Source of the DNA: Acidobacteriota bacterium
GTDB lineage: Bacteria; Acidobacteriota; Vicinamibacteria; Vicinamibacterales; 2-12-FULL-66-21
DNA: 64,000 nt
NCBI GenBank assembly: GCA_003222675.1
Contig: QHWT01000074.1
Span: 62,001-126,000 of the forward strand
Direction: 5' to 3'
The position numbers and the translations under genes are program-made. The notes below the pieces were generated by a model. That model did not search any database. It had not been told where the DNA came from and saw only the letters and a list, made by a program, of their open reading frames with translations. Below are positions 1 through 64,000 of this stretch, piece after piece (position 1 is the first letter of the stretch; every line of letters begins with the position of its first letter).

Positions 1-419
1 TCCGCGGTCGCCCCTTCGATCCAGACCTCACCACCCTCGAAATGCTCGTGCTTCCAGATCGGGGCGATTTGCTTCAACCGCTCGATCGCATAGCGGCAGG
101 CCGCGAACGCTTCGGCGCGGTGCGGCGACGCGGCGACAATCACAACGCTTGCCTCGCCGATTTCGAGGCGCCCGGTGCGGTGGTGAATCGCAAGTCGGGC
201 GTCGGTCCAGCGGACCCGAGCTTCCGATGCGATCTGTTCGAAGGCCTTTACGGCGAGCGGTGCGTACGCCTCATACTCGAGCCAGAGCACCCTCCGTCCT
301 GCATTGTGATCGCGAACCAGGCCCACGAACGTGGTGACCGCGCCGTCTCCCTGCGCCGAGACGGACGCCGAGGCGCTCGCGACGTCCAACGGCGCGCCGG
401 TCACCACAAATGCCCCCAT
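1..419 (-). CDS. moaE: Molybdopterin synthase catalytic subunit (partial, runs off left edge)
   Basis: Reading the minus strand from the ATG at 419-417 gives about 139 residues of MoaE before the window ends. MoaE is the large subunit of molybdopterin synthase and inserts the dithiolene sulfurs carried by MoaD into precursor Z. Visible family features are VGLVRDHN near residue 32, IHHRTGRLEIGE in the middle, and PIWKHEHFEGG near the C-terminus, which holds the lysines of the active-site region. Only about ten residues of the usual ~150 are missing. The start lies one base downstream of the thiD stop (421-423), so the two genes are very likely cotranscribed and coupled. A moaD-like gene is about 22 kb away at 22699 rather than adjacent. 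Confidence 0.9.
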   Translation of the reverse strand, partial: MGAFVVTGAPLDVASASASVSAQGDGAVTTFVGLVRDHNAGRRVLWLEYEAYAPLAVKAFEQIASEARVRWTDARLAIHHRTGRLEIGEASVVIVAASPHRAEAFAACRYAIERLKQIAPIWKHEHFEGGEVWIEGATA

Positions 420-420
420 A

Positions 421-1209
421 TCAGGAGTATAACCGCCAGAAGTGATTCAGGGGGCCCTGCCCCCGCCCGATGCCGGGCGCGTGACGGATCGCCCCTTCGA
501 GATATTCACGGGCCGATCGCAGCGCCTGCTCGACTGAATGGCCGAGTGCAAGATTTGCCGCGATGGCTGCGGCGAACGTGCATCCGGTGCCGTGTGTGTG
601 CCGCCCGGGCAGGCGCGCGCCGCGAAGCTCGAACTCTCCCGCGCTGCCCAAGACCAGATCGATTGATTCGGATCCCTTGAGGTGTCCGCCCTTCACCACT
701 ACGACGCGCGGACCGAGACCGAGGATTCGGCGCCCCGCCGTGCGCATGTCTTCCAGATTTTTGATCGCCATCTCCGCCAGCACTTCCGCTTCAGGGATAT
801 TCGGGGTCACGATCGTTGCGTGTTTCAGCAACTCGGCCTTGATTGCACCGACCGCTTCTATATCGAGCAGTCGATCGCCTCCTTTCGCAACCATGACGGG
901 GTCGACGACGACGTTGCCGAGATCCAGGCTTTCGATTGCCGCGGACACTGCTTCGACGATCGCGGCGTTGGCCAGCATGCCGGTCTTCACGGCGTCGATG
1001 CCGATGTCCCCTTCGACCGCTTCGATCTGCGCGGTCACGAGATCGGCGGAGATCGCGTCCCACGCGGTGACGCCGAGCGTGCTCTGCGCCGTCACCGCGG
1101 TGATCGCTGAGGTGCCGTACACGCGGTGCGCCGCAAACGTTTTGAGATCCGCCTGAATGCCGGCGCCGCCGCTGGAGTCGCTGCCCGCGATTGTCAGTGC
1201 AGTATGCAT
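421..1209 (-). CDS. thiD: Hydroxymethylpyrimidine/phosphomethylpyrimidine kinase
   Basis: The 262-residue product matches ThiD of the ribokinase superfamily, which phosphorylates HMP and HMP-P to HMP-PP for thiamine synthesis in the cytoplasm. The N-terminus LTIAGSDSSGGAGIQADLK is the substrate-binding signature. DPVMVAKGGDRLL and the C-terminal RLPGRHTHGTGCTFAAAIAANLA supply the phosphate-binding and catalytic GTGC segment. Length is normal. It is followed after one base by moaE. Its ATG is only 18 bp from the divergent bioY ATG, and the bioY -35 box lies inside the thiD 5' end. No TPP riboswitch could fit upstream. Confidence 0.95.
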   Translation of the reverse strand: MHTALTIAGSDSSGGAGIQADLKTFAAHRVYGTSAITAVTAQSTLGVTAWDAISADLVTAQIEAVEGDIGIDAVKTGMLANAAIVEAVSAAIESLDLGNVVVDPVMVAKGGDRLLDIEAVGAIKAELLKHATIVTPNIPEAEVLAEMAIKNLEDMRTAGRRILGLGPRVVVVKGGHLKGSESIDLVLGSAGEFELRGARLPGRHTHGTGCTFAAAIAANLALGHSVEQALRSAREYLEGAIRHAPGIGRGQGPLNHFWRLYS

Positions 1210-1219
1210 ACAGTAGAAT
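1191..1219 (+). promoter_or_regulatory. Sigma70-type promoter of bioY, leaderless
   Basis: TTGTCA at 1191-1196 and TAGAAT at 1214-1219 are separated by 17 bp, close to sigma70 consensus. Transcription would start at about 1226, at or 1-2 bases before the ATG at 1228. The message would be leaderless. The -35 lies within the divergent thiD coding region. Confidence 0.7.
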
Positions 1220-1227
1220 CCGAGCGC

Positions 1228-1827
1228 ATGACGTCACGTGTGGATCGCATGGCGAATGGTGCGCTCTTGCAGGTGTTTGCCGCGGATCTCTCACCGGCGA
1301 TCCGCGCGGCCGCCGTGCTGTTCGTCACCGTTCTCACCGCGATCGCGGCCCAGGTCAGTATCCCACTGCCGTTCACGCCGGTGCCGTTCACGCTCCAGCC
1401 GATGGTCGTGCTGCTTGGCGGCGCGGCGCTCGGTTCGCGTCTCGGTCTCACGAGCCAGGTGTTGTATCTCGCCGCAGGCATTGCCGGCCTGCCGGTGTTC
1501 GCGGCATCGCCCGCATTACCGCCGGGCGTTGGGCGGCTTCTCGGTCCTACCGGCGGATACCTCATGAGCTATCCGTTCGCTGCCTTCATCGCCGGCTACC
1601 TGGCCGAACGTGGCCTGGATCGACATTACCTGACGTCGATGATCGCGATGAGCGCGGGCCTCGCGCTCATCTTCGCGTGCGGCGTCGCGTGGATGGCCTG
1701 GGGCGCCACGCCAATCGGTCTCACCGCCGCGCTCCGTGCGGGACTCTATCCCTTCCTCCCCGCGGACATCGTCAAGGTATTCCTGGCGGCGACCGTCCTG
1801 CCGTTCGCGTGGAAGGGACTGAAATAG
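1228..1827 (+). CDS. bioY: BioY family biotin transporter S component
   Basis: The product (199 residues from the chosen ATG) is a multi-span membrane protein of the BioY family, the substrate-binding component for biotin uptake, alone or with an ECF module. Diagnostic features are LPFTPVPFTLQPMVVLLGGAALGSRLG near the N-terminus, GPTGGYLMSYPFAAFIAGYLAERG in the middle, and the C-terminal FLPADIVKVFLAA. Start choice: in-frame ATGs occur at 1204, 1228 and 1249. The promoter at 1191-1219 would start RNA at about 1226, favouring 1228. No ecfA or ecfT gene is nearby, so it may work with a shared ECF module or on its own. Confidence 0.93.
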   Translation: MTSRVDRMANGALLQVFAADLSPAIRAAAVLFVTVLTAIAAQVSIPLPFTPVPFTLQPMVVLLGGAALGSRLGLTSQVLYLAAGIAGLPVFAASPALPPGVGRLLGPTGGYLMSYPFAAFIAGYLAERGLDRHYLTSMIAMSAGLALIFACGVAWMAWGATPIGLTAALRAGLYPFLPADIVKVFLAATVLPFAWKGLK

Positions 1828-1863
1828 CCTCCAGCTGGTGGCTGGCAGCTGTTGGCTGTCTTC

Positions 1864-3783
1864 TCATTTCACATATCCCAGACTCCGCAACCGATCGATC
1901 ATCTCCTGATCGAGCGGCTGACCGCTGCGCGATGAAGGCTGCGTGGAAGGGCGCCCGTAGGTCATGACATACCGGGCTGCCTGAGGGGAGGCAAGTCCCA
2001 GCGATCGTCCTCCGAGTTCGCGACTGAGCGGCACACCGAGTGCGTTCAGCACGGTCGGGGCGACATCGAGAGGCGTGCCTTTCGCGGATCGGTCAATCAT
2101 CCTCTCGGCGGTCCCGTGCGCAGACGTGGCTGCGAACAGGCCGTCGCCTGGCGGCTGCACGCGTCCCGGTTGCGTGACGACGAATACGACGGTGCCTTCA
2201 TCCGCTTCCAACAACGGCGCGAGGAGTCCATCGAGAAACAGGTAATAGCGTCGAATGGCCTCGATGCGCGCTGCGGCTGATGAGGGCGCGAATGCGCCGC
2301 GATCCGACGTCGCGAGCAACGCGTTCTGCACGATATCGGGTCCCGGCAGATAGACCGTGACAAAATCGAGCGAATCCACGGGCAGCGCTCGCGCAATGCC
2401 CGCGATTGTTGCGTCGAGCTCTCCGGAGCGACGCAGGATGTCGCTGATAGGCGTGTCAATGGTGGCGGGGAAGGCGCGCTCGGCGGTGGCGCGTGCGTAA
2501 TCACGAATTGCAGGCCACTCGGCGCGCAACTGGTCGTAGAGGATCGCCGGCGCGATTTCGGCGTCGAGGGCGCCGCCGCGCTCCAGCCTCAGGACGGCGC
2601 GATCGGTGATCACGATCCCGCCCGCGGCGGGTGCGGGCCAGGTCGCCCACCAGTTCACGACCGCCGTGCGAAGTCCCGCTTCTTCCGCGACTTCCCACAT
2701 CGTCTTCGCCTGACGCTCGTCGCGACTGGCGATCGCCGGGCGAGTCAGGCGGACCATGTCGGTCGCGCCGCCGATGACCCGGCCAATGGCACCGCCGCCC
2801 GCAGTCAGGACACCTCGAACCCCTGCAAGCCGCCGCGTCTCGATGGCGTGGACGCCATGCCGTTCCGGAGAGACGCCCGTCGCAATGGTCGTCCACGCGC
2901 GGGCCGGATCAGACGTGTCCTGCGCGCTGAGAATCGCGCGGACATCGCCCAGCGCCGACCCGAGATGGCGCAACGACGGCTTGAGTTGCGCGTAGATGGT
3001 TGTGTCGACGCCATCAATGGCGATCAGGCGGATGCGTTGGCCGACCGACGCCACCGTCAGCGGCGGGCGATCGGGATCCAGCGTGGTCCCAGCAGATGTC
3101 GTGACGACGAGGAGTGCCGCCGCGCCCACGAACGCAATCACAGCACCGGCGAACACGAGCGGCCAGGAACGGGTCTGCGAAGGAGGAAGCGATCCACCAC
3201 CGCGTGCCGCGCCAGTCACCGCGAGCGTGGTCACGCGCACCGCGTGGCCAAGCAGCAGACTGATCATCACCGCGAGAATCAGCGCCGCCGTGGTCCAGAT
3301 TGGCGCGCTCCATCCAAAGCTGGCGTTCGCGGTGCGCCACCAGAGCGTCAGGTAGGCGAGGCACGCGATCGCGACGACCCATCCGGCCGCGCTCGACACC
3401 CGCCGCGCGCGCGAGGTGAACCGCTGGCCTGCACCTCGCACCATCGACGCCGCGGTCAGGCTGGTAATCGATGCCAGCACACCCACGGCGACAGAAAACA
3501 GCACGGCGAGATACAACGCGAGCACCGCCGCGTCGCGCACTCCGCTCACCAGCCCGGGGATGCGTGCACCAACACCAATGGCGGCCGCCGGCCCAAGCAG
3601 CGCTCCCGCGAGCAGGCCAACGCGCGCCCCCGCACCGAGCGCCACCGCCAATGGCCTGCGTCGCTCGCGCGCTGGCGCGAGCAGAAATCGATTAACGCCT
3701 GCGTCCAGGTAACCGAGCGCTCGCAACTGCTGGCGCAGCTCGTCGACGCGCGTGTCGCCGGGATGCGGTGTGTTCTCGATCAC
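1864..3783 (-). CDS. Membrane-anchored type I phosphodiesterase / alkaline phosphatase superfamily protein
   Basis: The 639-residue product has about five hydrophobic segments (roughly residues 49-72, 86-114, 131-150, 160-182 and 208-229). These are followed by an extracytoplasmic alkaline-phosphatase-fold domain. The domain holds IRLIAIDGVD (metal-binding Asp) and ARAWTTIATGVSPERHGV, the nucleophile-Thr segment of type I phosphodiesterase/sulfatase-like enzymes. Both ends carry an LRxLGY motif: LRQQLRALGYLD at the N-terminus and IDRLRSLGYVK at the C-terminus. Start is GTG at 3783-3781, overlapping the stop of the upstream polyprenyl synthase gene as GTGA. It is the last gene of the 6816-1864 operon. 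Substrate is unknown; a phospholipid, polyprenyl-phosphate or glycan phosphodiester is plausible from context. Confidence 0.8.
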   Translation of the reverse strand: MIENTPHPGDTRVDELRQQLRALGYLDAGVNRFLLAPARERRRPLAVALGAGARVGLLAGALLGPAAAIGVGARIPGLVSGVRDAAVLALYLAVLFSVAVGVLASITSLTAASMVRGAGQRFTSRARRVSSAAGWVVAIACLAYLTLWWRTANASFGWSAPIWTTAALILAVMISLLLGHAVRVTTLAVTGAARGGGSLPPSQTRSWPLVFAGAVIAFVGAAALLVVTTSAGTTLDPDRPPLTVASVGQRIRLIAIDGVDTTIYAQLKPSLRHLGSALGDVRAILSAQDTSDPARAWTTIATGVSPERHGVHAIETRRLAGVRGVLTAGGGAIGRVIGGATDMVRLTRPAIASRDERQAKTMWEVAEEAGLRTAVVNWWATWPAPAAGGIVITDRAVLRLERGGALDAEIAPAILYDQLRAEWPAIRDYARATAERAFPATIDTPISDILRRSGELDATIAGIARALPVDSLDFVTVYLPGPDIVQNALLATSDRGAFAPSSAAARIEAIRRYYLFLDGLLAPLLEADEGTVVFVVTQPGRVQPPGDGLFAATSAHGTAERMIDRSAKGTPLDVAPTVLNALGVPLSRELGGRSLGLASPQAARYVMTYGRPSTQPSSRSGQPLDQEMIDRLRSLGYVK

Positions 3784-4643
3784 GAGCGCCTCGATATCAC
3801 GAACGCTGACAGCTCGCGCAAACGATCCGCCTTGTCGCCGAACGGCGCGAGGGCACGGTCCGCGGTCCCGCAGAGCTCCTCCGCAAGCTGCCGTGCGCCG
3901 TCGACGCCGCTGAACGATACGAACGTCGTCTTCCGCGCGTCCTCGCGGACCGCTTTGCCGGTCAGCGCCGGATCCCCCTCGACGTCGAGCAGGTCGTCGA
4001 CGATCTGAAACGCGAGGCCGAGGTTCTTCGCGAATGCGGTCAACGCGGCGATGGGCTCGGCGGCGGCACCTGCCGTCAGCGCGCCACAGGTAGCGGCGGC
4101 CACGAACAACGCGCCTGTCTTTCCGCGATGAATGCGCTCGAGCGTTTCGAAACTGATTTGCTGATCCGTCGCGAGCAGGTCGATCGCCTGTCCGCCGATC
4201 AGCCCCCCGGGGCCAACGGCGTCCGAGGTGATCGAGGTGAGGCGCGAGGCCAGTTCCGGTTCATATGCACGCGCGAAGGTACCGAATGCCAGATTCAAGA
4301 GACCGAATGCCGCGAGAATCGCGATCGCTTCGCCGAACTCGAGATGGTTCGCGCGCTGGCCGCGCCGCAGCGGGGCATCGTCCATCGACGGCAGATCGTC
4401 GAGGATCAGCGAAGCGGAGTGGACCAGCTCTATCGCCGCGGCTACTGGCACCGCGCGTTCGACTTGCCCGCGGCACAACTCGGCGCACGCGAGCACGAGA
4501 ACGGCGCGCACCTCTTTCGACGGCGCAAGCGCGGTGTAAGCCATGGCACGTTCGACGGGCCCTTGGTCGCGCGGCACCAGCCGCTCCAGCTCCGCCGTCA
4601 CGCGGCGCTGGTACGCGGCAAAGAAACGCGGCAACGCGCTCAT
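3780..4643 (-). CDS. Polyprenyl (farnesyl/geranylgeranyl) diphosphate synthase
   Basis: The 287-residue product is an IspA-type trans-prenyltransferase that condenses IPP with allylic diphosphates. The first Asp-rich motif DDLPSMDD lies at about residues 82-89, followed by RRGQ. The second, FQIVDDLLD, lies at about 212-220, and GGQAIDLLA matches the family core. Length suits a short-chain (C15-C20) enzyme. Start overlaps the upstream methyltransferase stop (4640-4643), and its stop overlaps the GTG of the phosphodiesterase. Being placed between a methyltransferase and a membrane phosphodiesterase suggests a dedicated isoprenoid-lipid role, though it could also be the housekeeping farnesyl diphosphate synthase. 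Confidence 0.9.
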   Translation of the reverse strand: MSALPRFFAAYQRRVTAELERLVPRDQGPVERAMAYTALAPSKEVRAVLVLACAELCRGQVERAVPVAAAIELVHSASLILDDLPSMDDAPLRRGQRANHLEFGEAIAILAAFGLLNLAFGTFARAYEPELASRLTSITSDAVGPGGLIGGQAIDLLATDQQISFETLERIHRGKTGALFVAAATCGALTAGAAAEPIAALTAFAKNLGLAFQIVDDLLDVEGDPALTGKAVREDARKTTFVSFSGVDGARQLAEELCGTADRALAPFGDKADRLRELSAFVISRRS

Positions 4644-5281
4644 TTCGGCCGAGCGGCGAAGATCAGCAGGTACTGATAACGGAGAAAATCGCCCCGCGAC
4701 TGCAGCTTCAGCCCGGCGCGGCTCGCGTCGTTGACGACGCGCTCGGGATCGATCCGCTCTTCCATCGGGGGACCTGGCCCACCGCCGTCCTTCTTGAAGT
4801 TGACGATGCCGATGCGACCGTTCGGCTTCATCGACGTCGCGAGATTTCTCAGCAGCGTGACCGGCTGCTCGATCTCGTTATATGCGTCGACGATCAGCGC
4901 CGCATCGAGCGAACCTTTCGGCAGTCGCGGATCGACGGCGGTCCCGAGCCGCGTTACCACGTTGCCAAATCGGAGTCGCTGCACGCGTCGTGTGATGGCC
5001 TGGAGCATTTCCTGCTGGATGTCCTCCGCGTACACGCGGCCATTCGGTCCGACGCGTGCGGCGAGGTGAACGGTGAACCATCCGCCCCCCGCGCCGAGAT
5101 CCGCGACCACGCTCCGCTCGCCGATGGCGAGCTCGTCCATGATGCGATCGGGCCGTTGCCAGGCTTCGCGATCCGGTCCTTCGAGCTCGGCCAGCTTGGT
5201 CGGATTAAAGAGCCGCGTATGCTGCGCGCTCACCGGCGTCAGACCCAGGATGACGGCCGAGAGGACGACGATGCGGGTCAT
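4640..5281 (-). CDS. Class I SAM-dependent methyltransferase with N-terminal signal-like segment
   Basis: The 213-residue product starts MTRIVVLSAVILGLTPVSAQ, which reads as a cleavable signal peptide with a site after SA or SAQ. A Rossmann methyltransferase core follows: motif I VVADLGAGGGWFTVHLAARVG, acidic loop YAEDI, then LIVDAYNEIEQP and a conserved LRNLATSMKPNGRIGIVNF stretch. Such exported-looking methyltransferases are known in acidobacterial annotations, but SAM supply outside the cytoplasm is unexplained. Another possibility is that translation begins later and the segment is not a signal. The ATG overlaps the aspA stop by one base (TAATG), and the stop overlaps the next start. Confidence 0.8.
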   Translation of the reverse strand: MTRIVVLSAVILGLTPVSAQHTRLFNPTKLAELEGPDREAWQRPDRIMDELAIGERSVVADLGAGGGWFTVHLAARVGPNGRVYAEDIQQEMLQAITRRVQRLRFGNVVTRLGTAVDPRLPKGSLDAALIVDAYNEIEQPVTLLRNLATSMKPNGRIGIVNFKKDGGGPGPPMEERIDPERVVNDASRAGLKLQSRGDFLRYQYLLIFAARPK

Positions 5282-6816
5282 TATTTGCGGTGGGGTTTAA
5301 CGTGGGATTTAACGTGGGATTTGACGTCGGGCTTCACGCGCGGTCTAGCGTGGGCGTTCGACTGTTGCTTCGCGCGCGCCTTGCGCTGGCCGGGTATGCC
5401 GGGCGTCGTCATCTGCTCGGCCGAGAGGATGTCGTCGAGTTGGGCCCCCGGAACGAGATTACGTTCGCGGACGAGATCGCGGATCGATCGGCCGGTCTTC
5501 ACAGCGGTCTTCGCGATATCGGCGGTCTCCGCGTAACCGATGTACGGGCTCAACGCGGTCGCGAGCGCGGTGCTGCGATCGAGCAGCTCGCGGCAGCGGC
5601 CTTCATCGGCTCGTATGTCCGCGACGCAGCGGTCCGTGAGCACCGCCATGGCACGATGCAGGATCGTCGAGGCGTGCAACGCGTTCCATGCCATCACCGG
5701 CATCATGACGTTCAGTTCGAGTTGCCCCGCGGCGGCGGAGGCGAGAATCGCCGCGTCGCATCCCCACACCTGCTGACAGACCTGGTTCACCATTTCGGGC
5801 ACCGACGGATTGACCTTGCCGGGCATGATCGACGAGCCCGGCTGCACCGCAGGAAGCTGCACTTCGGCAAGGCCGGCGCGCGGACCAGAGCTCAAGAGAC
5901 GAAGGTCCGATGCGACCCTGTCGACTTCGACCGCGAGACGGCGGAGCCCGCCAGAGTACGCGAGCACGTCGCCCATGCTCTGCGTCACGCGAAAGGCATT
6001 GAGCGCAGGACGCACGTGCAGCTTCATCGCCTCGGAGAGATTTCTGACGGCCAGTTCCGTCACGTCCGTGCCCGCGTTCAGGCCGGTGCCGACGGCCGTG
6101 GCGCCGAGATTCAACTCGTGCAGGCTGTCTGCGTTTCGTTCCAGTTCCTCTGCGGCATGCCTCACGTTCGCCGCGTACCCGCTGAACTCCTGACCGAGCG
6201 TAATCGGCACCGCGTCCTGCAGATGCGTCCGGCCGGTCTTGAGCACGGGCGCGAACTCACGCGCCTTCGCGTCGAGCGAATCAGCGAGCGCGCGCGCCGC
6301 GGCGAGGAGCGCCGGCAGGAGGATCAGCAGCGACAAGCGCGTGGCAGTCGGGAAGACGTCGTTCGTCGACTGGCCCATGTTCACGTGATCGTTGGGATGC
6401 ACGCGGTCGTAGGTGCCGCGCGTAGCCCCGAGGATCTCGGCGGCTCGATTCGCAAGCACCTCGTTGGTGTTCATGTTGTGCGAGGTGCCTGCGCCGGCCT
6501 GGTACACGTCGACGACGAACTGATCGCGAAGACCGCCGGCCAGGATCTCGTCGGCCGCCTGCACGATGGCGCGGGCGATTGCGCCCTCGAGCCGTCCCAG
6601 CGAGGCGTTTGCAAGCGCCATGGCGCGTTTGATGTGAACCGTCGCGGTCACGAGCTCCGCGTGCGGCTTCAAACCGCTGATGGGGAAATTCTCGACGGCG
6701 CGTTCCGTCTGTACGCCGTAATACGCACCGGCCGGCACGCGCACCTCACCGAGAGGATCGCGCTCGATGCGCCATGGGGCCGGCGCACCCGGTTTTCTCC
6801 GCGAAGCTCCGCGCAT
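5281..6816 (-). CDS. aspA: Aspartate ammonia-lyase (fumarase/aspartase superfamily)
   Basis: The product (511 residues) belongs to the class II fumarase/aspartase family, which reversibly eliminates ammonia from aspartate to give fumarate. Motifs include YGVQTERAVENFPISG, GAGTSHNMNTNEVLANRA, NDHVNMGQSTNDVFPTA, GRTHLQDAVPITLGQEF and the catalytic-loop signature GSSIMPGKVNPSVPE. Aspartase is preferred over fumarase because of the NEVLANRAAEILG and DQFVVDVYQ context and because a class I fumarase lies next door. The start chosen is the ATG at 6816, preceded by GAGGGAAGAA; the longer frame uses a TTG. The last ~20 residues form an unusual Lys/His/Val-rich tail encoded by short direct repeats. It is the first gene of a four-gene overlapping unit. 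Confidence 0.85.
   Translation of the reverse strand: MRGASRRKPGAPAPWRIERDPLGEVRVPAGAYYGVQTERAVENFPISGLKPHAELVTATVHIKRAMALANASLGRLEGAIARAIVQAADEILAGGLRDQFVVDVYQAGAGTSHNMNTNEVLANRAAEILGATRGTYDRVHPNDHVNMGQSTNDVFPTATRLSLLILLPALLAAARALADSLDAKAREFAPVLKTGRTHLQDAVPITLGQEFSGYAANVRHAAEELERNADSLHELNLGATAVGTGLNAGTDVTELAVRNLSEAMKLHVRPALNAFRVTQSMGDVLAYSGGLRRLAVEVDRVASDLRLLSSGPRAGLAEVQLPAVQPGSSIMPGKVNPSVPEMVNQVCQQVWGCDAAILASAAAGQLELNVMMPVMAWNALHASTILHRAMAVLTDRCVADIRADEGRCRELLDRSTALATALSPYIGYAETADIAKTAVKTGRSIRDLVRERNLVPGAQLDDILSAEQMTTPGIPGQRKARAKQQSNAHARPRVKPDVKSHVKSHVKPHRK
5290..5336 (-). repeat. 12-bp tandem repeats encoding the AspA C-terminal tail
   Basis: On the plus strand the units read gtggggtttaac, gtgggatttaac, gtgggatttgac, then a more diverged copy gtcgggcttcac. 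They encode repeated K-[PS]-H-V units at the AspA C-terminus. Typical aspartases have no such tail. Confidence 0.7.
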
Positions 6817-6827
6817 TTCTTCCCTCA

Positions 6828-6835
6828 ATTATACT
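6828..6835. promoter_or_regulatory. Symmetric overlapping -10 elements between aspA and fumarase
   Basis: The stretch AATTATACT holds TATACT on the plus strand (6830-6835) and TATAAT on the minus strand (6833-6828). The plus-strand -10 lies 7 nt before the fumarase ATG at 6843, predicting a leaderless mRNA. The minus-strand -10 lies 11 nt before the aspA ATG at 6816. No good -35 is seen on either side. Confidence 0.55.
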
Positions 6836-6842
6836 GCTCCGT

Positions 6843-8375
6843 ATGCTTCCCTCTTTTCGCGACAGCCTCGTCAGCCTGATCACGCGCACCTCGACCGACC
6901 TGCCGCCGGACGTGCGCGATGCGATGAAAACCGCGCTCGGATCCGAGGACCGCGCGACGCACGCGGGGCAGGCGCTGACGATCATCGCGCAGAACATCGA
7001 CCAGGCCGCATCGTGCGACGGGCCGATCTGCCAGGACACCGGCATGCCCACGTTCGAAGTGAAAGTGCCCGTTGCCGCGAACCAGATTTGGATGAAGCAG
7101 CAGATCCGCGACGCCGTTGCCGAAGCCACCAGGCGCGGCAAACTTCGTCCGAATTCCGTCGACTCCATTACGGGCGAAAACTCCGGCGACAACCTCGGAC
7201 CGGGCACGCCGATCATTCATTTCGAGCAGTGGGACAACGACGAGATCGAGGTGAAGCTGATTCTCAAGGGCGGTGGCTGCGAAAACACCAACGCGCAGTA
7301 CGCGCTGCCGGCGGATTTGGATCATCTCGGCCGCGCCGACCGGACGCTCGACGGCGTGCGCAAGTGCATCCTGCACGCCGTGTGGAAGGCGCAAGGAAAG
7401 GGATGCAGTCCCGGCGCCGTGGGCGTCTGCATCGGCGGCGACAGAACGTCCGGTTACCTTCACGCGAAGGAACAGCTCTTTCGCACGCTCGATGACGTAA
7501 ATGCGGATCCGCGTCTCGCCGAAATCGAACGCGCCGTAATGACGATGGCGAACGAGTTGACGGTGGGCCCGATGGGCTTTGGCGGCAACCCGTCGCTCAT
7601 CGGCTGCAAGATCGGCGCGCTCAATCGGCTGCCCGCCAGCTTCTTCGTGTCAATCGCGTACGACTGCTGGGCGTTCCGCCGACTTGGCGTGACGCTTGAC
7701 GCCCGATCGGGCGCGATTACGTCGTGGCTCTATCGCGAAGGGGACGCACCGTCGCAGCCCATGCTGACACCGGAGGAAGCCGCCGCGGGATTCCCCGCGA
7801 CGGGCCGCGAGATTACGCTGTCGGCGCCGATCTCCGACCAGCAGATTCGCGCGCTCAGAGTCGGCGATGTCGTGTTGCTCTCCGGCGCGATCTTCACGGG
7901 GCGCGACGCGGTTCACTCGTACCTGATGAAGCACGATCCGCCGGTCGACCTCCGCGGCGGCGTGCTCTACCACTGCGGCCCGGTTGTCGTGAAGCAAGCC
8001 GACGGCACCTGGACAGTGACCGCCGCGGGGCCGACCACGAGCATCCGCGAGGAGCCGTACCAGGCGGAGATCCTGAAGCGCTACGGTGTGCGAATCGTAA
8101 TGGGCAAAGGAGGAATGGGCGCGAAGACGCTGACCGGACTGAAAGAATCAGGCGCCGTGTACCTCAACGCCATCGGCGGCGCCGCGCAGTTCTACGCACG
8201 GTGCATCGAGCGCGTGACGGGCGTGTCGCTGATGCAGTTCGGCACGCCCGAAGCGATGTGGCACCTCGAGGTCCGCGATTTTCCTGCAATCGTCACGATG
8301 GATGCGCACGGCAACAGCCTGCACAAAGAGATCGAGGAAGCGTCGGGGCAACGGTTGGAAAGCGCCCGGGCATAA
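6843..8375 (+). CDS. Class I (iron-sulfur) fumarate hydratase
   Basis: The product (510 residues) fuses the alpha and beta domains of oxygen-labile [4Fe-4S] class I fumarases, which interconvert fumarate and malate in the TCA cycle. Candidate cluster cysteines lie in CDGPICQDTGMPTF, GGGCENTNAQ and GVCIGGDR. The beta domain has LSGAIFTGRDAVH, GGVLYHCGPVV, GPTTSIREEPY and GKGGMGAKTL. The ATG at 6843 is chosen because the upstream in-frame extension overlaps the aspA start and the -10 at 6830-6835 places transcription at this codon. Together with aspA it links aspartate, fumarate and malate. Confidence 0.93.
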   Translation: MLPSFRDSLVSLITRTSTDLPPDVRDAMKTALGSEDRATHAGQALTIIAQNIDQAASCDGPICQDTGMPTFEVKVPVAANQIWMKQQIRDAVAEATRRGKLRPNSVDSITGENSGDNLGPGTPIIHFEQWDNDEIEVKLILKGGGCENTNAQYALPADLDHLGRADRTLDGVRKCILHAVWKAQGKGCSPGAVGVCIGGDRTSGYLHAKEQLFRTLDDVNADPRLAEIERAVMTMANELTVGPMGFGGNPSLIGCKIGALNRLPASFFVSIAYDCWAFRRLGVTLDARSGAITSWLYREGDAPSQPMLTPEEAAAGFPATGREITLSAPISDQQIRALRVGDVVLLSGAIFTGRDAVHSYLMKHDPPVDLRGGVLYHCGPVVVKQADGTWTVTAAGPTTSIREEPYQAEILKRYGVRIVMGKGGMGAKTLTGLKESGAVYLNAIGGAAQFYARCIERVTGVSLMQFGTPEAMWHLEVRDFPAIVTMDAHGNSLHKEIEEASGQRLESARA

Positions 8376-8529
8376 GCTTCCACCGATTGGAGATACGCCG
8401 GCCGTTATCCCATCGATTGCTTTCGGGCAACGAGCTCCTCCATGCTGCTTGTCGACTACGAATCGCGCAGAGCGCGCGAAGCACGCAGAGACGAAGAGCC
8501 GCAGACTTGGCGGAGCCCGGTGAGCCAGC

Positions 8530-10170
8530 TCACTTCAACGCCTCAGCGAACAAGGCCTGTAGCATCGAAGCCGCGCCCGTGCCGCGCGCGAGGTGAACGC
8601 GCACCGTACGCCGATCGTGCGCCTCGAGCGTCTGCGCATCGCCCACTGCCTGAGCGCGCTTGAGTTGCGCGAAGGTGTAAGGCGCATCGGGAATCGGCGT
8701 GCTCGTCGCGTCTTCACCCGTGATCACGAACGCCACGATCGTGTTGGGGCCCCCCTTGTGATACTGCCCCGTCGAATGCAGATAGCGCGGTCCCACGCCG
8801 AACGTGCTCGCGACGCGTGTGCGTGCGCGTATCGCTTGGCGAATGCCGCCAATCGCCGCTTCTATGTCGGGTTCGGCCGGGAGGTACGAAAGGAACGCGA
8901 CATAGTCGCGCGATCCAAGCGTGTCGAGCGCCGCGCGCAGCACCGCGGCGGGCGTCGCCCCCTTCAGGCGTGCATACACCGACACGGGACCCTCGGTCGC
9001 TGCAGGCGCGCCAGCATCAATTGATGCCTTCGACAGCAACGCCCTGGTCTTCTCCTTCGCCTCCGTCACGTTCGGCTCGTCGAACGGGTTGACGCCAATC
9101 ACCGCCCCCGCGATGGCCGTTGCGAATTCCCAGCGAAAGAACTCCGCGCCGAGGCCGTCGAGCCGCGTGCTCAAGCGCAGCACGGGATGTCCCGCCGCTT
9201 CCAGCGCCTCCAGGCGCGATCGATCCGGCGCATCGCGATCGGTGGAGATCGCGACGAAGCAGCGATCATCGCCGTATTCATCGGAACGGCCGAGCGGCTC
9301 GTCCACGACCGGCAGCGACCCCTTGCCGTGCTTGCCCGTGCTTTCCGCGACGAGCTGCTCGATCCACAGACCGAGCGTGCGCAGCGAGGGCGGCAGGACC
9401 ACCGTCAGCTTATCGCGCCCCGCGTTTGCCGCGGACCCGAAGAACGCGCCAAGTTCCAGCCCCGCGTTCTGATGGTTCTCCTGCCTGCAGCCTTCGGACA
9501 TCGCGGCGCCGCCGGCAAGCATCTCGCGGACCGGCGCGCCAATCAACGCACCGGGCACGAGTCCGAACAGCGACAGTGCGGAGAAGCGGCCGCCGATGTC
9601 CGGCGGGTTCAGGAACACGTGACGGTAGCCGCGCTCCGCCGCGAGATGGGCCAGGCCCGTGCCCGGATCGGTGACGGCGATGAAATGACGGCCGGCGCTG
9701 GACCCCACCCGCAGCGCCATGTGCTGCCAGAACAGCTTCTCCATCGACGCCGGCTCGATGGTGCCGCCGCTTTTGCTCGCGACGAGGAACAGCGTCTTCG
9801 CCGGATCCAGCCGGCGGACCGCGCCGGCAATCGCCGCTTCGTCGGTCGTGTCCATCACCACGAGCGACGGATATCCCTGCTTCACCCCATAGACGGCGCG
9901 CATGACCTCCGCACAGAGACTGCTGCCGCCCATTCCAAGCAGGTAGACCGTCTGGATGCCATCGCGGCGGATCTCCTCCGCGACGGCTTCCACGCGCGGG
10001 AGTTCCGGCTGCATGCCGGTCGGCACATCCAGCCAGCCGAGGCGATTCGCAATGGTGCGCGCGGGCTCGCTGTCGGGCTCAGCGGTCCAGACGGTTACAT
10101 CGCGGCGCCAGACGCGCGGGACGAGATGCTGGTGGATCAAGGGGCCGGCGGCGGGCACTGAGTGAGGCAC
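8530..10170 (-). CDS. pgi: Glucose-6-phosphate isomerase (TalPgi-type, stand-alone)
   Basis: The product interconverts glucose-6-phosphate and fructose-6-phosphate. It matches the isomerase half of the bifunctional transaldolase/phosphoglucose isomerases: TIANRLGWLDVP, VYLLGMGGSSLCAEVMRAV (sugar-phosphate SIS loop), LFLVASKSGGTIEPASMEKLFW, FSALSLFGLVPGALIG and the C-terminal GPRYLHSTGQYHKGGPN. No transaldolase domain is attached. The frame opens at GTG 10188, but GTG at 10170 is preferred because TATACA lies 7 nt upstream on this strand, implying a leaderless start. About 546 residues. Confidence 0.88.
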   Translation of the reverse strand: MPHSVPAAGPLIHQHLVPRVWRRDVTVWTAEPDSEPARTIANRLGWLDVPTGMQPELPRVEAVAEEIRRDGIQTVYLLGMGGSSLCAEVMRAVYGVKQGYPSLVVMDTTDEAAIAGAVRRLDPAKTLFLVASKSGGTIEPASMEKLFWQHMALRVGSSAGRHFIAVTDPGTGLAHLAAERGYRHVFLNPPDIGGRFSALSLFGLVPGALIGAPVREMLAGGAAMSEGCRQENHQNAGLELGAFFGSAANAGRDKLTVVLPPSLRTLGLWIEQLVAESTGKHGKGSLPVVDEPLGRSDEYGDDRCFVAISTDRDAPDRSRLEALEAAGHPVLRLSTRLDGLGAEFFRWEFATAIAGAVIGVNPFDEPNVTEAKEKTRALLSKASIDAGAPAATEGPVSVYARLKGATPAAVLRAALDTLGSRDYVAFLSYLPAEPDIEAAIGGIRQAIRARTRVASTFGVGPRYLHSTGQYHKGGPNTIVAFVITGEDATSTPIPDAPYTFAQLKRAQAVGDAQTLEAHDRRTVRVHLARGTGAASMLQALFAEALK

Positions 10171-10177
10171 GGCCCAG

Positions 10178-10203
10178 TGTATAATCACAGGGAACGATCC
10201 CTG
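10178..10203. promoter_or_regulatory. Divergent pgi/erpA promoter with symmetric -10 and an inverted repeat
   Basis: TATAAT at 10180-10185 serves erpA. The opposite strand of the same bases reads TATACA (10183-10178), 7 nt before the pgi GTG. Just downstream, CAGGGA-ACGA-TCCCTG (10188-10203) is a perfect 6-4-6 inverted repeat covering the expected erpA transcription start, a good place for an operator. GAGGAG at about 10203-10208 is the erpA ribosome binding site. Confidence 0.6.
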
Positions 10204-10217
10204 AGGAGAAACTGAAC

Positions 10218-10547
10218 ATGATCAATGTGACTCCGTCGGCGGCCTCCAAGATCACCGAGCTGCTGACCGAAGAGAACAAGACCGAGGCCGGCCTGCGCGT
10301 ATTCGTCCAGGGTGGCGGCTGCTCCGGGTTCCAGTACGGCCTGATGATCGACGAAGGCGAGGGAGATGCCTCGACCGATGCCGTCATCGAGTCGAACGGG
10401 GTAAAGCTGCTCGTCGACCCGATCAGCGCGCGCTACCTCCGCGGCGCTGAAGTGGACTTCGTCGACAACATCACGGGCGGCGGTTTCACCATCAAGAACC
10501 CGAACGCGAAGTCGACCTGTGGCTGCGGCTCGTCCTTCAGCGTTTAA
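10218..10547 (+). CDS. erpA: Iron-sulfur cluster insertion protein (A-type carrier)
   Basis: The 109-residue product is an A-type Fe-S carrier that delivers clusters to apoproteins. The three conserved cysteines are visible in GGGCSGFQYG and the C-terminal STCGCGSSFSV. LRVFVQGGGCSGF, GVKLLVDPISARYLRGAEVDFVD and GGGFTIKNPNA are family hallmarks, and the length is typical. ErpA, IscA and SufA are hard to tell apart from sequence alone; ErpA is chosen because no isc or suf genes are adjacent. It has a ribosome binding site and a short leader, unlike many neighbours. Confidence 0.9.
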   Translation: MINVTPSAASKITELLTEENKTEAGLRVFVQGGGCSGFQYGLMIDEGEGDASTDAVIESNGVKLLVDPISARYLRGAEVDFVDNITGGGFTIKNPNAKSTCGCGSSFSV

Positions 10548-10737
10548 GCAAACTGTTTCTTCCGCCTGACCAGCCTCAGCGAAGGCAGGGGCGGTCCGTC
10601 GACCCGCCTCCGCGTAAAGCGACGGCGCGTCCGCACGAGATGGGAAGAAGTCTGGTTCTTCCGCCTGAAGGTGGAAGCCACGAGATGGGAAGTCTGGCTT
10701 CCGCCGTCATCGTAGCTTCCGCCTTTAGGCGGATCCT
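10548..10737. repeat. Cluster of palindromic REP-like repeats
   Basis: Two direct copies of cacgagatgggaag (about 10634 and 10679) alternate with stem-loops. One is CTTCCGCC-TGAA-GGTGGAAG at 10658-10677. The other is CTTCCGCC-TTTA-GGCGGA at 10716-10733. The same palindrome, in perfect form, occurs at 21521-21540. No gene is seen in this interval. Confidence 0.65.
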
Positions 10738-11574
10738 GTGATCGATCTTCACACCCACACCACCGCATCGGACGGCAGCCTCGCTCCAGCGGCGCTGGTT
10801 GACGCCGCGCGCGCAGCCGGCCTGCGTGTCCTGAGCATTACCGACCACGATACGACGGCCGGTTTCGAAGCCGTCACCGACCGCGCGCTCCAGGCGGGCC
10901 TCGAGCTCGTGCCCGGAATCGAGATCAGCGGCGTCAGCGACGGGCGCGACATGCACGTCCTCGGCTATTTCATCGATCCTGCATCATCCGGGCTGCGTGC
11001 GTTTCTCCAGCGTCAACAGACGGATCGGGTCCGGCGTGTGGAAGAGATGTCCCGGCGCCTTGCCGCGCTGGGTTGCCCGATCCACGCCGACGCAATGCTG
11101 GCGACCGCGGCGAGCGGACGGAGCGTCGGCCGTCCGCAGATCGCGGCGGCGCTCGTGGACGCGGGGTACGTGCAGACGCGCGACGAAGCGTTCGAACGGT
11201 TCCTCGAACACGGCGGCCCTGCGTACGTGCCGCGGCGCGGCGCGGCGCCGGAAGAGGTCGTGGCGATTGTGCACGCGGCGGGCGGCCTCGCGTCGCTCGC
11301 GCATCCCGGCGTGACGAAGCGCGACGACCGGATTGTCCCGCTTGTGGCTGCCGGGCTTGATGCGCTCGAAGTGCGTCACTCGGATCACGACGCGGTGACG
11401 GAACAGCGTTACCGCGATCTCGCGCGTGAGCTCGGCTTGCTCGTCACCGGCGGCTCCGATTTTCACGGTGGGGACGTGACACACCGCGTGCCGCGACTCG
11501 GGCTGGTCTCGATCCCCGACGAGGACTACATCGCGTTTCGGCGCGCCGGGACCAATCGCGAACGTCGTGTCTGA
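10738..11574 (+). CDS. PHP domain phosphoesterase (RNase AM/YciV-like)
   Basis: The 278-residue product opens with MIDLHTHTTASDGSLAPAALV and continues LSITDHDTTAGFEAV, the metal-binding HxH and DHD motifs of PHP phosphoesterases. Further ligands are PGIEIS, HVLGYFID, ASLAHPGVT and GGSDFHGGD. Length and order match the family containing RNase AM and 3',5'-nucleoside bisphosphate phosphatases. The start is GTG at 10738, directly after the repeat cluster. The last 8 bases overlap the next gene. Confidence 0.85.
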   Translation: MIDLHTHTTASDGSLAPAALVDAARAAGLRVLSITDHDTTAGFEAVTDRALQAGLELVPGIEISGVSDGRDMHVLGYFIDPASSGLRAFLQRQQTDRVRRVEEMSRRLAALGCPIHADAMLATAASGRSVGRPQIAAALVDAGYVQTRDEAFERFLEHGGPAYVPRRGAAPEEVVAIVHAAGGLASLAHPGVTKRDDRIVPLVAAGLDALEVRHSDHDAVTEQRYRDLARELGLLVTGGSDFHGGDVTHRVPRLGLVSIPDEDYIAFRRAGTNRERRV

Positions 11575-12259
11575 TGTGCTGTCGCTCGTCAATGTGCGGA
11601 AGAACTACCAGGCGCTGCGCCCGCTGCGCGTGCGCCGGCTGACGATTGGGGCGGGTGAACGGATCGCCCTCTCCGGCCTTGATGCGGGTGCGGCGGAAGT
11701 GCTCGTGAATCTCGTGACGGGAGCGTCCGTCCCCGACGAGGGAGACGTCGTGGTGCTGGGGCGCAGCACGGTGTCCATCGCGGACGGCGACGAATGGCTC
11801 GCATCGCTCGATCGATTCGGCATCGTGAGCCCGCGCGCCGTGCTGCTCGACTCCGCCACACTGCTCCAGAACCTCGCCATGCCGTTCACGCTCGACATCG
11901 ATCCGGTCCCGGCCGACATTGCCTCGCGCGCGACCGCGCTGGCCGGCGAAGCGGGCCTCGTGATCGATATTCTGACGCACCCCATCGCGCGCCTCACACC
12001 TGAGATCCGTATCCGCGCGCATGTCGTACGCGCGATCGCGCTCGATCCCCAGCTCCTGATTCTCGAGCACCCGACGGCAAGTCTGCCCGAGACGGATCGA
12101 GAACGCTTGGGGAAAGACGTCGCGCGGATCGCCGAGGCGCGATCGCTCGCCACGCTGATCATTTCAGAGGATGCGGCATTCTCCGCGGCGGCCGCGCACC
12201 GCACGCTCGTGCTGAACGGCGCAACGGGGGAATTGCGATCGTCACGGCGCTGGTTCTGA
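11567..12259 (+). CDS. Degenerate ABC-transporter ATPase-like protein
   Basis: The 230-residue product aligns along its length with ABC ATPases but has lost catalytic motifs. The Walker A position reads SGLDAGAAEVLVNLVTG, with no GxxGxGK[ST] and no lysine. The signature LSGGQ region reads IARLTPEIRIRAHVVRAIALDP. The Walker B-like stretch is LLILEHPTASLPE. The middle segment LLDSATLLQNLAMPFTL resembles MlaF-type lipid-transport ATPases. It overlaps the PHP gene by 8 bp, so coupling is likely. It probably cannot hydrolyse ATP and may be regulatory or structural. No permease gene is adjacent. Confidence 0.7.
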   Translation: MSDVLSLVNVRKNYQALRPLRVRRLTIGAGERIALSGLDAGAAEVLVNLVTGASVPDEGDVVVLGRSTVSIADGDEWLASLDRFGIVSPRAVLLDSATLLQNLAMPFTLDIDPVPADIASRATALAGEAGLVIDILTHPIARLTPEIRIRAHVVRAIALDPQLLILEHPTASLPETDRERLGKDVARIAEARSLATLIISEDAAFSAAAAHRTLVLNGATGELRSSRRWF

Positions 12260-12289
12260 CAGATTTCTGAAAAAGCCAAAGTCAACGAC

Positions 12290-12350
12290 GAATGCCGAAT
12301 ACTCAATGCCAAACTGATTGAAGTTCAGCATTCGACATTCAGGCGGTGTT
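12290..12350. repeat. Dispersed intergenic repeat (AATGC-rich), copy 1
   Basis: Contains gaatgccgaatactcaatg, then ctgattgaag and ttcagcattcgacattcag. A related copy lies at 37663-37712, also between genes, sharing ctgattgaa followed by cagcattcgac. The arms are partly complementary, so it can fold into a hairpin and might act as a terminator. Confidence 0.5.
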
Positions 12351-12390
12351 TTCCAGCGTCCTGAAAAATCCGCTCTTCTGAGGTCCTATA

Positions 12391-13071
12391 ATGGGGTCGC
12401 CGGTGCACACTCCTCCTCCTGATTTGTTCGCATCGGCGGCGATCACCCGACGGACCTTCCTGGGTTGCTGCTCGGCGCTCGCGCTGGCCGCGGCCGGTTG
12501 CCGGGACCTGTCGTTCAGGACGCGCATCGGACGCAATCTTCTCAACGATCCGCCGCCCCAGCGCTACCAGGCCGCTCTCGATCATCTGATTCGCGTCGTG
12601 CTGCCGCTCGAAGCCCCAGGCTGTCCGTGGACCTCGGAGCGCGTGCGGGGGCATCTGCTGTCGCTGTTCCCGCTCGAGCGCGAGCCACGCTTCGTTGCCG
12701 TTCAATCAACACTCACGGTGTTCGACGACACGGATCTGTTCCCTCACCTGATCCCCGCTGATGCGGAGCGCCGCGCGCTGGACGTGGCAAACGACGAGGC
12801 GCTCGACGCGCTCATCGCGCGCAAGCGCGCTGGAGATGAGGCTTTGTACGGCCGCCTGGCCGCCCGGAACGGTTCCGACGCGCGGTTTTCCACGCTCGGC
12901 CTCGATCGCCAGCGCGAGTACTTCGACATGTGGCGGCAGAGCGCCTTCATCGTCAAGCGTCAGTTCTACGCGTCGGCGAGATCGCTGGTGCTGATTTCCG
13001 CCTACTCCCTCGAAGAGTCATGGCCTGCGATCTCGTACGCGGGCCCACGGCTTCCGAAGCGGCGAACCTAG
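12391..13071 (+). CDS. Gluconate 2-dehydrogenase subunit 3 family protein, Tat/lipoprotein signal
   Basis: The product (226 residues) is the small subunit that accompanies GMC flavoproteins in periplasmic sugar or alcohol dehydrogenases. The N-terminus shows ITRRTFLGCCSALALAAAGC, combining a twin-arginine-like RR with a lipobox (AAGC). The body has LIRVVLPLEAPG, and the C-terminal part REYFDMWRQSAFIVKRQFYAS fits subunit 3. A perfect TATAAT (12387-12392) overlaps the ATG at 12391, so the real start may be the in-frame GTG at 12403. Four bases separate it from the GMC gene. Confidence 0.78.
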   Translation: MGSPVHTPPPDLFASAAITRRTFLGCCSALALAAAGCRDLSFRTRIGRNLLNDPPPQRYQAALDHLIRVVLPLEAPGCPWTSERVRGHLLSLFPLEREPRFVAVQSTLTVFDDTDLFPHLIPADAERRALDVANDEALDALIARKRAGDEALYGRLAARNGSDARFSTLGLDRQREYFDMWRQSAFIVKRQFYASARSLVLISAYSLEESWPAISYAGPRLPKRRT

Positions 13072-13075
13072 TCGC

Positions 13076-14594
13076 ATGCATCTCACGTGCGACATTCTCA
13101 TCATCGGTTCAGGCGCGGCCGGCGGCGTGCTTGCCGCGACCTTGAGTGAAGAAACCGACTGCTCGATCGTCCTCGTCGACAAGGGTGGTCACTATACGAG
13201 TGACTTCTTCAATCAACGCGAATGGGACATGCGGGTGCTCTACGCGGAGCAGGGGGCGCGGTCTACGGCAGATGCCGCGATTCCGGTCCGCGGAGGAGAG
13301 TGCGTCGGCGGCGGCACGACCGTCAATTACGCGCTCGCGTTCGATCCCGTGCCGGACGTGTGGCAGCGATGGGCAGGCGAGCGTGGCCTTCGGGGATTTT
13401 CATTCGAACCGGCGGCGGCGGACTACGACGTTGCCGGCCTGAACATGGCCTCCTCGCTCTCGGATGTGCGAGCGCGAATCAACGTCCACCGGCCACCCGA
13501 CAGCGACGTCAACGGCAACAACCAGGTTCTGGAGCGGGGTTGCCGCTCGCTCGGCGTGTCATCGAAGCGCTTCGAGCTGAACATGCGCGGATGCATCGGT
13601 TGCGGCTTCTGTGCCGAAGGGTGCGCCTACGATCGCAAGCAGGGGACGCTCGTCACGTATGTACCCGACGCGGTCGGGCGAGGCGTCCGGCTGATTCATG
13701 ACTGTGACGTCGAGGCGCTGGAGTTCGATCGCCGCGCCGACTCGCTCATCGCCGTGGGCGCGCGCGCCAGGGTGCGGCCGACGGCTCGTGGTTCGCAGCC
13801 GAACAGCGTACCGCCTGGTTCGCTCGACATCAGGGCGAAGCTCGTCATCGTGTGCGCGGGCGCCATTGAATCGCCTGTGCTGCTTCAGCGATCGCGCCAC
13901 CCCGATCCGCACCGGTTGATTGGCACCGGTCTCATCTTGCATCCCGGGCTGCCGATCATTGGCGTCATGGATGCGCCACTCGAGAACTACCGCGGGATTA
14001 CCGGAACGGTTTACAGCGATCATTACTATCGCAGCGACGGTTTCTACTATGAATGCCTCTTCGGGCATCCGGTGTTCGGCGCGCTCGTGCTGCCGTTCGT
14101 TGGCGCCGAGCACTTCGCACTCATGCGCAAATATTCGCAGCTCGCCGGTTTCGGCGTGATGCTGGTCGACACGCCGTCGCGGACGAACCGCGTCGAATGG
14201 CACGCGCCCAGCGGCACACGCCCGGGGCGTCGAGATCATGTTCGCGGGCGGTGCGACCGAGGTGTTCCTCGCCTCGAGTGAGCCGGTTGGACCGCTGGCG
14301 CGGCCATGGTTTCGCAACCCGCAGGAAGCCGTGCACTGCGCCGCGCTGCGCTTCGAGCCGTTTCACACACAGCTCTCATCGTCGCATTGCCAGGCGACCG
14401 TCAAGATGGGAGAAGATCCCGTGACCTCAGTCGTCAATTCACGCGGCGAGTCGCACCACGTGCGCAGCCTGATCGTTTGCGACAGCTCAGTCTTTCCAGA
14501 CTCCTGCGGCGCGAACCCGATGTTGTCGATCATGACGTTGGCCCGGTACCAGGGAAGACGCATCGCGGCAGAGCGCTCGCGGTACGAGATCTGA
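13076..14594 (+). pseudogene. GMC family oxidoreductase, disrupted by a small deletion and frameshift
   Basis: The first frame (13076 to about 14220) encodes an FAD-binding GMC enzyme: DILIIGSGAAGGVLAATL, GGECVGGGTTVNYAL, and the cysteine cluster GCIGCGFCAEGCAYD. The second frame, readable from about 14220 to 14594, carries the C-terminal domain: ARGVEIMFAGGATEVFLASS, FHTQLSSSHCQATVKMGEDP and the flavin-contact end VCDSSVFPDSCGANPMLSIM. The frame change falls near 14205-14225. Homologues normally have about 20 more residues there, so a ~60-bp deletion of non-triplet length is likely rather than a single-base error. Function would be membrane or periplasmic sugar/alcohol oxidation with the subunit 3 protein upstream. 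Confidence 0.8.
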
Positions 14595-14597
14595 ACG

Positions 14598-15611
14598 TTG
14601 ACGAATACAAGGCGTGCCGCGTGTCTTCTCGGCGCGTGCGTTCTGATCAATGCGTCGCCGCTCTACGCGCAGACTCGCGTGGTGTTTGCAGGCGCGGCCT
14701 ATCAGTCGAAGCCGATACTCGCGCCTGTCGTGTTTCTCGTCTCCAGCAGGAACGAGGACCGCGAATGGGCGATCGGGGTGACGGGATGGACGCTCGGAGC
14801 TGACGCGAAGCAGGCGCTGGCGCCGACGTGGAAGCGTCACTTGTTCGTCCGCTTCACTCCCATTCACGCGCACGCGAGCAGCACGATCTTCGTCGACGGA
14901 GTGCGCGATCGTTCCGCGGAGTTCAGCGATGCTGCCGTTGAACTGGGGGGCGGGTTCGAGGTGGCTCACCATAAAGGCTGGACCGGAGCGTATCGATTGG
15001 TTGCAACGTACGACGCGGTCAGCGGGTTGCGCGACCCGTCGCAGAAACGTTTCTGGCGACACCCGTTCATCGGTGTCGACGTGAGCGAGCGCTACCAGCG
15101 AGTCACCTCGGACGATGTGTTCCGGCCGCGGTGGGAAGGCTTCAAAGCCGAAGCCGCATTCCGCGTGTTGACCGGCACTGCAACGTGGTCGCAGCTGCGG
15201 ATGAGCGCCGGCGCCGGACGCCGCGCAGGGCCGTCGTTCTTTACCGTGAACGCCTCCGCATTCGCTGGACACTCGTTGAACACCGCGAGTGCATTTCTCA
15301 TCGGCGGATCCTGGGACGTGTCCTCGCCGGATGTTCTCCCCGGCTACCACTACGCGGAGTTCCGGGTAACGAGGGGTGCAACCATCCTCGGTGGCGTTGA
15401 CGTTCGCGTCCGCGGACCGTGGGAGGTTGGCGTGCGGAGCGGTGTCCTGTGCCGCGAAGCTGCGGCGGTCTCCGGGACAGCCATTCAAATGACGACGGTT
15501 TGGAGAGGAGCCCTCTTCAGCGCCGGCGCGGCGTTTCCACATCGACCGCCTGCGCAGGGAAATCGCGTGCACCTCTTCGCCACGATCGGAGCCGCGATCG
15601 TTCGACCGTAG
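14598..15611 (+). CDS. Secreted/outer-membrane hypothetical protein, putative beta-barrel
   Basis: The 337-residue product starts at TTG 14598, four bases after the GMC end. Its signal peptide reads TRRAACLLGACVLINASPLYAQ. The rest alternates aromatic and small residues in short strands (WAIGVTGWTLG, AAVELGGGFEVAHH, HYAEFRVTRGATILGGVDVRVRG), ending HLFATIGAAIVRP, which looks like an outer-membrane barrel. No specific family is recognised. It may be cotranscribed with the dehydrogenase genes upstream. Confidence 0.6.
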   Translation: MTNTRRAACLLGACVLINASPLYAQTRVVFAGAAYQSKPILAPVVFLVSSRNEDREWAIGVTGWTLGADAKQALAPTWKRHLFVRFTPIHAHASSTIFVDGVRDRSAEFSDAAVELGGGFEVAHHKGWTGAYRLVATYDAVSGLRDPSQKRFWRHPFIGVDVSERYQRVTSDDVFRPRWEGFKAEAAFRVLTGTATWSQLRMSAGAGRRAGPSFFTVNASAFAGHSLNTASAFLIGGSWDVSSPDVLPGYHYAEFRVTRGATILGGVDVRVRGPWEVGVRSGVLCREAAAVSGTAIQMTTVWRGALFSAGAAFPHRPPAQGNRVHLFATIGAAIVRP

Positions 15612-15661
15612 ATGGCTGATTTGTTTTCCTTCGCCGCCTTCGATTGAAGGCACAGCACCCG

Positions 15662-16243
15662 CTAGCGCTTCTCGATCACGCCACACGCGACGCGTGGGCC
15701 GCCGCTCACACCCGACTTCGGCTCACCCGTCGTCATCTGATCCGGATTGCCGTGGATGATGATGGCGGAGCCGTCCGCGTCGAACAGCGACAGCGGCCCG
15801 GGCGACAGCGTCACCCGCGACGTGACTGCCTTCATCGTGCCGCGTCCCTTTGCGTCGACCTGGAGGTTGGGAAGGTCTCCCATATGAAACGGGTGGTTCG
15901 CGTCCGGATCGGGGTTACCCGCCGGCCCGGGATCGAAATGTCCGCCAGCGGCGGTGAAGTCCGGTGTGCACTTGCCGACGGCATGGAGGTGCACGCCGTG
16001 CTGACCCGGCTTCAAACCCGTCACCGTGAGGGTGATCTGGACCACTTTTCCCGCACCTTGCTGCTCCTCGACGAACTCCGCCCGTCCGGTAACCTGATCG
16101 CCCTTGATATCTGCGTGCCCGCGGATGTTGCCGGTGCTCGAAGTGGCCGCCGACGAAGCTGGTTTCTGTGCTTGCCCCAGTGCGGCGACTACGGCGCCCA
16201 CGAGGACCATGGCTCCCGCTATCATGAATCGATGCTGCATCAT
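15662..16243 (-). CDS. sodC: Superoxide dismutase [Cu-Zn]
   Basis: The 193-residue product is an exported Cu/Zn superoxide dismutase that removes superoxide in the periplasm. A signal segment (MIAGAMVLVGAVVAALGQAQ) precedes the domain. Copper and zinc ligands are visible in GVHLHAVGKC, AGGHFDPG, NPDANHPFHMGDLPN and IIIHGNPDQ; the disulfide partner is in GGPRVACGVIEK. AGGAGG lies only 1 nt before the first ATG (16243) and 4 nt before the second (16240), so the true start may be slightly inside. It is divergent from the HAD gene, with 34 bp between. Confidence 0.93.
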   Translation of the reverse strand: MMQHRFMIAGAMVLVGAVVAALGQAQKPASSAATSSTGNIRGHADIKGDQVTGRAEFVEEQQGAGKVVQITLTVTGLKPGQHGVHLHAVGKCTPDFTAAGGHFDPGPAGNPDPDANHPFHMGDLPNLQVDAKGRGTMKAVTSRVTLSPGPLSLFDADGSAIIIHGNPDQMTTGEPKSGVSGGPRVACGVIEKR

Positions 16244-16277
16244 GCCTCCTCGACGCGTAATCTACCATTTCACACGT

Positions 16278-16988
16278 ATGCCGAGTCGAAGCAACACACG
16301 TCACCTCATCCTGTTTGATATCGATGGCACGCTCGTCCTGACGGGCGGGGCCGGGCTGCGCGCGATGAATCGCGCCTGCGAGGACGTCGTTGGCCACGGC
16401 AAGGCGCTCGACGGCATTCCGGTCGCCGGCCGCACCGACTGGAGCATCCTCGAAGACGTGATGCGACTGCACGACAGGCCGCTCGATGCGGGCCTGTTCG
16501 AGGATCTTCGCGTCCGATACGTCATGCATCTTCGTGACGAGATCGAACGGCCAGGCACGGGCGCGAAAGCGGTGATGCCAGGTATCCGCGAGCTGCTCGA
16601 TGCGCTGCAGGAGCGCTCCGATGTCGCGCTGGGTTTGCTGACGGGCAACTTCCTCGATGGCGCGCGCATCAAGCTCGAGCACTTCGATCTCTGGAGGTAC
16701 TTCCGGTGCGGGGCGTTTGGTGACGACTCGTCGGATCGCAACACGCTGGTACCGGTCGCAATCGCGCGCGCGCGCGCATGTGGGATCGGTGACATGGATC
16801 CGGCAGATGTCATCGTGGTCGGCGACACGCCGCACGACATCGCGTGTGCCGTGGCGGTTGGCGCGATGCCGATTGGCGTGGCGACCGGAAGCTACTCTGT
16901 CGACCGCCTGCGCGAGAGCGGCGGGACGATTGTGTTCAGCGACCTGAGTGACACCGACGCGTTCATGAAGCTGCTGGACGCGCGATAA
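16278..16988 (+). CDS. HAD family hydrolase (phosphoglycolate phosphatase-like)
   Basis: The product (236 residues from ATG 16278) has all HAD motifs: motif I LILFDIDGTLVLTGGAG, motif II GLLTGNF, and motif IV VVGDTPHDIACAVAVGAMPIGVATG. The helical cap between residues 20 and 90 resembles Gph/PGMB-type phosphatases. The likely role is hydrolysis of a small phosphorylated metabolite in the cytoplasm. The start is set by the motif I distance; the longer frame upstream runs through sodC antisense. Confidence 0.85.
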   Translation: MPSRSNTRHLILFDIDGTLVLTGGAGLRAMNRACEDVVGHGKALDGIPVAGRTDWSILEDVMRLHDRPLDAGLFEDLRVRYVMHLRDEIERPGTGAKAVMPGIRELLDALQERSDVALGLLTGNFLDGARIKLEHFDLWRYFRCGAFGDDSSDRNTLVPVAIARARACGIGDMDPADVIVVGDTPHDIACAVAVGAMPIGVATGSYSVDRLRESGGTIVFSDLSDTDAFMKLLDAR

Positions 16989-17160
16989 TCAGCCGCGAGC
17001 GAGCGCCGTCCGCCTCCGCGCAAAAGCGCTTCGGCGGGACGGCCTTCGGCTGGAGTTGCCAGTGCGCAGCGGCCTGCCGCGCCGTAGCTCGTTTCGAGCC
17101 CGCGAGGGGAAGGCGGGAGATGGGGAAAGTGAAGGGGGCCCATCGAGCGTAGTCAGGAAC

Positions 17161-17258
17161 GGAAGCGAACGGGGCCCGGTGGCCCTCCCGGTCTTCAAAA
17201 CCGGTTGCTTCCCGCGTTGAGCGGGAGGGCTGAGTTCGACTCTCAGGCGCTTCCGCCA
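17161..17258 (+). tRNA. selC: tRNA-Sec (anticodon UCA)
   Basis: A 98-nt tRNA with selenocysteine-specific architecture. The 8-position acceptor arm is GGAAGCGA paired with GCGCTTCC, with one mismatch. A 6-bp D stem closes a 4-nt loop (GGGGCC-CGGT-GGCCCT). The anticodon stem CCGGT/ACCGG holds loop CTTCAAA with UCA at 17195-17197. A long variable arm pairs CTTCCCGC with GCGGGAGG. The T arm is CTGAG-TTCGACT-CTCAG. The discriminator is G and the CCA end is encoded. No selA, selB, selD or clear selenoprotein lies in the window. The flanks (16989-17160 and 17259-17423) show no gene. Confidence 0.95.
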
Positions 17259-17423
17259 TCCGCCTCCGCTCGCGTTCGATCGCACGCGAGCTACGGCGCG
17301 ATGTCGCGCCGAAGCACCGGAGGTGCGGAGGCGGACAGCCTTCGCACCCTCCCGCGATCTTCGGCCAGCCGGGGGTTTTCGACTGGGGCGCACCCCGCAT
17401 CCCGGACCCCGCGTCCCCAGGGC

Positions 17424-18065
17424 CTATCCGCCAACTCCAAGGCGATACACAATCAGCTTCTGCAGCTCCGACAGCACGTACCGCATATCCGCGCGGTGAC
17501 GCCACCAGTGTGCGGGATCGGACACATCGTACCGCGTCGTCCGCAGGCTGATTGCAATGCCGCTCTCGCGGAACTCGCGGCGGAACGCAAAACCGGCGCG
17601 CCGCGAATGGTACTTGGAAGTGATCACCAGAATACTGCGCCAGCCGCGCGCAGCGGCCTGAGCCCGCAGCATTTCGGCTTCCTGGCCGGTGTTGTCGACA
17701 GACGCTTCGGGAAGAATGATGGCGGACGCGTTGACGCCCATCTGCACCATCGCATCACGCGCGAGCGACGCGTTGGTCGGATACCGAATCCCGCGCGCCC
17801 TCAGGATTACTTCGGCGTCTTCCATTCGTCCCGGGCTGAGTACGATGACCGGCGCGTAGCCTGCTTTGTAAAGATCCACCGCTTCCATCCAGCGCTCCGC
17901 GCGCGCGCCATCGAGCACCACGATCACATCTGCGCCGACGAGTGGATCCTCACGAACGAGATAGCGCCCCGCGAACGGCAGGAAGACCGCGGTCGCGCAG
18001 GCCAGCGCCAGCATCACCGCGAGCGTCAGGCGACGTACAGCCAGCAGCACGCGGCGCAACATCAT
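17424..18065 (-). CDS. YdcF/SanA family (DUF218) membrane-anchored protein
   Basis: The product (213 residues from ATG 18065) has one N-terminal membrane segment (LTLAVMLALACATAVFLPFAG) and a DUF218 domain: DVIVVLDGARAERWMEAVDLYKAGYAPVIVLS, NTGQEAEMLRAQAAARGW, and ILVITSKYHSRRAGFAFR. Family members (ElyC, SanA) act at the envelope in cell-wall or lipid-carrier homeostasis, but the biochemical activity is unsettled. The longer frame upstream overlaps the cold-shock gene and its terminator, so it is not used. Confidence 0.8.
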   Translation of the reverse strand: MMLRRVLLAVRRLTLAVMLALACATAVFLPFAGRYLVREDPLVGADVIVVLDGARAERWMEAVDLYKAGYAPVIVLSPGRMEDAEVILRARGIRYPTNASLARDAMVQMGVNASAIILPEASVDNTGQEAEMLRAQAAARGWRSILVITSKYHSRRAGFAFRREFRESGIAISLRTTRYDVSDPAHWWRHRADMRYVLSELQKLIVYRLGVGG

Positions 18066-18099
18066 CGGGCGAACAGGAAAGAAGGAGAAAGAAGGACGA

Positions 18100-18150
18100 C
18101 AGAAGCAAGAACAAGGAAGAACGGGCCGCAAGCGCGTGGCTCGCGGCCCC
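18100..18150 (-). terminator. Rho-independent terminator of the cold-shock gene
   Basis: On the minus strand GGGCCGC and GCGGCCC (18149-18143 and 18129-18123) form a 7-bp GC stem. A T-rich run TTCTTCCTTGTTCTTGCTTC follows. It lies about 20 bp after the cold-shock stop. Confidence 0.65.
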
Positions 18151-18169
18151 CAGCACTGCAGGTCTGCGG

Positions 18170-18376
18170 TCAGCCTTCGATCAGCCGGACCTCGCCGGCG
18201 CGCGGACCTTTTCCGGATTCTTCGGGCGTGAACTCCACCCGCTGCCCCTCGCGCAACAGCTCGAACACGGCGCCGCGGACGGAGCTGCGATGAAAGAAGT
18301 GCTCGATACCGCTCTCGTCGCGGATGAATCCGAACCCCTTGTCGATCAGGAGTCGAGCGATCGTCCCGGTTGGCAT
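18170..18376 (-). CDS. Cold-shock domain protein
   Basis: The 68-residue product is a CspA-type nucleic-acid-binding protein. RNP1 reads DKGFGFIRDE and RNP2-like residues are in IEHFFHRSSV. The C-terminal part VEFTPEESGKGPRAGEVRLIE is typical of CSD proteins that act as RNA chaperones. ATG 18376 is chosen because GGAGGA (18389-18384) lies 7 nt upstream. The frame could extend to 18505 but that region is untranslated leader. A promoter at 18532-18560 gives a leader of about 150 nt, and a terminator follows, so it is probably monocistronic. Confidence 0.9.
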   Translation of the reverse strand: MPTGTIARLLIDKGFGFIRDESGIEHFFHRSSVRGAVFELLREGQRVEFTPEESGKGPRAGEVRLIEG

Positions 18377-18531
18377 ACCCGTGTCCTCCGATGTACGGCA
18401 CCCCCGGGGAGATCCCGGAGGCTCACAAGCCGAGCGCAGGAGAACACTACGTCCTAACCGACACGTGTCTCGCCGCGACCCCGCGCGCACCAGCCCGGAA
18501 GCCAATGCACGCTGAGCTTGAAAACGGCGCC

Positions 18532-18560
18532 AGTGTAGGGAGATCCTGGACAGAAGTCAA
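18532..18560 (-). promoter_or_regulatory. Sigma70-type promoter of the cold-shock gene
   Basis: On the minus strand TTGACT (18560-18555) and TACACT (18537-18532) are 17 bp apart. Transcription from about 18525 leaves a leader of about 150 nt. Within it CCTCC (18421-18417) can pair with the GGAGG of the ribosome binding site (18389-18385). Confidence 0.6.
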
Positions 18561-18590
18561 GAAACCGCTAGGGTTAGGGCTGACCCCCAA

Positions 18591-18776
18591 CTAAGCCCCT
18601 GCGGGCTGTGTTTCAGACCCGGCGTCCACTTTGGGGGACGGATAGGTCGTCCAGAAATGCCGGCCGCAACGGGGGCATACCCAGAATTGATCCGGTTTCC
18701 AAGGCTCGCCCGGGGCCGGATCAGACATTTGCATTTCCGTTCCGCATCGCTGGCAGCGGATCCGCAGCGGAGGCAT
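18591..18776 (-). CDS. Small zinc-ribbon protein
   Basis: A 61-residue product beginning MPPLRIRCQRCGTEM and containing FWVCPRCGRHFWTTYP. The two CxxC pairs are spaced as in a zinc ribbon. Role unknown; such proteins may bind nucleic acid or protein partners. ATG 18776 is the first sensible start and lies 25 bp from the divergent GTG at 18802. The longer frame upstream runs antisense to the nucleotidyltransferase. Confidence 0.65.
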   Translation of the reverse strand: MPPLRIRCQRCGTEMQMSDPAPGEPWKPDQFWVCPRCGRHFWTTYPSPKVDAGSETQPAGA

Positions 18777-18788
18777 CCGCCGGCATTC

Positions 18789-18794
18789 TACAAT
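18789..18794 (+). promoter_or_regulatory. -10 element of a leaderless gene
   Basis: TACAAT ends 7 nt before the GTG start at 18802. No ribosome binding site could fit in the predicted transcript. Confidence 0.5.
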
Positions 18795-18801
18795 TTCATG
18801 C

Positions 18802-19398
18802 GTGACGCCCGGGGTGATCCTGGCGGCAGGCAGATCCAGCCGGTTCGGGCGCTCGAAGGCGCTGCTGCCGGTTGAACCAGCAGGGCCGACGTTTGCCGCA
18901 CGATTGATTAGCCGCTTCCGCGCTGCGGCAGTCGAAGAGGTGCTGGTCGTCGGCCGGCCGAATGACGCGCCGCTGCGCGACGTGGTGGAAGCGGCCGCTG
19001 CTCGATTCATCGTCAACGCCGATGCGGATCGCGGGCAGCTCTCCTCGCTCGTTGCCGCGCTCGATGCGATTGACGCGCGCGCGGTTCGCGGTGTCATCGT
19101 GATGCCCGTGGACATCCCATTGATCGAAGCAGCGACGATCGCGACGATACGCGACGCCTTCCTCCACGGGGCCTGTCCGATTGCGCGCGCGACGCATCAT
19201 GGACGGCACGGCCATCCCGTCATTTTTGGATCTGCTGTGTTCCAAGAATTGCGCCGCGCGGATCCGAACACGGGCGCGAAGAAAGTCGTGCACGCGCACG
19301 CACGCGAAGTGCTCGATGTCGAGGTCGACGATCCGGCTGTGTTGCGGGACGTTGATACTGTGCAGGATTACCGGGAGCTCTTCGGACGCGATCCCTGA
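18802..19398 (+). CDS. MobA/MocA-like nucleotidyltransferase
   Basis: The 198-residue product has the MobA-like NTP transferase fold. The N-terminal VILAAGRSSRFGRSKALLPV is the nucleotide-binding loop, VIVMPVDIPLI the metal-binding Asp segment, and HGRHGHPVIFG the substrate loop. MocA-type members add CMP or GMP to molybdopterin; others act on sugar-1-phosphates. Other molybdopterin genes (moaE, moaD-like) in the window support a cofactor role. The GTG start is favoured because TACAAT lies 7 nt upstream; an ATG at 18798 is out of frame. Confidence 0.82.
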   Translation: MTPGVILAAGRSSRFGRSKALLPVEPAGPTFAARLISRFRAAAVEEVLVVGRPNDAPLRDVVEAAAARFIVNADADRGQLSSLVAALDAIDARAVRGVIVMPVDIPLIEAATIATIRDAFLHGACPIARATHHGRHGHPVIFGSAVFQELRRADPNTGAKKVVHAHAREVLDVEVDDPAVLRDVDTVQDYRELFGRDP

Positions 19399-19413
19399 CC
19401 GCTCCTCCGCTGC

Positions 19414-19599
19414 TCAATCGTCAGGATCCAGGACCCTGACGCGAACGGCCGAGATCGCCGTGCCCGCGAGCCAGGCGCGGACGTCGAGGTTCACCACGTT
19501 GCCGGACAAAACCTGGGTACCATCGGAGAGCAGTTGAATGCCCCGAAACACGTTCTCCATTACATCAACGTCGTGTATGTCGCGGTCCAAACGTCCCAC
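19414..19599 (-). CDS. Small hypothetical ORF or gene remnant
   Basis: A 61-residue reading frame. Its segment VMENVFRGIQLLSDGTQVLSG followed by NVVNLDVRAWLAG has protein-like composition, but no family is recognised. It may be the C-terminal remnant of a larger gene. No ribosome binding site was identified. Otherwise 19399-19648 shows no gene. Confidence 0.25.
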   Translation of the reverse strand: MGRLDRDIHDVDVMENVFRGIQLLSDGTQVLSGNVVNLDVRAWLAGTAISAVRVRVLDPDD

Positions 19600-19648
19600 G
19601 CCTCATTACTTTGCACGGAAGATGCCGCCAATATGGCGGAGGTGCGTC

Positions 19649-21421
19649 ATGCGAAGGTCTTATTCAATGCGTGCGTTACAATTGGCGGCCTCCACAGCAC
19701 TGTTTATCGGTTTGATGACGGGATCGCATCAGGTCAGCCAGTCCGCGGCCCAGACCACCACGCCGCCACCGCCGGGTCCCGACTCGCAAGTACAACCGGG
19801 CACGCCGACCGGTGACGTCATCAAGGGAGAGTTCGACCTGAGCAAGGTGTACCCGGGCACATGGCGCGAGTATTGGGTCTATATTCCGAAGCAACTCGAT
19901 CGCGCGAAGCCCGCGCCCGTCATGGTGTTCCAGGACGGCCTGCAGTACAGCGCGCCGGTCGTGTTCGACAATCTCATTCACAAGAAGGATGTGCCGCCCA
20001 TGGTCGGCGTGTTCGTCATGCACGGGCGCGTCAGGGCGCCGTCGGCCGATGCGCTCGATCGCATGAACCGCAGCTTCGAGTACGACGCGGTGAGCGATGA
20101 TTACGCGCGATTTCTTCTCGACGAACTGCTCCCGTACATCTCGAAGACACATGGCTTGACGCTGTCGTCCGATCCGAACGATCGCGGCATCGCGGGAAAC
20201 AGCAGCGGCGCCATCGCGGCGTTCGCTGCGGCCTGGCAGCGCCCGGATGCCTTCCGCCGCGTGTTCAGCGGGATCGGTACTTACGTCGGGCTGCGCGGCG
20301 GGAACGAGTTCCCCGTACTGATCCGCAAAACCGAACCAAAGCCGATTCGCGTCTTCCTTCAGGACGGACGAAACGATCTGAACAACTACACCGGCGACTG
20401 GTTCATCGCGAACCAGGACATGCTGTCGGCGCTTCAGTTCGCGGGCTACGACGTCCGTTACGACTGGGGTGACGGCGAGCACAACTCGCATCATGCCACA
20501 GCGATCTTTCCGGACGCGCTGCGCTGGTTGTGGCGCGACTGGCCGTCACCGATCAAGGCGAACCCCGAAGGCAAATCGCGTCAGGACGTGTTCCAGACGC
20601 TGATCCCCGGCGAGGAGTGGCAGCTGGTTACCGATAGACCCGTCCACGGCGCCGGGGTGGCCGTCAACGCAAACGGAGAAGTCTTCCTCGAAGACACCCG
20701 CGAGAATCGCATTTACAGAGTAGGGCTCGATGGAAATGTGACGCCGTTCGCCGAGCACGCCGGTCTCATGCGTGCCTTGACGTTCGGCTCTGATGGGCGC
20801 CTCTACGGAGCAGCGCCGCGCAGCGCCAAGATCTACGCATTTGACGCGTCTGGCAAGCCGCACATCGTCGCGGATAACGTGCACGCCATCGACCTCGCCA
20901 TGAATGTAAAGGGGGATCTTTACTTCACCGACGGATCGGCACAGAAAGTGTGGTTGCTTCCGAAAGGAGGCAAACCGCGAGTCGTCGATGAAGGGATCCA
21001 AGCGCCGGTGGGCGTGCTCTTCTCTCCTGATCAGACGCTCCTGTATGTGTCTGACCACGTCGGTCAGCTCTCGTGGGCATTCCAGATTCAGCCGGACGGG
21101 TCGCTCGCGCACAAGCAGCGCTACTTCTACGTGCACATGCGGGACGCCGCCGAGAGCGGCGCCGCGGACATGACCGTGGACACGCTCGGCAGCGTCTACA
21201 TGGCGACAGCTCTGGGTGTGCAGGTATTCGATCAGATCGGCAAATGCCACGCGATCATTTCGGCGCCGGTGCGGGCTCCAGTCACGAACGTGAAGTTCGG
21301 CGGCGCGAGTCTCAACGAGATGTACATCGTGAACGACCACAAACTCTACAAGCGCAAGATAAAGGTGAAGGGCGTCCTCTCGTGGCGACCTCCGCTCAAG
21401 CCTGGGCCGCCGAGGCTTTAA
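19649..21421 (+). CDS. Secreted esterase fused to an SMP-30/gluconolactonase-like beta-propeller
   Basis: The product (590 residues from ATG 19649, with GGAGG 6 nt upstream) has a signal peptide ending around SQSAAQ and a short proline-rich linker. The first domain is a Fes/esterase D-type alpha/beta hydrolase: APVMVFQDGLQY, the nucleophile motif GIAGNSSGAIAAFAAAW, and the His region GDGEHNSHHATAIFPDALRWLW. From about residue 340 an SMP-30-like propeller follows: NGEVFLEDTRENRIYRV, LTFGSDGRLYGAAP, PVGVLFSPDQTLLYVSDH. Such fusions act on esters or lactones outside the cytoplasm; the substrate is unknown. Confidence 0.82.
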   Translation: MRRSYSMRALQLAASTALFIGLMTGSHQVSQSAAQTTTPPPPGPDSQVQPGTPTGDVIKGEFDLSKVYPGTWREYWVYIPKQLDRAKPAPVMVFQDGLQYSAPVVFDNLIHKKDVPPMVGVFVMHGRVRAPSADALDRMNRSFEYDAVSDDYARFLLDELLPYISKTHGLTLSSDPNDRGIAGNSSGAIAAFAAAWQRPDAFRRVFSGIGTYVGLRGGNEFPVLIRKTEPKPIRVFLQDGRNDLNNYTGDWFIANQDMLSALQFAGYDVRYDWGDGEHNSHHATAIFPDALRWLWRDWPSPIKANPEGKSRQDVFQTLIPGEEWQLVTDRPVHGAGVAVNANGEVFLEDTRENRIYRVGLDGNVTPFAEHAGLMRALTFGSDGRLYGAAPRSAKIYAFDASGKPHIVADNVHAIDLAMNVKGDLYFTDGSAQKVWLLPKGGKPRVVDEGIQAPVGVLFSPDQTLLYVSDHVGQLSWAFQIQPDGSLAHKQRYFYVHMRDAAESGAADMTVDTLGSVYMATALGVQVFDQIGKCHAIISAPVRAPVTNVKFGGASLNEMYIVNDHKLYKRKIKVKGVLSWRPPLKPGPPRL

Positions 21422-21520
21422 AAGATCCGCTGGGACTGGACGTGTCGATCTCGAGCCGCCCCAATCGACAATACAGCGGTATCCGCGCCGTGGCTGGGAA
21501 CACCTGTTCAGTTCTCGTGG

Positions 21521-21540
21521 CTTCCGCCTTCAGGCGGAAG
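21521..21540. repeat. Perfect REP-like palindrome
   Basis: CTTCCGCC-TTCA-GGCGGAAG, an 8-bp stem with a 4-nt loop, 47 bp before the BNR gene. The same stem occurs in the 10548-10737 cluster. Confidence 0.7.
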
Positions 21541-21586
21541 GAGCAGCGCAAATACGCAAATAGAAGAGGAAGAGAAGGAGCGAAGA

Positions 21587-22702
21587 ATGAGCGGAGTGCG
21601 GGTACTGGTGGGCACACGCAAGGGCGCGTTCGTCCTGACGTCGGACGGCAGACGCGAACGGTGGGACGTCAGTGGTCCCCATTTCGCAGGCTGGGAGATC
21701 TACCACCTCAAGGGCTCGCCTGCTGATCCCAACCGGCTGTATGCGTCGCAGAGCAGCGGCTGGTTTGGACAGATGATCCAGCGCTCGAACGACGGTGGCA
21801 AAACATGGGAGGCCGTCGGGAACAAGTTTGTCTACGACGGGGTGCCCGGCACGCACCAGTGGTACGACGGAACACCGCATCCGTGGGAATTCGCCCGCGT
21901 CTGGCATCTCGAGCCGTCGCTGCGCGATCCGGATACCGTCTATGCGGGTGTTCAGGATGCCGCGTTGTTCCAGACGACCGACGCCGGCCAGTCCTGGCAC
22001 GAGCTGCCCGGTCTGCGCGGCCATGGATCGGGACCGCACTGGCAACCGGGAGCCGGTGGACTTTGCTTGCACACGATCCTGATCGACCCGAGCAACCCGA
22101 ACAGGATCTTCATCGCGATCTCGGCCGCAGGCGCCTTCAGGACCGATGACGGGGGAAAAACCTGGCAACCGATCAACCGTGGACTGAGGTCGCAGCAAAT
22201 CCCCGACGCTGATGCCGAGGTTGGCCACTGCGTTCACCGGCTCGCGATGCACCGGTCGCGTCCGGGCGTGCTGTTCATGCAAAAGCACTGGGACGTCATG
22301 CGCACCGACGATGCGGGGGACTCGTGGCGCGAGGTCAGCGGCAATCTGCCAACGGACTTCGGGTTCGCGATCGATGTGCACGCGCACGAGCCGGAGACAA
22401 TTTATGTCGTTCCGATCAAGAGCGACTCGGAACACTTTCCACCTGAAGGAAAGCTGCGGGTCTACCGCAGCCGCACAGGTGGAAACGAATGGGAGGCGCT
22501 GACGAAAGGCCTGCCGCAACGCGACTGCTACGTCAACGTGTTGCGCGACGCGATGTCCATCGATTCGCTCGACGCGTGTGGCGTGTATTTTGGAACGACG
22601 GGCGGACAGGTGTACGCTTCGTCTGATGCGGGGGACAGCTGGTCCCCGATCGTCCGGGACCTGCCCCCCGTGCTATCCGTTGAGGTGCAGACACTCCCAT
22701 GA
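21587..22702 (+). CDS. BNR/sialidase-like beta-propeller protein
   Basis: The 371-residue product is built of BNR-type repeats with Asp-box motifs: [56 protein letters not shown] and [14 protein letters not shown]. It starts [18 protein letters not shown] and has no signal peptide, so a cytoplasmic propeller is likely. Glycosidase activity is not shown by these repeats. AAGGAG lies 7 nt upstream of the ATG. The stop overlaps the moaD-like start as ATGA (22699-22702), indicating translational coupling. Confidence 0.8.
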
Positions 22703-22995
22703 TTCGAGTTGTTCTTCCGGCGCATCTGCGCACGCTGGCGAATGTCGACGGCGAGGTCACGCTCGCCATCGATGGCGAGGTCACGCAGCGATCGATCCTC
22801 GACGCGCTCGAGATCAGCTACCCGGTGCTGCGCGGCGCCATCCGCGACCATGTCACGCTGCGGCGCCGGCCGTTCGTGAGGTTCTTCGCCTGCGAGCAGG
22901 ATCTCTCCCACGAGCGGCCTGATGCCCCGCTGCCCGACGCGGTGGCGAGGGGTGCCGAGGCCTTTCTCGTCGTTGGGGCGATGGCCGGCGGCTAG
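22699..22995 (+). CDS. MoaD/ThiS family ubiquitin-like protein
   Basis: A 98-residue beta-grasp protein starting [20 protein letters not shown] and ending in the diglycine AMAGG, the sulfur-carrier end that is adenylated and thiocarboxylated. [20 protein letters not shown] and [17 protein letters not shown] fit the MoaD fold. It could be the small subunit partner for MoaE at the left edge or a carrier for another sulfur transfer. Pairing with a BNR propeller in one coupled unit suggests a specialised role. Confidence 0.8.
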
Positions 22996-22997
22996 AA

Positions 22998-23051
22998 CCA
23001 CGGATTACACGGATCCCACGGATTACACGGATCCCACGGATTACACGGATC
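22998..23051. repeat. 18-bp tandem repeat, three copies
   Basis: Three copies of ccacggattacacggatc lie end to end directly before the ligase start, followed by a partial acacggg. No ribosome binding site is seen between them and the ATG at 23059. Confidence 0.9.
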
Positions 23052-23058
23052 ACACGGG

Positions 23059-24147
23059 ATGCCGACCGGTTTTCCGATCGCACCGCCGATCGAGCCGATG
23101 CTCGCGAAGCTTGCCGACGATCTGCCCTCGAGCGGCTACCTGTACGAGCCCAAGTGGGATGGGTTTCGCGCGATCGTGTTTCGCGGCGGGTCCGACGTCT
23201 TTACTCAGAGCCGCGACCTGCGGCCGCTCGATCGCTATTTCCCTGATCTGCACGACCCGTTTCTCGATAATTTGCCCGACCGTTGTGTCGTCGACGGTGA
23301 GATCGTCATCGCGACGCCGCGCGGGCTCGATTTCGATGCGCTCCAACTTCGATTGCACCCGGCCGCCTCGCGTGTGGCCAAGCTGGCGAAGGAAACGCCC
23401 GCAGCGTTCATCGCATTCGACTTGATCGCCCTCGACAGCAAGGATCTGCAGACGACGCCGCAAGCCGAGCGACGCGTGCTGCTCGAACGAGCGTTCGCGC
23501 GCGCGAAGCCGCCGGTCCACCTGACGCCGATGACGCGCGATCCTCTCGTCGCTCGGGAATGGCTGTCGCGTTTCGAGGGAGCCGGCCTCGACGGCGTCAT
23601 CGCCAAGCGCGAGCAGGGCGAGTACGAACCGGGCAAGCGCGCGATGATCAAGGTAAAGCACGCGCGCACCGCCGATTGCGTCGTCGCCGGTTTTCGCTGG
23701 CACAAGACGGGCCCCGGCGTGCTCGTCGGCTCGCTGCTGCTCGGGCTGTACGACGACAGCGGCTCGCTTCATCACGTCGGCGTCACCTCGTCGTTCACGA
23801 TGGCGAAGCGCAGGGAGCTGGCGAACGAGCTGGCACCGCTGCGCAAGAACGCCCTCGACGATCATCCGTGGCGCGAGTGGGCCGATGCCGGTAACGGCGA
23901 TATGACGCGCATGCCGGGCGGGCAAAGCCGCTGGAGCGCCGGTAAGGATCTTTCGTGGGAACCGCTGCGGATCGAGCGCGTCTGCGAGGTCAAATACGAT
24001 CATATGCAGGGCCCGCGATTTCGCCACGCAGCGATCTTTCAACGCTGGCGCCCCGACAAGCGGCCGAGCGATTGCCGCTACGATCAACTCGAGGTCACGA
24101 CGCCTTACGAGCTCGAGAAGGTCTTCGGCGCGCGCCCGGAGCGCTGA
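23059..24147 (+). CDS. ATP-dependent DNA ligase (LigC/LigD ligase-domain type)
   Basis: The 362-residue product is a nucleotidyltransferase-type ligase. Motif I YLYEPKWDGFRAI holds the adenylated lysine (about residue 33). Later motifs are VDGEIVI, FIAFDLIAL, LDGVIAKREQGEYEPGKR and the motif V region MIKVKHARTADCVVAG. A C-terminal OB-fold follows. Length matches bacterial LigC ligases used in NHEJ or base-excision repair. The convergent polymerase gene overlaps its 3' end by 53 bp. No ku gene is in the window. The start lies just after the tandem repeats with no obvious ribosome binding site. Confidence 0.9.
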   Translation: MPTGFPIAPPIEPMLAKLADDLPSSGYLYEPKWDGFRAIVFRGGSDVFTQSRDLRPLDRYFPDLHDPFLDNLPDRCVVDGEIVIATPRGLDFDALQLRLHPAASRVAKLAKETPAAFIAFDLIALDSKDLQTTPQAERRVLLERAFARAKPPVHLTPMTRDPLVAREWLSRFEGAGLDGVIAKREQGEYEPGKRAMIKVKHARTADCVVAGFRWHKTGPGVLVGSLLLGLYDDSGSLHHVGVTSSFTMAKRRELANELAPLRKNALDDHPWREWADAGNGDMTRMPGGQSRWSAGKDLSWEPLRIERVCEVKYDHMQGPRFRHAAIFQRWRPDKRPSDCRYDQLEVTTPYELEKVFGARPER

Positions 24148-25405
24148 TGCCGCTCCAGTCGTCCGGTTGATCGTCGGGATCGAGGCCGTCCTGCGAGGGA
24201 CGGAGTGCGACGGGGACGTTCTGGAGGTTCACGCGCGTGCGCGTCCACGTGTGGAACCGTCCGCGCATCGCATCGACGAGCACGTCGGCGGGCGCCAGGT
24301 GTGCGGCCGCCTCGGGATGCCGCGCCTTCCAGCGCTCGATGCCGGCGAGCGCATCTTCCTTCCTGCGGGCGCGACCTATCTCGATAAGCGGACGGGAAGG
24401 CGTTCGGCGCCGCGACGGCTGGACACGCGCCGGCTCGCCGAGTTGCTTCTGATAATGAGGGGGCCACGGCGCGTCGCCCATGCCATCGCGCGCCTGACGG
24501 GCGGAGAGATCGAGCAGGCGGTCGAGCGCGCACGGATGCGCGTCCATCGACGCATGCGGATCGCCGATCTTCGCGAATCGTGACGGCATCGTGGCCAGCG
24601 TGAAGTCGCGCGGGTCACACCTCTCTATCTCGTCCCAGGAGAGCGGAGCGGAAACGCGCGCGTCGGGTCTGGGACGCACCGAGTAGGCGCCCGCAATCGT
24701 GCGGTCCTTCGCGTTCTGGTTGTAATCGAGGAACACACCGTGGCGTTCTTCCTTCCACCACTTGCTCGTCGCTGCCTGCGGAGCGCGGCGTTCGACCTCG
24801 CGCGCGAACGCCAGCGCCGCGCGGCGCACCTCGTCGAACGTCCAGCGGCGCTCGATGCGCACGTAGACGTGCATGCCTCGCGAGCCTGACGTCTTGGGCC
24901 AGCCCACGAGTCCGAAATCGTCGAGCGCGGCGCGCACCACACCCGCGACCTCGCGCACCTGAGACCATTCAATCCCCGGCACCGGGTCGAGATCGACGCG
25001 CAGCTCGTCGGGATGATCGAGATCCTCCGCGCGCACGGGATGCGGATGAAGCTCGAGGCAGGCGAGGTTGGCCATCCACGCGAGCGCCGCCGCATCGCGC
25101 GGGACGATTTCTTCGGCGCTCCGGCCTGAAGGAAAGCGCAGCGCCACGACCTCAATCCACGCCGGCCGCGATTGAGGCGCGCGCTTCTGATAGAAGAACT
25201 CCCCTTCGATGCCGTTCGGATAACGGACGAGCACGTTGGGCCGTCCACCGGCGCCGCGCAGGGCGCCGTCAGCCACGGCAAGGAAGTAGCGCGCAAGATC
25301 CAGCTTCGTGTGTCCCGCCTGCGGGAACAGCACCTTGCGCGGGTTCGAGATCGCGACCTCACGTCCGGCGACGGTCAGAAGTTCAGCATCCGCTTTGTCC
25401 GGCAT
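24095..25405 (-). CDS. LigD-type DNA polymerase (NHEJ polymerase/primase domain)
   Basis: The product (436 residues from ATG 25405) is an archaeo-eukaryotic primase-fold polymerase like the LigD POL domain, which fills gaps and adds ribonucleotides at breaks. Motifs include NPRKVLFPQAGHTKLDLARYF, the catalytic DPDE-like DELRVDLDPVPG, SGSRGMHVYV, VFLDYNQNAKDRTIAGAYS and RDFTLATMPSRFA. A C-terminal extension after about residue 300 is basic (SRRRTPSRPL, ARRRPSRARKAS). Ligase and polymerase are separate, convergent genes here instead of one LigD protein. The longer frame to 25552 is not supported. Confidence 0.88.
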   Translation of the reverse strand: MPDKADAELLTVAGREVAISNPRKVLFPQAGHTKLDLARYFLAVADGALRGAGGRPNVLVRYPNGIEGEFFYQKRAPQSRPAWIEVVALRFPSGRSAEEIVPRDAAALAWMANLACLELHPHPVRAEDLDHPDELRVDLDPVPGIEWSQVREVAGVVRAALDDFGLVGWPKTSGSRGMHVYVRIERRWTFDEVRRAALAFAREVERRAPQAATSKWWKEERHGVFLDYNQNAKDRTIAGAYSVRPRPDARVSAPLSWDEIERCDPRDFTLATMPSRFAKIGDPHASMDAHPCALDRLLDLSARQARDGMGDAPWPPHYQKQLGEPARVQPSRRRTPSRPLIEIGRARRKEDALAGIERWKARHPEAAAHLAPADVLVDAMRGRFHTWTRTRVNLQNVPVALRPSQDGLDPDDQPDDWSGISAPGARRRPSRARKAS

Positions 25406-25544
25406 TTCGATACAGCGAGCATACAAGAAGCCACAGAACGGCACGCCCCTGTGCCGACGCCGCTTGGAAAACAGCTCGGCCTCATGCAATAGAACGGAAC
25501 TCTTCCACCAACGAACGGCGCCTTCATCTCGTCTAAGCCGCGTA

Positions 25545-27959
25545 ATGAACACTGTCTGGGCCGATCTTCGCTATGGGCTGCGGCTCTTCCGCAAATCTCC
25601 GCTCTTCTCGGTCGTCGCCGCCGGGACGCTCGCGCTGGGCATTGGCGCGAACACCGTCATCTTTTCAAAACTGGATGCTGTCGTCATTCGTGCCTTGCCT
25701 TACGACGATCCTGATCGCGTGGTCGTCCTCTGGGAGGATGCGAGCCGGGCGGGGTTTGCGAAGAACACACCGGCACCCGCAAATTTCATGGACTGGCGGC
25801 GGCTGAATCGATCGTTTGTCGACATGGCGGCCACCCGCGGCGCGTCCGCCAGCCTGACCGGCGGCGGTATGCCGGAGCAGATCGCCGGGCGCGCGACGAC
25901 GGCGAACTTTTTCGGCGTGCTTGGGATCCGGGCACAGCTCGGTCGGACGTTCACAGATGCCGAAGATCGGGAAGGTGCACAGGTCGTGGTGATCAGTCAC
26001 GGCTTGTGGCGGCGACGCTACGGCAGCGACCCGTCGATCATCGGCCGCACCTTGCTGATGAACGACGACCGGTACGAAGTCGTCGGCGTGATGCCGGCGC
26101 GGTTCGTGTTTCGTAACCGCGCGATCGATTACTGGATCCCGATTCACTTTTCCCCCGAGCAGGCGGCGCAACGCGACTCGCATTTTCTGAATGTCGTGGG
26201 ACGTCTCAAGCCGGGCATCACGATCGCCGAGGCACAGTCTGATATGCAGGGCATTGCACGAACGCTCGCCCAGCGGTACCCCGATGACAATCGGGACCTT
26301 GGCGTCGTGCTGGTGCCAGCCAAAGAGGAGATCCTTGGCCACACGCGGCTCGAATTGCTCGTGTTGATGGGAGCAGCCGCGGCGGTCCTGCTGATCGCGT
26401 GCGCCAACCTCGCCGGCCTGCTGCTGGCGCGCGCGGCGGGGCGCAAAGGAGAGATGGCCGTGCGCGCCGCATTGGGCGCGACTCGCGGCCGATTGATTCG
26501 ACAGCTTGTCGTCGAAGGGCTGTTGCTGTCCCTCGCCGGGGGCGCCATCGGACTGGCGATCGTTCCTGTCGGCAGCACGCTGCTGGCAAGCCTGACGCCG
26601 CCCGGGGTCATGGACGTCGATGCGACCCCGCTGGACGTGCGACTGCTCGCGTTCACGTTGACACTGGCAATCGTGACCGGCCTGGTGTTCAGCATCGCGC
26701 CCGCGCTGAACGCTGGCCGCGCATCGCTGCAGCAAGCGCTGCAACTGCACACGCGCGGATCGGTCGGCGTCAGCAGCCGCGCCACGCGCGACGCGCTCGT
26801 CGTGCTGCAGATTGCGGCGGCGGTGGTGCTCCTGGTCGCGACCGGCCTGATGATCCGGACGATCCTCAACCTGCGCGCGATCGATCTCGGCTTCCGTTCC
26901 GACCGCCTGCTGACGCTGCGCACGACATTGCCGCGGCCGAAATATGCGGATCCCCAGAAGCGCCTCGAGTTTTATGAGCGCGTGCTGGCCGGCGTGAAGG
27001 GACTGCCAGGCGTCGAGCACGCCGCCTACGCGTCAACCCTTCCGTTCACCAGCCAGGGGAACACCACGTGGTTCAAGATTGAGGGCAGGGAGGTCACGCC
27101 CGATCGCATCAACGATGCGTTGTACCGCGCAGCCACGCCGGACTACCTGTCCACACTGGGCGTGCGTCTCATCGACGGCCGTTTGATCGACGAACGTGAC
27201 GGCGCCGGAACGCCGCGCGTCGCGGTGATCAACGAGACATTGGCGGGCCAGTTCTTTCCTGGCGAATCCGCGGTCGGACATCGCATCCAGTTCAGCCAGC
27301 CGTCCAACCCTTTTCATACCATCGTCGGCGTCGTGCACGACGTGCGGGAACGCGGATACGAAGCGTCGCTGAAGCCCGGGGTGTACCTATCCATCGCGCA
27401 GGCGCCGGAGGCATGGGCTATTCCGGAATACCTGATTCTGCGCGGGCGACGCGATCCGCGCCCGCTCGCCGAGTCGGTCCGCCGCATCGTCGCGACGGTC
27501 GATCCCGCGCAGCCGGTTGCAGCGGTTCGATCGATGGACGACATTCTCGATCTCGAGGTGGCGGATCGTCATCAGCAGATGATCCTGCTCGGAGCATTCG
27601 CGGCGCTCGCACTCGTGCTTGCGTCGCTCGGACTCTACGGCCTGCTGGCGTATGCTGTGGCGCAACGCAGGCGCGAGATCGGATTGCGCATCGCGCTCGG
27701 TGCAACTCCGCGCGCAGTCGTCACGATGATTGCTGCGCGCGGCCTCGGCCTCTCGGCAATCGGCCTGGCCGCAGGCGTGGGTGCTGGCTGGGCCGCGACC
27801 CGCGCGATGAGCGGCGTCCTGTACGGCGTGCCGGCCAACGATCCGGCGACGTTCGGGGCTGTCGTGCTGCTGCTTGGCGTCATCGCGCTCGTCGCGTGCG
27901 TCGTGCCCGCCGCGCGGGCCTCCCGTGTGGATCCCATGATCGTGCTCAGGGAACAATAG
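25545..27959 (+). CDS. ADOP-class ABC transporter permease (MacB/FtsX-like), copy 1
   Basis: The product (804 residues from ATG 25545) has the ADOP layout. An N-terminal membrane segment (NTVWADLRYGLRLFRKSPLF..LALGIGANT) is followed by a MacB periplasmic core domain, an FtsX triple-span domain near residue 270 (LLVLMGAAAAVLLIACANLAGLLLARA), a second periplasmic domain and a C-terminal FtsX domain (LYGLLAYAVAQRRREIGLRIALGATPRAVV) ending VDPMIVLREQ. It has no ATPase domain and no ATPase gene beside it. Members probably move lipids, peptides or drugs, or sense envelope stress. The longer frame upstream is antisense to the polymerase. Confidence 0.88.
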   Translation: MNTVWADLRYGLRLFRKSPLFSVVAAGTLALGIGANTVIFSKLDAVVIRALPYDDPDRVVVLWEDASRAGFAKNTPAPANFMDWRRLNRSFVDMAATRGASASLTGGGMPEQIAGRATTANFFGVLGIRAQLGRTFTDAEDREGAQVVVISHGLWRRRYGSDPSIIGRTLLMNDDRYEVVGVMPARFVFRNRAIDYWIPIHFSPEQAAQRDSHFLNVVGRLKPGITIAEAQSDMQGIARTLAQRYPDDNRDLGVVLVPAKEEILGHTRLELLVLMGAAAAVLLIACANLAGLLLARAAGRKGEMAVRAALGATRGRLIRQLVVEGLLLSLAGGAIGLAIVPVGSTLLASLTPPGVMDVDATPLDVRLLAFTLTLAIVTGLVFSIAPALNAGRASLQQALQLHTRGSVGVSSRATRDALVVLQIAAAVVLLVATGLMIRTILNLRAIDLGFRSDRLLTLRTTLPRPKYADPQKRLEFYERVLAGVKGLPGVEHAAYASTLPFTSQGNTTWFKIEGREVTPDRINDALYRAATPDYLSTLGVRLIDGRLIDERDGAGTPRVAVINETLAGQFFPGESAVGHRIQFSQPSNPFHTIVGVVHDVRERGYEASLKPGVYLSIAQAPEAWAIPEYLILRGRRDPRPLAESVRRIVATVDPAQPVAAVRSMDDILDLEVADRHQQMILLGAFAALALVLASLGLYGLLAYAVAQRRREIGLRIALGATPRAVVTMIAARGLGLSAIGLAAGVGAGWAATRAMSGVLYGVPANDPATFGAVVLLLGVIALVACVVPAARASRVDPMIVLREQ

Positions 27960-28050
27960 AGAATCTGGCGACGGGATGCCCGAGCGGTCCCGCTCCGTGC
28001 CCAGAGCAACGGCGATTCACGCCACCGTCAGTCTCGGAAACCCGCGATTG

Positions 28051-28078
28051 TTGACACATTCCGTAATGGGAATATAAT
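28051..28078 (+). promoter_or_regulatory. Consensus promoter with operator in the spacer, upstream of the ArsR gene
   Basis: TTGACA (28051-28056) and TATAAT (28073-28078) are both perfect consensus, 16 bp apart. An inverted repeat ATTCC-GTAATG-GGAAT (28058-28062 and 28069-28073) fills the spacer and is a likely autoregulatory ArsR site. The -10 ends 6 nt before the GTG start, so the mRNA is leaderless. Confidence 0.8.
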
Positions 28079-28084
28079 AGCGCC

Positions 28085-28417
28085 GTGCCTCGCGCCGCGA
28101 CGACCTCGGACGTCTTCAACGCAATTGCCGAATCCCGCCGCCGCGACATTCTCGTCTACCTTGCGTCCTGCGAGCGGCCGGTGGGCGATATTGTCGAGGA
28201 GCTTGGCCTCGGCCAGCCGTCGGTGTCGAAGCATCTCAAAGTGCTCCGGGACGTCGGACTGGTGCGCATGCGGCGAGAGGCACGCCAGGTGTTCTATCGC
28301 ATGAACGTCGAGGCCATCAGGCCGGTCCACGACTGGGCGCGCACCTTCGAGCGCTACTGGCGTCATCAGTTGATGCGCGTCAAGGAAAGGGCCGAGCGGA
28401 AGCACCGATCGCGCTGA
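28085..28417 (+). CDS. ArsR family winged-helix transcriptional regulator
   Basis: The 110-residue product has VFNAIAESRRRDILVYLA, the helix-turn-helix VGDIVEELGLGQPSVSKHLKVLRDVGLV, and the wing MRREARQVFYRMN. No metal-binding ELCVCD-type motif is present, so it is closer to the SdpR/AHSA1-associated ArsR group than to metal sensors. It heads a unit with the SRPBCC and DinB genes, the usual partners of this group. The GTG start follows the promoter directly. The operator in its own promoter suggests autorepression. Confidence 0.9.
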   Translation: MPRAATTSDVFNAIAESRRRDILVYLASCERPVGDIVEELGLGQPSVSKHLKVLRDVGLVRMRREARQVFYRMNVEAIRPVHDWARTFERYWRHQLMRVKERAERKHRSR

Positions 28418-28455
28418 GCCGCGCGAACATTCGCATTCGATGAAGGAGGGAAGAC

Positions 28456-28917
28456 GTGACCCTGACAATGCCGACACTCGAGAACCTCACACTGAACCTC
28501 ACGGAGGAGATCCAGGTCAATGCGCCGCTCGATGCAGCCTTTGATGCGCTGCTGGAGCAGATCGGCCCCGCCAACGAGACACCCGACGGCACGCCGCTCC
28601 CGATGACGATCGAAGCCTGGCCCGGTGGGCGCTGGTTCCGCGACCTGGGCCAGGACAACGGTCACTTCTGGGGACACGTGCAGGCGATCAAGCGGCCGGC
28701 CCTGCTCGAGATCACCGGCCCGCTGTTCATGTCCACGGCCGTCGTGTCCAACGTGCAGTACCGTTTGAAGGAAGTAAATGAGGGAACGCTGATCACGTTC
28801 CGGCACACGGCATTTGGGTTCGTGCCGGATGAAGTCAGGGAAGGTCTCGGGCGGGGCTGGACGCCGCTGCTCGAGCGCGTCCGAAAGCATGCCGAGGCGC
28901 ATCGCACGACTCGTTGA
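28456..28917 (+). CDS. SRPBCC (AHSA1-like) domain protein
   Basis: The 153-residue product has the START/AHSA1 lipid- or ligand-binding fold: LTEEIQVNAPLDAAFDALLEQ, PMTIEAWPGGRWFRDLG, and a C-terminal helix VPDEVREGLGRGWTPLLERVRKHAE. GGAGGGAAGAC precedes the GTG start. Such proteins commonly sit beside ArsR regulators. The ligand is unknown. It is followed by DinB after about 14 bp. Confidence 0.85.
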   Translation: MTLTMPTLENLTLNLTEEIQVNAPLDAAFDALLEQIGPANETPDGTPLPMTIEAWPGGRWFRDLGQDNGHFWGHVQAIKRPALLEITGPLFMSTAVVSNVQYRLKEVNEGTLITFRHTAFGFVPDEVREGLGRGWTPLLERVRKHAEAHRTTR

Positions 28918-28931
28918 AGAGGAGGAGCACA

Positions 28932-29456
28932 ATGTCGACGATCAAGGAGTTGTTACAGGAGCTCGAACAGGAAGCGCAGACCACGCGGCGTGTCCTCGAG
29001 CGTGTCCCCACGGATCGCCTCGCCTGGAAGCCGCACGACAAATCGATGTCGCTCGGTCAGCTCGCGCTGCACATCGCGGTAGTGCCCGGCGCCATCGCCG
29101 AGATCTCACGGCAATCGCCGGTTGCGCTGCCCCAATTCGAGCACCCGAGCCCGGCCAGCGCCGCGGAGTTGATCCCCGCCCTCGATCAGAGCCTCGCAAA
29201 GGTGCGTGAAATTCTCGGCAAGATGGATGAGACGGCGCTGTCGAAGACGTGGCGGGTGATGGATGGCGACCGGGAAGTGATGGCGATTCCCGTTGGCGCG
29301 CTACTCCGGACGATCATGCTGAACCACTGGTATCACCACCGAGGGCAGCTCTCGGTGTATCTCAGACAGGTTGGCGTGCCAGTGCCATCAATCTACGGTC
29401 CGAGCGCTGACGAGAATCCCTTCGCCGCGCGGAAAGCGTCAGCCGTCGGCGCCTAG
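28932..29456 (+). CDS. DinB family protein
   Basis: The product (174 residues from ATG 28932, with GGAGGAG upstream) is a four-helix DinB/YfiT protein, often a metal-dependent thiol transferase. Candidate metal ligands are LGQLALHIAVVPG and NHWYHHRGQLSVYLRQVG. It ends with PSADENPF, a common DinB tail. It is the third gene of the ArsR-SRPBCC-DinB unit; the function in this organism is unknown. Confidence 0.88.
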   Translation: MSTIKELLQELEQEAQTTRRVLERVPTDRLAWKPHDKSMSLGQLALHIAVVPGAIAEISRQSPVALPQFEHPSPASAAELIPALDQSLAKVREILGKMDETALSKTWRVMDGDREVMAIPVGALLRTIMLNHWYHHRGQLSVYLRQVGVPVPSIYGPSADENPFAARKASAVGA

Positions 29457-29574
29457 GTAGCCCGGGCCGCGGAGCCATGAGGCCGAGTCAGCTCGCCGGG
29501 CCGCGAGCTGGCCGGCTTCCCCACCGAATCCGAGGAGCCAACCTTTTCTTCCCCACACCGTCTAAGGGGAAGAG

Positions 29575-29904
29575 ATGCCACCGCCCTTGCCCCTTGTCCA
29601 GGGAACGCTGGACCTCCTGGTCCTCCGCACGCTGGCGTCCGGTCCGATGCACGGCTATGGCATCGCAACCCTCGTCCACGAGCGAACCGCTGGAGATCTG
29701 GCCGTCGAAGACGCCGCACTCTACCAGGCCCTCCATCGACTCGATCGTCAAGGTCTTATCGATGCCGAGTGGCGGCCATCCGCGAACAATCGCCGCGCCC
29801 GGTATTACACGCTGACACCGGCTGGACGCAAGCGACTGCGCGAGGAAACGGCCAACTGGCGGCGCTACGCGCGCGCGGTCGAGGCTCTTCTCCGCGGCAC
29901 ATAG
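29575..29904 (+). CDS. PadR family transcriptional regulator
   Basis: The 109-residue product has the acidobacterial PadR signature LVQGTLDLLVLRTLASGPMHGYGIA, then DAALYQALHRLDRQGLIDAEWR and ARYYTLTPAGRKRL. PadR genes of this type regularly sit just before ADOP permeases that carry an N-terminal prefix domain, as here. AAGGGGAAGAG precedes the ATG. It very likely controls the permease 12 bp downstream. Confidence 0.92.
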   Translation: MPPPLPLVQGTLDLLVLRTLASGPMHGYGIATLVHERTAGDLAVEDAALYQALHRLDRQGLIDAEWRPSANNRRARYYTLTPAGRKRLREETANWRRYARAVEALLRGT

Positions 29905-29915
29905 TTGTCAATGTC

Positions 29916-32600
29916 ATGCGTGAACAGAGTCATCGCCGCCGGCCGTTCTGGTACGTCCGCCGTCGACCCGAGACCGTGACGTCTGAAGTCGACGAAGAGC
30001 TGAACGTTCATCTGGAGATGCGAGTGGAGGAGCTCAGGGGGCGCGGCCTGTCGATGGATGCCGCACGCCGCGAAGCGCTCCGCCAATTCGGAGATGTCGA
30101 ACGAACGCGGACGTACTGCCGACAGCAGGATCAAGCGAAGGAGAACCGCATGCAGCGCGGATTGATGGTCGAGGACTTTGCACAGGACCTTCGGATCTCG
30201 TTTCGAAGCCTGCTTCGCGTTCCGATCATGACGCTGACGATCCTGGCCACGGTTGGCCTGGCCATCGGCGGGACCACGGTTATCTTCACGGCCGTGAACG
30301 CTGCACTGCTTCGACCGCTTCCTTATGTGGATCCGGACCGGCTCGTTCGGATCTACACCGACTCTCCTCCTAACAAATTCCGATTCTCGGTGGCCGACTA
30401 TCTCGCCTTGCAGGAGCAGCAGACGCACTTCGAGCGGATTGCCGGGTACACCGATCGTGAAATGGCCTTCAGTGACGGCATCGAGGCCGAGCGTCTGAGA
30501 GGCCGCGTCGTGTCATGGACCTACTTCGCGCTGCTTGGCATCCGGCCCGTCATCGGCCGTGACTTCACCGAGGCCGACGGCCGACCGGGCAGCCCGCCGG
30601 CAGTGATGGCCAGCTACGGATTCTGGCAGCGACGTCTCGGCGGACGCGCGGACGCGATTGGAAAACCCGTCCGCCTCGATGGTTCGGACTACACCCTGAT
30701 TGGCGTGCTGCCTCGCGACGCGGGTCCCCTGGAGCAGCGACAGGATTTCTTCGTGGCAGCGCAGTGGACTACGCCGCCGCGCAAGGGACCGTTCTTCATC
30801 ATTGCGCTTGGACGGCTGCGCGGCGACGTGGCGCGATCAGTCGTGGCGGACGAATTGCGCGCCATCAACCGGCGCCTGTTTCCCGTGTGGAAGGCCTCCT
30901 ACCAGGATGAGAAGGCGACCTGGAGCATGATGGACTTGAAGACGCACGTCGTGGGCGACGTGCAGACCATCGCCGGCCTCGCGCTGGCCGCGGTCGCGCT
31001 CGTGTGGCTCATCGCCTGCGCAAACGCCTCGAACCTGCTCATCGCGCGCGTGACCAGCCGTCAACGGGAGCTGGCCGTGCGCGCAGCGCTGGGCGCTTCA
31101 CGCGGACGCGTCGTCCGCCATTTGCTGGCCGAGAGTGGCCTTCTCGCTTTCGGCGCCGCCGCCGTCGGGATCGCGCTGGCATGGGCGGGTGTTGGGGTTC
31201 TTCATGATTTCGGCACTGATTATTTTCCGCGCACGCAGGAAATCACGTTCGATGCAGCCGCGTGGTGGCTGCTGGTCGCGCTCACGGCAGGCAGCGGGCT
31301 GCTGTTTGGCCTGATCCCCGCAGTGCACGGCACGGGCGGGCCAACCAACGAGGCCTTGCGCTCGATGGGACGGTCGACGGGCAGCGTGTCGGTTCGAAGG
31401 CTGCGACGAGTACTGGTGGCCACTCAGTTTGCAATCGCGACTCCACTTCTCGTCGTCGCCGGATTGCTTCTCGGCAGCCTGAACCAGCTGGGACGCGTCG
31501 ATCTCGGTTTCGATACTCACAACCTGCTCTCGGGATCGATTCTGTTACCGCCGGCGCAGTATCGAGAGCCGCGCCAGGTCGCCGTCTTCTGGGACGAACT
31601 TCAGCGACGAGTCGAAGCGCTGCCGGGCGTGACGGCGGTGGCGTTTGCCGACGGCCGCCCGCCAAACGATGTGAACAACTTCAACAACTTCGATCTGGAG
31701 GATTCACCAACGGCGCCAGGCCAGTCCCAACCTGTGACGCCATGGATTGCCGTGACGCCGGAGTACTTTCACCTGCTCGGTCTACGCCTGCTGCACGGGC
31801 GTGTGTTCGACGAACACGATGGGCTCACCGGAAACATCCAGGTGGTGATCGTCGATCGCGCATGGGCGACACGTTTCTTTCCGAACGAGAGCGCCGTGGG
31901 CAAGCGCCTCAAGGAAGGCGGTTGCACCCAGTGCCCCTGGACGACGATCATCGGCGTTGTCAGCGACGTCAAGTACGCTGGCCTCGATAAACCGGATCAA
32001 GGAAGCGTCTATTGGCCGATGGCCCCGCGCGGGTCGCGTCCGATCGAAGGCGCCACGACGCGCAACAGATATCTGATGGTTCGGACGGGCACCGACGCGG
32101 CCTCGGTGCTCCCTGCTCTTCGGCAAACCGTCCGCGAACTCGATCCGAGTCTGCCCTTTTCGCGCGTGGCGATGATCGATGATCTCGTGTCGCAGTCCCT
32201 GCAGCGGCCGAGATCGTTGTCGCGACTGGTCGGGGGCGTCGCGATCATCGCGCTGCTGCTCTCGGTGATCGGCATCTACGGCGTCATGGCGTACTACGTC
32301 AAGCAGCACGCGAAGGACATCAGCATTCGGTTGGCGCTGGGAGGTGGTCCGGGTGACGTGCTCCGCTTGATCGTGGGGCAGGGAATGACGGTCGTGGGGA
32401 GTGGGCTCGCCATCGGCCTGCTGACGGCGCTGGCCCTCAGACGACTGATGTCCAGCCTCTTGTTCGGCGTGAGCGCCGGCGATGCGTTCACGTTTGCCGC
32501 TGTCAGCCTGCTCCTGCTCGGCGTCGCTCTGGTCGCCTGTCTCGTGCCCGCCAGGGTCGCGATCGCCATGCAACCCGCGGCCGTGTTGCGCAGCGAATGA
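29916..32600 (+). CDS. ADOP-class ABC transporter permease with prefix domain, copy 2
   Basis: The product (894 residues) begins with the ADOP prefix region: VTSEVDEELNVHLEMRVEELRGRGLSMDAARREALRQFGDVE. This helical segment characterises PadR-linked members. Then follow FAQDLRISFRSLLRVPIMTLTILATVGLAIGG, a periplasmic core, the first FtsX domain (LALAAVALVWLIACANASNLLIARV), a second core with CTQCPW, and the C-terminal FtsX domain (IYGVMAYYVKQHAKDISIRLALGGGPGDV). It follows padR by 11 bp. No ATPase partner is nearby. Confidence 0.9.
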   Translation: MREQSHRRRPFWYVRRRPETVTSEVDEELNVHLEMRVEELRGRGLSMDAARREALRQFGDVERTRTYCRQQDQAKENRMQRGLMVEDFAQDLRISFRSLLRVPIMTLTILATVGLAIGGTTVIFTAVNAALLRPLPYVDPDRLVRIYTDSPPNKFRFSVADYLALQEQQTHFERIAGYTDREMAFSDGIEAERLRGRVVSWTYFALLGIRPVIGRDFTEADGRPGSPPAVMASYGFWQRRLGGRADAIGKPVRLDGSDYTLIGVLPRDAGPLEQRQDFFVAAQWTTPPRKGPFFIIALGRLRGDVARSVVADELRAINRRLFPVWKASYQDEKATWSMMDLKTHVVGDVQTIAGLALAAVALVWLIACANASNLLIARVTSRQRELAVRAALGASRGRVVRHLLAESGLLAFGAAAVGIALAWAGVGVLHDFGTDYFPRTQEITFDAAAWWLLVALTAGSGLLFGLIPAVHGTGGPTNEALRSMGRSTGSVSVRRLRRVLVATQFAIATPLLVVAGLLLGSLNQLGRVDLGFDTHNLLSGSILLPPAQYREPRQVAVFWDELQRRVEALPGVTAVAFADGRPPNDVNNFNNFDLEDSPTAPGQSQPVTPWIAVTPEYFHLLGLRLLHGRVFDEHDGLTGNIQVVIVDRAWATRFFPNESAVGKRLKEGGCTQCPWTTIIGVVSDVKYAGLDKPDQGSVYWPMAPRGSRPIEGATTRNRYLMVRTGTDAASVLPALRQTVRELDPSLPFSRVAMIDDLVSQSLQRPRSLSRLVGGVAIIALLLSVIGIYGVMAYYVKQHAKDISIRLALGGGPGDVLRLIVGQGMTVVGSGLAIGLLTALALRRLMSSLLFGVSAGDAFTFAAVSLLLLGVALVACLVPARVAIAMQPAAVLRSE

Positions 32601-32622
32601 CGCATGCTCCACCGAAGATACG

Positions 32623-32988
32623 TCAACCGCGATTTTCCGCGATGCGAGCTTTGACCAGCTTTCGCACGAGAGCGGCCGGCAACGGCTTCTCCGGTTGAAA
32701 GCGGATGGTGCCCTTGCTCGTGTCGTACTCCTTGAGCTCGTTTTTGTGCGCTTCTATCGTAGAGGCACTCAGGGGATAGAAAGCACAATGGTTCGCGGTC
32801 GCGCCAAAGGCCACGAGCATTCCGTTGAGCCGAAATGCAGGGAGCTGATAGCTGATGCACTCTTCAGCTTTCGGCGCCGCGCTGCGGATCGTCTTTCGGA
32901 GTCTCTCGAGCGCGGATCGCTTGTCGTCGCTCAGCGCAGCGAGGTACTCGTCGATCGTCTTCGCCCTGGTCCTGCGCGGCATTGCCAT
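32623..32988 (-). CDS. DUF1801/YdhG-like (iron-chaperone fold) protein
   Basis: A 121-residue product with TIDEYLAALSDDKRSALERLRKTIRSAAPKAEECISYQLPAFRLNGMLVAFGATANHCAFYPLS and a C-terminal GTIRFQPEKPLPAALVRKLVKARI. This matches the YdhG/DUF1801 family, whose fold resembles frataxin. The biochemical role is uncertain. GGAGG lies 4 nt before the ATG at 32988. It is convergent with the ADOP gene. Confidence 0.85.
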   Translation of the reverse strand: MAMPRRTRAKTIDEYLAALSDDKRSALERLRKTIRSAAPKAEECISYQLPAFRLNGMLVAFGATANHCAFYPLSASTIEAHKNELKEYDTSKGTIRFQPEKPLPAALVRKLVKARIAENRG

Positions 32989-33153
32989 CGAACCTCCAAC
33001 GCGGAACTACATACCTCAAGGCGCGCGGTGAATTCCAGCAGTCTCGCGGTCGCTACGTTTACACGAAACAGCGGAGCGGTGAGTTCAGCATGAGCTTGCC
33101 CGGCCAGTGCCGCTTGCGAGGCTCACGCGAACCGTGTAGAAGGAATGCTCAAG

Positions 33154-35226
33154 ATGCGTCCACATCTGCTTCTCGTTCCTTTGCTCGCCACGTTCATTGC
33201 CGCCTCAGACTGGCCGCACTACGGCGGCGGGCCGGATCAGACGCGCTATTCACCTTTGACCCAGATCACGCCGGCGAACGTCCACACGCTGCGGACGGCA
33301 TGGACGTACGACACACGCGATGCCTTCGACGGGTCCGAGATGCAGTGCCAGCCCGTCGTCGCGCACGGCGTGCTGTATGCGACATCGCCAAAGCTCCGCG
33401 TGTTCGCGCTGAACGCGGCGACCGGCGCCGAGATCTGGAGCTTCGACACCAATCACGACGCGAAGACGCTGACGCGGACGCGCATCCGGGGACTGATGTA
33501 CCGGGAACGCGGCAACGACCGGCGCATCTACTTCGCGTCGCGCCACTGGCTGTATGCGCTGGACGCGAAAACCGGTAAACCATTGCCGGGATTTGGACAG
33601 GAGGGACGGATCGACTTGCGCGAGGGATTCGAAGGCCGCGATCCGCGGACACTCAGTGTTGGCGTGAATACGCCGGGTGTCTTCTATCGCGATCTCATGA
33701 TTGTCGGTTCGATCGTTCCGGAAGGGCTGCCCTCCGCGCCCGGCGACATCCGTGCGTTCGATGTCAACACGGGTCGCCAGAAGTGGACCTTTCACACCCT
33801 TCCGCATCCCGGAGAGTTCGGCTACGACACGTGGCCTGCGGACGCATGGAAGTACAGCGGAGGGGCGAATGCGTGGTCGGGACTTTCGCTCGACGAGCGC
33901 CGCGGCTATGTATATGCCGCAACCGGGTCCGCTTCGTACGATTTCTACGGTGCGAATCGCACTGGCGACGATCTGTTCGCGAACAGCATCCTGTGCCTCC
34001 GCGCATCGACGGGCGAACGCGTCTGGCACTTTCAGGGCGTGAAGCACGACGTCTGGGACCGGGACTTCCCGGCATCTCCGTCCTTGATCACGATTCGCCA
34101 CGACGGACGGCAACTCGACGTCGTGACACAGACTGCGAAGAACGGACGGCTCTACGTGCTCGACCGCGACACGGGCCGGCCAGTCTTTCCAATGGAACAG
34201 ATTCAGGCGCCGGCGTCGGATGTCGAAGGCGAGAAGCTCTCGCCGACGCAGGTGCTCCCGACGCTGCCGCCGCCCTACACGCGACAGCGTTTCACCGAAG
34301 ACCTGATCACGAAACGCACGCCGGAAGCCGAGAAGGCGGTGCGCGAAGAATGGCTGAAGCTGCGCAAAGGCGGCGAGTTCGATCCGCCCAGCACGCAGGG
34401 CACGATCCTGTTCCCCGGCATGGACGGCGGCGGTGAATGGGGCGGCACCGCCTACGATCCCAAATCGGGGCTTCTATACGTCAACGCCAACGAGATGGCG
34501 TGGAAGGTCAAGCTGGCGGAGCGCAAGATGCCGGATGGAGAAGCGACAACCGGAAAGATCCTGTATGAGCGGTATTGCGCCTCGTGCCATCGCCCGGATC
34601 TCGCCGGCAATCCTCCCGAATTCCCGTCGCTCGTCGATGTCGGCAAGCGCCGGAACGTGGACGAGATCGAGAGCGCAGTGCGTGACGGCGCCGGTCGCAT
34701 GCCCGGGCACCCTGAGCTGCACTCCGCCGTGCGCCGCGCAATCGTTGATTACGTCTTGACGGGCCGATCCGGTGAAGTGCGCGGAGACATGCCGACGCCG
34801 TTCGACGTCAAGTACACGCTCGACGGCTACATCCGGTTCACGGATCCCGATGGCTTTCCCGCGATCGCGCCTCCGTGGGGAACGCTGACCGCGATCGACA
34901 TGAACCGTGCGTCGATTGCGTGGCAGGTTCCGCTCGGCGAGGTGCCCGGGTCGGGCCTCACGAACACCGGCAGCGAGAACTACGGCGGGCCGGTCGTGAC
35001 GGCAAGCGGCCTGCTGTTCATCGGCGCGACGAACTACGACAAGAAGTTTCGCGCCTTCGACGCGCGCACCGGCAAGGTACTGTGGGAAACGACGCTGCCC
35101 GCGGCGGGGAACGCCACGCCCGCGGTCTACGAGGTCAACGGCAAACAGTACATCGTGATTGCCGCTGGCGGCGGGAAGTGGGGCGCGGCATCGGGCGGCA
35201 GCTACCTCGCGTTCGCGCTCCCATGA
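33154..35226 (+). CDS. PQQ-dependent dehydrogenase with heme c domain
   Basis: The product (690 residues) is a periplasmic quinoprotein. The signal peptide is RPHLLLVPLLATFIAA. The propeller begins DWPHYGGGPDQTRYSPLTQITPANV, typical of soluble and membrane PQQ glucose/alcohol dehydrogenases. A cytochrome c insert carries the heme motif YERYCASCHRPDLAG near residue 475 with downstream MPGHPELHS as a possible Met ligand. It ends GNATPAVYEVNGKQYIVIAAGGGKWG. ATG 33154 is preferred because AAGGA is 9 nt upstream; 33145 would leave no spacing. No pqq biosynthesis genes are in the window. Confidence 0.9.
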   Translation: MRPHLLLVPLLATFIAASDWPHYGGGPDQTRYSPLTQITPANVHTLRTAWTYDTRDAFDGSEMQCQPVVAHGVLYATSPKLRVFALNAATGAEIWSFDTNHDAKTLTRTRIRGLMYRERGNDRRIYFASRHWLYALDAKTGKPLPGFGQEGRIDLREGFEGRDPRTLSVGVNTPGVFYRDLMIVGSIVPEGLPSAPGDIRAFDVNTGRQKWTFHTLPHPGEFGYDTWPADAWKYSGGANAWSGLSLDERRGYVYAATGSASYDFYGANRTGDDLFANSILCLRASTGERVWHFQGVKHDVWDRDFPASPSLITIRHDGRQLDVVTQTAKNGRLYVLDRDTGRPVFPMEQIQAPASDVEGEKLSPTQVLPTLPPPYTRQRFTEDLITKRTPEAEKAVREEWLKLRKGGEFDPPSTQGTILFPGMDGGGEWGGTAYDPKSGLLYVNANEMAWKVKLAERKMPDGEATTGKILYERYCASCHRPDLAGNPPEFPSLVDVGKRRNVDEIESAVRDGAGRMPGHPELHSAVRRAIVDYVLTGRSGEVRGDMPTPFDVKYTLDGYIRFTDPDGFPAIAPPWGTLTAIDMNRASIAWQVPLGEVPGSGLTNTGSENYGGPVVTASGLLFIGATNYDKKFRAFDARTGKVLWETTLPAAGNATPAVYEVNGKQYIVIAAGGGKWGAASGGSYLAFALP

Positions 35227-35235
35227 TTCGCGGTG

Positions 35236-35862
35236 TCACTGATGGCCCTCGGAGTGATCGCACCCAGCGAACGCGGGGAAGAACACGGTTCCCGTCCACC
35301 CGAGCTCGCGCATGCCAAGCTCCGACGAGTAGTAGGCGCCGACGATCCATCCTTTGAGGTGCTCGAAATGATCGCGGACGGTCACATGCGCAGCACTTGA
35401 CGCGCCGCGCGCTTCAGTGGTCGTACCGGATTTTTCGGTCGACGCCACCGTCAGAAGCTCATTCTGCTGCTGCTCGCTCAGCTGCTTCCAGGCTACGCGC
35501 GCGCGCGTCATCGCGAGCTGCTCGAACCCGCCCAGCGCCTGCAGGAATCTTCGCTGCTCGTCAGGCGTCGCGACGGTCAGCAGTTGATCGATGAATGCAC
35601 TCGAATGTGCCTTCGAGGATCCCGGCACGATGCGCTCGGCAAGTACCTGGAGCGTCTCGAACTGGTGCGCATCCAGGAATTCCGGCGTGTACTCGGGAGC
35701 CTGTGACTTGCGATCCGCCACGCCGACGGCCGCTTCATCGCGCAAGTGATGTTGAACCGGATGAGCGGCGGTGATGAAAGGAAAGGTGACCAGGCCGCCA
35801 ACGCTCATAGCCAGGCGCTGGATCACCTCGCGCCGCCCGAGATCCGGACGATCGTCGTGCAT
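35236..35862 (-). CDS. Gluconate 2-dehydrogenase subunit 3 family protein
   Basis: The 208-residue product has an N-terminal RREVIQRLAMSVGGLVTFPFITAA signal, probably Tat-type. It continues EFLDAHQFETLQVLAERIVPGSSKAHSSAFIDQLL, the subunit 3 core, and ends with the family tail GAYYSSELGMRELGWTGTVFFPAFAGCDH. It should form a complex with the divergent GMC flavoprotein at 35950. The C-terminus is convergent with the PQQ dehydrogenase. Confidence 0.9.
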   Translation of the reverse strand: MHDDRPDLGRREVIQRLAMSVGGLVTFPFITAAHPVQHHLRDEAAVGVADRKSQAPEYTPEFLDAHQFETLQVLAERIVPGSSKAHSSAFIDQLLTVATPDEQRRFLQALGGFEQLAMTRARVAWKQLSEQQQNELLTVASTEKSGTTTEARGASSAAHVTVRDHFEHLKGWIVGAYYSSELGMRELGWTGTVFFPAFAGCDHSEGHQ

Positions 35863-35949
35863 CGACCGCGCAGTCTAGCACGATGACCCTCTCGCCGTTT
35901 GACGACGATCGACCGGTTTGGTACGGTGTGCGCGTTCAGGTTCGTTCGC

Positions 35950-37635
35950 ATGCAGACCCAGCAGTTCGACGTCATCGTCATTGGTTCGGGCGCGTCCGGC
36001 GGCTGGGCCGCGAAGCGGCTGTGCGAAGCCGGACTGAAGGTTGCTGTTGTTGACGCGGGACGTAAACACACGGCGGCCGATTTTCGCGAGCACAAACCGG
36101 ACTTCGATCTCAAGTATCGCAACCGCGCCCCGGAGATCGTCCGCAAGACACGGCCGCGCCAGAGCGAGTGCTACGCCTGCACCGAGTTCAACTACGACTG
36201 GTTCGCGAACGATCTCGAAGAGCCGTACACGACGCCGTCCGGAAAGCCTTTCAGCTGGCAGGGACGGATGCGCATCATGGGCGGACGCACCAACGTCTGG
36301 GCGCGCCAGAGCTACCGATTCAGCGATCTCGATTTCAAAGCGGCTTCGGCGGACGGCCACGGCATCGACTGGCCGCTCGGCTACGCGGATCTCGAACGCT
36401 ACTACGACATTGTCGAGGAGTACGTCGGGATCAGTGGTCTTGCAGAAGGTGTGTACGAGTTGCCGGACGGCAAGTTCCTTCCGCCAATGCCGTTCACCTG
36501 TCCCGAGGTCCGGTTGCGTGCGCGCGTGAAAGAGAAGTTCGGCCGCACCGTGACGATCGGCCGCACGGCGAATCTCACGCGGCCGCTGAACGGGCGCTCC
36601 GCGTGCCACTACTGCGGTCCATGCGAGCGCGGCTGCGTGACAAAGTCGTACTTCAATTCGGCGTTCACGACGATGGCCGACGCGCTGGCGACGGGCAACT
36701 GCACGCACATTCCGGACGCGATGGTCTACAAGGTTCTGATGGACCCGGACGCGCCGCGCGCGCGCGGCGTCCTCTACATCGACCGCCGCACGCGTCAACC
36801 TTCCGAAGTTGTCGGGCGCGTCGTCGTGCTGTGCGCGCAGGCGCTCGAGTCGGTGCGGGTCCTCTTCAACTCTGCGACGCCGCGGTTTCCAAACGGCCTC
36901 GCGAACTCGAGCGGCGCGCTCGGGCAGTACCTCCAGGATCACGTCTGGAACGGTGGCGGCGCCGAGGGGAAATTTCCGGATCTGCCCGCAAAACCGTCGC
37001 TGGGTTCAGCGCGACGGCCGAACGGCATTTACGTGATTCGCTTTCGCAACGCCAGGAGCGGTCCGAAATCGAAGAAGTTCCTTCGCGGCTATGGATTCCA
37101 GGGTGGATGGGGCGGTCCCGATTTCACATGGAGCGCTCCCGGGTTTGGCGAGGCGTTCAAGAAGGCGCTGCTCGAGCCTGTCGTCTCGCTGAATCTTGGA
37201 GGGTTCGGTGAGTGTCTGCCGCGCCGTGAGAACTTCGTGGAGATCGATCGCGACGTCGTTGACGTGTTCGGCATTCCGGTGCTTCGGATTCACATGGGTT
37301 GGACCGAGAACGAGCGGGCCATGATCGCCGACATGGCGACGTCAGCCGCCGAGATGCTCGAAGCGGCCGGAGCCCGCAACGTTCACCCCTGGAGCGTGCC
37401 GGACCGTATGCCCGGGATGGGGATTCACGAGGTGGGCGTCGCGCGCATGGGATCGAATCCAAAAACGTCGGTGCTGAACCAGTTCCAGCAGACGCACGAC
37501 ATCAAGAACCTGTTCGTCATGGACGGCGCTGGCTTTACGTCGAGCGCATGTCAGAATCCCACGCTCACCATCATGGCGTTAGCGGTCCGCTCGTGCGATT
37601 TCCTGTTAGGCGAAATGAAGCGCGGCAGTCTCTAA
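35950..37635 (+). CDS. GMC family oxidoreductase (gluconate/sugar dehydrogenase flavoprotein)
   Basis: The product (561 residues from ATG 35950) has the FAD-binding FDVIVIGSGASGGWAAKRLCEAG, MRIMGGRTNVWARQSYRFS, the cysteine cluster CHYCGPCERGCVTKSYF, and the C-terminal GVARMGSNPKTSVLNQ ... NLFVMDGAGFTSSACQNPTLTIMALA. It is intact, unlike the paralogue at 13076. It oxidises a sugar or polyol, passing electrons via subunit 3 or cytochrome. The frame can extend to 35899, but the 5' extension is not FAD-like. Confidence 0.92.
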   Translation: MQTQQFDVIVIGSGASGGWAAKRLCEAGLKVAVVDAGRKHTAADFREHKPDFDLKYRNRAPEIVRKTRPRQSECYACTEFNYDWFANDLEEPYTTPSGKPFSWQGRMRIMGGRTNVWARQSYRFSDLDFKAASADGHGIDWPLGYADLERYYDIVEEYVGISGLAEGVYELPDGKFLPPMPFTCPEVRLRARVKEKFGRTVTIGRTANLTRPLNGRSACHYCGPCERGCVTKSYFNSAFTTMADALATGNCTHIPDAMVYKVLMDPDAPRARGVLYIDRRTRQPSEVVGRVVVLCAQALESVRVLFNSATPRFPNGLANSSGALGQYLQDHVWNGGGAEGKFPDLPAKPSLGSARRPNGIYVIRFRNARSGPKSKKFLRGYGFQGGWGGPDFTWSAPGFGEAFKKALLEPVVSLNLGGFGECLPRRENFVEIDRDVVDVFGIPVLRIHMGWTENERAMIADMATSAAEMLEAAGARNVHPWSVPDRMPGMGIHEVGVARMGSNPKTSVLNQFQQTHDIKNLFVMDGAGFTSSACQNPTLTIMALAVRSCDFLLGEMKRGSL

Positions 37636-37662
37636 CACGTATTCAAAGAGCCAATGTCACTG

Positions 37663-37712
37663 CTGAATGCTGAATGCCGAGTGCTGATTGAAATGTCAGC
37701 ATTCGACGTTGG
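37663..37712. repeat. Dispersed intergenic repeat (AATGC-rich), copy 2
   Basis: gaatgctgaatgccgagtgc is followed by tgattgaaatgtcagcattc; related to 12290-12350. It lies between convergent genes, where a bidirectional terminator would be expected. Confidence 0.5.
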
Positions 37713-37753
37713 CATTTACGCCCCTGTTTGAGGAACCCTGCTAGAACCCGAAC

Positions 37754-38668
37754 CTAGAGACCCTTGAGAACCTTGGTCAGGTACTCGATGCTCTGCGGGA
37801 TCTGCTTGACGGCTTCGGGGTGCTCGTCCTCGATCAAGTACCACTTCACTTTTGCTTTCACTGCCGCTTTCAGGACGGCGGGCACGTCAATGATGCCGGT
37901 GCCGAGCGTCACGCTCGCCTCGTCGGGCGCCTGCCCGGTGGTGACACCGGTCTCTGTTCCCCGAGAGAGGTCCTTCAGATGCACCAGCCGGATCCGGCTG
38001 CCGTACCGCTCGAGCAAGGCGACGGGATCGCCGCCACCGCGCACGACCCAGAAGATGTCCATTTCGTAGTCCACGCGTTCCGGGTCCGTTCCGTTGAACA
38101 ACGTGTGCATCAGCGTCCCGTCGGGGCTGGCGACGAACTCGTATCCGTGAATGTGATAGCCCAGACGGAGTTTCTCGCGAGCGGCGGCGGCGCCCCACGT
38201 GTTGAAGCTCGCGATCGCGCGATCCACATCCTGGCGCGTCAGCGTCTTCTCGTGCGGGATCCAGCCGCAGATCAAATACTCGAGGCCCAGCGTGCGTGCG
38301 TCACGGACGACTCCCGCCCAGTCATCGCGAAGCCGTTCGTAGTCGACAAACGCGCTCACCGCGCGCAGGTCCGCCGCACGCAGCGCGCGCGCCGTGTCTT
38401 CCGGTTTCATCGGTGGCAACCCGGCGAGCTCCACGTGCTCGAATCCCCAGTCGCGCGCCATCTTCAGCGTGCTGCCAAGATCTCTTTTGAGCTCGTTGCG
38501 CAGGCTATAGAGCTCGAGACCCAACCGTCCACCGGGCGGATGCGGCAGCTCGGCCGCCTTCGCTGTGCTTCGTCGGGGCTCGGCGTAAGAGGTGTGCGCG
38601 CGTGATGGGTGCGCGAGAGCCAGCGTGCCCCCGATGGAGCCCAGAAACGAGCGTCGCGTGAGATTCAT
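37754..38668 (-). CDS. Sugar phosphate isomerase/epimerase family TIM-barrel protein, Tat signal
   Basis: The product (304 residues from ATG 38668) starts MNLTRRSFLGSIGGTLALAHPSRA, a twin-arginine signal. The xylose-isomerase-like TIM barrel follows: LGLELYSLRNELKRDLGSTLKMARDWGFEHVELAG, YLICGWIPHEKTLT, LGYHIHGYEFVA, VDYEMDIFWVVRGGGDPVALLERYG, and WYLIEDEHPEAVKQIPQSIEYL. Conserved Glu, His and Asp residues imply divalent metal binding. TAGAAT lies 7 nt before the ATG, so it is probably leaderless. Confidence 0.9.
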   Translation of the reverse strand: MNLTRRSFLGSIGGTLALAHPSRAHTSYAEPRRSTAKAAELPHPPGGRLGLELYSLRNELKRDLGSTLKMARDWGFEHVELAGLPPMKPEDTARALRAADLRAVSAFVDYERLRDDWAGVVRDARTLGLEYLICGWIPHEKTLTRQDVDRAIASFNTWGAAAAREKLRLGYHIHGYEFVASPDGTLMHTLFNGTDPERVDYEMDIFWVVRGGGDPVALLERYGSRIRLVHLKDLSRGTETGVTTGQAPDEASVTLGTGIIDVPAVLKAAVKAKVKWYLIEDEHPEAVKQIPQSIEYLTKVLKGL

Positions 38669-38675
38669 GCGGCGG

Positions 38676-38681
38676 ATTCTA
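38676..38681 (-). promoter_or_regulatory. -10 element of a leaderless gene
   Basis: TAGAAT on the minus strand ends 7 nt before the TIM-barrel ATG at 38668. No ribosome binding site would be transcribed. Confidence 0.5.
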
Positions 38682-38741
38682 CTCCGGCGCAATCGTTCCT
38701 GACGAGTCCACGCACTCGAGCTCGCGATGGAAGGGCCTCAA

Positions 38742-41177
38742 TTACTCCTGGCGAAGCGCGACCATCGGGTCGACGCTGGCTGCGCGCCGCGCAGGAATGT
38801 AACAGGCGACGAACGTCACGACGCCAAGCACTACGGCAACGATCGCGTACGCAAGCGGGTCAGCGGGTTGGACACCGAACAATTGACTGCGCAGGAGCCG
38901 CGTGGACGCGAGGCTCGCCGCGACACCGATGACGGCTCCAAGGACAACGAGCCGTCCTCCCATGGTCAACATCAGGCCGAGCACGTGGCGTCGCGGGGCG
39001 CCGAGCGCCATGCGCACGCCCAGTTCGTGCGTGCGGCGGGTGACATGGAACGACAGGACGCTGTAGATGCCGGCAGCCGCGAGCGCAAGGCCCAGCGCGG
39101 CGAACACGCTGAACAGCGCCATCGTGAAACGGGGTTGAACGATCTCCTGCCCGAGGAGTTCGGTGATCGTAATTGGACGGCCGAGAGGCTGATCCGCGTC
39201 CATCGCGCGCACCTGTCCGCGTACAGGATTGAGCACAAGACTGGGATCGCCGGACGTGCGCACTGCGAGCGTCCGCTGGACTGGCGCAATAATCGAGTAG
39301 GGAATCACGAGAGCCGGCGCTGGATCGGCGCGAAAGCCTGCGTTTCGCGTGTTGGCGATGACGCCGATGATGGTGACCTCGGCAGGTCGAGTGGTATCGA
39401 CGAGGGTCCGCATCGGCGCACGCTCGAGAACGGCAAGCCGCACGTGCGCGCCAAGTGGGTCCTCCCGGGCAGGCCAGAGCTTCACCGCGGCTTCATTGAT
39501 CAACGCGACTCGATCGCCGCGGCGCACCTCGGAGGCGTCGAACATCCGTCCGCGGTGAAGGGGTATTCCGAACGTGCGCAGGTGATCGGCGCCAGCCATG
39601 TTGATCCCGATCCGTCTCGATTCGTCAGCAACCTGACCGACGATCGTGAAAGGTGATTGAGGACCACCAAACGGCAGCCCGATAGTCGCGGCTTCGACAC
39701 CGGGCAGGGCGCCGACCCGCTCCAGCAGCTCTTGCGCAAAGCGATTGCGCTGCTCGAGCGTCGTGTACTTCGCCGGCGGCAGAGGAATGCCTACAACCAA
39801 GACGTGATCCGCTTGTATTCCGACGTCCGTGTGCTGAAGGATGAAGAACGTGCGGGCGGTGAGGCCCGCGCTCACGAGCAGCACGACCGACAACGCAACT
39901 TCGATGACGACCAGCAGGTTGCGCGTATGGCTGCCGTGCGTTCCGCCACTCGTGCTGCGACTCGCCTTGAGTGCGTCGGTGATATCCGGCTTCGAGGTGT
40001 GCAGCGCAGGCACGAGGCCGAAGAGGATGCCGGTGAGTAGAGACACACCAAAAGAGAACACGAGGACCGGCACGTTGATGGCGACGCGTGACTCGTTGGG
40101 TACGTAGAACTCCGGCATCAGGCCCACAATGGAACGAATCGCGACGAGCGCGAAGAGCACGCCGAGTATGCCGCCGGTGAGCGAGAGCAGCATGCTCTCG
40201 GTCAGCAGCTGACGAAACAGCCGGCGGCGGCCTGCGCCAATCGACATCCGCACCGCCATCTCGCGCGCCCGTGCGGTGCCGCGGGCCAGCTGCAGGTTGG
40301 CCACGTTGGCGCACGCGATCAGGAGCAGGAACGCGACTGCCCCCAGCAGGAGCCGCAAACTTGCCTGCATCTCTCCGCTCGCGACCGTCACGTCGAGGTA
40401 GTTGCGCAGCCTGGTTGTGAAGCCCTGTGATGGAAAACTCGCGGGCTTCTCGCTGGCCAGGCGCGTGTTCAACGCGCTCAGCTGTTCCTCAGCAACGGCG
40501 CTGGACACGCCGGGCGCGAGCCGCACGATGGGATTGATCCATGGCACGTCCGTGCGCGTCGGCGAGAGAGGAAGCCAGAACCCCTCGTTGCCATACCACC
40601 CGAAACGCGGCGGCATCACACCGACGATTATGTACGGCCGGCCGTTCAGCCGCAGTGTCCGGCCAAGCGCTGACGGATCGCCCTCGAACAACCGGAACCA
40701 GAGCCGGTAGCTCAAGACCACGACTGGTTCGGCCTCACCATCCCGTCGGATGTCCGTCGGCTGAATGGTCCGGCCGATCACGGGGGCGACGCCGAGAAAG
40801 TTGAAGGCGTTGCCCGTCATCAGGACGCCACCGAAGCTCTCGGGCGCGAACTCACCCGTCATCAGCACGGTCTCCATCGATGTCGCCATCACATTGGCGA
40901 ACGCCGGCACGTCAGCGAGAGATCGAAGCTCGTCGAGCGAGTAGACGTGGCCTCCGCGGCCATCGACCGCGCGGACCTCGGGCGCCCAGATCTCACCAGG
41001 CCTTGCGTAGGGATAGGGCGCGATGAGCACCCCATAGATAACGCTGAAGATCGCGGAGGTCGCGCCGATGCCCAGCGTCAATGAGAGCAGCGCCACCAGC
41101 ATGAACACCGGGCTGCGCCGAAACGATCGAACGGCGTAGCCGAAATCCTGAGCCAGCGGCTCCACCCAGCGTCGCAT
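38742..41177 (-). CDS. ADOP-class ABC transporter permease, copy 3
   Basis: The 811-residue product has the usual layout: DFGYAVRSFRRSPVFMLVALLSLTLGIGATSAIFSVI at the N-terminus, a MacB-like core, LLLGAVAFLLLIACANVANLQLARGTARAREMAVRMSIGAGRRRL as the first FtsX unit, a second core with VVVLSYRLWF upstream, and the C-terminal IYSVLSFHVTRRTHELGVRMALGAPRRHVLG ending DPMVALRQE. No prefix domain and no PadR partner. AGGGAGG precedes the ATG, so this copy has a normal ribosome binding site. Confidence 0.88.
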   Translation of the reverse strand: MRRWVEPLAQDFGYAVRSFRRSPVFMLVALLSLTLGIGATSAIFSVIYGVLIAPYPYARPGEIWAPEVRAVDGRGGHVYSLDELRSLADVPAFANVMATSMETVLMTGEFAPESFGGVLMTGNAFNFLGVAPVIGRTIQPTDIRRDGEAEPVVVLSYRLWFRLFEGDPSALGRTLRLNGRPYIIVGVMPPRFGWYGNEGFWLPLSPTRTDVPWINPIVRLAPGVSSAVAEEQLSALNTRLASEKPASFPSQGFTTRLRNYLDVTVASGEMQASLRLLLGAVAFLLLIACANVANLQLARGTARAREMAVRMSIGAGRRRLFRQLLTESMLLSLTGGILGVLFALVAIRSIVGLMPEFYVPNESRVAINVPVLVFSFGVSLLTGILFGLVPALHTSKPDITDALKASRSTSGGTHGSHTRNLLVVIEVALSVVLLVSAGLTARTFFILQHTDVGIQADHVLVVGIPLPPAKYTTLEQRNRFAQELLERVGALPGVEAATIGLPFGGPQSPFTIVGQVADESRRIGINMAGADHLRTFGIPLHRGRMFDASEVRRGDRVALINEAAVKLWPAREDPLGAHVRLAVLERAPMRTLVDTTRPAEVTIIGVIANTRNAGFRADPAPALVIPYSIIAPVQRTLAVRTSGDPSLVLNPVRGQVRAMDADQPLGRPITITELLGQEIVQPRFTMALFSVFAALGLALAAAGIYSVLSFHVTRRTHELGVRMALGAPRRHVLGLMLTMGGRLVVLGAVIGVAASLASTRLLRSQLFGVQPADPLAYAIVAVVLGVVTFVACYIPARRAASVDPMVALRQE

Positions 41178-41249
41178 AACGGCCTCCCTGAACGGTCTGA
41201 CGCATTAGACGTTCTCGATCATCACTTTAGAGCACGTCTCGAAACCAAC

Positions 41250-41309
41250 GTAGCGCAGCCCTTCAGGGCTGCCCGGCCGCCGTCAAGCAGGCCTAAAGGC
41301 CTGCGCTAC
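41250..41309. repeat. Compound palindromic (BIME-like) element
   Basis: Outer arms GTAGCGCAG (41250-41258) and CTGCGCTAC (41301-41309) enclose two inner hairpins, GCAGCCC-TTCA-GGGCTGC and GCAGGCC-TAAA-GGCCTGC. Neither strand carries a gene in 41178-41343. Confidence 0.75.
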
Positions 41310-41343
41310 ACAAGGCCGCCCGTTTATTTGAAACGCGCTCGGG

Positions 41344-42516
41344 TTAGCGGCCCCGCAGGCCGTACTGTTCGAGCAGCTTGAGATACTCTCGATCCGCCGC
41401 CCGACCGGCCGCGCCCACGGTGATCGCCCGCAGCACACGCCGGGCCTGGCTGCGCTCGGGTGAGTCGTCGTTGGCGCCGGCCTTCTGCGCCAGCTTCGAG
41501 AGCCGTTCGCGAAGCGCGATTAGCGATGCTCCGTGGCGGTTCTCATCGGCGAGGCCCGCTTCGAGATCGAAGATGTCGCCGAGCATTCGCGCTTCAGTAT
41601 CGTCGGCCACGCGCTCGCGCGCGAGCGCCTTCTTGACGTCAGGCTGCTTCGACAGATCCTTTGCGCGCTTCGCCTCAGGCGACACGTCGCGAAGCCCGTT
41701 GAAGTCGGACACGAGCGCCTCGAGCAGGTGCACGGTATCGCCAGCGCTCGTCGATGCCGCAATCAGCTGCCGCCGCTTCTCGAGCAACCGGTCGACGAGC
41801 GCGTCGTCGCGCGTGCGCCGCCCTGATGTCATGGCTTGCAGCTCCATCCACTCGATCGCCTCGAGGGCGACAGCGTGCGGCGGCAGCGTGTGTCCGCCGT
41901 TGAATACCGAGAGGTAATGCGGTGAGGTGAGCTTGCGATCGAGCTGACGCATCTCGATATAGTTGAAGTCTTCCGTGCCGGTAGTTCCGAAGACCGCAAA
42001 GGGCACGGTCGCGCGCGGCTGGCTGTCGGGGTATCCGGCGCTGGACGCGATGACGCCGGCGATGTTGTTGTTGCCGAGCGCCACCTGCATCGCGACGCGG
42101 GCTCCGCCCGAGAGACCCGTCATATAGATCCGCTGCGCGTCGATAGAGAATCGCTGGCGTAGATCGCCCCACATCGCCTGCGCGGCCGCTGCCGAGACCG
42201 ACCACGGTCCGTTCCGCGACGTGTTCGATCCGGCGACGATATAGCCGTATTGTTCGGCGGCCGCCTGGTACTTCTCGACCATGAGACGGCCACGCGCACC
42301 AGGATGAAACGCGATGAGCAGGTTCCACTTCCGATCGATCGAATACGTGGAAGGCAGATACAGTGCGTAGCTCTCGCCGCGATCGGCCGCGCACTTCACG
42401 TCATCAATGATGATTCCGCGGGCAAGATCCTGGGCGCCCTCGGCGGACGCGCCACACAAAGCGAGCAGGACCGCGACGACGAGAATCCGCGGGGCGCGCG
42501 ACACGATCGGAATCAT
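41344..42516 (-). CDS. Secreted alpha/beta hydrolase (PHB depolymerase/esterase-like)
   Basis: The 390-residue product has a signal peptide (ILVVAVLLALCGASAEG). The hydrolase fold shows YALYLPSTYSIDRKWNLLIAFHPGARG, the nucleophile elbow IYMTGLSGGARVAMQVALG and the His segment LSVFNGGHTLPPHAVALEAIEWM. A helical C-terminal extension of about 150 residues of unknown role follows. Its start overlaps the MFS gene stop by 4 bp, so it is the last gene of a GT87-MFS-esterase operon. Confidence 0.8.
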   Translation of the reverse strand: MIPIVSRAPRILVVAVLLALCGASAEGAQDLARGIIIDDVKCAADRGESYALYLPSTYSIDRKWNLLIAFHPGARGRLMVEKYQAAAEQYGYIVAGSNTSRNGPWSVSAAAAQAMWGDLRQRFSIDAQRIYMTGLSGGARVAMQVALGNNNIAGVIASSAGYPDSQPRATVPFAVFGTTGTEDFNYIEMRQLDRKLTSPHYLSVFNGGHTLPPHAVALEAIEWMELQAMTSGRRTRDDALVDRLLEKRRQLIAASTSAGDTVHLLEALVSDFNGLRDVSPEAKRAKDLSKQPDVKKALARERVADDTEARMLGDIFDLEAGLADENRHGASLIALRERLSKLAQKAGANDDSPERSQARRVLRAITVGAAGRAADREYLKLLEQYGLRGR

Positions 42517-43832
42517 AGCGTCTGCGCCGGCTGTTCTCCGCCTGTGTCCGGCACCCGTTCCAGCGAGCGGTCATGCTCGAGGGCGAGCACGATCGCCGCC
42601 GCCGTGAAGCCGGCCGCCGCGAGCGACAGCAACCCACCTGTATAGCTGCCCGTCCAGTCCTTGATGCGGCCCACCGCATAGGGGCCGGCGAACCCCGCCA
42701 GGTTGCCAATTGAATTGATCAACGCGATCCCTCCGGCCGCTGCGGCGCCGCACAAGAAGGCCGTCGGAAACGTCCAGAACACCGGGAGGCAGCCGAAGAT
42801 GCCAAACCCCGCAATGGACAACGCCACCATTTTCATCGTGGGATCATCGAGCGCCGTTGAAGCCGCGATGCCGGCGGACGCGACGCAGAGCGGAAACGCG
42901 AGGTGGAACCGGCGTTCCAGCGTGCGATCGGAATGGCGGCCCCACCACACGATACTGATCGCGCCCACGACGTACGGCAGCGCCGTCACGAGCCCCGCCT
43001 GGAAATTCGACACGCCGAACGCCTTGACGATCTGCGGCAGGAAAAAGCTCAATCCATAGTTCGTAGCGACCGCGCCGAAATACACCAGGCTGAGCGCGAG
43101 GACCTTCGGATTCAACAGCGCCTCAGCGACGCTGTAGCGGCGGACGGTTTCCCGTTTCGTCTGCTCCTGCTGCTGACGGGCGACGAGCCAGGCCCGTTCA
43201 TCGGGTTCGAGCCATGTCGCATCCGCGGGCCGGTCCGTCAGATAAAAGAAGACGACCACAGAAAGGATCAGCGCCGGTACCGCTTCGATGACGAACAGCC
43301 ACTGCCATCCCCTCAAGCCAACGACTCCGTCAAGTCCCAGCAGCAAGCCGGATACGGGTGCGCCGATCACCGTCGACAGCGGAATGGCCGCCATGAAGTA
43401 TCCGATGATTCGCGCGCGATAGACCGCCGGGAACCACAGCGTGAGATAAAAGATGATGCCTGGAAAAAAGCCGGCCTCCGCGATGCCGAGCAGAACCCGT
43501 ACGAGGAAGAAACTCTTTTCACCGGTGATGAAGGCCGTTGCGCCTGACACCACGCCCCAGGTGAACATGATTCGCGCGATCCATTTGCGGGCGCCGACGC
43601 GTTCCAGAAACAAGTTCGAGGGCACCTCGAAGACGAAGTACGCGAGAAAGAAGATCCCGGCGCCAAAACCAAACGCCGAGGCGGACAGACCGAGATCCGT
43701 GTTCATGGTCAATGCGGCGAAGCCGACGTTGACCCGATCCAGATAGGCGACGAAGTAGCACGTAATCAGGAATGGGACCAGGCGCGCGGAGACCTTCGCG
43801 ATCGTGCGGCGTTCCAGATCACGTGAATCCAT
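42513..43832 (-). CDS. MFS transporter, anion:cation symporter (ACS) type
   Basis: The 439-residue product has 12 predicted spans and the ACS signature: LVPFLITCYFVAYLDRVNVGFAALTMNTDLGLSASAFGFGAGIFFLAYFVFEVPSNLFLERVGARKWIARIMFTWG. Relatives transport sugar acids, tartrate, phthalate or related organic anions. It overlaps the downstream esterase, suggesting uptake of a product released by that enzyme. Three bases separate it from the upstream GT87 stop. Confidence 0.92.
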   Translation of the reverse strand: MDSRDLERRTIAKVSARLVPFLITCYFVAYLDRVNVGFAALTMNTDLGLSASAFGFGAGIFFLAYFVFEVPSNLFLERVGARKWIARIMFTWGVVSGATAFITGEKSFFLVRVLLGIAEAGFFPGIIFYLTLWFPAVYRARIIGYFMAAIPLSTVIGAPVSGLLLGLDGVVGLRGWQWLFVIEAVPALILSVVVFFYLTDRPADATWLEPDERAWLVARQQQEQTKRETVRRYSVAEALLNPKVLALSLVYFGAVATNYGLSFFLPQIVKAFGVSNFQAGLVTALPYVVGAISIVWWGRHSDRTLERRFHLAFPLCVASAGIAASTALDDPTMKMVALSIAGFGIFGCLPVFWTFPTAFLCGAAAAGGIALINSIGNLAGFAGPYAVGRIKDWTGSYTGGLLSLAAAGFTAAAIVLALEHDRSLERVPDTGGEQPAQTL

Positions 43833-43835
43833 TTT

Positions 43836-45005
43836 TTAGAGGCTCTCGCCCTGCCGCGCGGCTCGTGTCAGCGCCCACCAGGTCACTGCGACGACCGGCG
43901 TCATCCACAGAAATGCCGCCTGGGGCACGTGAGCGGCGTGCATGCCAAAGGCCAGCGACGACACCGCGAGAAATACGGCTCCGCCGGCCACAGCCAGAGA
44001 TGGCCGAGAGATCCGCGCGAGCAACGCTGCCAGCGCAACGATCGGTACGAGCAGGACCACGAGATCGAAGGCCCATCCACCATATGACGTCAGGAGACAG
44101 GAGATGATTACGAGTCCTGGCATCTGACGGCGCCAGTCCCAGTCCTGGCGCCGACTGTGCCACAGCCACACCACCGCGGCAGCGCCCAGAGCCGTCGGCA
44201 CGTACTGCGGCCAGCTTCCCTGCGTGCGCGAGAGCACTCGCAACACAGTCGCGATATTGGGAGACTCGAACGTCAGCGTCGGCGGGCTGGAGGCCATCAG
44301 ATCGAAGTACTCCTTGAAAACGCGCGGGTTCGTGGACATGGCGGCCACGGTACTGCCGACAACGCACGTCGCAGCTCCGGCAAGCACCTTCCATCTTCGA
44401 TCGAAACACACCCAGAGGACGAACGGCACCCAGACCAGCGCCACGAGTTGCGGTTTCACCGCCGTCAACGCAAGGAACGCTCCTGCGGCGAAATCACGGC
44501 GGCCGAGCACACACCACACGAATCCGACGAATCCAAGAAGGATGACAGGGCTCAACTGACCGAAGCGGAGCGCAAGCACCGTCGGCGACCAGAGCAGCGC
44601 GAGGAACCACGCGCGCATCGTGCGCTCCGGCGCGCCGCCATAGAGAATCCAGAGGCGCGATGCAGACCACAGCGTGAGGAACAGTTGCAGCGGCAGCCAG
44701 ATCGATCGCGCGAGCCGGAAATCGAACGCGCCCATCGGCATCGCGAGCGCGAGCGTCCACGGCGGGTTGTACATCATGACCGGCTCCGGGTCCGTCCACC
44801 CGATGTGTTGCTGCGCTCGAAGCATCGCGCCCGGGTCGTAGGGGTTGGCTCCCGCTGCATTCAGCCGTCCGGCGGCCCAGTACTCGCCGAAGTCCTCGAG
44901 TGGCCAGCGGATGTTCGAAGCGGCAAGGACAATCGCGAGCACGACGAGCGTGGCAGCGAGCATCGGCCCGCCGGCGCGTCGAGAAGGAACGCCCGTGTCG
45001 GTCAT
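43836..45005 (-). CDS. GT87-family (DUF2029) integral membrane glycosyltransferase
   Basis: The 389-residue product has about ten hydrophobic spans and the GT87 layout: DFGEYWAAGRLNAAGANPYDPGAMLRAQ (donor/acid motif after TM1), MMYNPPWTLALAMPMGAF, LRFGQLSPVILLGFVGF and the central LTAVKPQLVALVWVPFVL. Family members are polyprenyl-phosphate-mannose-dependent mannosyltransferases in Actinobacteria. The acceptor here is unknown. First gene of the GT87-MFS-esterase unit. Confidence 0.85.
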   Translation of the reverse strand: MTDTGVPSRRAGGPMLAATLVVLAIVLAASNIRWPLEDFGEYWAAGRLNAAGANPYDPGAMLRAQQHIGWTDPEPVMMYNPPWTLALAMPMGAFDFRLARSIWLPLQLFLTLWSASRLWILYGGAPERTMRAWFLALLWSPTVLALRFGQLSPVILLGFVGFVWCVLGRRDFAAGAFLALTAVKPQLVALVWVPFVLWVCFDRRWKVLAGAATCVVGSTVAAMSTNPRVFKEYFDLMASSPPTLTFESPNIATVLRVLSRTQGSWPQYVPTALGAAAVVWLWHSRRQDWDWRRQMPGLVIISCLLTSYGGWAFDLVVLLVPIVALAALLARISRPSLAVAGGAVFLAVSSLAFGMHAAHVPQAAFLWMTPVVAVTWWALTRAARQGESL

Positions 45006-45098
45006 GCGGTGTGCAACCCAGTCTACGCGAACCTTTGAAGCCGGCTCGTGCTATGACTGGAGGTGAGCTGCCTGGCCTGCAGATGAAGGAGTAGTCGC

Positions 45099-46049
45099 AT
45101 GAATCGGTTCCTCACGCGCGGGACACTGGTCCTCTGTGCCCTTGGCGTGCTCGGTGCGGCCGCGCGGCAGCAACAGACGTTTCGCGGCGGAAGCGATACC
45201 GTCCGCGTCTTCGTGACCGTCACGGATCGGGACGGCCGGCTCGTCACGACGCTCACACGGGACAACTTCGAAGTGCGCGACGAAGGAAAGCCGCAGCCGA
45301 TCACGCAATTCGACAACAGGCCCCAACCCATCCGTCTCATCGTGATGCTGGATGTGTCCGGCAGCATGGAGGGCAACCTGCCGCTGCTGCGCGCTGGCGG
45401 GGCGCAGCTCTTCGCGCGTCTTCTCACGGACGACGTCGCGCGCGTCGGCGCGTTCGGACACGAGGTCACCATCAGCCCGGTATTCACACATAATCCCGAC
45501 GAGCTCAGCGCGGCGCTCCCGACCGCGATCGCGCCCGATGCGCCGACACCGCTCTGGCGCGGAATCGACCAGGCACTGAGTGCGTTCGGTGACGGGGACG
45601 ACAAGCGCAAGGTGATTCTCGTGCTCAGCGACGGGAAGGACACAGGCCCGCTGACCTTTCGTCAGCGTGTCGTCAGCCAGGCGGACGTCATCGACCGCGC
45701 CCGCCGCGAAGACGCGATGATCTACGCGGTTGGCATGCGCAGCCGGAGCACGCGATCGATCCCGCCGGGGATGGGACCTGGCGGTCTGCAGGCGGCCCTG
45801 CTGGCGGATATGCCCGATCCCGGTCTCGCGCGCGTCGCCGAGGAGAGTGGCGGGGGCTACACCGAAATTCGTTTCGGGCAGGATCTCGGCTCCGCCTTTG
45901 CTGGAGTCGCCGACGAGCTACACACCCAGTATCTTCTCGGCTACGCGGCTCCCAAACGCGATGGCAAAGTACATGGAATCAACGTGCGAGTCAGCCAGGG
46001 AGGGTTGAAGCCGCGAGCGCGCAAAAGCTACGTCGCACCGAAAGAATAA
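45099..46049 (+). CDS. VWFA domain-containing secreted protein
   Basis: The 316-residue product has a signal (GTLVLCALGVLGAAA) and the acidobacterial VWFA-related layout: VRVFVTVTDRDGRLVTTLTRDNFEVRDEGKPQPITQF, then the MIDAS IVMLDVSGSMEGN, a later TPLWRGIDQAL, and VILVLSDGKDTG. It ends GYAAPKRDGKVHGINVRVSQGGLKPRARKSYVAP. Probably an adhesion or protein-interaction module on the cell surface or in the periplasm. AAGGAG lies 7 nt before the ATG. Confidence 0.88.
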   Translation: MNRFLTRGTLVLCALGVLGAAARQQQTFRGGSDTVRVFVTVTDRDGRLVTTLTRDNFEVRDEGKPQPITQFDNRPQPIRLIVMLDVSGSMEGNLPLLRAGGAQLFARLLTDDVARVGAFGHEVTISPVFTHNPDELSAALPTAIAPDAPTPLWRGIDQALSAFGDGDDKRKVILVLSDGKDTGPLTFRQRVVSQADVIDRARREDAMIYAVGMRSRSTRSIPPGMGPGGLQAALLADMPDPGLARVAEESGGGYTEIRFGQDLGSAFAGVADELHTQYLLGYAAPKRDGKVHGINVRVSQGGLKPRARKSYVAPKE

Positions 46050-46109
46050 CTAACGAGATCTCCGTCGTCGACGGTCGATCTTGCCCGATCACGTTGTCAA
46101 CGCGGTCAT

Positions 46110-46270
46110 TCCTGAAATGCCGGCGGGACGCTAAATCCACCGACAAGATCTGGCTCCAAAGACGCCCCTGCACGTTTCAGCTCCGAGATCGTCTCCTCGT
46201 ACAACGTGCCGATATCTGATGCGACAGGCGCGATGTCGTCATTGACGACTATTTCGCAAACGTCCGTCTG
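46110..46270 (-). pseudogene. Remnant of an amidase-like gene
   Basis: On the minus strand one frame reads DVCEIVVNDDIAPVASDIG, then TLYEETISELKRAGASLEP and DLVGGFSVPPAFQE before a stop. The segment resembles an internal part of amidase-signature enzymes, but the active-site Ser/Lys region and both ends are missing. No start or ribosome binding site. Nothing else is seen in 46050-46285. Confidence 0.35.
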
Positions 46271-46285
46271 TTTTGATTGCGGTCG

Positions 46286-47515
46286 TCAGCGATGACGCCC
46301 GAACGCGAACAGATCGTGATCGGCTGAATGGACGCCTTGCCATTGTTCCAGGAGCATGCGGGCGGCGAGGAATCCGAATGTCATTCCGTTGCCGCCGTAC
46401 CCGAGCGCGAAGAGATGATTCGGATATCGCTGGTGCGGTCCGATATAGGGGAGGCCGTCAGGTGTCATCGCGAACAAGCCCTCCCAGGCATAGTCGATGC
46501 CCAGATCGGACAGAGCGGGAAGCAGCGCTTCAAAATACTCGCGCAGCTCTCGCGTGCCTTTCCTGAACGCGGCAGTACGTCCGCGGCCGGCCACGACCGG
46601 ACGATCTTCTCCTCCGAGGAGAAGACGCTGATCCGGAGTCCAACGTGCGTAGTGATAGGGCCGTGCCAGTTCCCACAACATCACAGAATCGAGGCCGAGC
46701 TCCCAGTGCTGCTGCCTGGTGATCCGCTTCGTCGCGAGCACGTAAGTCCGATAGAGGCGAAATCGTCCGATCAACGGTTGAAAGATCGGGGTCGCGTATC
46801 CGGTCGCGATGACAACCTGTCGGGCCGTTAGCGTTCCACCGGGTGTCACCACGCGGACGCCCTGGCGCGCGGAGTCGATCCGTTGCACAGGGGAGTGTTC
46901 GAAGATGGCCGCGCCGGAACGCTCCGCCGAGCGCAGGAGTCCAACACAGGCTTTATAGGGATTGAGTTGCGCGTTACCGCGTGTGCGAATCGCGCCGCGT
47001 CCTGAGATGCCGGTCAATCGCCGCAGCGCACCCGGCGTCAGCCACTCCCCCGAAAACCCAGCCTTACATCGGCGTGCGTACTCGCCTCGCAATTGCTGGA
47101 CTCTGTCGGGCCCTATCGTGTAGTAAATCGAATCCTGCTCTGTCAGTTCACACGCGATACCAACACGTCGGACCGTCTTTACGAAGTCGCGCGCGGCGAA
47201 CGCACTGAGCTCCCAGATGCGCTGCGCTTTTGCCGCGCCGTATCGCCGTCCGAGTTCCGTGAGCCCCATGTCGAGCTCTTGCAACAGCAACGCGGTGCTT
47301 GCCGCCGTGCTGCCGCGGCCCACCAATGCGGCTTCAACGAGAGCCACGCGAACTCCCGCGTTCGCGAACGTCAACGCGACGGCGCTGCCGGTGATGCCGC
47401 CGCCCACGATCGCGACGTCGACATCCTGGTGTGCCTTCAACGATTGGTAGGTCTGCCTTGGTGTGCGGGTGTCTCTTCCCAGCCATACAGGCCGGCCCAA
47501 TCGCAACTGCGTCAT
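46286..47515 (-). CDS. FAD-dependent oxidoreductase (DAO family)
   Basis: The 409-residue product has an intact dinucleotide fold [43 protein letters not shown]. It continues [25 protein letters not shown] and ends with the family C-terminus [45 protein letters not shown]. Relatives oxidise amines or amino acids. It is divergent, 52 bp away, from a related FAD-Rieske gene, so the two look like diverged paralogues. Confidence 0.87.
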
Positions 47516-47567
47516 GCGGCGGGTTCATCTTGGCGGGCCTCTTGCTTGCCGTCAAGTGGAGGACTGC

Positions 47568-49038
47568 ATGCCTCAGCGCACGAGCGCTCCGCCAGACACC
47601 ACGCCTTACTGGAGCGACTCCGCCTCGCTCTCGACATTTCCCAAAGTTCAGCCTCACGAAAGCTGGAAAGTCGGTTGCCCTGCTCGAACGCGAGAGGTGC
47701 GCGCAAATCGATACGGGTCACACATCCGCGCACCTGACGATGGTGACCGACGAGCGTCTCGTCACCCTGGTGAAGCGTTTCGGTCGTGACCACGCGCAGG
47801 CCATGTGGGACGCGGGACTCGCAGCGATCTCGCAGATCGATTCCATCATCCGTGAGCATCGGATCGACTGCGCGTTTGAATGGGTCGATGCGTACCTCCA
47901 TGCACCGCCTGGCAGCGTCGAGCGGAGCGAGACCGTCACGTTCGAGGAGGAGGCGATGCTTGCCGCCGATCTCGGCTTCGACGCGACGTTCGTCCACGAG
48001 GTGCCATTCGTGTTGAGGCCCGGGATTCGATTCGATGGTCAGGCGCGCTTTCATCCACGCAGATATCTTGCGGGTCTTGGCCGTGCTATCCGCAAGGCCG
48101 GCGGCCATATCTACGAGCACAGTGCCGCCGACGAGTTCTGTGCAGGACCGCTTGGCGTAAAGGCCAAAGGCTGCACGCTGACGTGCAATGACATCATCCT
48201 GGCGACTCACAATCCGCTCGTGGGTGTGAGCGGCATCGCGAGCGCCACGGAATTTCAAACGAAGCTCGCGCTATATACGAGCTATGTCATCGCCGGACGT
48301 GTGCCTTGTGGGACGATCCCTGATGCACTCTTCTGGGATACGTCGGATCCGTATCACTATTTGAGAGTAGAGACGCATCGTGACTACGATCTGATCATCT
48401 TCGGCGGAGAGGATCACAAGACGGGACAGGTCGGGAGCACGACTGAATGCTACGACCGTCTCACGGAAACGGTCACGACGCTCCTTCCAGAAATCGATGT
48501 GACGCACCGCTGGTCGGGTCAAGTCATCGAAACGCCCGACGGTCTGCCGTACATCGGTCAGGCCGCCGAGCACCAGTACATCGCTACTGGATTCTCCGGC
48601 AACGGGATGACGTTTGGGACGCTGGGAGCGATGATCGCGTCGGATGCCATTCTCGGTCGACCGAATCCGTGGGCAGACTTATTCGAGCCCGGACGTTCCG
48701 CGCTCCGGCGGCAGGCCTGGGAATACATCAAAGAGAACGCCGACTATCCTTACTACCTGATCCGCGATCGATTTGCCGGGGCTGCAGGTCGATCCTTGCG
48801 AGCCGTGAAGCGCGGACACGGCACAGTGATCACACGTGAGGGAACGAAGGTCGCCGCTTATCGCGACGAAAGTGGAGCGACGACGCTGCGGTCTGCGACG
48901 TGCACGCACATGGGCTGTGTCGTTGCCTGGAATGATGCCGAGCGTACCTGGGACTGTCCATGCCACGGCTCGAGATTCAAACCGAACGGCGCTGTCCTAT
49001 CCGGCCCTGCCGAATCTCCATTGTCTGAAATCGAGTAG
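47568..49038 (+). pseudogene. FAD-dependent oxidoreductase with Rieske domain, N-terminal deletion and frameshift
   Basis: ATG 47568 has GGAGG 5 nt upstream and opens [30 protein letters not shown]. The frame then shifts: from about 47652 the coding frame reads [34 protein letters not shown]. The segment between these (normally VDVxVVGGGITGLTAAYLL) is absent, so the FAD-binding GxGxxG is lost by a deletion of about 65 bp. The rest is intact: [26 protein letters not shown] and a C-terminal Rieske [2Fe-2S] domain with CTHMGCVV and CPCHGSRF. As drawn it cannot make a working flavoprotein. Confidence 0.85.
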
Positions 49039-49047
49039 CCGACGCCT

Positions 49048-49248
49048 ATGCCGTTCAAGAGCCAGGCACAGAGGCGTAAATTCGCGCAGCTTCTCGTCGA
49101 GGGGAAGATCTCGAATGAGACGTTCGAGGAGTGGAATCGTGAAACGGGAGGCAGGAAGCTTCCCGAACGAGCAGCGCGCAAGACGTCTGGCCGGAAGAAG
49201 GTCAAGACGATACGTAAAAAGCGAACCGCGTCCAAGCGGCGCGGCTGA
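49048..49248 (+). CDS. Small basic protein of unknown function
   Basis: A 66-residue product: MPFKSQAQRRKFAQLLVEG, then KISNETFEEWNRETGGRKLP and a Lys/Arg-rich tail (GRKKVKTIRKKRTASKRRG). The MPFKSxAQRRKF start is a recognisable recurring motif of small bacterial and phage-like proteins. The tail suggests nucleic-acid binding. It begins 9 bp after the FAD-Rieske gene. Confidence 0.7.
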   Translation: MPFKSQAQRRKFAQLLVEGKISNETFEEWNRETGGRKLPERAARKTSGRKKVKTIRKKRTASKRRG

Positions 49249-49386
49249 ACGAACGGCTTACCAATCTCTTGCTCGATGGGGTCCATAGGTTTGGACGTCC
49301 TCCGGCGCGGCTTCCGCTGGTGTCCCTGGAGCGCGCAAAACAGACGTGCAGCTGTTTGCAGCGGGAGCGATGCCAATGGGCCAAGC

Positions 49387-51924
<2,538 letters not shown>

Positions 51925-52175
51925 GGCTGCAGGTTACGGCAGCCTGCGAGGGCGGTCAATTCCGAACGCCACGTGGAGATACGGACAATCACCTTCCCGC
52001 TGCAACCGCTCGATCGCACAGTTGCCGAACGCCCGGTGCCGCACGCAACCAAGCCGGTAGTCTCTGCGGCGGCGGGAAAAGGACGAGGTCAGTGCGGTTG
52101 CATTCCGCCAGTCGCGGCACGGCCTGAGCGCGACAGCCGACTGAAATCAGTACGCCTGACTCGCCCAACACCTAC

Positions 52176-54476
52176 ATGCCTTTTCGCCGTTGTGCCATGA
52201 ACCTGCGAGTTCCCCGCGCGGCTCCGATAATCGTCGGCGTCCTGTTGCTGGTCGTGAATGGATGCGGCGGGTCAGCGAGCACCAACGTCGTCGGGCCGTC
52301 ATCGACGAAGTGCGAGATTTCCGTCACCAGTAACCTGACGAGCGTTCCCGCCGCGGGCGGCACCGGCAAGCTGACTGTCGCGACTAATCGCGAATGTTCC
52401 TGGTCGGCGCGCGCGGACGCGGCCTGGATCAGCCTGAGCACTGCGGAAGGTCAGGGTCCCGCCGCGGTGAACTACACGGTCGCGGCGAACGCGAACGCCA
52501 CGCCGCGCCAGGGTTCAGTTGTTGTGGGCGAACAGCGGGTCGTCCTCACTCAAGAGGCTGCACCCTGTCGCTATGACGTCTCGCCGTCCAGCCGTGACGT
52601 CGACGGTGCTGGCGAACAGATCTCCGTCGCTCTGACGACTTTGAACGGTTGCGCGTGGACGGCGCGAAGCGACGCCGAATGGATCGGCGTTGCGCGACCG
52701 GCGGCCGGCCAGGGAAGTGCCTCGGTGCAGTTCGACGTCGGCCAGAATCCCGGCCCCGTTCGCAGCGGGACCGTGACCCTGGGCGGCCAGATAGTGCGCA
52801 TCAACCAGGCACCCATCGGACAACCATCGCCTGTGCCACCGATGCCGGCGCCATCGCCGACGCCTCCCGCTCCACCGCCCACACCACCCGCACCGCCTAC
52901 GCCTACGCCTACCCCTGCGCCGACCTGCGCGTACACCGTGTCCCCTACGCGCAAGACCGTCGCGGCGTCGGGAGAAGCAGTGACGGTCAATGTTACGGCT
53001 GCGAGCGACTGCTCGTGGACCGCCAGGAATAGCGCGGCCTGGATCAGTATCACCGCGGGAGAGAGCGGATCGGGCAACGGTTCGGTTCAAGTCACGGTCA
53101 GCGCGAACGGCGGCGCTGCACGGTCGGCGAACCTCACGGTCGCAGGGCAGAGCGTCACACTCGAGCAATCGGCCGCAGCGGCGCCAACGGTACCCGTCTG
53201 CACCTACACTGTCGCCCCGACGAATCCATCAGCCGGCCGCGATGAGACCGCCATCACGATCACGGTGGGCGCTCCCGACAATTGCACATGGACGGCCGCA
53301 AGCCAAGCGGGATGGATCACCATTACTGACGGCCGGACCGGATCGGGTAACGGCACCGCGCGCCTGGTCGTGGCGAGTAATGGCGGGCCATCCCGCAGTG
53401 GCAGCGTGATCATTGCCGGTAAGACGTTGACGGTGCAGCAGGACGGCGTCGCCTGCACCTCCAGCATCAAGCCCGGCTCCTACCATGCAGGCCGCGGCCC
53501 GGACGACGTGTCGGTGAGCGTGACCGCCGACGACGGTTGCGCGTGGACCGCGGCAAGTAACGCGAGTTGGGTGAGCGTAGCTGAGGGACGCGCCGGATCT
53601 GGAAACGGAACCGTCCGGCTGCTCGTCGAGCCAAACAGCGGCGCTCCTCGGACCGCCAGCCTCACGATTGCGGGGCGCCCGTTCACCCTGGATCAAGACG
53701 GACCAGACTGCCGGAACCGTATCGATCCGCCATCCCAGAATATCGGGTCCGGCGCGGCTGATGTCGTTGTGACCGTGAATGCGCAGCCCGCGTGCACGTG
53801 GACGGCGGCGAGCGTGGCCTCATGGATCACGATCGCTGACGGCCGCGGCGGAACGGGCAACGGGTCAGTCCGCCTGACCATCGCTTCGAACGACACAGGG
53901 GCACCGAGAACCGGAACCGCAACGATCGCCGGAGAGACCTTCACCGTCGTTCAGGCTGGACTCACCTGCAGTTACGGGATCTCACCGACGCGCTACCACG
54001 CAGGGCGCGGTCCCGACGATGTGCGCGTGAACGTCTCCGCCCAGGGGGGCTGTGCATGGACCGCCACGGGCGACACCGCCTGGGTCTCGATTGCCGAAGG
54101 GCGCACCGGGTCAGGGAACGGTATCGTGCGGCTGATCGTCCAGGCGAACAGCGGCGCCGCACGCGCCGCCAACATCACGATCGCCGGTCAGGCCTTTACG
54201 CTCGAACAGGCGGCGGGATGCAACCTGAGCATCAAGCCAACGAACTATCACTCCGGGCGTGGTCCCGACGACATCCGGATCACCGTCACGGCGGACGCAG
54301 GCTGCACGTGGACCGCGACTAGCGAAGTATCGTGGGTCACCGTCGCCGAAGGGGGCGAAGGATCGGGCACCGGCACGGTTCGGCTGCTGGTGCTACCGAA
54401 CAACGACGAAGCGCGGAGCACGATTCTGACAATTGCGGGCGAGCCATTCACCTTGCGGCAGGACGGCGCGAAGTAA
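52176..54476 (+). CDS. Lipoprotein with eight BACON-like repeats
   Basis: The 766-residue product has an N-terminal lipoprotein signal (APIIVGVLLLVVNGC). Eight repeats of about 85 residues follow, each with two cysteines (one near the start, one in a C[AST]WTA motif), the core [AS]WI[ST][IV]..G, a G[ST]GNG turn and an end such as FTLEQ or LTVQQ. A proline-threonine linker near residues 213-250 separates repeats 1-2 from 3-8. BACON/Bacteroides-type domains bind mucin or carbohydrate or act as spacers. Either ATG 52176 or 52197 could be the start; there is no clear ribosome binding site. 51925-52175 holds no clear gene. Confidence 0.85.
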   Translation: MPFRRCAMNLRVPRAAPIIVGVLLLVVNGCGGSASTNVVGPSSTKCEISVTSNLTSVPAAGGTGKLTVATNRECSWSARADAAWISLSTAEGQGPAAVNYTVAANANATPRQGSVVVGEQRVVLTQEAAPCRYDVSPSSRDVDGAGEQISVALTTLNGCAWTARSDAEWIGVARPAAGQGSASVQFDVGQNPGPVRSGTVTLGGQIVRINQAPIGQPSPVPPMPAPSPTPPAPPPTPPAPPTPTPTPAPTCAYTVSPTRKTVAASGEAVTVNVTAASDCSWTARNSAAWISITAGESGSGNGSVQVTVSANGGAARSANLTVAGQSVTLEQSAAAAPTVPVCTYTVAPTNPSAGRDETAITITVGAPDNCTWTAASQAGWITITDGRTGSGNGTARLVVASNGGPSRSGSVIIAGKTLTVQQDGVACTSSIKPGSYHAGRGPDDVSVSVTADDGCAWTAASNASWVSVAEGRAGSGNGTVRLLVEPNSGAPRTASLTIAGRPFTLDQDGPDCRNRIDPPSQNIGSGAADVVVTVNAQPACTWTAASVASWITIADGRGGTGNGSVRLTIASNDTGAPRTGTATIAGETFTVVQAGLTCSYGISPTRYHAGRGPDDVRVNVSAQGGCAWTATGDTAWVSIAEGRTGSGNGIVRLIVQANSGAARAANITIAGQAFTLEQAAGCNLSIKPTNYHSGRGPDDIRITVTADAGCTWTATSEVSWVTVAEGGEGSGTGTVRLLVLPNNDEARSTILTIAGEPFTLRQDGAK

Positions 54477-54694
54477 GAAGCCCCCAGCCAATCAGAAAAC
54501 GAAACGCTAATCGATCAAAGAGAGCGTCCACCGCTCCACAACGCGTCCTGAGGTAACCGTATCCGCTGCTTTGCCATGATTTCGTCCAATCGAACAGGTC
54601 GAGTGCTGTAACTAGAGGGCGGTACGCGGGATGCACGGAACTGCGCTCAGGGGCGGCCTTCTACCGTGACACCGATTAGCTTCGAGGAGGATCC

Positions 54695-54922
54695 ATGCCG
54701 AGCATGAGCGAGCGACGGCTGAACCTGTCCGACATCATCTTGATCGCGGCCACACGAGGCATGCTCGGCGCAGGCATCGGTCTGCTGCTGGCGGGCAAGT
54801 TGAGCAACGACCAGCGGCGCGCCGTTGGAGGAACCCTGGTGCTCGTTGGAGCGGTTACGACGATTCCGCTCGCGCTGCGAGTTTTCGGACACCAGGCTCC
54901 TTCGAGGGATCTCGCGGCGTAA
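54695..54922 (+). CDS. Small two-span membrane protein, hypothetical
   Basis: A 75-residue product with NLSDIILIAATRGMLGAGIGLLLAG and RAVGGTLVLVGAVTTIPLALRVFG as two membrane helices. GAGGAGG lies 4 nt before the ATG. No family name is certain; small proteins of this kind are common in acidobacterial genomes. The interval 54477-54694 shows no gene. Confidence 0.65.
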   Translation: MPSMSERRLNLSDIILIAATRGMLGAGIGLLLAGKLSNDQRRAVGGTLVLVGAVTTIPLALRVFGHQAPSRDLAA

Positions 54923-54936
54923 CGAATCAGCGATAG

Positions 54937-55203
54937 TTATCGCTTCAAGGCCCTCCGCCGTGACCGCGACTGGCTCTCCAGCCGAGGCGGCCGCGAGCCA
55001 GCCGCGGACCTTGCCCACGTGCGCCCAAAGAAGTCGTTGAGCAGGCGGCGAACGTCGCCAGCGCATTCAAGATAGGTGAAGTGTCCGCAGTTTCTGATCG
55101 TGACCAGGCGAGCGTTTGGAATCGCTCGCGCGATAAGCATGGCGATCTCGCCGCGGATGAAGTCCTGATCGCCGGAAATGACCAGGTCGGAATACTCAGG
55201 TCG
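54937..55203 (-). pseudogene. C-terminal fragment of an alpha/beta hydrolase
   Basis: Directly after the VOC gene's TGA, in the same frame, the minus strand reads RPEYSDLVISGDQDFIRGE, then IPNARLVTIRNCGHFTYLE and CAGDVRRLLNDFFGRTWAR to a stop. This matches only the last ~60 residues of alpha/beta hydrolases, including the catalytic-His motif GH. The N-terminal two thirds, with the nucleophile, are missing. A deletion seems to have joined it to the VOC gene. Confidence 0.65.
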
Positions 55204-55569
55204 TCAATGCTGGCTGACGGAGAGAATGTTTCCGTCCGGATCTTTGAACCAGGCGACTTTGTCGCCACCTGGCGCAGTCCACACGCCGCGTTCCTTGTCC
55301 TGGACGAATGAGTATTTTTCGAATACGACACCCCGTTCGGTGAGCAAGTCGACGACGCTTTCGATGTCGGAGACTTCCCAGCCGAGGACGGTGCTTCGCA
55401 ACGGGGTGAAGTCCGCAGCCTTCGAAATGCGGATCTGGTGGCCGCCTATTCGCACAACCAACGCAAACTGATCGAGGCTTACGAATTCGCAGCCGAGGGT
55501 ACCTTCGTAAAAGGCCTTCGCCTTGTCATAGTCTTTCGTGAGCACAAAGCCAACCATCTTTCCGAGCAT
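55204..55569 (-). CDS. VOC (glyoxalase/bleomycin-resistance) family protein
   Basis: The product (121 residues from ATG 55569) is a two-module VOC protein: MVGFVLTKDYDKAKAFYEGTLGCEF, FALVVRIGGHQIRISKA, then GWEVSDIESVVDLLTERGVVFEKYSF and the C-terminal KVAWFKDPDGNILSVSQH. Metal-binding residues are likely in the second half. The upstream frame running to 56709 is antisense to the TRAP gene and is not used. TAGGCT, with TG two bases upstream, lies 7 nt before the ATG, so it may also be leaderless. Confidence 0.88.
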   Translation of the reverse strand: MLGKMVGFVLTKDYDKAKAFYEGTLGCEFVSLDQFALVVRIGGHQIRISKAADFTPLRSTVLGWEVSDIESVVDLLTERGVVFEKYSFVQDKERGVWTAPGGDKVAWFKDPDGNILSVSQH

Positions 55570-55721
55570 GGCTCTGAGCCTATCACTTCGTCGGAGAGAC
55601 GGTAGGAGGACATCGTCAGCTCTCGGACGTGGAACACTGTCGCGGCGATCGCGGCCCGTGTTGTCGGTGTGGAGAAAGGAGCCCGTCGGCCGGTGGGTGA
55701 TCTTCCGTGACGCGAACATGA

Positions 55722-57566
55722 TTACAGCCGACCCATCCACCGGAGAATTCCCAGCGTGAGCCATGGGACGTAGGTGATGAGCAGCACGCCAATCGCCAGG
55801 ATGCCGAGCATCGGCAGCGTCGCCCACGTTACCTCGAGCACCGGCTTCTTGAACCTCACCGAGGCGAGCAGCAGGTTCAGTCCGAGCGGCGGATGTAGAA
55901 ATCCCAGCTCGAGATTGGCGATGAAAATGATGCCGAGGTGCACGTAATCGATGCCGTAGATGTCCGCCAGGGGCAGGATCAGCGGCACGATGACAACGAT
56001 GGCGGAGAAGATGTCCATCAGCGTGCCGACCGCCAGCAGGAACACGTTCAGGAACAGCAGGAACACGAGTCGCGAGTGTACGTGCGCCTGCGTCCACTCG
56101 ACGAGCTTCGTCGGGATCTGCGCGAATACCAGGTAGTCGGTCAGGGCGGCCGCAACAGCCAGGATCAGCAGGACTCCGCCTACCAGTGCGATGCAGTCGG
56201 CGGCCACGCGGAAGACGTCCGTCCACGACGGCAGGTCCCGGTTGACGTATCGCTGCACGATCACCGTGTAGAGTGCCGCCATCGGCGCCGACTCGACGAG
56301 CGTGGCCACGCCGCCGATGAACGATCCGACGACGAAAACCGGCAGCGTTAGCTCCCACTTCGCCTCCCACAACGCTCCCAGCGCCTCCGGGATCCGGAAG
56401 GGCGTGCGCTCGGCATGCGTCCGGACTCCCTCTCGGACCCCCAGCGATGCGAGCAGTCCAACCATCAGCAGGCCAGGGACCAAACCACCGATGAAGAGAT
56501 CTTCTATTGACGCCTTCTGCGAGACGATCCCATAGAGCATCAGCGGCAGAGACAGAGGGAAGAGGAGGCCGAGCGAGCCCGATGCGGTGAGGAGGCCGAT
56601 CGAGAACCGCTCGCGATAGCCGCTTGCCACCAGCGCCGGCAGCAGGAGACCGCCGAGCACCAGGATCGTGACGCCAGATCCGCCGGTGAACAGCGTGAAG
56701 AACGCGCACAGCATGGCGGCGGCGATCGCCGTCCCGCCTGGCGCCCAGCCGAACCAGGCGCGGAACACGCGCAACAGCCGCTCAGAGGATCGCCCTTCCG
56801 CGAGCAGGAAGCCGGCAAGCGTGAAGAGCGGAATCGCGGCCACACCCGTGGAGGTCGTGAGCTCCTGGTACGCCATCATCGGAAGCACGACCGGCGGGTT
56901 GCCGAGCGTGAGCGAGGCGAAGAGCGCGATGCCGGCCAGCAGCGAGAAGATCGGCGCGCCCGCGATGCCGGCCAGCTGCAGCAGGATCAGCCAGGGGGAC
57001 AACGGATACCCTGCCAGCGACGCGTGCGCCTGGTTGATGGCGATTCCGGCAGCGATGCCGAGCAGTGCGATGATCCGTCCCGGCCATGTCGGCGACGCGC
57101 GCAACGCGAGCCGGACCGCGATCAGCGCAAAGCCGATCGGGAGCGCCAGATCCGCGACCCAGACCGGGATCGCGGCGCTGAGCATCGTGCCCGCCGTGCG
57201 ATCGCTGCCGACGAGGGTGACGCTGGCGAGGCAGAGGACGGTCGCAATCAGCGCGGCAACCGTGCCGGCCAGGACATGCGCGGCTGCGCCGACCCGCCCC
57301 TTCGGCAGGAACTCGCCGGTGGCGAGCGTCAGCAGCTTGCCGTCGCGCGCCGCCACGGCCGCCCCGAACACCCCGAGCCACAGCGTCAGCGCCGACACGA
57401 TCGCGGCCGACCCGGGAATGGCCGCGTGCAGGAACCGTCGCGAGGCAATCTCGGCGAGCGGCAGCAGCATGATGCCGGCGAGCGTCAGGCTCGCGACGCG
57501 GTTCTCGAACTGTGCGGCGAGCGCGGTTAGCCGCGCGCTACCGGCCGTGCGACTTGCGGAACGCAT
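55722..57566 (-). CDS. TRAP transporter fused DctQM permease
   Basis: The 614-residue product joins a small DctQ-like part (residues 1-160: RVASLTLAGIMLLPLAEIASRRFL, WLGVFGAAVAARDGKLLTLA) with a large DctM-like part: IFSLLAGIALFASLTL, AIPLFTLAGFLLAEGRSSERLLRVFRAWFGWAPGGTAIAAAMLCAFFTLFTGGSGVTILVLGGLL, and FLHPPLGLNLLLASVRFKKP near the end. It imports a small organic acid with Na+ or H+ using the binding protein upstream. Its start overlaps the dctP end by 29 bp. Confidence 0.9.
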   Translation of the reverse strand: MRSASRTAGSARLTALAAQFENRVASLTLAGIMLLPLAEIASRRFLHAAIPGSAAIVSALTLWLGVFGAAVAARDGKLLTLATGEFLPKGRVGAAAHVLAGTVAALIATVLCLASVTLVGSDRTAGTMLSAAIPVWVADLALPIGFALIAVRLALRASPTWPGRIIALLGIAAGIAINQAHASLAGYPLSPWLILLQLAGIAGAPIFSLLAGIALFASLTLGNPPVVLPMMAYQELTTSTGVAAIPLFTLAGFLLAEGRSSERLLRVFRAWFGWAPGGTAIAAAMLCAFFTLFTGGSGVTILVLGGLLLPALVASGYRERFSIGLLTASGSLGLLFPLSLPLMLYGIVSQKASIEDLFIGGLVPGLLMVGLLASLGVREGVRTHAERTPFRIPEALGALWEAKWELTLPVFVVGSFIGGVATLVESAPMAALYTVIVQRYVNRDLPSWTDVFRVAADCIALVGGVLLILAVAAALTDYLVFAQIPTKLVEWTQAHVHSRLVFLLFLNVFLLAVGTLMDIFSAIVVIVPLILPLADIYGIDYVHLGIIFIANLELGFLHPPLGLNLLLASVRFKKPVLEVTWATLPMLGILAIGVLLITYVPWLTLGILRWMGRL

Positions 57567-58545
57567 TGCGCTCCTGCACCGCCGCGGCGTAGATGTCGGC
57601 AGGCACCATGCTTCCGCGCATCGTCGCAGTTACCTCGGTCGCCGCCGCGCGGAACTCCGCGGCCGCTTTCGGATCGAGCGTGATCACCTGGAGGCCGCGC
57701 GCCTGCATCTGCTTGATCGACTCGGCGTCCTGGATCGGCGCTTCGGTCCTGACGCGCTGCTCGAGCGCCTGCGCGGCGGCCGTCAACTTCGCGCGATCGT
57801 CCGGGGTGACGCGATTCCAGGCGGTGTTTGTGACGATGAGCCCGGCGACGAGAGGCGCGATGTGCACGTCGAGCATGTACTTCGCATCGCGGAAGATCTG
57901 CAGCGAGAGCGCGAGGTACGGCGGGTTGGGCGCGGCGTCGATGAGTCCTGTCGAGAGCTTCAACTGCGTCGGGATGTCGGCTGGCAGCAGCGCAACGGGA
58001 TGGAATCCGTTCGAGACGTACCAGCTGACCCATTTGTCGGCCCCCTTCGAGGCGAAGAGCTTCGCGTTCTTCACGTCGGCCAGCGTGCGCAGGGGCTTCT
58101 TCGAAAAGAGCTCCACCCATCCGGCCGTACCCCAACCGAGGAGATGCAACCCCTTCGCCTGCAGCCGCTGCTCCAGCATCGGAGTCAGCCTCTTCTCGAT
58201 GGCCGCCTCTTCGTCTGACGTGTCGATGAAGAACGGCATCCCCAGCACGTTGAACGCCTCATCGAGCTCCGCGAGGCCGACCGACGTCAGGAACGCCGCC
58301 TGCAAGACGTCGTTCTGCATCTTCTTGAGCGTCGTCGACTCGTCTCCCTGCGTCCCGCCCGGATACACCGTCAGCGTCACGCGCCCCATGGTGTCCTTGT
58401 TCCAGGTGTTGCCCATGTCGAGCAGTGCCTTGTGCCACGAGGTGTTGGCAGGGACGAGCGTCGCCAGCCTGATGTCCGTTGCGGCCGAGAGAGTGACGCA
58501 GGCCAGGATGACGATCGCAATCGACAGTCGCATTCGCACGGACAT
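57538..58545 (-). CDS. TRAP transporter substrate-binding protein (DctP family)
   Basis: The 335-residue product has a signal peptide (LSIAIVILACVTLSAA). The DctP fold follows: TDIRLATLVPANTSWHKALLDMGNTWNKDTMGRVTLTVYPGGTQGDESTTLKKMQNDVLQAAFLTSVGLAEL. LADVKNAKLFASKGADKWVSWYVSNGFHPVALLPADIPTQLKLSTGLIDAAPNPP covers the ligand-contact region. Second gene of the TatT-DctP-DctQM operon. The ligand may be unusual, since TatT-linked systems are thought to take hydrophobic substrates. Confidence 0.88.
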   Translation of the reverse strand: MSVRMRLSIAIVILACVTLSAATDIRLATLVPANTSWHKALLDMGNTWNKDTMGRVTLTVYPGGTQGDESTTLKKMQNDVLQAAFLTSVGLAELDEAFNVLGMPFFIDTSDEEAAIEKRLTPMLEQRLQAKGLHLLGWGTAGWVELFSKKPLRTLADVKNAKLFASKGADKWVSWYVSNGFHPVALLPADIPTQLKLSTGLIDAAPNPPYLALSLQIFRDAKYMLDVHIAPLVAGLIVTNTAWNRVTPDDRAKLTAAAQALEQRVRTEAPIQDAESIKQMQARGLQVITLDPKAAAEFRAAATEVTATMRGSMVPADIYAAAVQERNAFRKSHGR

Positions 58546-58551
58546 TTATCC

Positions 58552-59532
58552 TCACTTCGTGAACATCGTATCGATGTGATCGAGCAGCGCGCGCGCGCGG
58601 CGCTGCTGCACCAGCGTGATGAGGCGGTTGTGTGGATCCCGTTCCGGATCAATCGCGAGCGCCTTCCTCAGCAACGATTCGAACTCGGTGCGATCCTGCG
58701 CGGGCATCGCGATGCCGACGGCCAGCGCGACGTACGGACCGGGCGAGCGGCCCCCTTCGAGCTCGATGGCGCGCGCGAAATGCTCGCGCGCCCGCGCGGG
58801 CGATCCGCCGAGCGCCTCCGGCAGGCTCTCGAGCGAGATGAACATCTCCTGGAGCGTGCCGTTTCCCCACGAGGAGTCCAGCGCGAGCGCGCGGTCGGCC
58901 AGTGCGCGGACGACGGGCATGTCGATAACGAGCTCCGGCTTGTCCACGCCGAGACCGATCGCGGATCCCCACGACGCAGCCGTCCAATAGAGCAGGGGGA
59001 CATCGGACTTGCGCGCCGCCGTGAGCGCCCGGGCCGGATCGGCCAACAGCTTCGGCCCGATCCCCGGGAACCGCACTTCCATCGCGCGGACGCAGTAGCC
59101 GCGCGCGCGAAGGTACAGCTTCAGGGCGCGGGCGTTGAGGTGCGCAACCTCGTCGTGGTGCTGCGCCTCGCCGAGCTCCAGCGCCTCGGTCTCGAGATAG
59201 GCGAGCCCGAACTGCGTGAAGTTGCTGCAGGTGGCGATCAGCAGATCCTTGTTCTTCGGGGCCGATTCGAGAAGCGACTCGTAGAGTTTGAGGCCGAAGG
59301 GAATGGCCTGCCCGACCAGCTCGAGATCGTCGTCACGGGTGAACACGTCACCGCTGGAGGCGAGCGTGCTGGCGACCATACCGACAGCCCTGCGCTTGAC
59401 CAGCGCGCATCCCGGCAACATGGTAAGGGCGCAGGCTACCGCCAGGACGTGAAAATAGCTCAGATGCGCCGGGTATCGGTATCCTGCACCGGCTATGATT
59501 TGTGGGCGCCAAAGGAAGACCATCTTCTTCAC
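58552..59532 (-). CDS. TRAP-associated TatT family lipoprotein (TPR-like)
   Basis: The product (326 residues in the longest frame) matches TatT, the helical partner of TRAP systems first described in Treponema pallidum (Tp0956). The lipobox ACALTMLPGC is preceded by a hydrophobic stretch. FSNFTQFGLAYLETEALE-like segments (CSNFTQFGLAYLE) and repeated helices follow: ALTAARKSDVPLLYWTAASWGSAIGL, VVRALADRALALDSSWGNGTLQEMFISLESLPEALGG, ARAREHFARAIELEGGRSPGPYVALA. The start is uncertain: the ATG at 59532 gives a long, odd leader that overlaps a decayed kinase gene on the other strand. It lies 6 bp before dctP. Confidence 0.85.
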   Translation of the reverse strand: MKKMVFLWRPQIIAGAGYRYPAHLSYFHVLAVACALTMLPGCALVKRRAVGMVASTLASSGDVFTRDDDLELVGQAIPFGLKLYESLLESAPKNKDLLIATCSNFTQFGLAYLETEALELGEAQHHDEVAHLNARALKLYLRARGYCVRAMEVRFPGIGPKLLADPARALTAARKSDVPLLYWTAASWGSAIGLGVDKPELVIDMPVVRALADRALALDSSWGNGTLQEMFISLESLPEALGGSPARAREHFARAIELEGGRSPGPYVALAVGIAMPAQDRTEFESLLRKALAIDPERDPHNRLITLVQQRRARALLDHIDTMFTK

Positions 59533-59886
59533 CGTGTTCGGGATCTGTCTCGCCGCGGCAGCCGTCTGAACGTCAGCTGGCCCGTGCTGAAGAGGCGCGG
59601 GCGTCCTCGCGGGCGTCCTGATGATGTTTGTCTACATTGTCTTCCCGGCATCATCGCGGGATGGTCATCCATACAATTTTTCTCGAAGGGAATCCGCCGC
59701 AACGAGCAGCCCCGAGTCTTCATTAACGCCGTCACCCCCGAGCTGAAGACGCCGTTCGCGCCGATCCGAATGTACCTGCAAACGCTGCGATCGCGGACCG
59801 ATCTTCAACGTTGGCTTGCCGCGAGGACGCAACGGCTAGGCCGACGGAGCTCGCCTGGCTCGCCACCCGAAGGACGCTGGACCTGA
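59495..59886 (+). pseudogene. Decayed sensor histidine kinase, N-terminal part only
   Basis: From ATG 59495 the strand reads CGRQRKTIFFTVFGICLAAAAV, then a shifted frame NVSWPVLK, then GVLAGVLMMFVYIVF, then IRRNEQPRVFINAVTPELKTPFAPIRMYLQTL. In kinases of this type the last segment is the H-box, where SHELKTP holds the phospho-acceptor His; here it is Pro. At least three frame changes and loss of the ATPase domain make it clearly dead. It overlaps the 5' end of the tatT frame on the opposite strand. Confidence 0.7.
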
Positions 59887-59954
59887 TGTGCGGGTGTTGG
59901 AACCGACTCGTGCGGTGGTTGAGACGAATCGAAGACCTGCGCCATGCGGTGTGA
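59878..59954 (+). repeat. Imperfect direct repeat flanking the toxin-antitoxin pair, copy 1
   Basis: Begins ctggacctgatgtgcggg and can be read as DLMCGCWNRLVRWLRRIEDL before a stop. Copy 2 at 60935-61005 reads DLMCASWNRVRSWLSQVDAL before a stop. Similarity at peptide level suggests a shared coding ancestor. Confidence 0.5.
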
Positions 59955-60038
59955 GGCCCTCAGACGCATGACTTGCGGCGCAACCGCGCCAGCACCCTAA
60001 ACGCAAGCCGCAGTTCTCGCGACCCGGGATCTGGGGCG

Positions 60039-60044
60039 TAGAAT
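60039..60044 (+). promoter_or_regulatory. -10 element of the leaderless toxin-antitoxin-like operon
   Basis: TAGAAT ends 7 nt before the GTG start at 60052. No ribosome binding site fits; the -35 is weak. Confidence 0.5.
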
Positions 60045-60051
60045 CGACTGA

Positions 60052-60333
60052 GTGCGGGTCCGGTACTATCTCGATCCGGCCACGGGAGAGCCGCACATTC
60101 ATCAGCACAACGTGCAGGAGATCGAAGTCGAGGAAGTACTGGCGAGACCGCTAGAAGATCGTCCTGGACGCGAGCAGTCCAGAGTCGCCTTGGGCCAGAC
60201 CGAAGCGGGCCGGTACCTGCGCGTCGTCTACGTTCCTGATCCGGAGCCCGAGTCGGTGTTCGTGATCACCGCGTACGATCTCGGGCCGAAGGCTTTGAAG
60301 GCATTGCGCCGGCGTCGCCGGAGGAAGAAATGA
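60052..60333 (+). CDS. DUF4258/BrnT-like putative toxin
   Basis: A 93-residue product: RVRYYLDPATGEPHIHQHN, VEEVLARPLEDRPGREQSR, ALGQTEAGRYLRVVYVPDPE and SVFVITAYDLGPKALKALRR ending in a basic run. Size, the GRYLRVVY core strand and the VFVITAYD end resemble DUF4258 and BrnT-type toxins of the RelE/BrnT fold. The overlapping partner gene supports a toxin-antitoxin module. Toxicity is inference. The GTG start follows a -10 by 7 nt. Confidence 0.65.
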   Translation: MRVRYYLDPATGEPHIHQHNVQEIEVEEVLARPLEDRPGREQSRVALGQTEAGRYLRVVYVPDPEPESVFVITAYDLGPKALKALRRRRRRKK

Positions 60334-60530
60334 AACAGAGCAAATTCCCGCCAGGTTGGGACGAGGAGCGCGTTCGCCGAGTGCTTGAACAGTACGATAC
60401 GCAGTCAGATGACGAGGCAATCGCCGAAGACGAAGCGGCGTACGAGTCAACGACACACACGACGATGGAGATCCCAGTCGATCTCGTTCCTAAGGTCCGT
60501 GAACTCCTTGCGAAACGCCGCGCTGGCTGA
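60330..60530 (+). CDS. Putative antitoxin partner of the DUF4258-like gene
   Basis: A 66-residue product: MKQSKFPPGWDEERVRRVLE, QYDTQSDDEAIAEDEAAYES and MEIPVDLVPKVRELLAKRR. The first 40 residues are acidic and probably neutralise the basic partner. The end PVDLVPKVRELLAKR is a typical short antitoxin tail. It overlaps the upstream gene as ATGA (60330-60333). Confidence 0.65.
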   Translation: MKQSKFPPGWDEERVRRVLEQYDTQSDDEAIAEDEAAYESTTHTTMEIPVDLVPKVRELLAKRRAG

Positions 60531-60540
60531 TGTTGTGTGG

Positions 60541-60672
60541 CGTTCTGTGAACGTTTGACAACGTGGCCTGGCCAATCTTTCCTGACCCACGTTTGACGTG
60601 AGTCCGGTGTAGTACCGACGTGAGTCGCTGATGCTACGGAGCACATACACGAACCGCTGGGAGTGCACGGCC
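60541..60672 (-). pseudogene. Remnant of a GIY-YIG nuclease gene
   Basis: The minus strand reads RFVYVLRSISDSRRYYTGLTSNVG, the N-terminal beta-hairpin of single-domain GIY-YIG endonucleases (YVLRS and YYTGLT). Homology then breaks down (QERLARPRCQTF) and the catalytic Arg/Glu region is absent. The rest of 60531-61047 shows no gene apart from the repeat at 60935-61005 and a small GTCGC-TTC-GCGAC hairpin near 60879. Confidence 0.55.
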
Positions 60673-60934
60673 CGCGAGATGCAAGATTTTGACCCGTGAG
60701 AAATCACTTGAATTCGTCGCGATCGTCGCGGCGCAAGAGCGGGTCCATCGCGGTATTTGCGACGAAAACGCGCCGACCGATGGGCAGAATCTGCGGAACC
60801 TTCGCCTGAGATCGAGAGCGAAGGTTGCCTTGCCACCCGTAGCTCTCGCCGGTGACACAGACAGTCCTCCGTCCCGTCGCTTCGCGACGCTATGGGGGAC
60901 ACCCTCCGCGTGTAGACGGGAGAGCGGAGGGTGG

Positions 60935-61005
60935 TGGACCTGATGTGCGCGAGTTGGAACCGAGTGCGTAGCTGGTTAAGCCAGGTCGATGCACTGCGTG
61001 CGTAG
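60935..61005 (+). repeat. Imperfect direct repeat flanking the toxin-antitoxin pair, copy 2
   Basis: Begins tggacctgatgtgcgcgag. See copy 1 at 59878-59954. The copies are about 1.06 kb apart and in the same orientation. Confidence 0.5.
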
Positions 61006-61047
61006 GTGACCGAGAGTGCGCGACCGCCGCACGACCCGTACGCTCGG

Positions 61048-63443
61048 TCAATCGCAGCGAAGCATCTGGATCGGGTCGACGCGCGCGGCCCTGCGTGAGG
61101 GGATGTATCCAGCGGCAAGCGCTGCAGCGACCACGAGCAGCACACCGGCGCCAAACGCTGGCGCATCGAACACGCGCATGAAGACCATCTGCGAAGCAAG
61201 CAGGCGGGATAAACCGATAGCGAGCGCGACTCCCAGGCCGACTCCGGTTGCAACAATGCGCAACGATTGGTTCAGTATCAGAGCTGTGACGCCGCCGGCC
61301 GTCGCACCAAGCGCCACGCGGACGCCAATCTCCTTTGTTCGCTGCGTCACCAGATAGGACACCGTGCCGTAGACGCCGGACACTGTCAGCAGCAGCGCGA
61401 GTCCGCCGACGGCCACTCCGATCAGGGATGCGGCGCGAAAAGGGTACAGGCCAGCAGCGCGGTATTGATCGAGAGAGTGGATGTCACTGATGCCGCCAGG
61501 GACGAGTCCCGCCAGCCGTGAATCCAGCCCACGCCGTTCGCTCTCGACATTTCCGCGCACGCGCACCAGAACGGCTCCCCTCGTCGAGGATCCGGTTGGC
61601 AGATAGATCAGAGCGGGATCTTTTCCATACGCGATGCAGCAGGTCACAATATCGCCGGCGATGCCGATGATGCGGACGTCTCGAACTGGCTTTCCCGCCA
61701 GATGCATCATCTGCCCGAGCGGATTCTCGCTACCAAAGAGACGATGCGCCGCGGCTGCGCTCACGATCGCGACCGGCTCCTCGGAGACCGTCTCCTGCGG
61801 TGTGAAATTGCGGCCGCGCAGGATCGGGATGCTCAATAGGTCAAAATACCTGGCGACACGTAATTGTACGCCGCGCTGATCGCCGAACCATCCTGCGTGA
61901 CCATCGTGATGCTCGGGACCAGCCCGCCGAGCGGAATCGAGGAAGCGGCCGCGATCGCGTCCACGACCGGGTCAGAGACTATGGCATCGAGTACGCGCCT
62001 GCGAGCGTTTTCGACAACTTCCATCGCGACCACTCCGCCGGTGCGGAAGCCGATATCGAATGAGCTCATCGCGACGGTCGTTCGAAGAAGCGCGCCGCAT
62101 GCGACCAGCAGCAGAGTGCAGGCAGTGATTTGCGCGAGCACGAGTCCGTTGCGAAGACGCACCGGCCTGAGATCTGCGGCGAATTCTCCTCGCGCGGCGA
62201 GGATGACATTCGAGCGAGTCGCCTGGATCGCAGGCACGAGCCCGAAGAGAACAGCAGATGTCAGAGCGGCGAAGAACATGAACACAATGACGCGCCAGTC
62301 GACCGGAAGCGTCACCTCGTGCAGCAACTCGAGCATGTCCCTCGGAACTGTCACGTACATTATGCGAAGCGACGCTTCGATTGTGACTTGCGAAACGATC
62401 CACCCGAGGAAAGCGGCCGGGACGGAAAGTAGAACGCTCTCGGTCAGCAGTTGTCTGATGAGTCGACCGCGGGCGGCGCCAAGCGACAGGCGGATTCCGA
62501 TCTCCCGCTGCCGTGTCACGGCACGGGCCAGCATCATGCTGGCCACGTTGGCGCATGCCAGCAGCAGCGCGAGAGCGAAAGCGGCCGCCAGCGGGCTGAA
62601 CACGAGAAGGAGTTCGCGCGTTAGAGGAATAGCGGTCGCATTGGAACGGAGGAGAACACCGACGGCTTTGCGCTCGTCAGGCTGTTGCGACGTCATCTGC
62701 CGGGACCACGCCGCCAGCGTCGCTTCCGCACTCGAGATACGCTGACCCGGGCGGATTCGTCCGATGATCGTGAGCCTTTCCGGATGCTCGGCCCCGAAAA
62801 GGTCGGGGCCGTCCTGCAGCCGGCCGGCAACGGTCACTGGAGCCCAGAAGTCGCGTGGTACTTCGCTCAGATCCTGAAATCCTTTGCGGGCCACTCCGAT
62901 TACTTGCATCGGAGAACCGCGGATCATGATCTTTGCCCCGATGATGTCCGTCCGACCGGCGAAGATTGTTTGCCACGCTTCGTAACTGAGGACGACAACC
63001 GGATCACGCCCCGGCACGGCCGCATCTTCGGGCAGGAGGGTTCGACCGAGCGAGGTGCCGACGCCCAGCATTTGAAAGTAGTTTCCAGTGACCAGTTGCC
63101 CCTGAAAGACACGACCGTTCAGGCGCGTTTGTACAGATTCGACCGCCGCGACCTCGGAGAAGACGCCGTTATTTTCGCGAAAACGCCGATATTCATCCCA
63201 TGAGAACGTGTGCTCCCGGCCCGCACGGGTTGTCCACGTGAACGTGTACAGGCTGTAGGGATCGCGGATGGGGATGGGACGAAGAACATACGCGTTGAAC
63301 AGCGTGAAGAGCGCCATGTTGATGCCGAGGCCGAGTGCGATCGTCGCGGCCACGGTCAAAACGAACCCTGGACTGCGACGGAAGGCCCTCAACGCATACC
63401 GGACATCGAGAAACGTTGTCTCGAAGGCTTGTCTCACACCCAC
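61048..63443 (-). pseudogene. ADOP-class ABC transporter permease, copy 5, frameshifted
   Basis: From about GTG 63443 the frame reads VRQAFETTFLDVRYALRAFRRSPGFVLTVAATIALGLGINMALF, the first periplasmic domain and LLLACANVASMMLARAVTRQREIGIRLSLGAARGRLIRQL. It stops at 61833 after YNYVSPGILTY. The next frame (from 61836) continues SIPILRGRNFTPQE to the C-terminal FtsX domain ending VDPIQMLRCD. Reading one extra base near 61852 restores PGYFDLLSIPILRGRNF, so a single-base deletion separates them. It could be a sequencing error. The upstream part of the first frame (to 63887) belongs to an unrelated toxin gene. Confidence 0.85.
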
Positions 63444-63573
63444 GGTCGCACGACTCCATTCACGGCGTAGCGTCCATGTCGTACATACGCGCACAGGGGT
63501 TGTTTGGTTAACGCCGTTTGCCCGCTGCAAGAGCCATTGGTAGCGGGTCTCCATCCAATCTTGACGACAATGC

Positions 63574-63887
63574 TCACGGTTCTGCGCGGGCAAGCCAGTA
63601 CAGGGGGCGACGCTTCGCATGTGCGATCGCCAGCACGAGCACACAGTCCTGATGCTGTTCGAAGGCGACCACGTATGGAAAGCGATGCATCGTGTGTCGG
63701 CGAATAGCGGGTGTGCGATCGTGGAGGCCGTCCAGGGTGGAGACGATTCCGGCTCGCGGCTGATTCGGTCGAGGGCGGACGCGACCGCGTTGAGGAACTC
63801 GGCGCCGAGACCATCGCGTTGCTCGTCGTACCAGAGCGCGGCGCTGCGAAGCTCGGTGCGCGCGTCAGGAGGTAGTTCGACGCGCAC
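63574..63887 (-). pseudogene. RelE/ParE family toxin, frameshifted
   Basis: From GTG 63887 the frame reads RVELPPDARTELRSAALWYD, EQRDGLGAEFLNAVASALDRI, the N-terminal half of ParE/RelE toxins. The C-terminal half is in another frame: TMHRFPYVVAFEQHQDCVLV, LAIAHAKRRPLYWLARAEP, stop at 63574. The shift lies near 63745-63760. Either a true inactivation or a one-base error. Its start overlaps the antitoxin end by 23 bp. Confidence 0.75.
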
Positions 63888-64000
63888 GCCGTTCGTCGAG
63901 TTCCTTCAGGATCTCGGCTCGTGCTGTGTCCCAATCGGTCGTTTGGACGCGTCCGTCGGCGACGTCGCGTGACCGCCGCTCCAACTCGATTGCCCACGCG
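63865..64000 (-). CDS. Addiction-module antitoxin (partial, runs off right edge)
   Basis: The last 44 residues are visible: AWAIELERRSRDVADGRVQT, then TDWDTARAEILKELDERRAR and RTTS. The pattern W..E...R..D...G.V matches the putative addiction module component family that pairs with RelE/ParE toxins. The N-terminus is outside the window. Confidence 0.65.
   Translation of the reverse strand, partial: AWAIELERRSRDVADGRVQTTDWDTARAEILKELDERRARRTTS

Follow-up and report, generated by a model that had tools for sequence, protein, structure and literature searches.

The window, by which we mean the whole 64,000-nucleotide stretch of DNA that was analyzed, contains a sole tRNA according to ARAGORN, a 98-base tRNA-SeC (tca) whose coordinates and strand are exactly those of the selenocysteine tRNA (tRNA-Sec) named in a preliminary description of this DNA (Table 1). 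The covariance model proposed there as a check did not fail, as Rfam RF01852 matched positions 17161-17254 over the full model length at 61.4 bits (gathering score 47; E 4.8e-10), and the tRNA-Sec cloverleaf is also the minimum-free-energy fold (-51.0 kcal/mol; z -2.49 versus dinucleotide shuffles). The acceptor strands GGAAGCGA and GCGCUUCC form seven Watson-Crick pairs and an A·G mismatch at pair 8, which is the near-complete 8-position stem of the preliminary description, while the D stem has six pairs (one of them G·U) and the anticodon, variable, and T stems have five, eight, and five, respectively. The 8/5 acceptor/T helix accordingly has 13 positions, 12 of which are paired. The remaining elements that had been described, i.e. 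the 6-bp D stem, UCA anticodon, long variable arm, and encoded CCA, are all present by ARAGORN and the fold, and they are, together with G73, a 4-nt D loop, and a covariance score above the cut-off, among the features by which a bacterial tRNA-Sec is recognized. It should be noted that the RF01852 cut-off is not specific, as it is also exceeded, at 50 bits, by a tRNA-Ser(UGA) encoded in the same genome. Therefore, the score alone does not establish identity, which is settled by the anticodon together with the long D stem. ARAGORN assigned the other RF01852 matches of the genome that were submitted to it to tRNA-Ser, Leu, Trp, and Lys, and among the RF01852 matches examined only the window tRNA-Sec has a UCA anticodon. 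The locus is an ordinary bacterial tRNA-Sec gene (selC), an expected find of a known kind, with the mismatched pair 8, seen in most relatives too, as its single mild peculiarity.

Table 1. The tRNA-Sec gene of the window, its parts, and its syntenic neighbors.
Feature	Position	Strand	Basis
tRNA-Sec gene (selC), CCA included	17161..17258	+	ARAGORN, Rfam RF01852, fold
Acceptor stem 5' strand GGAAGCGA; partner 17247-17254; pair 8 = A17168·G17247 mismatch	17161..17168	+	fold
D arm: 6-bp stem, 4-nt loop CGGU	17171..17186	+	fold
Anticodon arm, loop CUUCAAA; UCA anticodon 17195-17197	17188..17204	+	ARAGORN, fold
Long variable arm; 8-bp stem 17208-17215/17221-17228	17205..17229	+	fold
T arm; 5-bp stem CUGAG/CUCAG	17230..17246	+	fold
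Acceptor 3' strand GCGCUUCC, discriminator G73 (17255), encoded CCA (17256-17258)	17247..17258	+	sequence, fold
HAD-family hydrolase, syntenic left neighbor (context only)	16104..16988	+	Pfam, synteny
DUF218/YdcF-like protein, syntenic right neighbor (context only)	17424..18401	-	Pfam, synteny

The source had been called a probable acidobacterium, and this assignment is supported by the GPI protein of the window, which shares 62-82% identity with proteins from seven MAG records of Acidobacteria (one of them labelled gp6), as well as by synteny of the tRNA-Sec neighborhood in three of the seven (L081, L082, and L083). The host is a Vicinamibacterales/subdivision 6-type acidobacterium. Its genome assembly comprises 7.16 Mb in 152 contigs and is 99.9% complete with an estimated 3.9% contamination. 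The tRNA had been taken to predict selA, selB, and selD elsewhere in this genome and all three were found, dispersed over different contigs: selA on contig 152 (443 bits; 539 bits to TIGR00474), selB on contig 139 (335 bits), and selD on contig 36 (344 bits), the last with one in-frame TGA. Neither selA nor selB, whose absence had been named in advance as evidence against the call, is missing; both are intact and full-length. SelB contains EF-Tu-like domains together with the Pfam domains SelB-wing_2 and SelB-wing_3, and these winged-helix domains are SECIS-binding. A SelA-like protein of ~465 aa, the second one seen, is encoded at L010 on the minus strand of contig 33. It may have an export leader, scores 51 bits to PF03841, and is probably a PLP enzyme related to SelA rather than a Sec synthase.

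The expectation of at least one UGA-decoding gene was likewise borne out, as at least three genes of the genome contain one in-frame UGA at the catalytic position followed by a SECIS-like hairpin, namely selD and two formate dehydrogenase alpha genes, FDH1 on contig 84 and FDH2 on contig 98. The UGA contexts are LTDFAACAG-U-ASKLAAGELAQV in SelD (motif CAG-U-ASKLAAGEL), ENQARV-U-HGPTVSSLGPTFGRGAMT in FDH1 (motif QARV-U-HGPTV), and SNQARI-U-HSSTVPGLGTSFGRGGAT in FDH2 (motif QARI-U-HSSTV). When the TGA is read as Sec, TIGR01553 (cut-off 814) matches FDH1 at 1339 bits and FDH2 at 899, and NF041513 (cut-off 1400) matches FDH2 at 1588. The position of the residue in SelD, a catalytic Sec in the N-terminal loop, is that of published Sec-SelD (PMC13188914). 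Among relatives, exactly one TGA was found in 16/16 active-site-bearing FDH-N frames (from 15 of the 40 genomes searched) and in 28 of 32 SelD matches. Sec-containing SelD is commoner in the order than Sec-containing FDH-N, and several near-complete genomes have tRNA-Sec and Sec-SelD with no FDH-N match (e.g. G008, G009, G058, and G080). This pattern agrees with the view, already published, that the Sec trait can be maintained by SelD (PMC1794560, PMC13188914). In one genome (G071; L339), tRNA-Sec and selB accompany a SelD with Cys in place of Sec (CAGCASKL); this genome has no FDH-N match, and no selenoprotein gene was recognized in it from the SelD or FDH-N searches.

Both types of hairpin were compared across relatives. 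In 14 FDH sequences, 94% of the cells of the stem 15-21/27-33, located 3' of the UGA, are paired versus a shuffled mean of 77.8%, and none of the slid registers of this stem came near that pairing. Ten cells are changed on both sides, including pairs 18-30 and 19-29. U17 is present in 14/14 of the aligned FDH hairpins and G23/U24 in 13/14. The FDH hairpins share with the E. coli-type FDH SECIS the spacing of U17, G23, and U24, the positions important in the E. coli fdhF SECIS. The one exception is FDH2 of the source genome itself (L026, 1594-1650, contig 98), in which the loop is GGG instead of GGU; this G for U24 turns the glycine codon GGT into the synonymous GGG, and the other 13 aligned hairpins keep U24. 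The GGG loop still fits the published bacterial SECIS model, whose loop has G and then either G or U (PMC13188914). For SelD (27 sequences), the stem 30-35/41-46 is 97.5% paired, and its pair 33-43 is paired in 27/27 as C-G (13), U-A (12), or G-C (2), with one side at a third and the other at a first codon position. The SelD hairpin loop lies ~13 nt farther from the UGA than that of the E. coli-type FDH SECIS and falls inside the published range of bacterial SECIS loop distances, 16-37 nt (PMC13188914). The pair counts across relatives, which do not represent independent events given that the SelD and FDH sequences are mutually related, support both types of predicted hairpin.

The locus is almost certainly selC of an acidobacterium whose Sec pathway serves the UGA codons of two FDH alpha genes and of selD. 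From this set of genes, codons, and hairpins, we infer a route from tRNA charging to enzyme activity that would follow the standard bacterial pathway. Seryl-tRNA synthetase would charge tRNA-Sec with serine, SelD would make selenophosphate, and SelA would use this selenophosphate to convert Ser-tRNA-Sec to Sec-tRNA-Sec. SelB would then bring Sec-tRNA-Sec to UGA codons having a SECIS hairpin downstream, which in the source genome would be those of the two FDH alpha genes and of selD itself, for read-through into enzymes that are predicted to be active. Two features weaken this reading, the eighth acceptor pair not being Watson-Crick and the FDH2 SECIS loop having a G where E. coli-type loops have U24.

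The distribution of tRNA-Sec was surveyed in both the order and the phylum. At E ≤ 1e-9, 114 of the 162 genomes of the order carried it, as did 236 of 396 genomes of a phylum sample; among the good genomes of the order, the figure was 75 of 100. selB was also found in 114 of the same 162 genomes, with both present in 101, tRNA-Sec only in 13, selB only in 13, and neither in 35 (Fisher p 2e-14, by a test that ignores genome relatedness). Selenoproteins in Acidobacteria had already been reported in 2006 (PMC1794560) and the Sec trait is therefore not new to the phylum; the present system adds a well-supported case of Sec decoding in largely uncultured acidobacteria. When a diverged tRNA-Sec was sought in the selB-bearing genomes without a match, ordinary tRNA-Ser, Leu, and similar tRNAs were found instead, the exception being G139, in which tRNA-Sec is cut at a contig end. 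The stretches around selB or selD in G012, G123, G047, G055, and G154 contained no tRNA. Three of these genomes (G012, G047, and G123; L356, L357, L358, and L359) have selB, a TGA-bearing SelD, and a TGA-bearing FDH with no recognizable tRNA-Sec, for which assembly gaps or a diverged tRNA are possible explanations. A second class of tRNA-Sec in the order (L031-L036 of G109, G093, G111, G036, G110, and G037) has a GGAGAAGG acceptor with all Watson-Crick pairs. This class lies outside the usual neighborhood, mostly on the same contig as selB (on another contig in G036), and was possibly acquired horizontally. In G154, ARAGORN also reported a tRNA with a CTA anticodon (L269, 1503-1592), which it labelled Pyl. 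This tRNA reaches 45 bits against the tRNA-Sec model and is perhaps an amber-reading long-arm tRNA or an allo-tRNA.

Allo-tRNAs with unusual cloverleaves are known in Acidobacteria and resemble tRNA-Sec structurally without functioning as such (PMC7609411), which raises the question of whether the window gene might be a tRNA-Sec-like allo-tRNA or a serine suppressor tRNA that reads UGA. The mismatched pair 8 and the passage of a tRNA-Ser through RF01852 both speak in favor of such a reading, and the two kinds of tRNA also share a long variable arm, a serine-type character, and occurrence in Acidobacteria. However, allo-tRNAs have a 12-bp acceptor domain, arranged as 8/4 or 9/3, and anticodons that are mostly not for serine (PMC7609411), whereas the window tRNA has 13 acceptor/T positions with a 5-bp T stem, and this helix is as expected for tRNA-Sec, as are the 6-bp D stem, G73, and UCA. 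Moreover, no other RF01852 match examined has a UCA anticodon, the genome has selA, selB, and selD, and throughout the order tRNA-Sec and selB tend to occur together. On these grounds, we consider an allo-tRNA or a suppressor tRNA very improbable.

Scattering of the sel genes over different contigs and the U24G change in the FDH2 loop could instead be read as signs that the Sec system has been lost and that the tRNA is a decayed or silent leftover. The tRNA stems are intact though, as are the full-length selA and selB, the in-frame UGA is conserved in selD and FDH across relatives, and tRNA-Sec is kept in 114 genomes of the order, all of which make decay just as hard to credit as an allo-tRNA. 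It is more improbable still that the contig is a contaminant of the metagenome bin, as might be suspected from an assembly of 152 contigs with 3.9% estimated contamination. The order GPI-ErpA-PHP-ABC-HAD-tRNA-YdcF-Csp-MobA is conserved in relatives, including the three named Acidobacteria records, and conservation of the gene order around tRNA-Sec makes stray contamination very unlikely. A working selC in a Sec-decoding acidobacterium remains the favored reading.

The window tRNA-Sec resembles the E. coli-type 8/5 tRNA-Sec described by RF01852 in that its acceptor and T helix spans 13 positions, its 6-bp D stem closes a 4-nt loop, its variable arm is long, and UCA, G73, and an encoded CCA are present. 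It differs in having A·G at pair 8, where E. coli has C7-G66 (PMC9976931), and C-G as the first T-stem pair, where E. coli has G·U. Bacterial tRNA-Sec variants with a 12-bp (7/5) helix are also known (Secmarker, PMC5330540), and they too have one acceptor base pair fewer than the textbook 8/5, except that their acceptor/T helix is shorter, whereas the window tRNA keeps the 13th position in mismatched form. The order contributed 78 distinct tRNA-Sec, of which 66 have A·G at pair 8, 2 have A·A, and 10 have a Watson-Crick pair; non-standard pairs never occur at the other 12 acceptor/T-stem positions. Pair 8 is non-standard in 27 of 46 distinct sequences of the phylum sample, which were picked from high scores and are therefore biased against mismatches, and in 11 of 18 from other phyla reached via named loci. 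We can thus reject the mismatch as a peculiarity of the order, as it occurs in other Acidobacteriota and in several other phyla, and C·A, A·A, G·G, and G·A were all encountered outside the window. When sequences from the several phyla were pooled, pair 8 was non-standard in 106 of 142 distinct sequences, compared to a total of 3 non-standard cells for the remaining 12 positions. A standard pair 8 often goes with G·U at pair 9, and 126/142 have at least one of the two irregularities, a mismatched pair 8 or a G·U at pair 9. In reviews citing Rudinger et al. 1996 (PMC9976931, PMC6267555), the antideterminant of E. coli tRNA-Sec against EF-Tu is given as C7-G66, G49·U65, and C50-G64, and pair 8 of the window tRNA-Sec corresponds to the C7-G66 site. 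A literature search of partial coverage found no paper describing the pair-8 mismatch. Judging from these alignments, it appears to be an irregular acceptor/T junction, and not an eighth Watson-Crick pair, that many lineages keep. A tentative extension, which we regard as possible but rather doubtful, is that in many bacteria the choice of SelB and not EF-Tu by Sec-tRNA-Sec would be set by this irregularity, either the pair-8 mismatch or a pair-9 G·U as in E. coli, instead of by an eighth Watson-Crick pair. The non-standard pair 8 raises the question of whether the "long acceptor stem" rule of E. coli is really a distorted acceptor/T junction rule.

The gene order GPI-ErpA-PHP-ABC-(SOD)-HAD-tRNA-Sec-YdcF-Csp-MobA is present, whole or in part, in most loci of the order. 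Within it, tRNA-Sec has a fixed place between HAD and YdcF/Csp and is often flipped in strand (window 16104-18401 and loci L037-L078). Of 30 syntenic loci, 12 have tRNA-Sec and HAD on one strand and 18 have them on opposite strands, and a flip is seen even within one genus, between the window and L061. Flanking inverted repeats were considered as a cause of these flips and are not supported in general, since they are clear in the window only and relatives are without comparable repeats. In the window, three nested inverted repeats surround tRNA-Sec (16999-17019/17325-17345, 17028-17040/17303-17315, and 17078-17091/17287-17300), and the 14-nt repeat is longer than any obtained in 200 shuffles (maximum 12).
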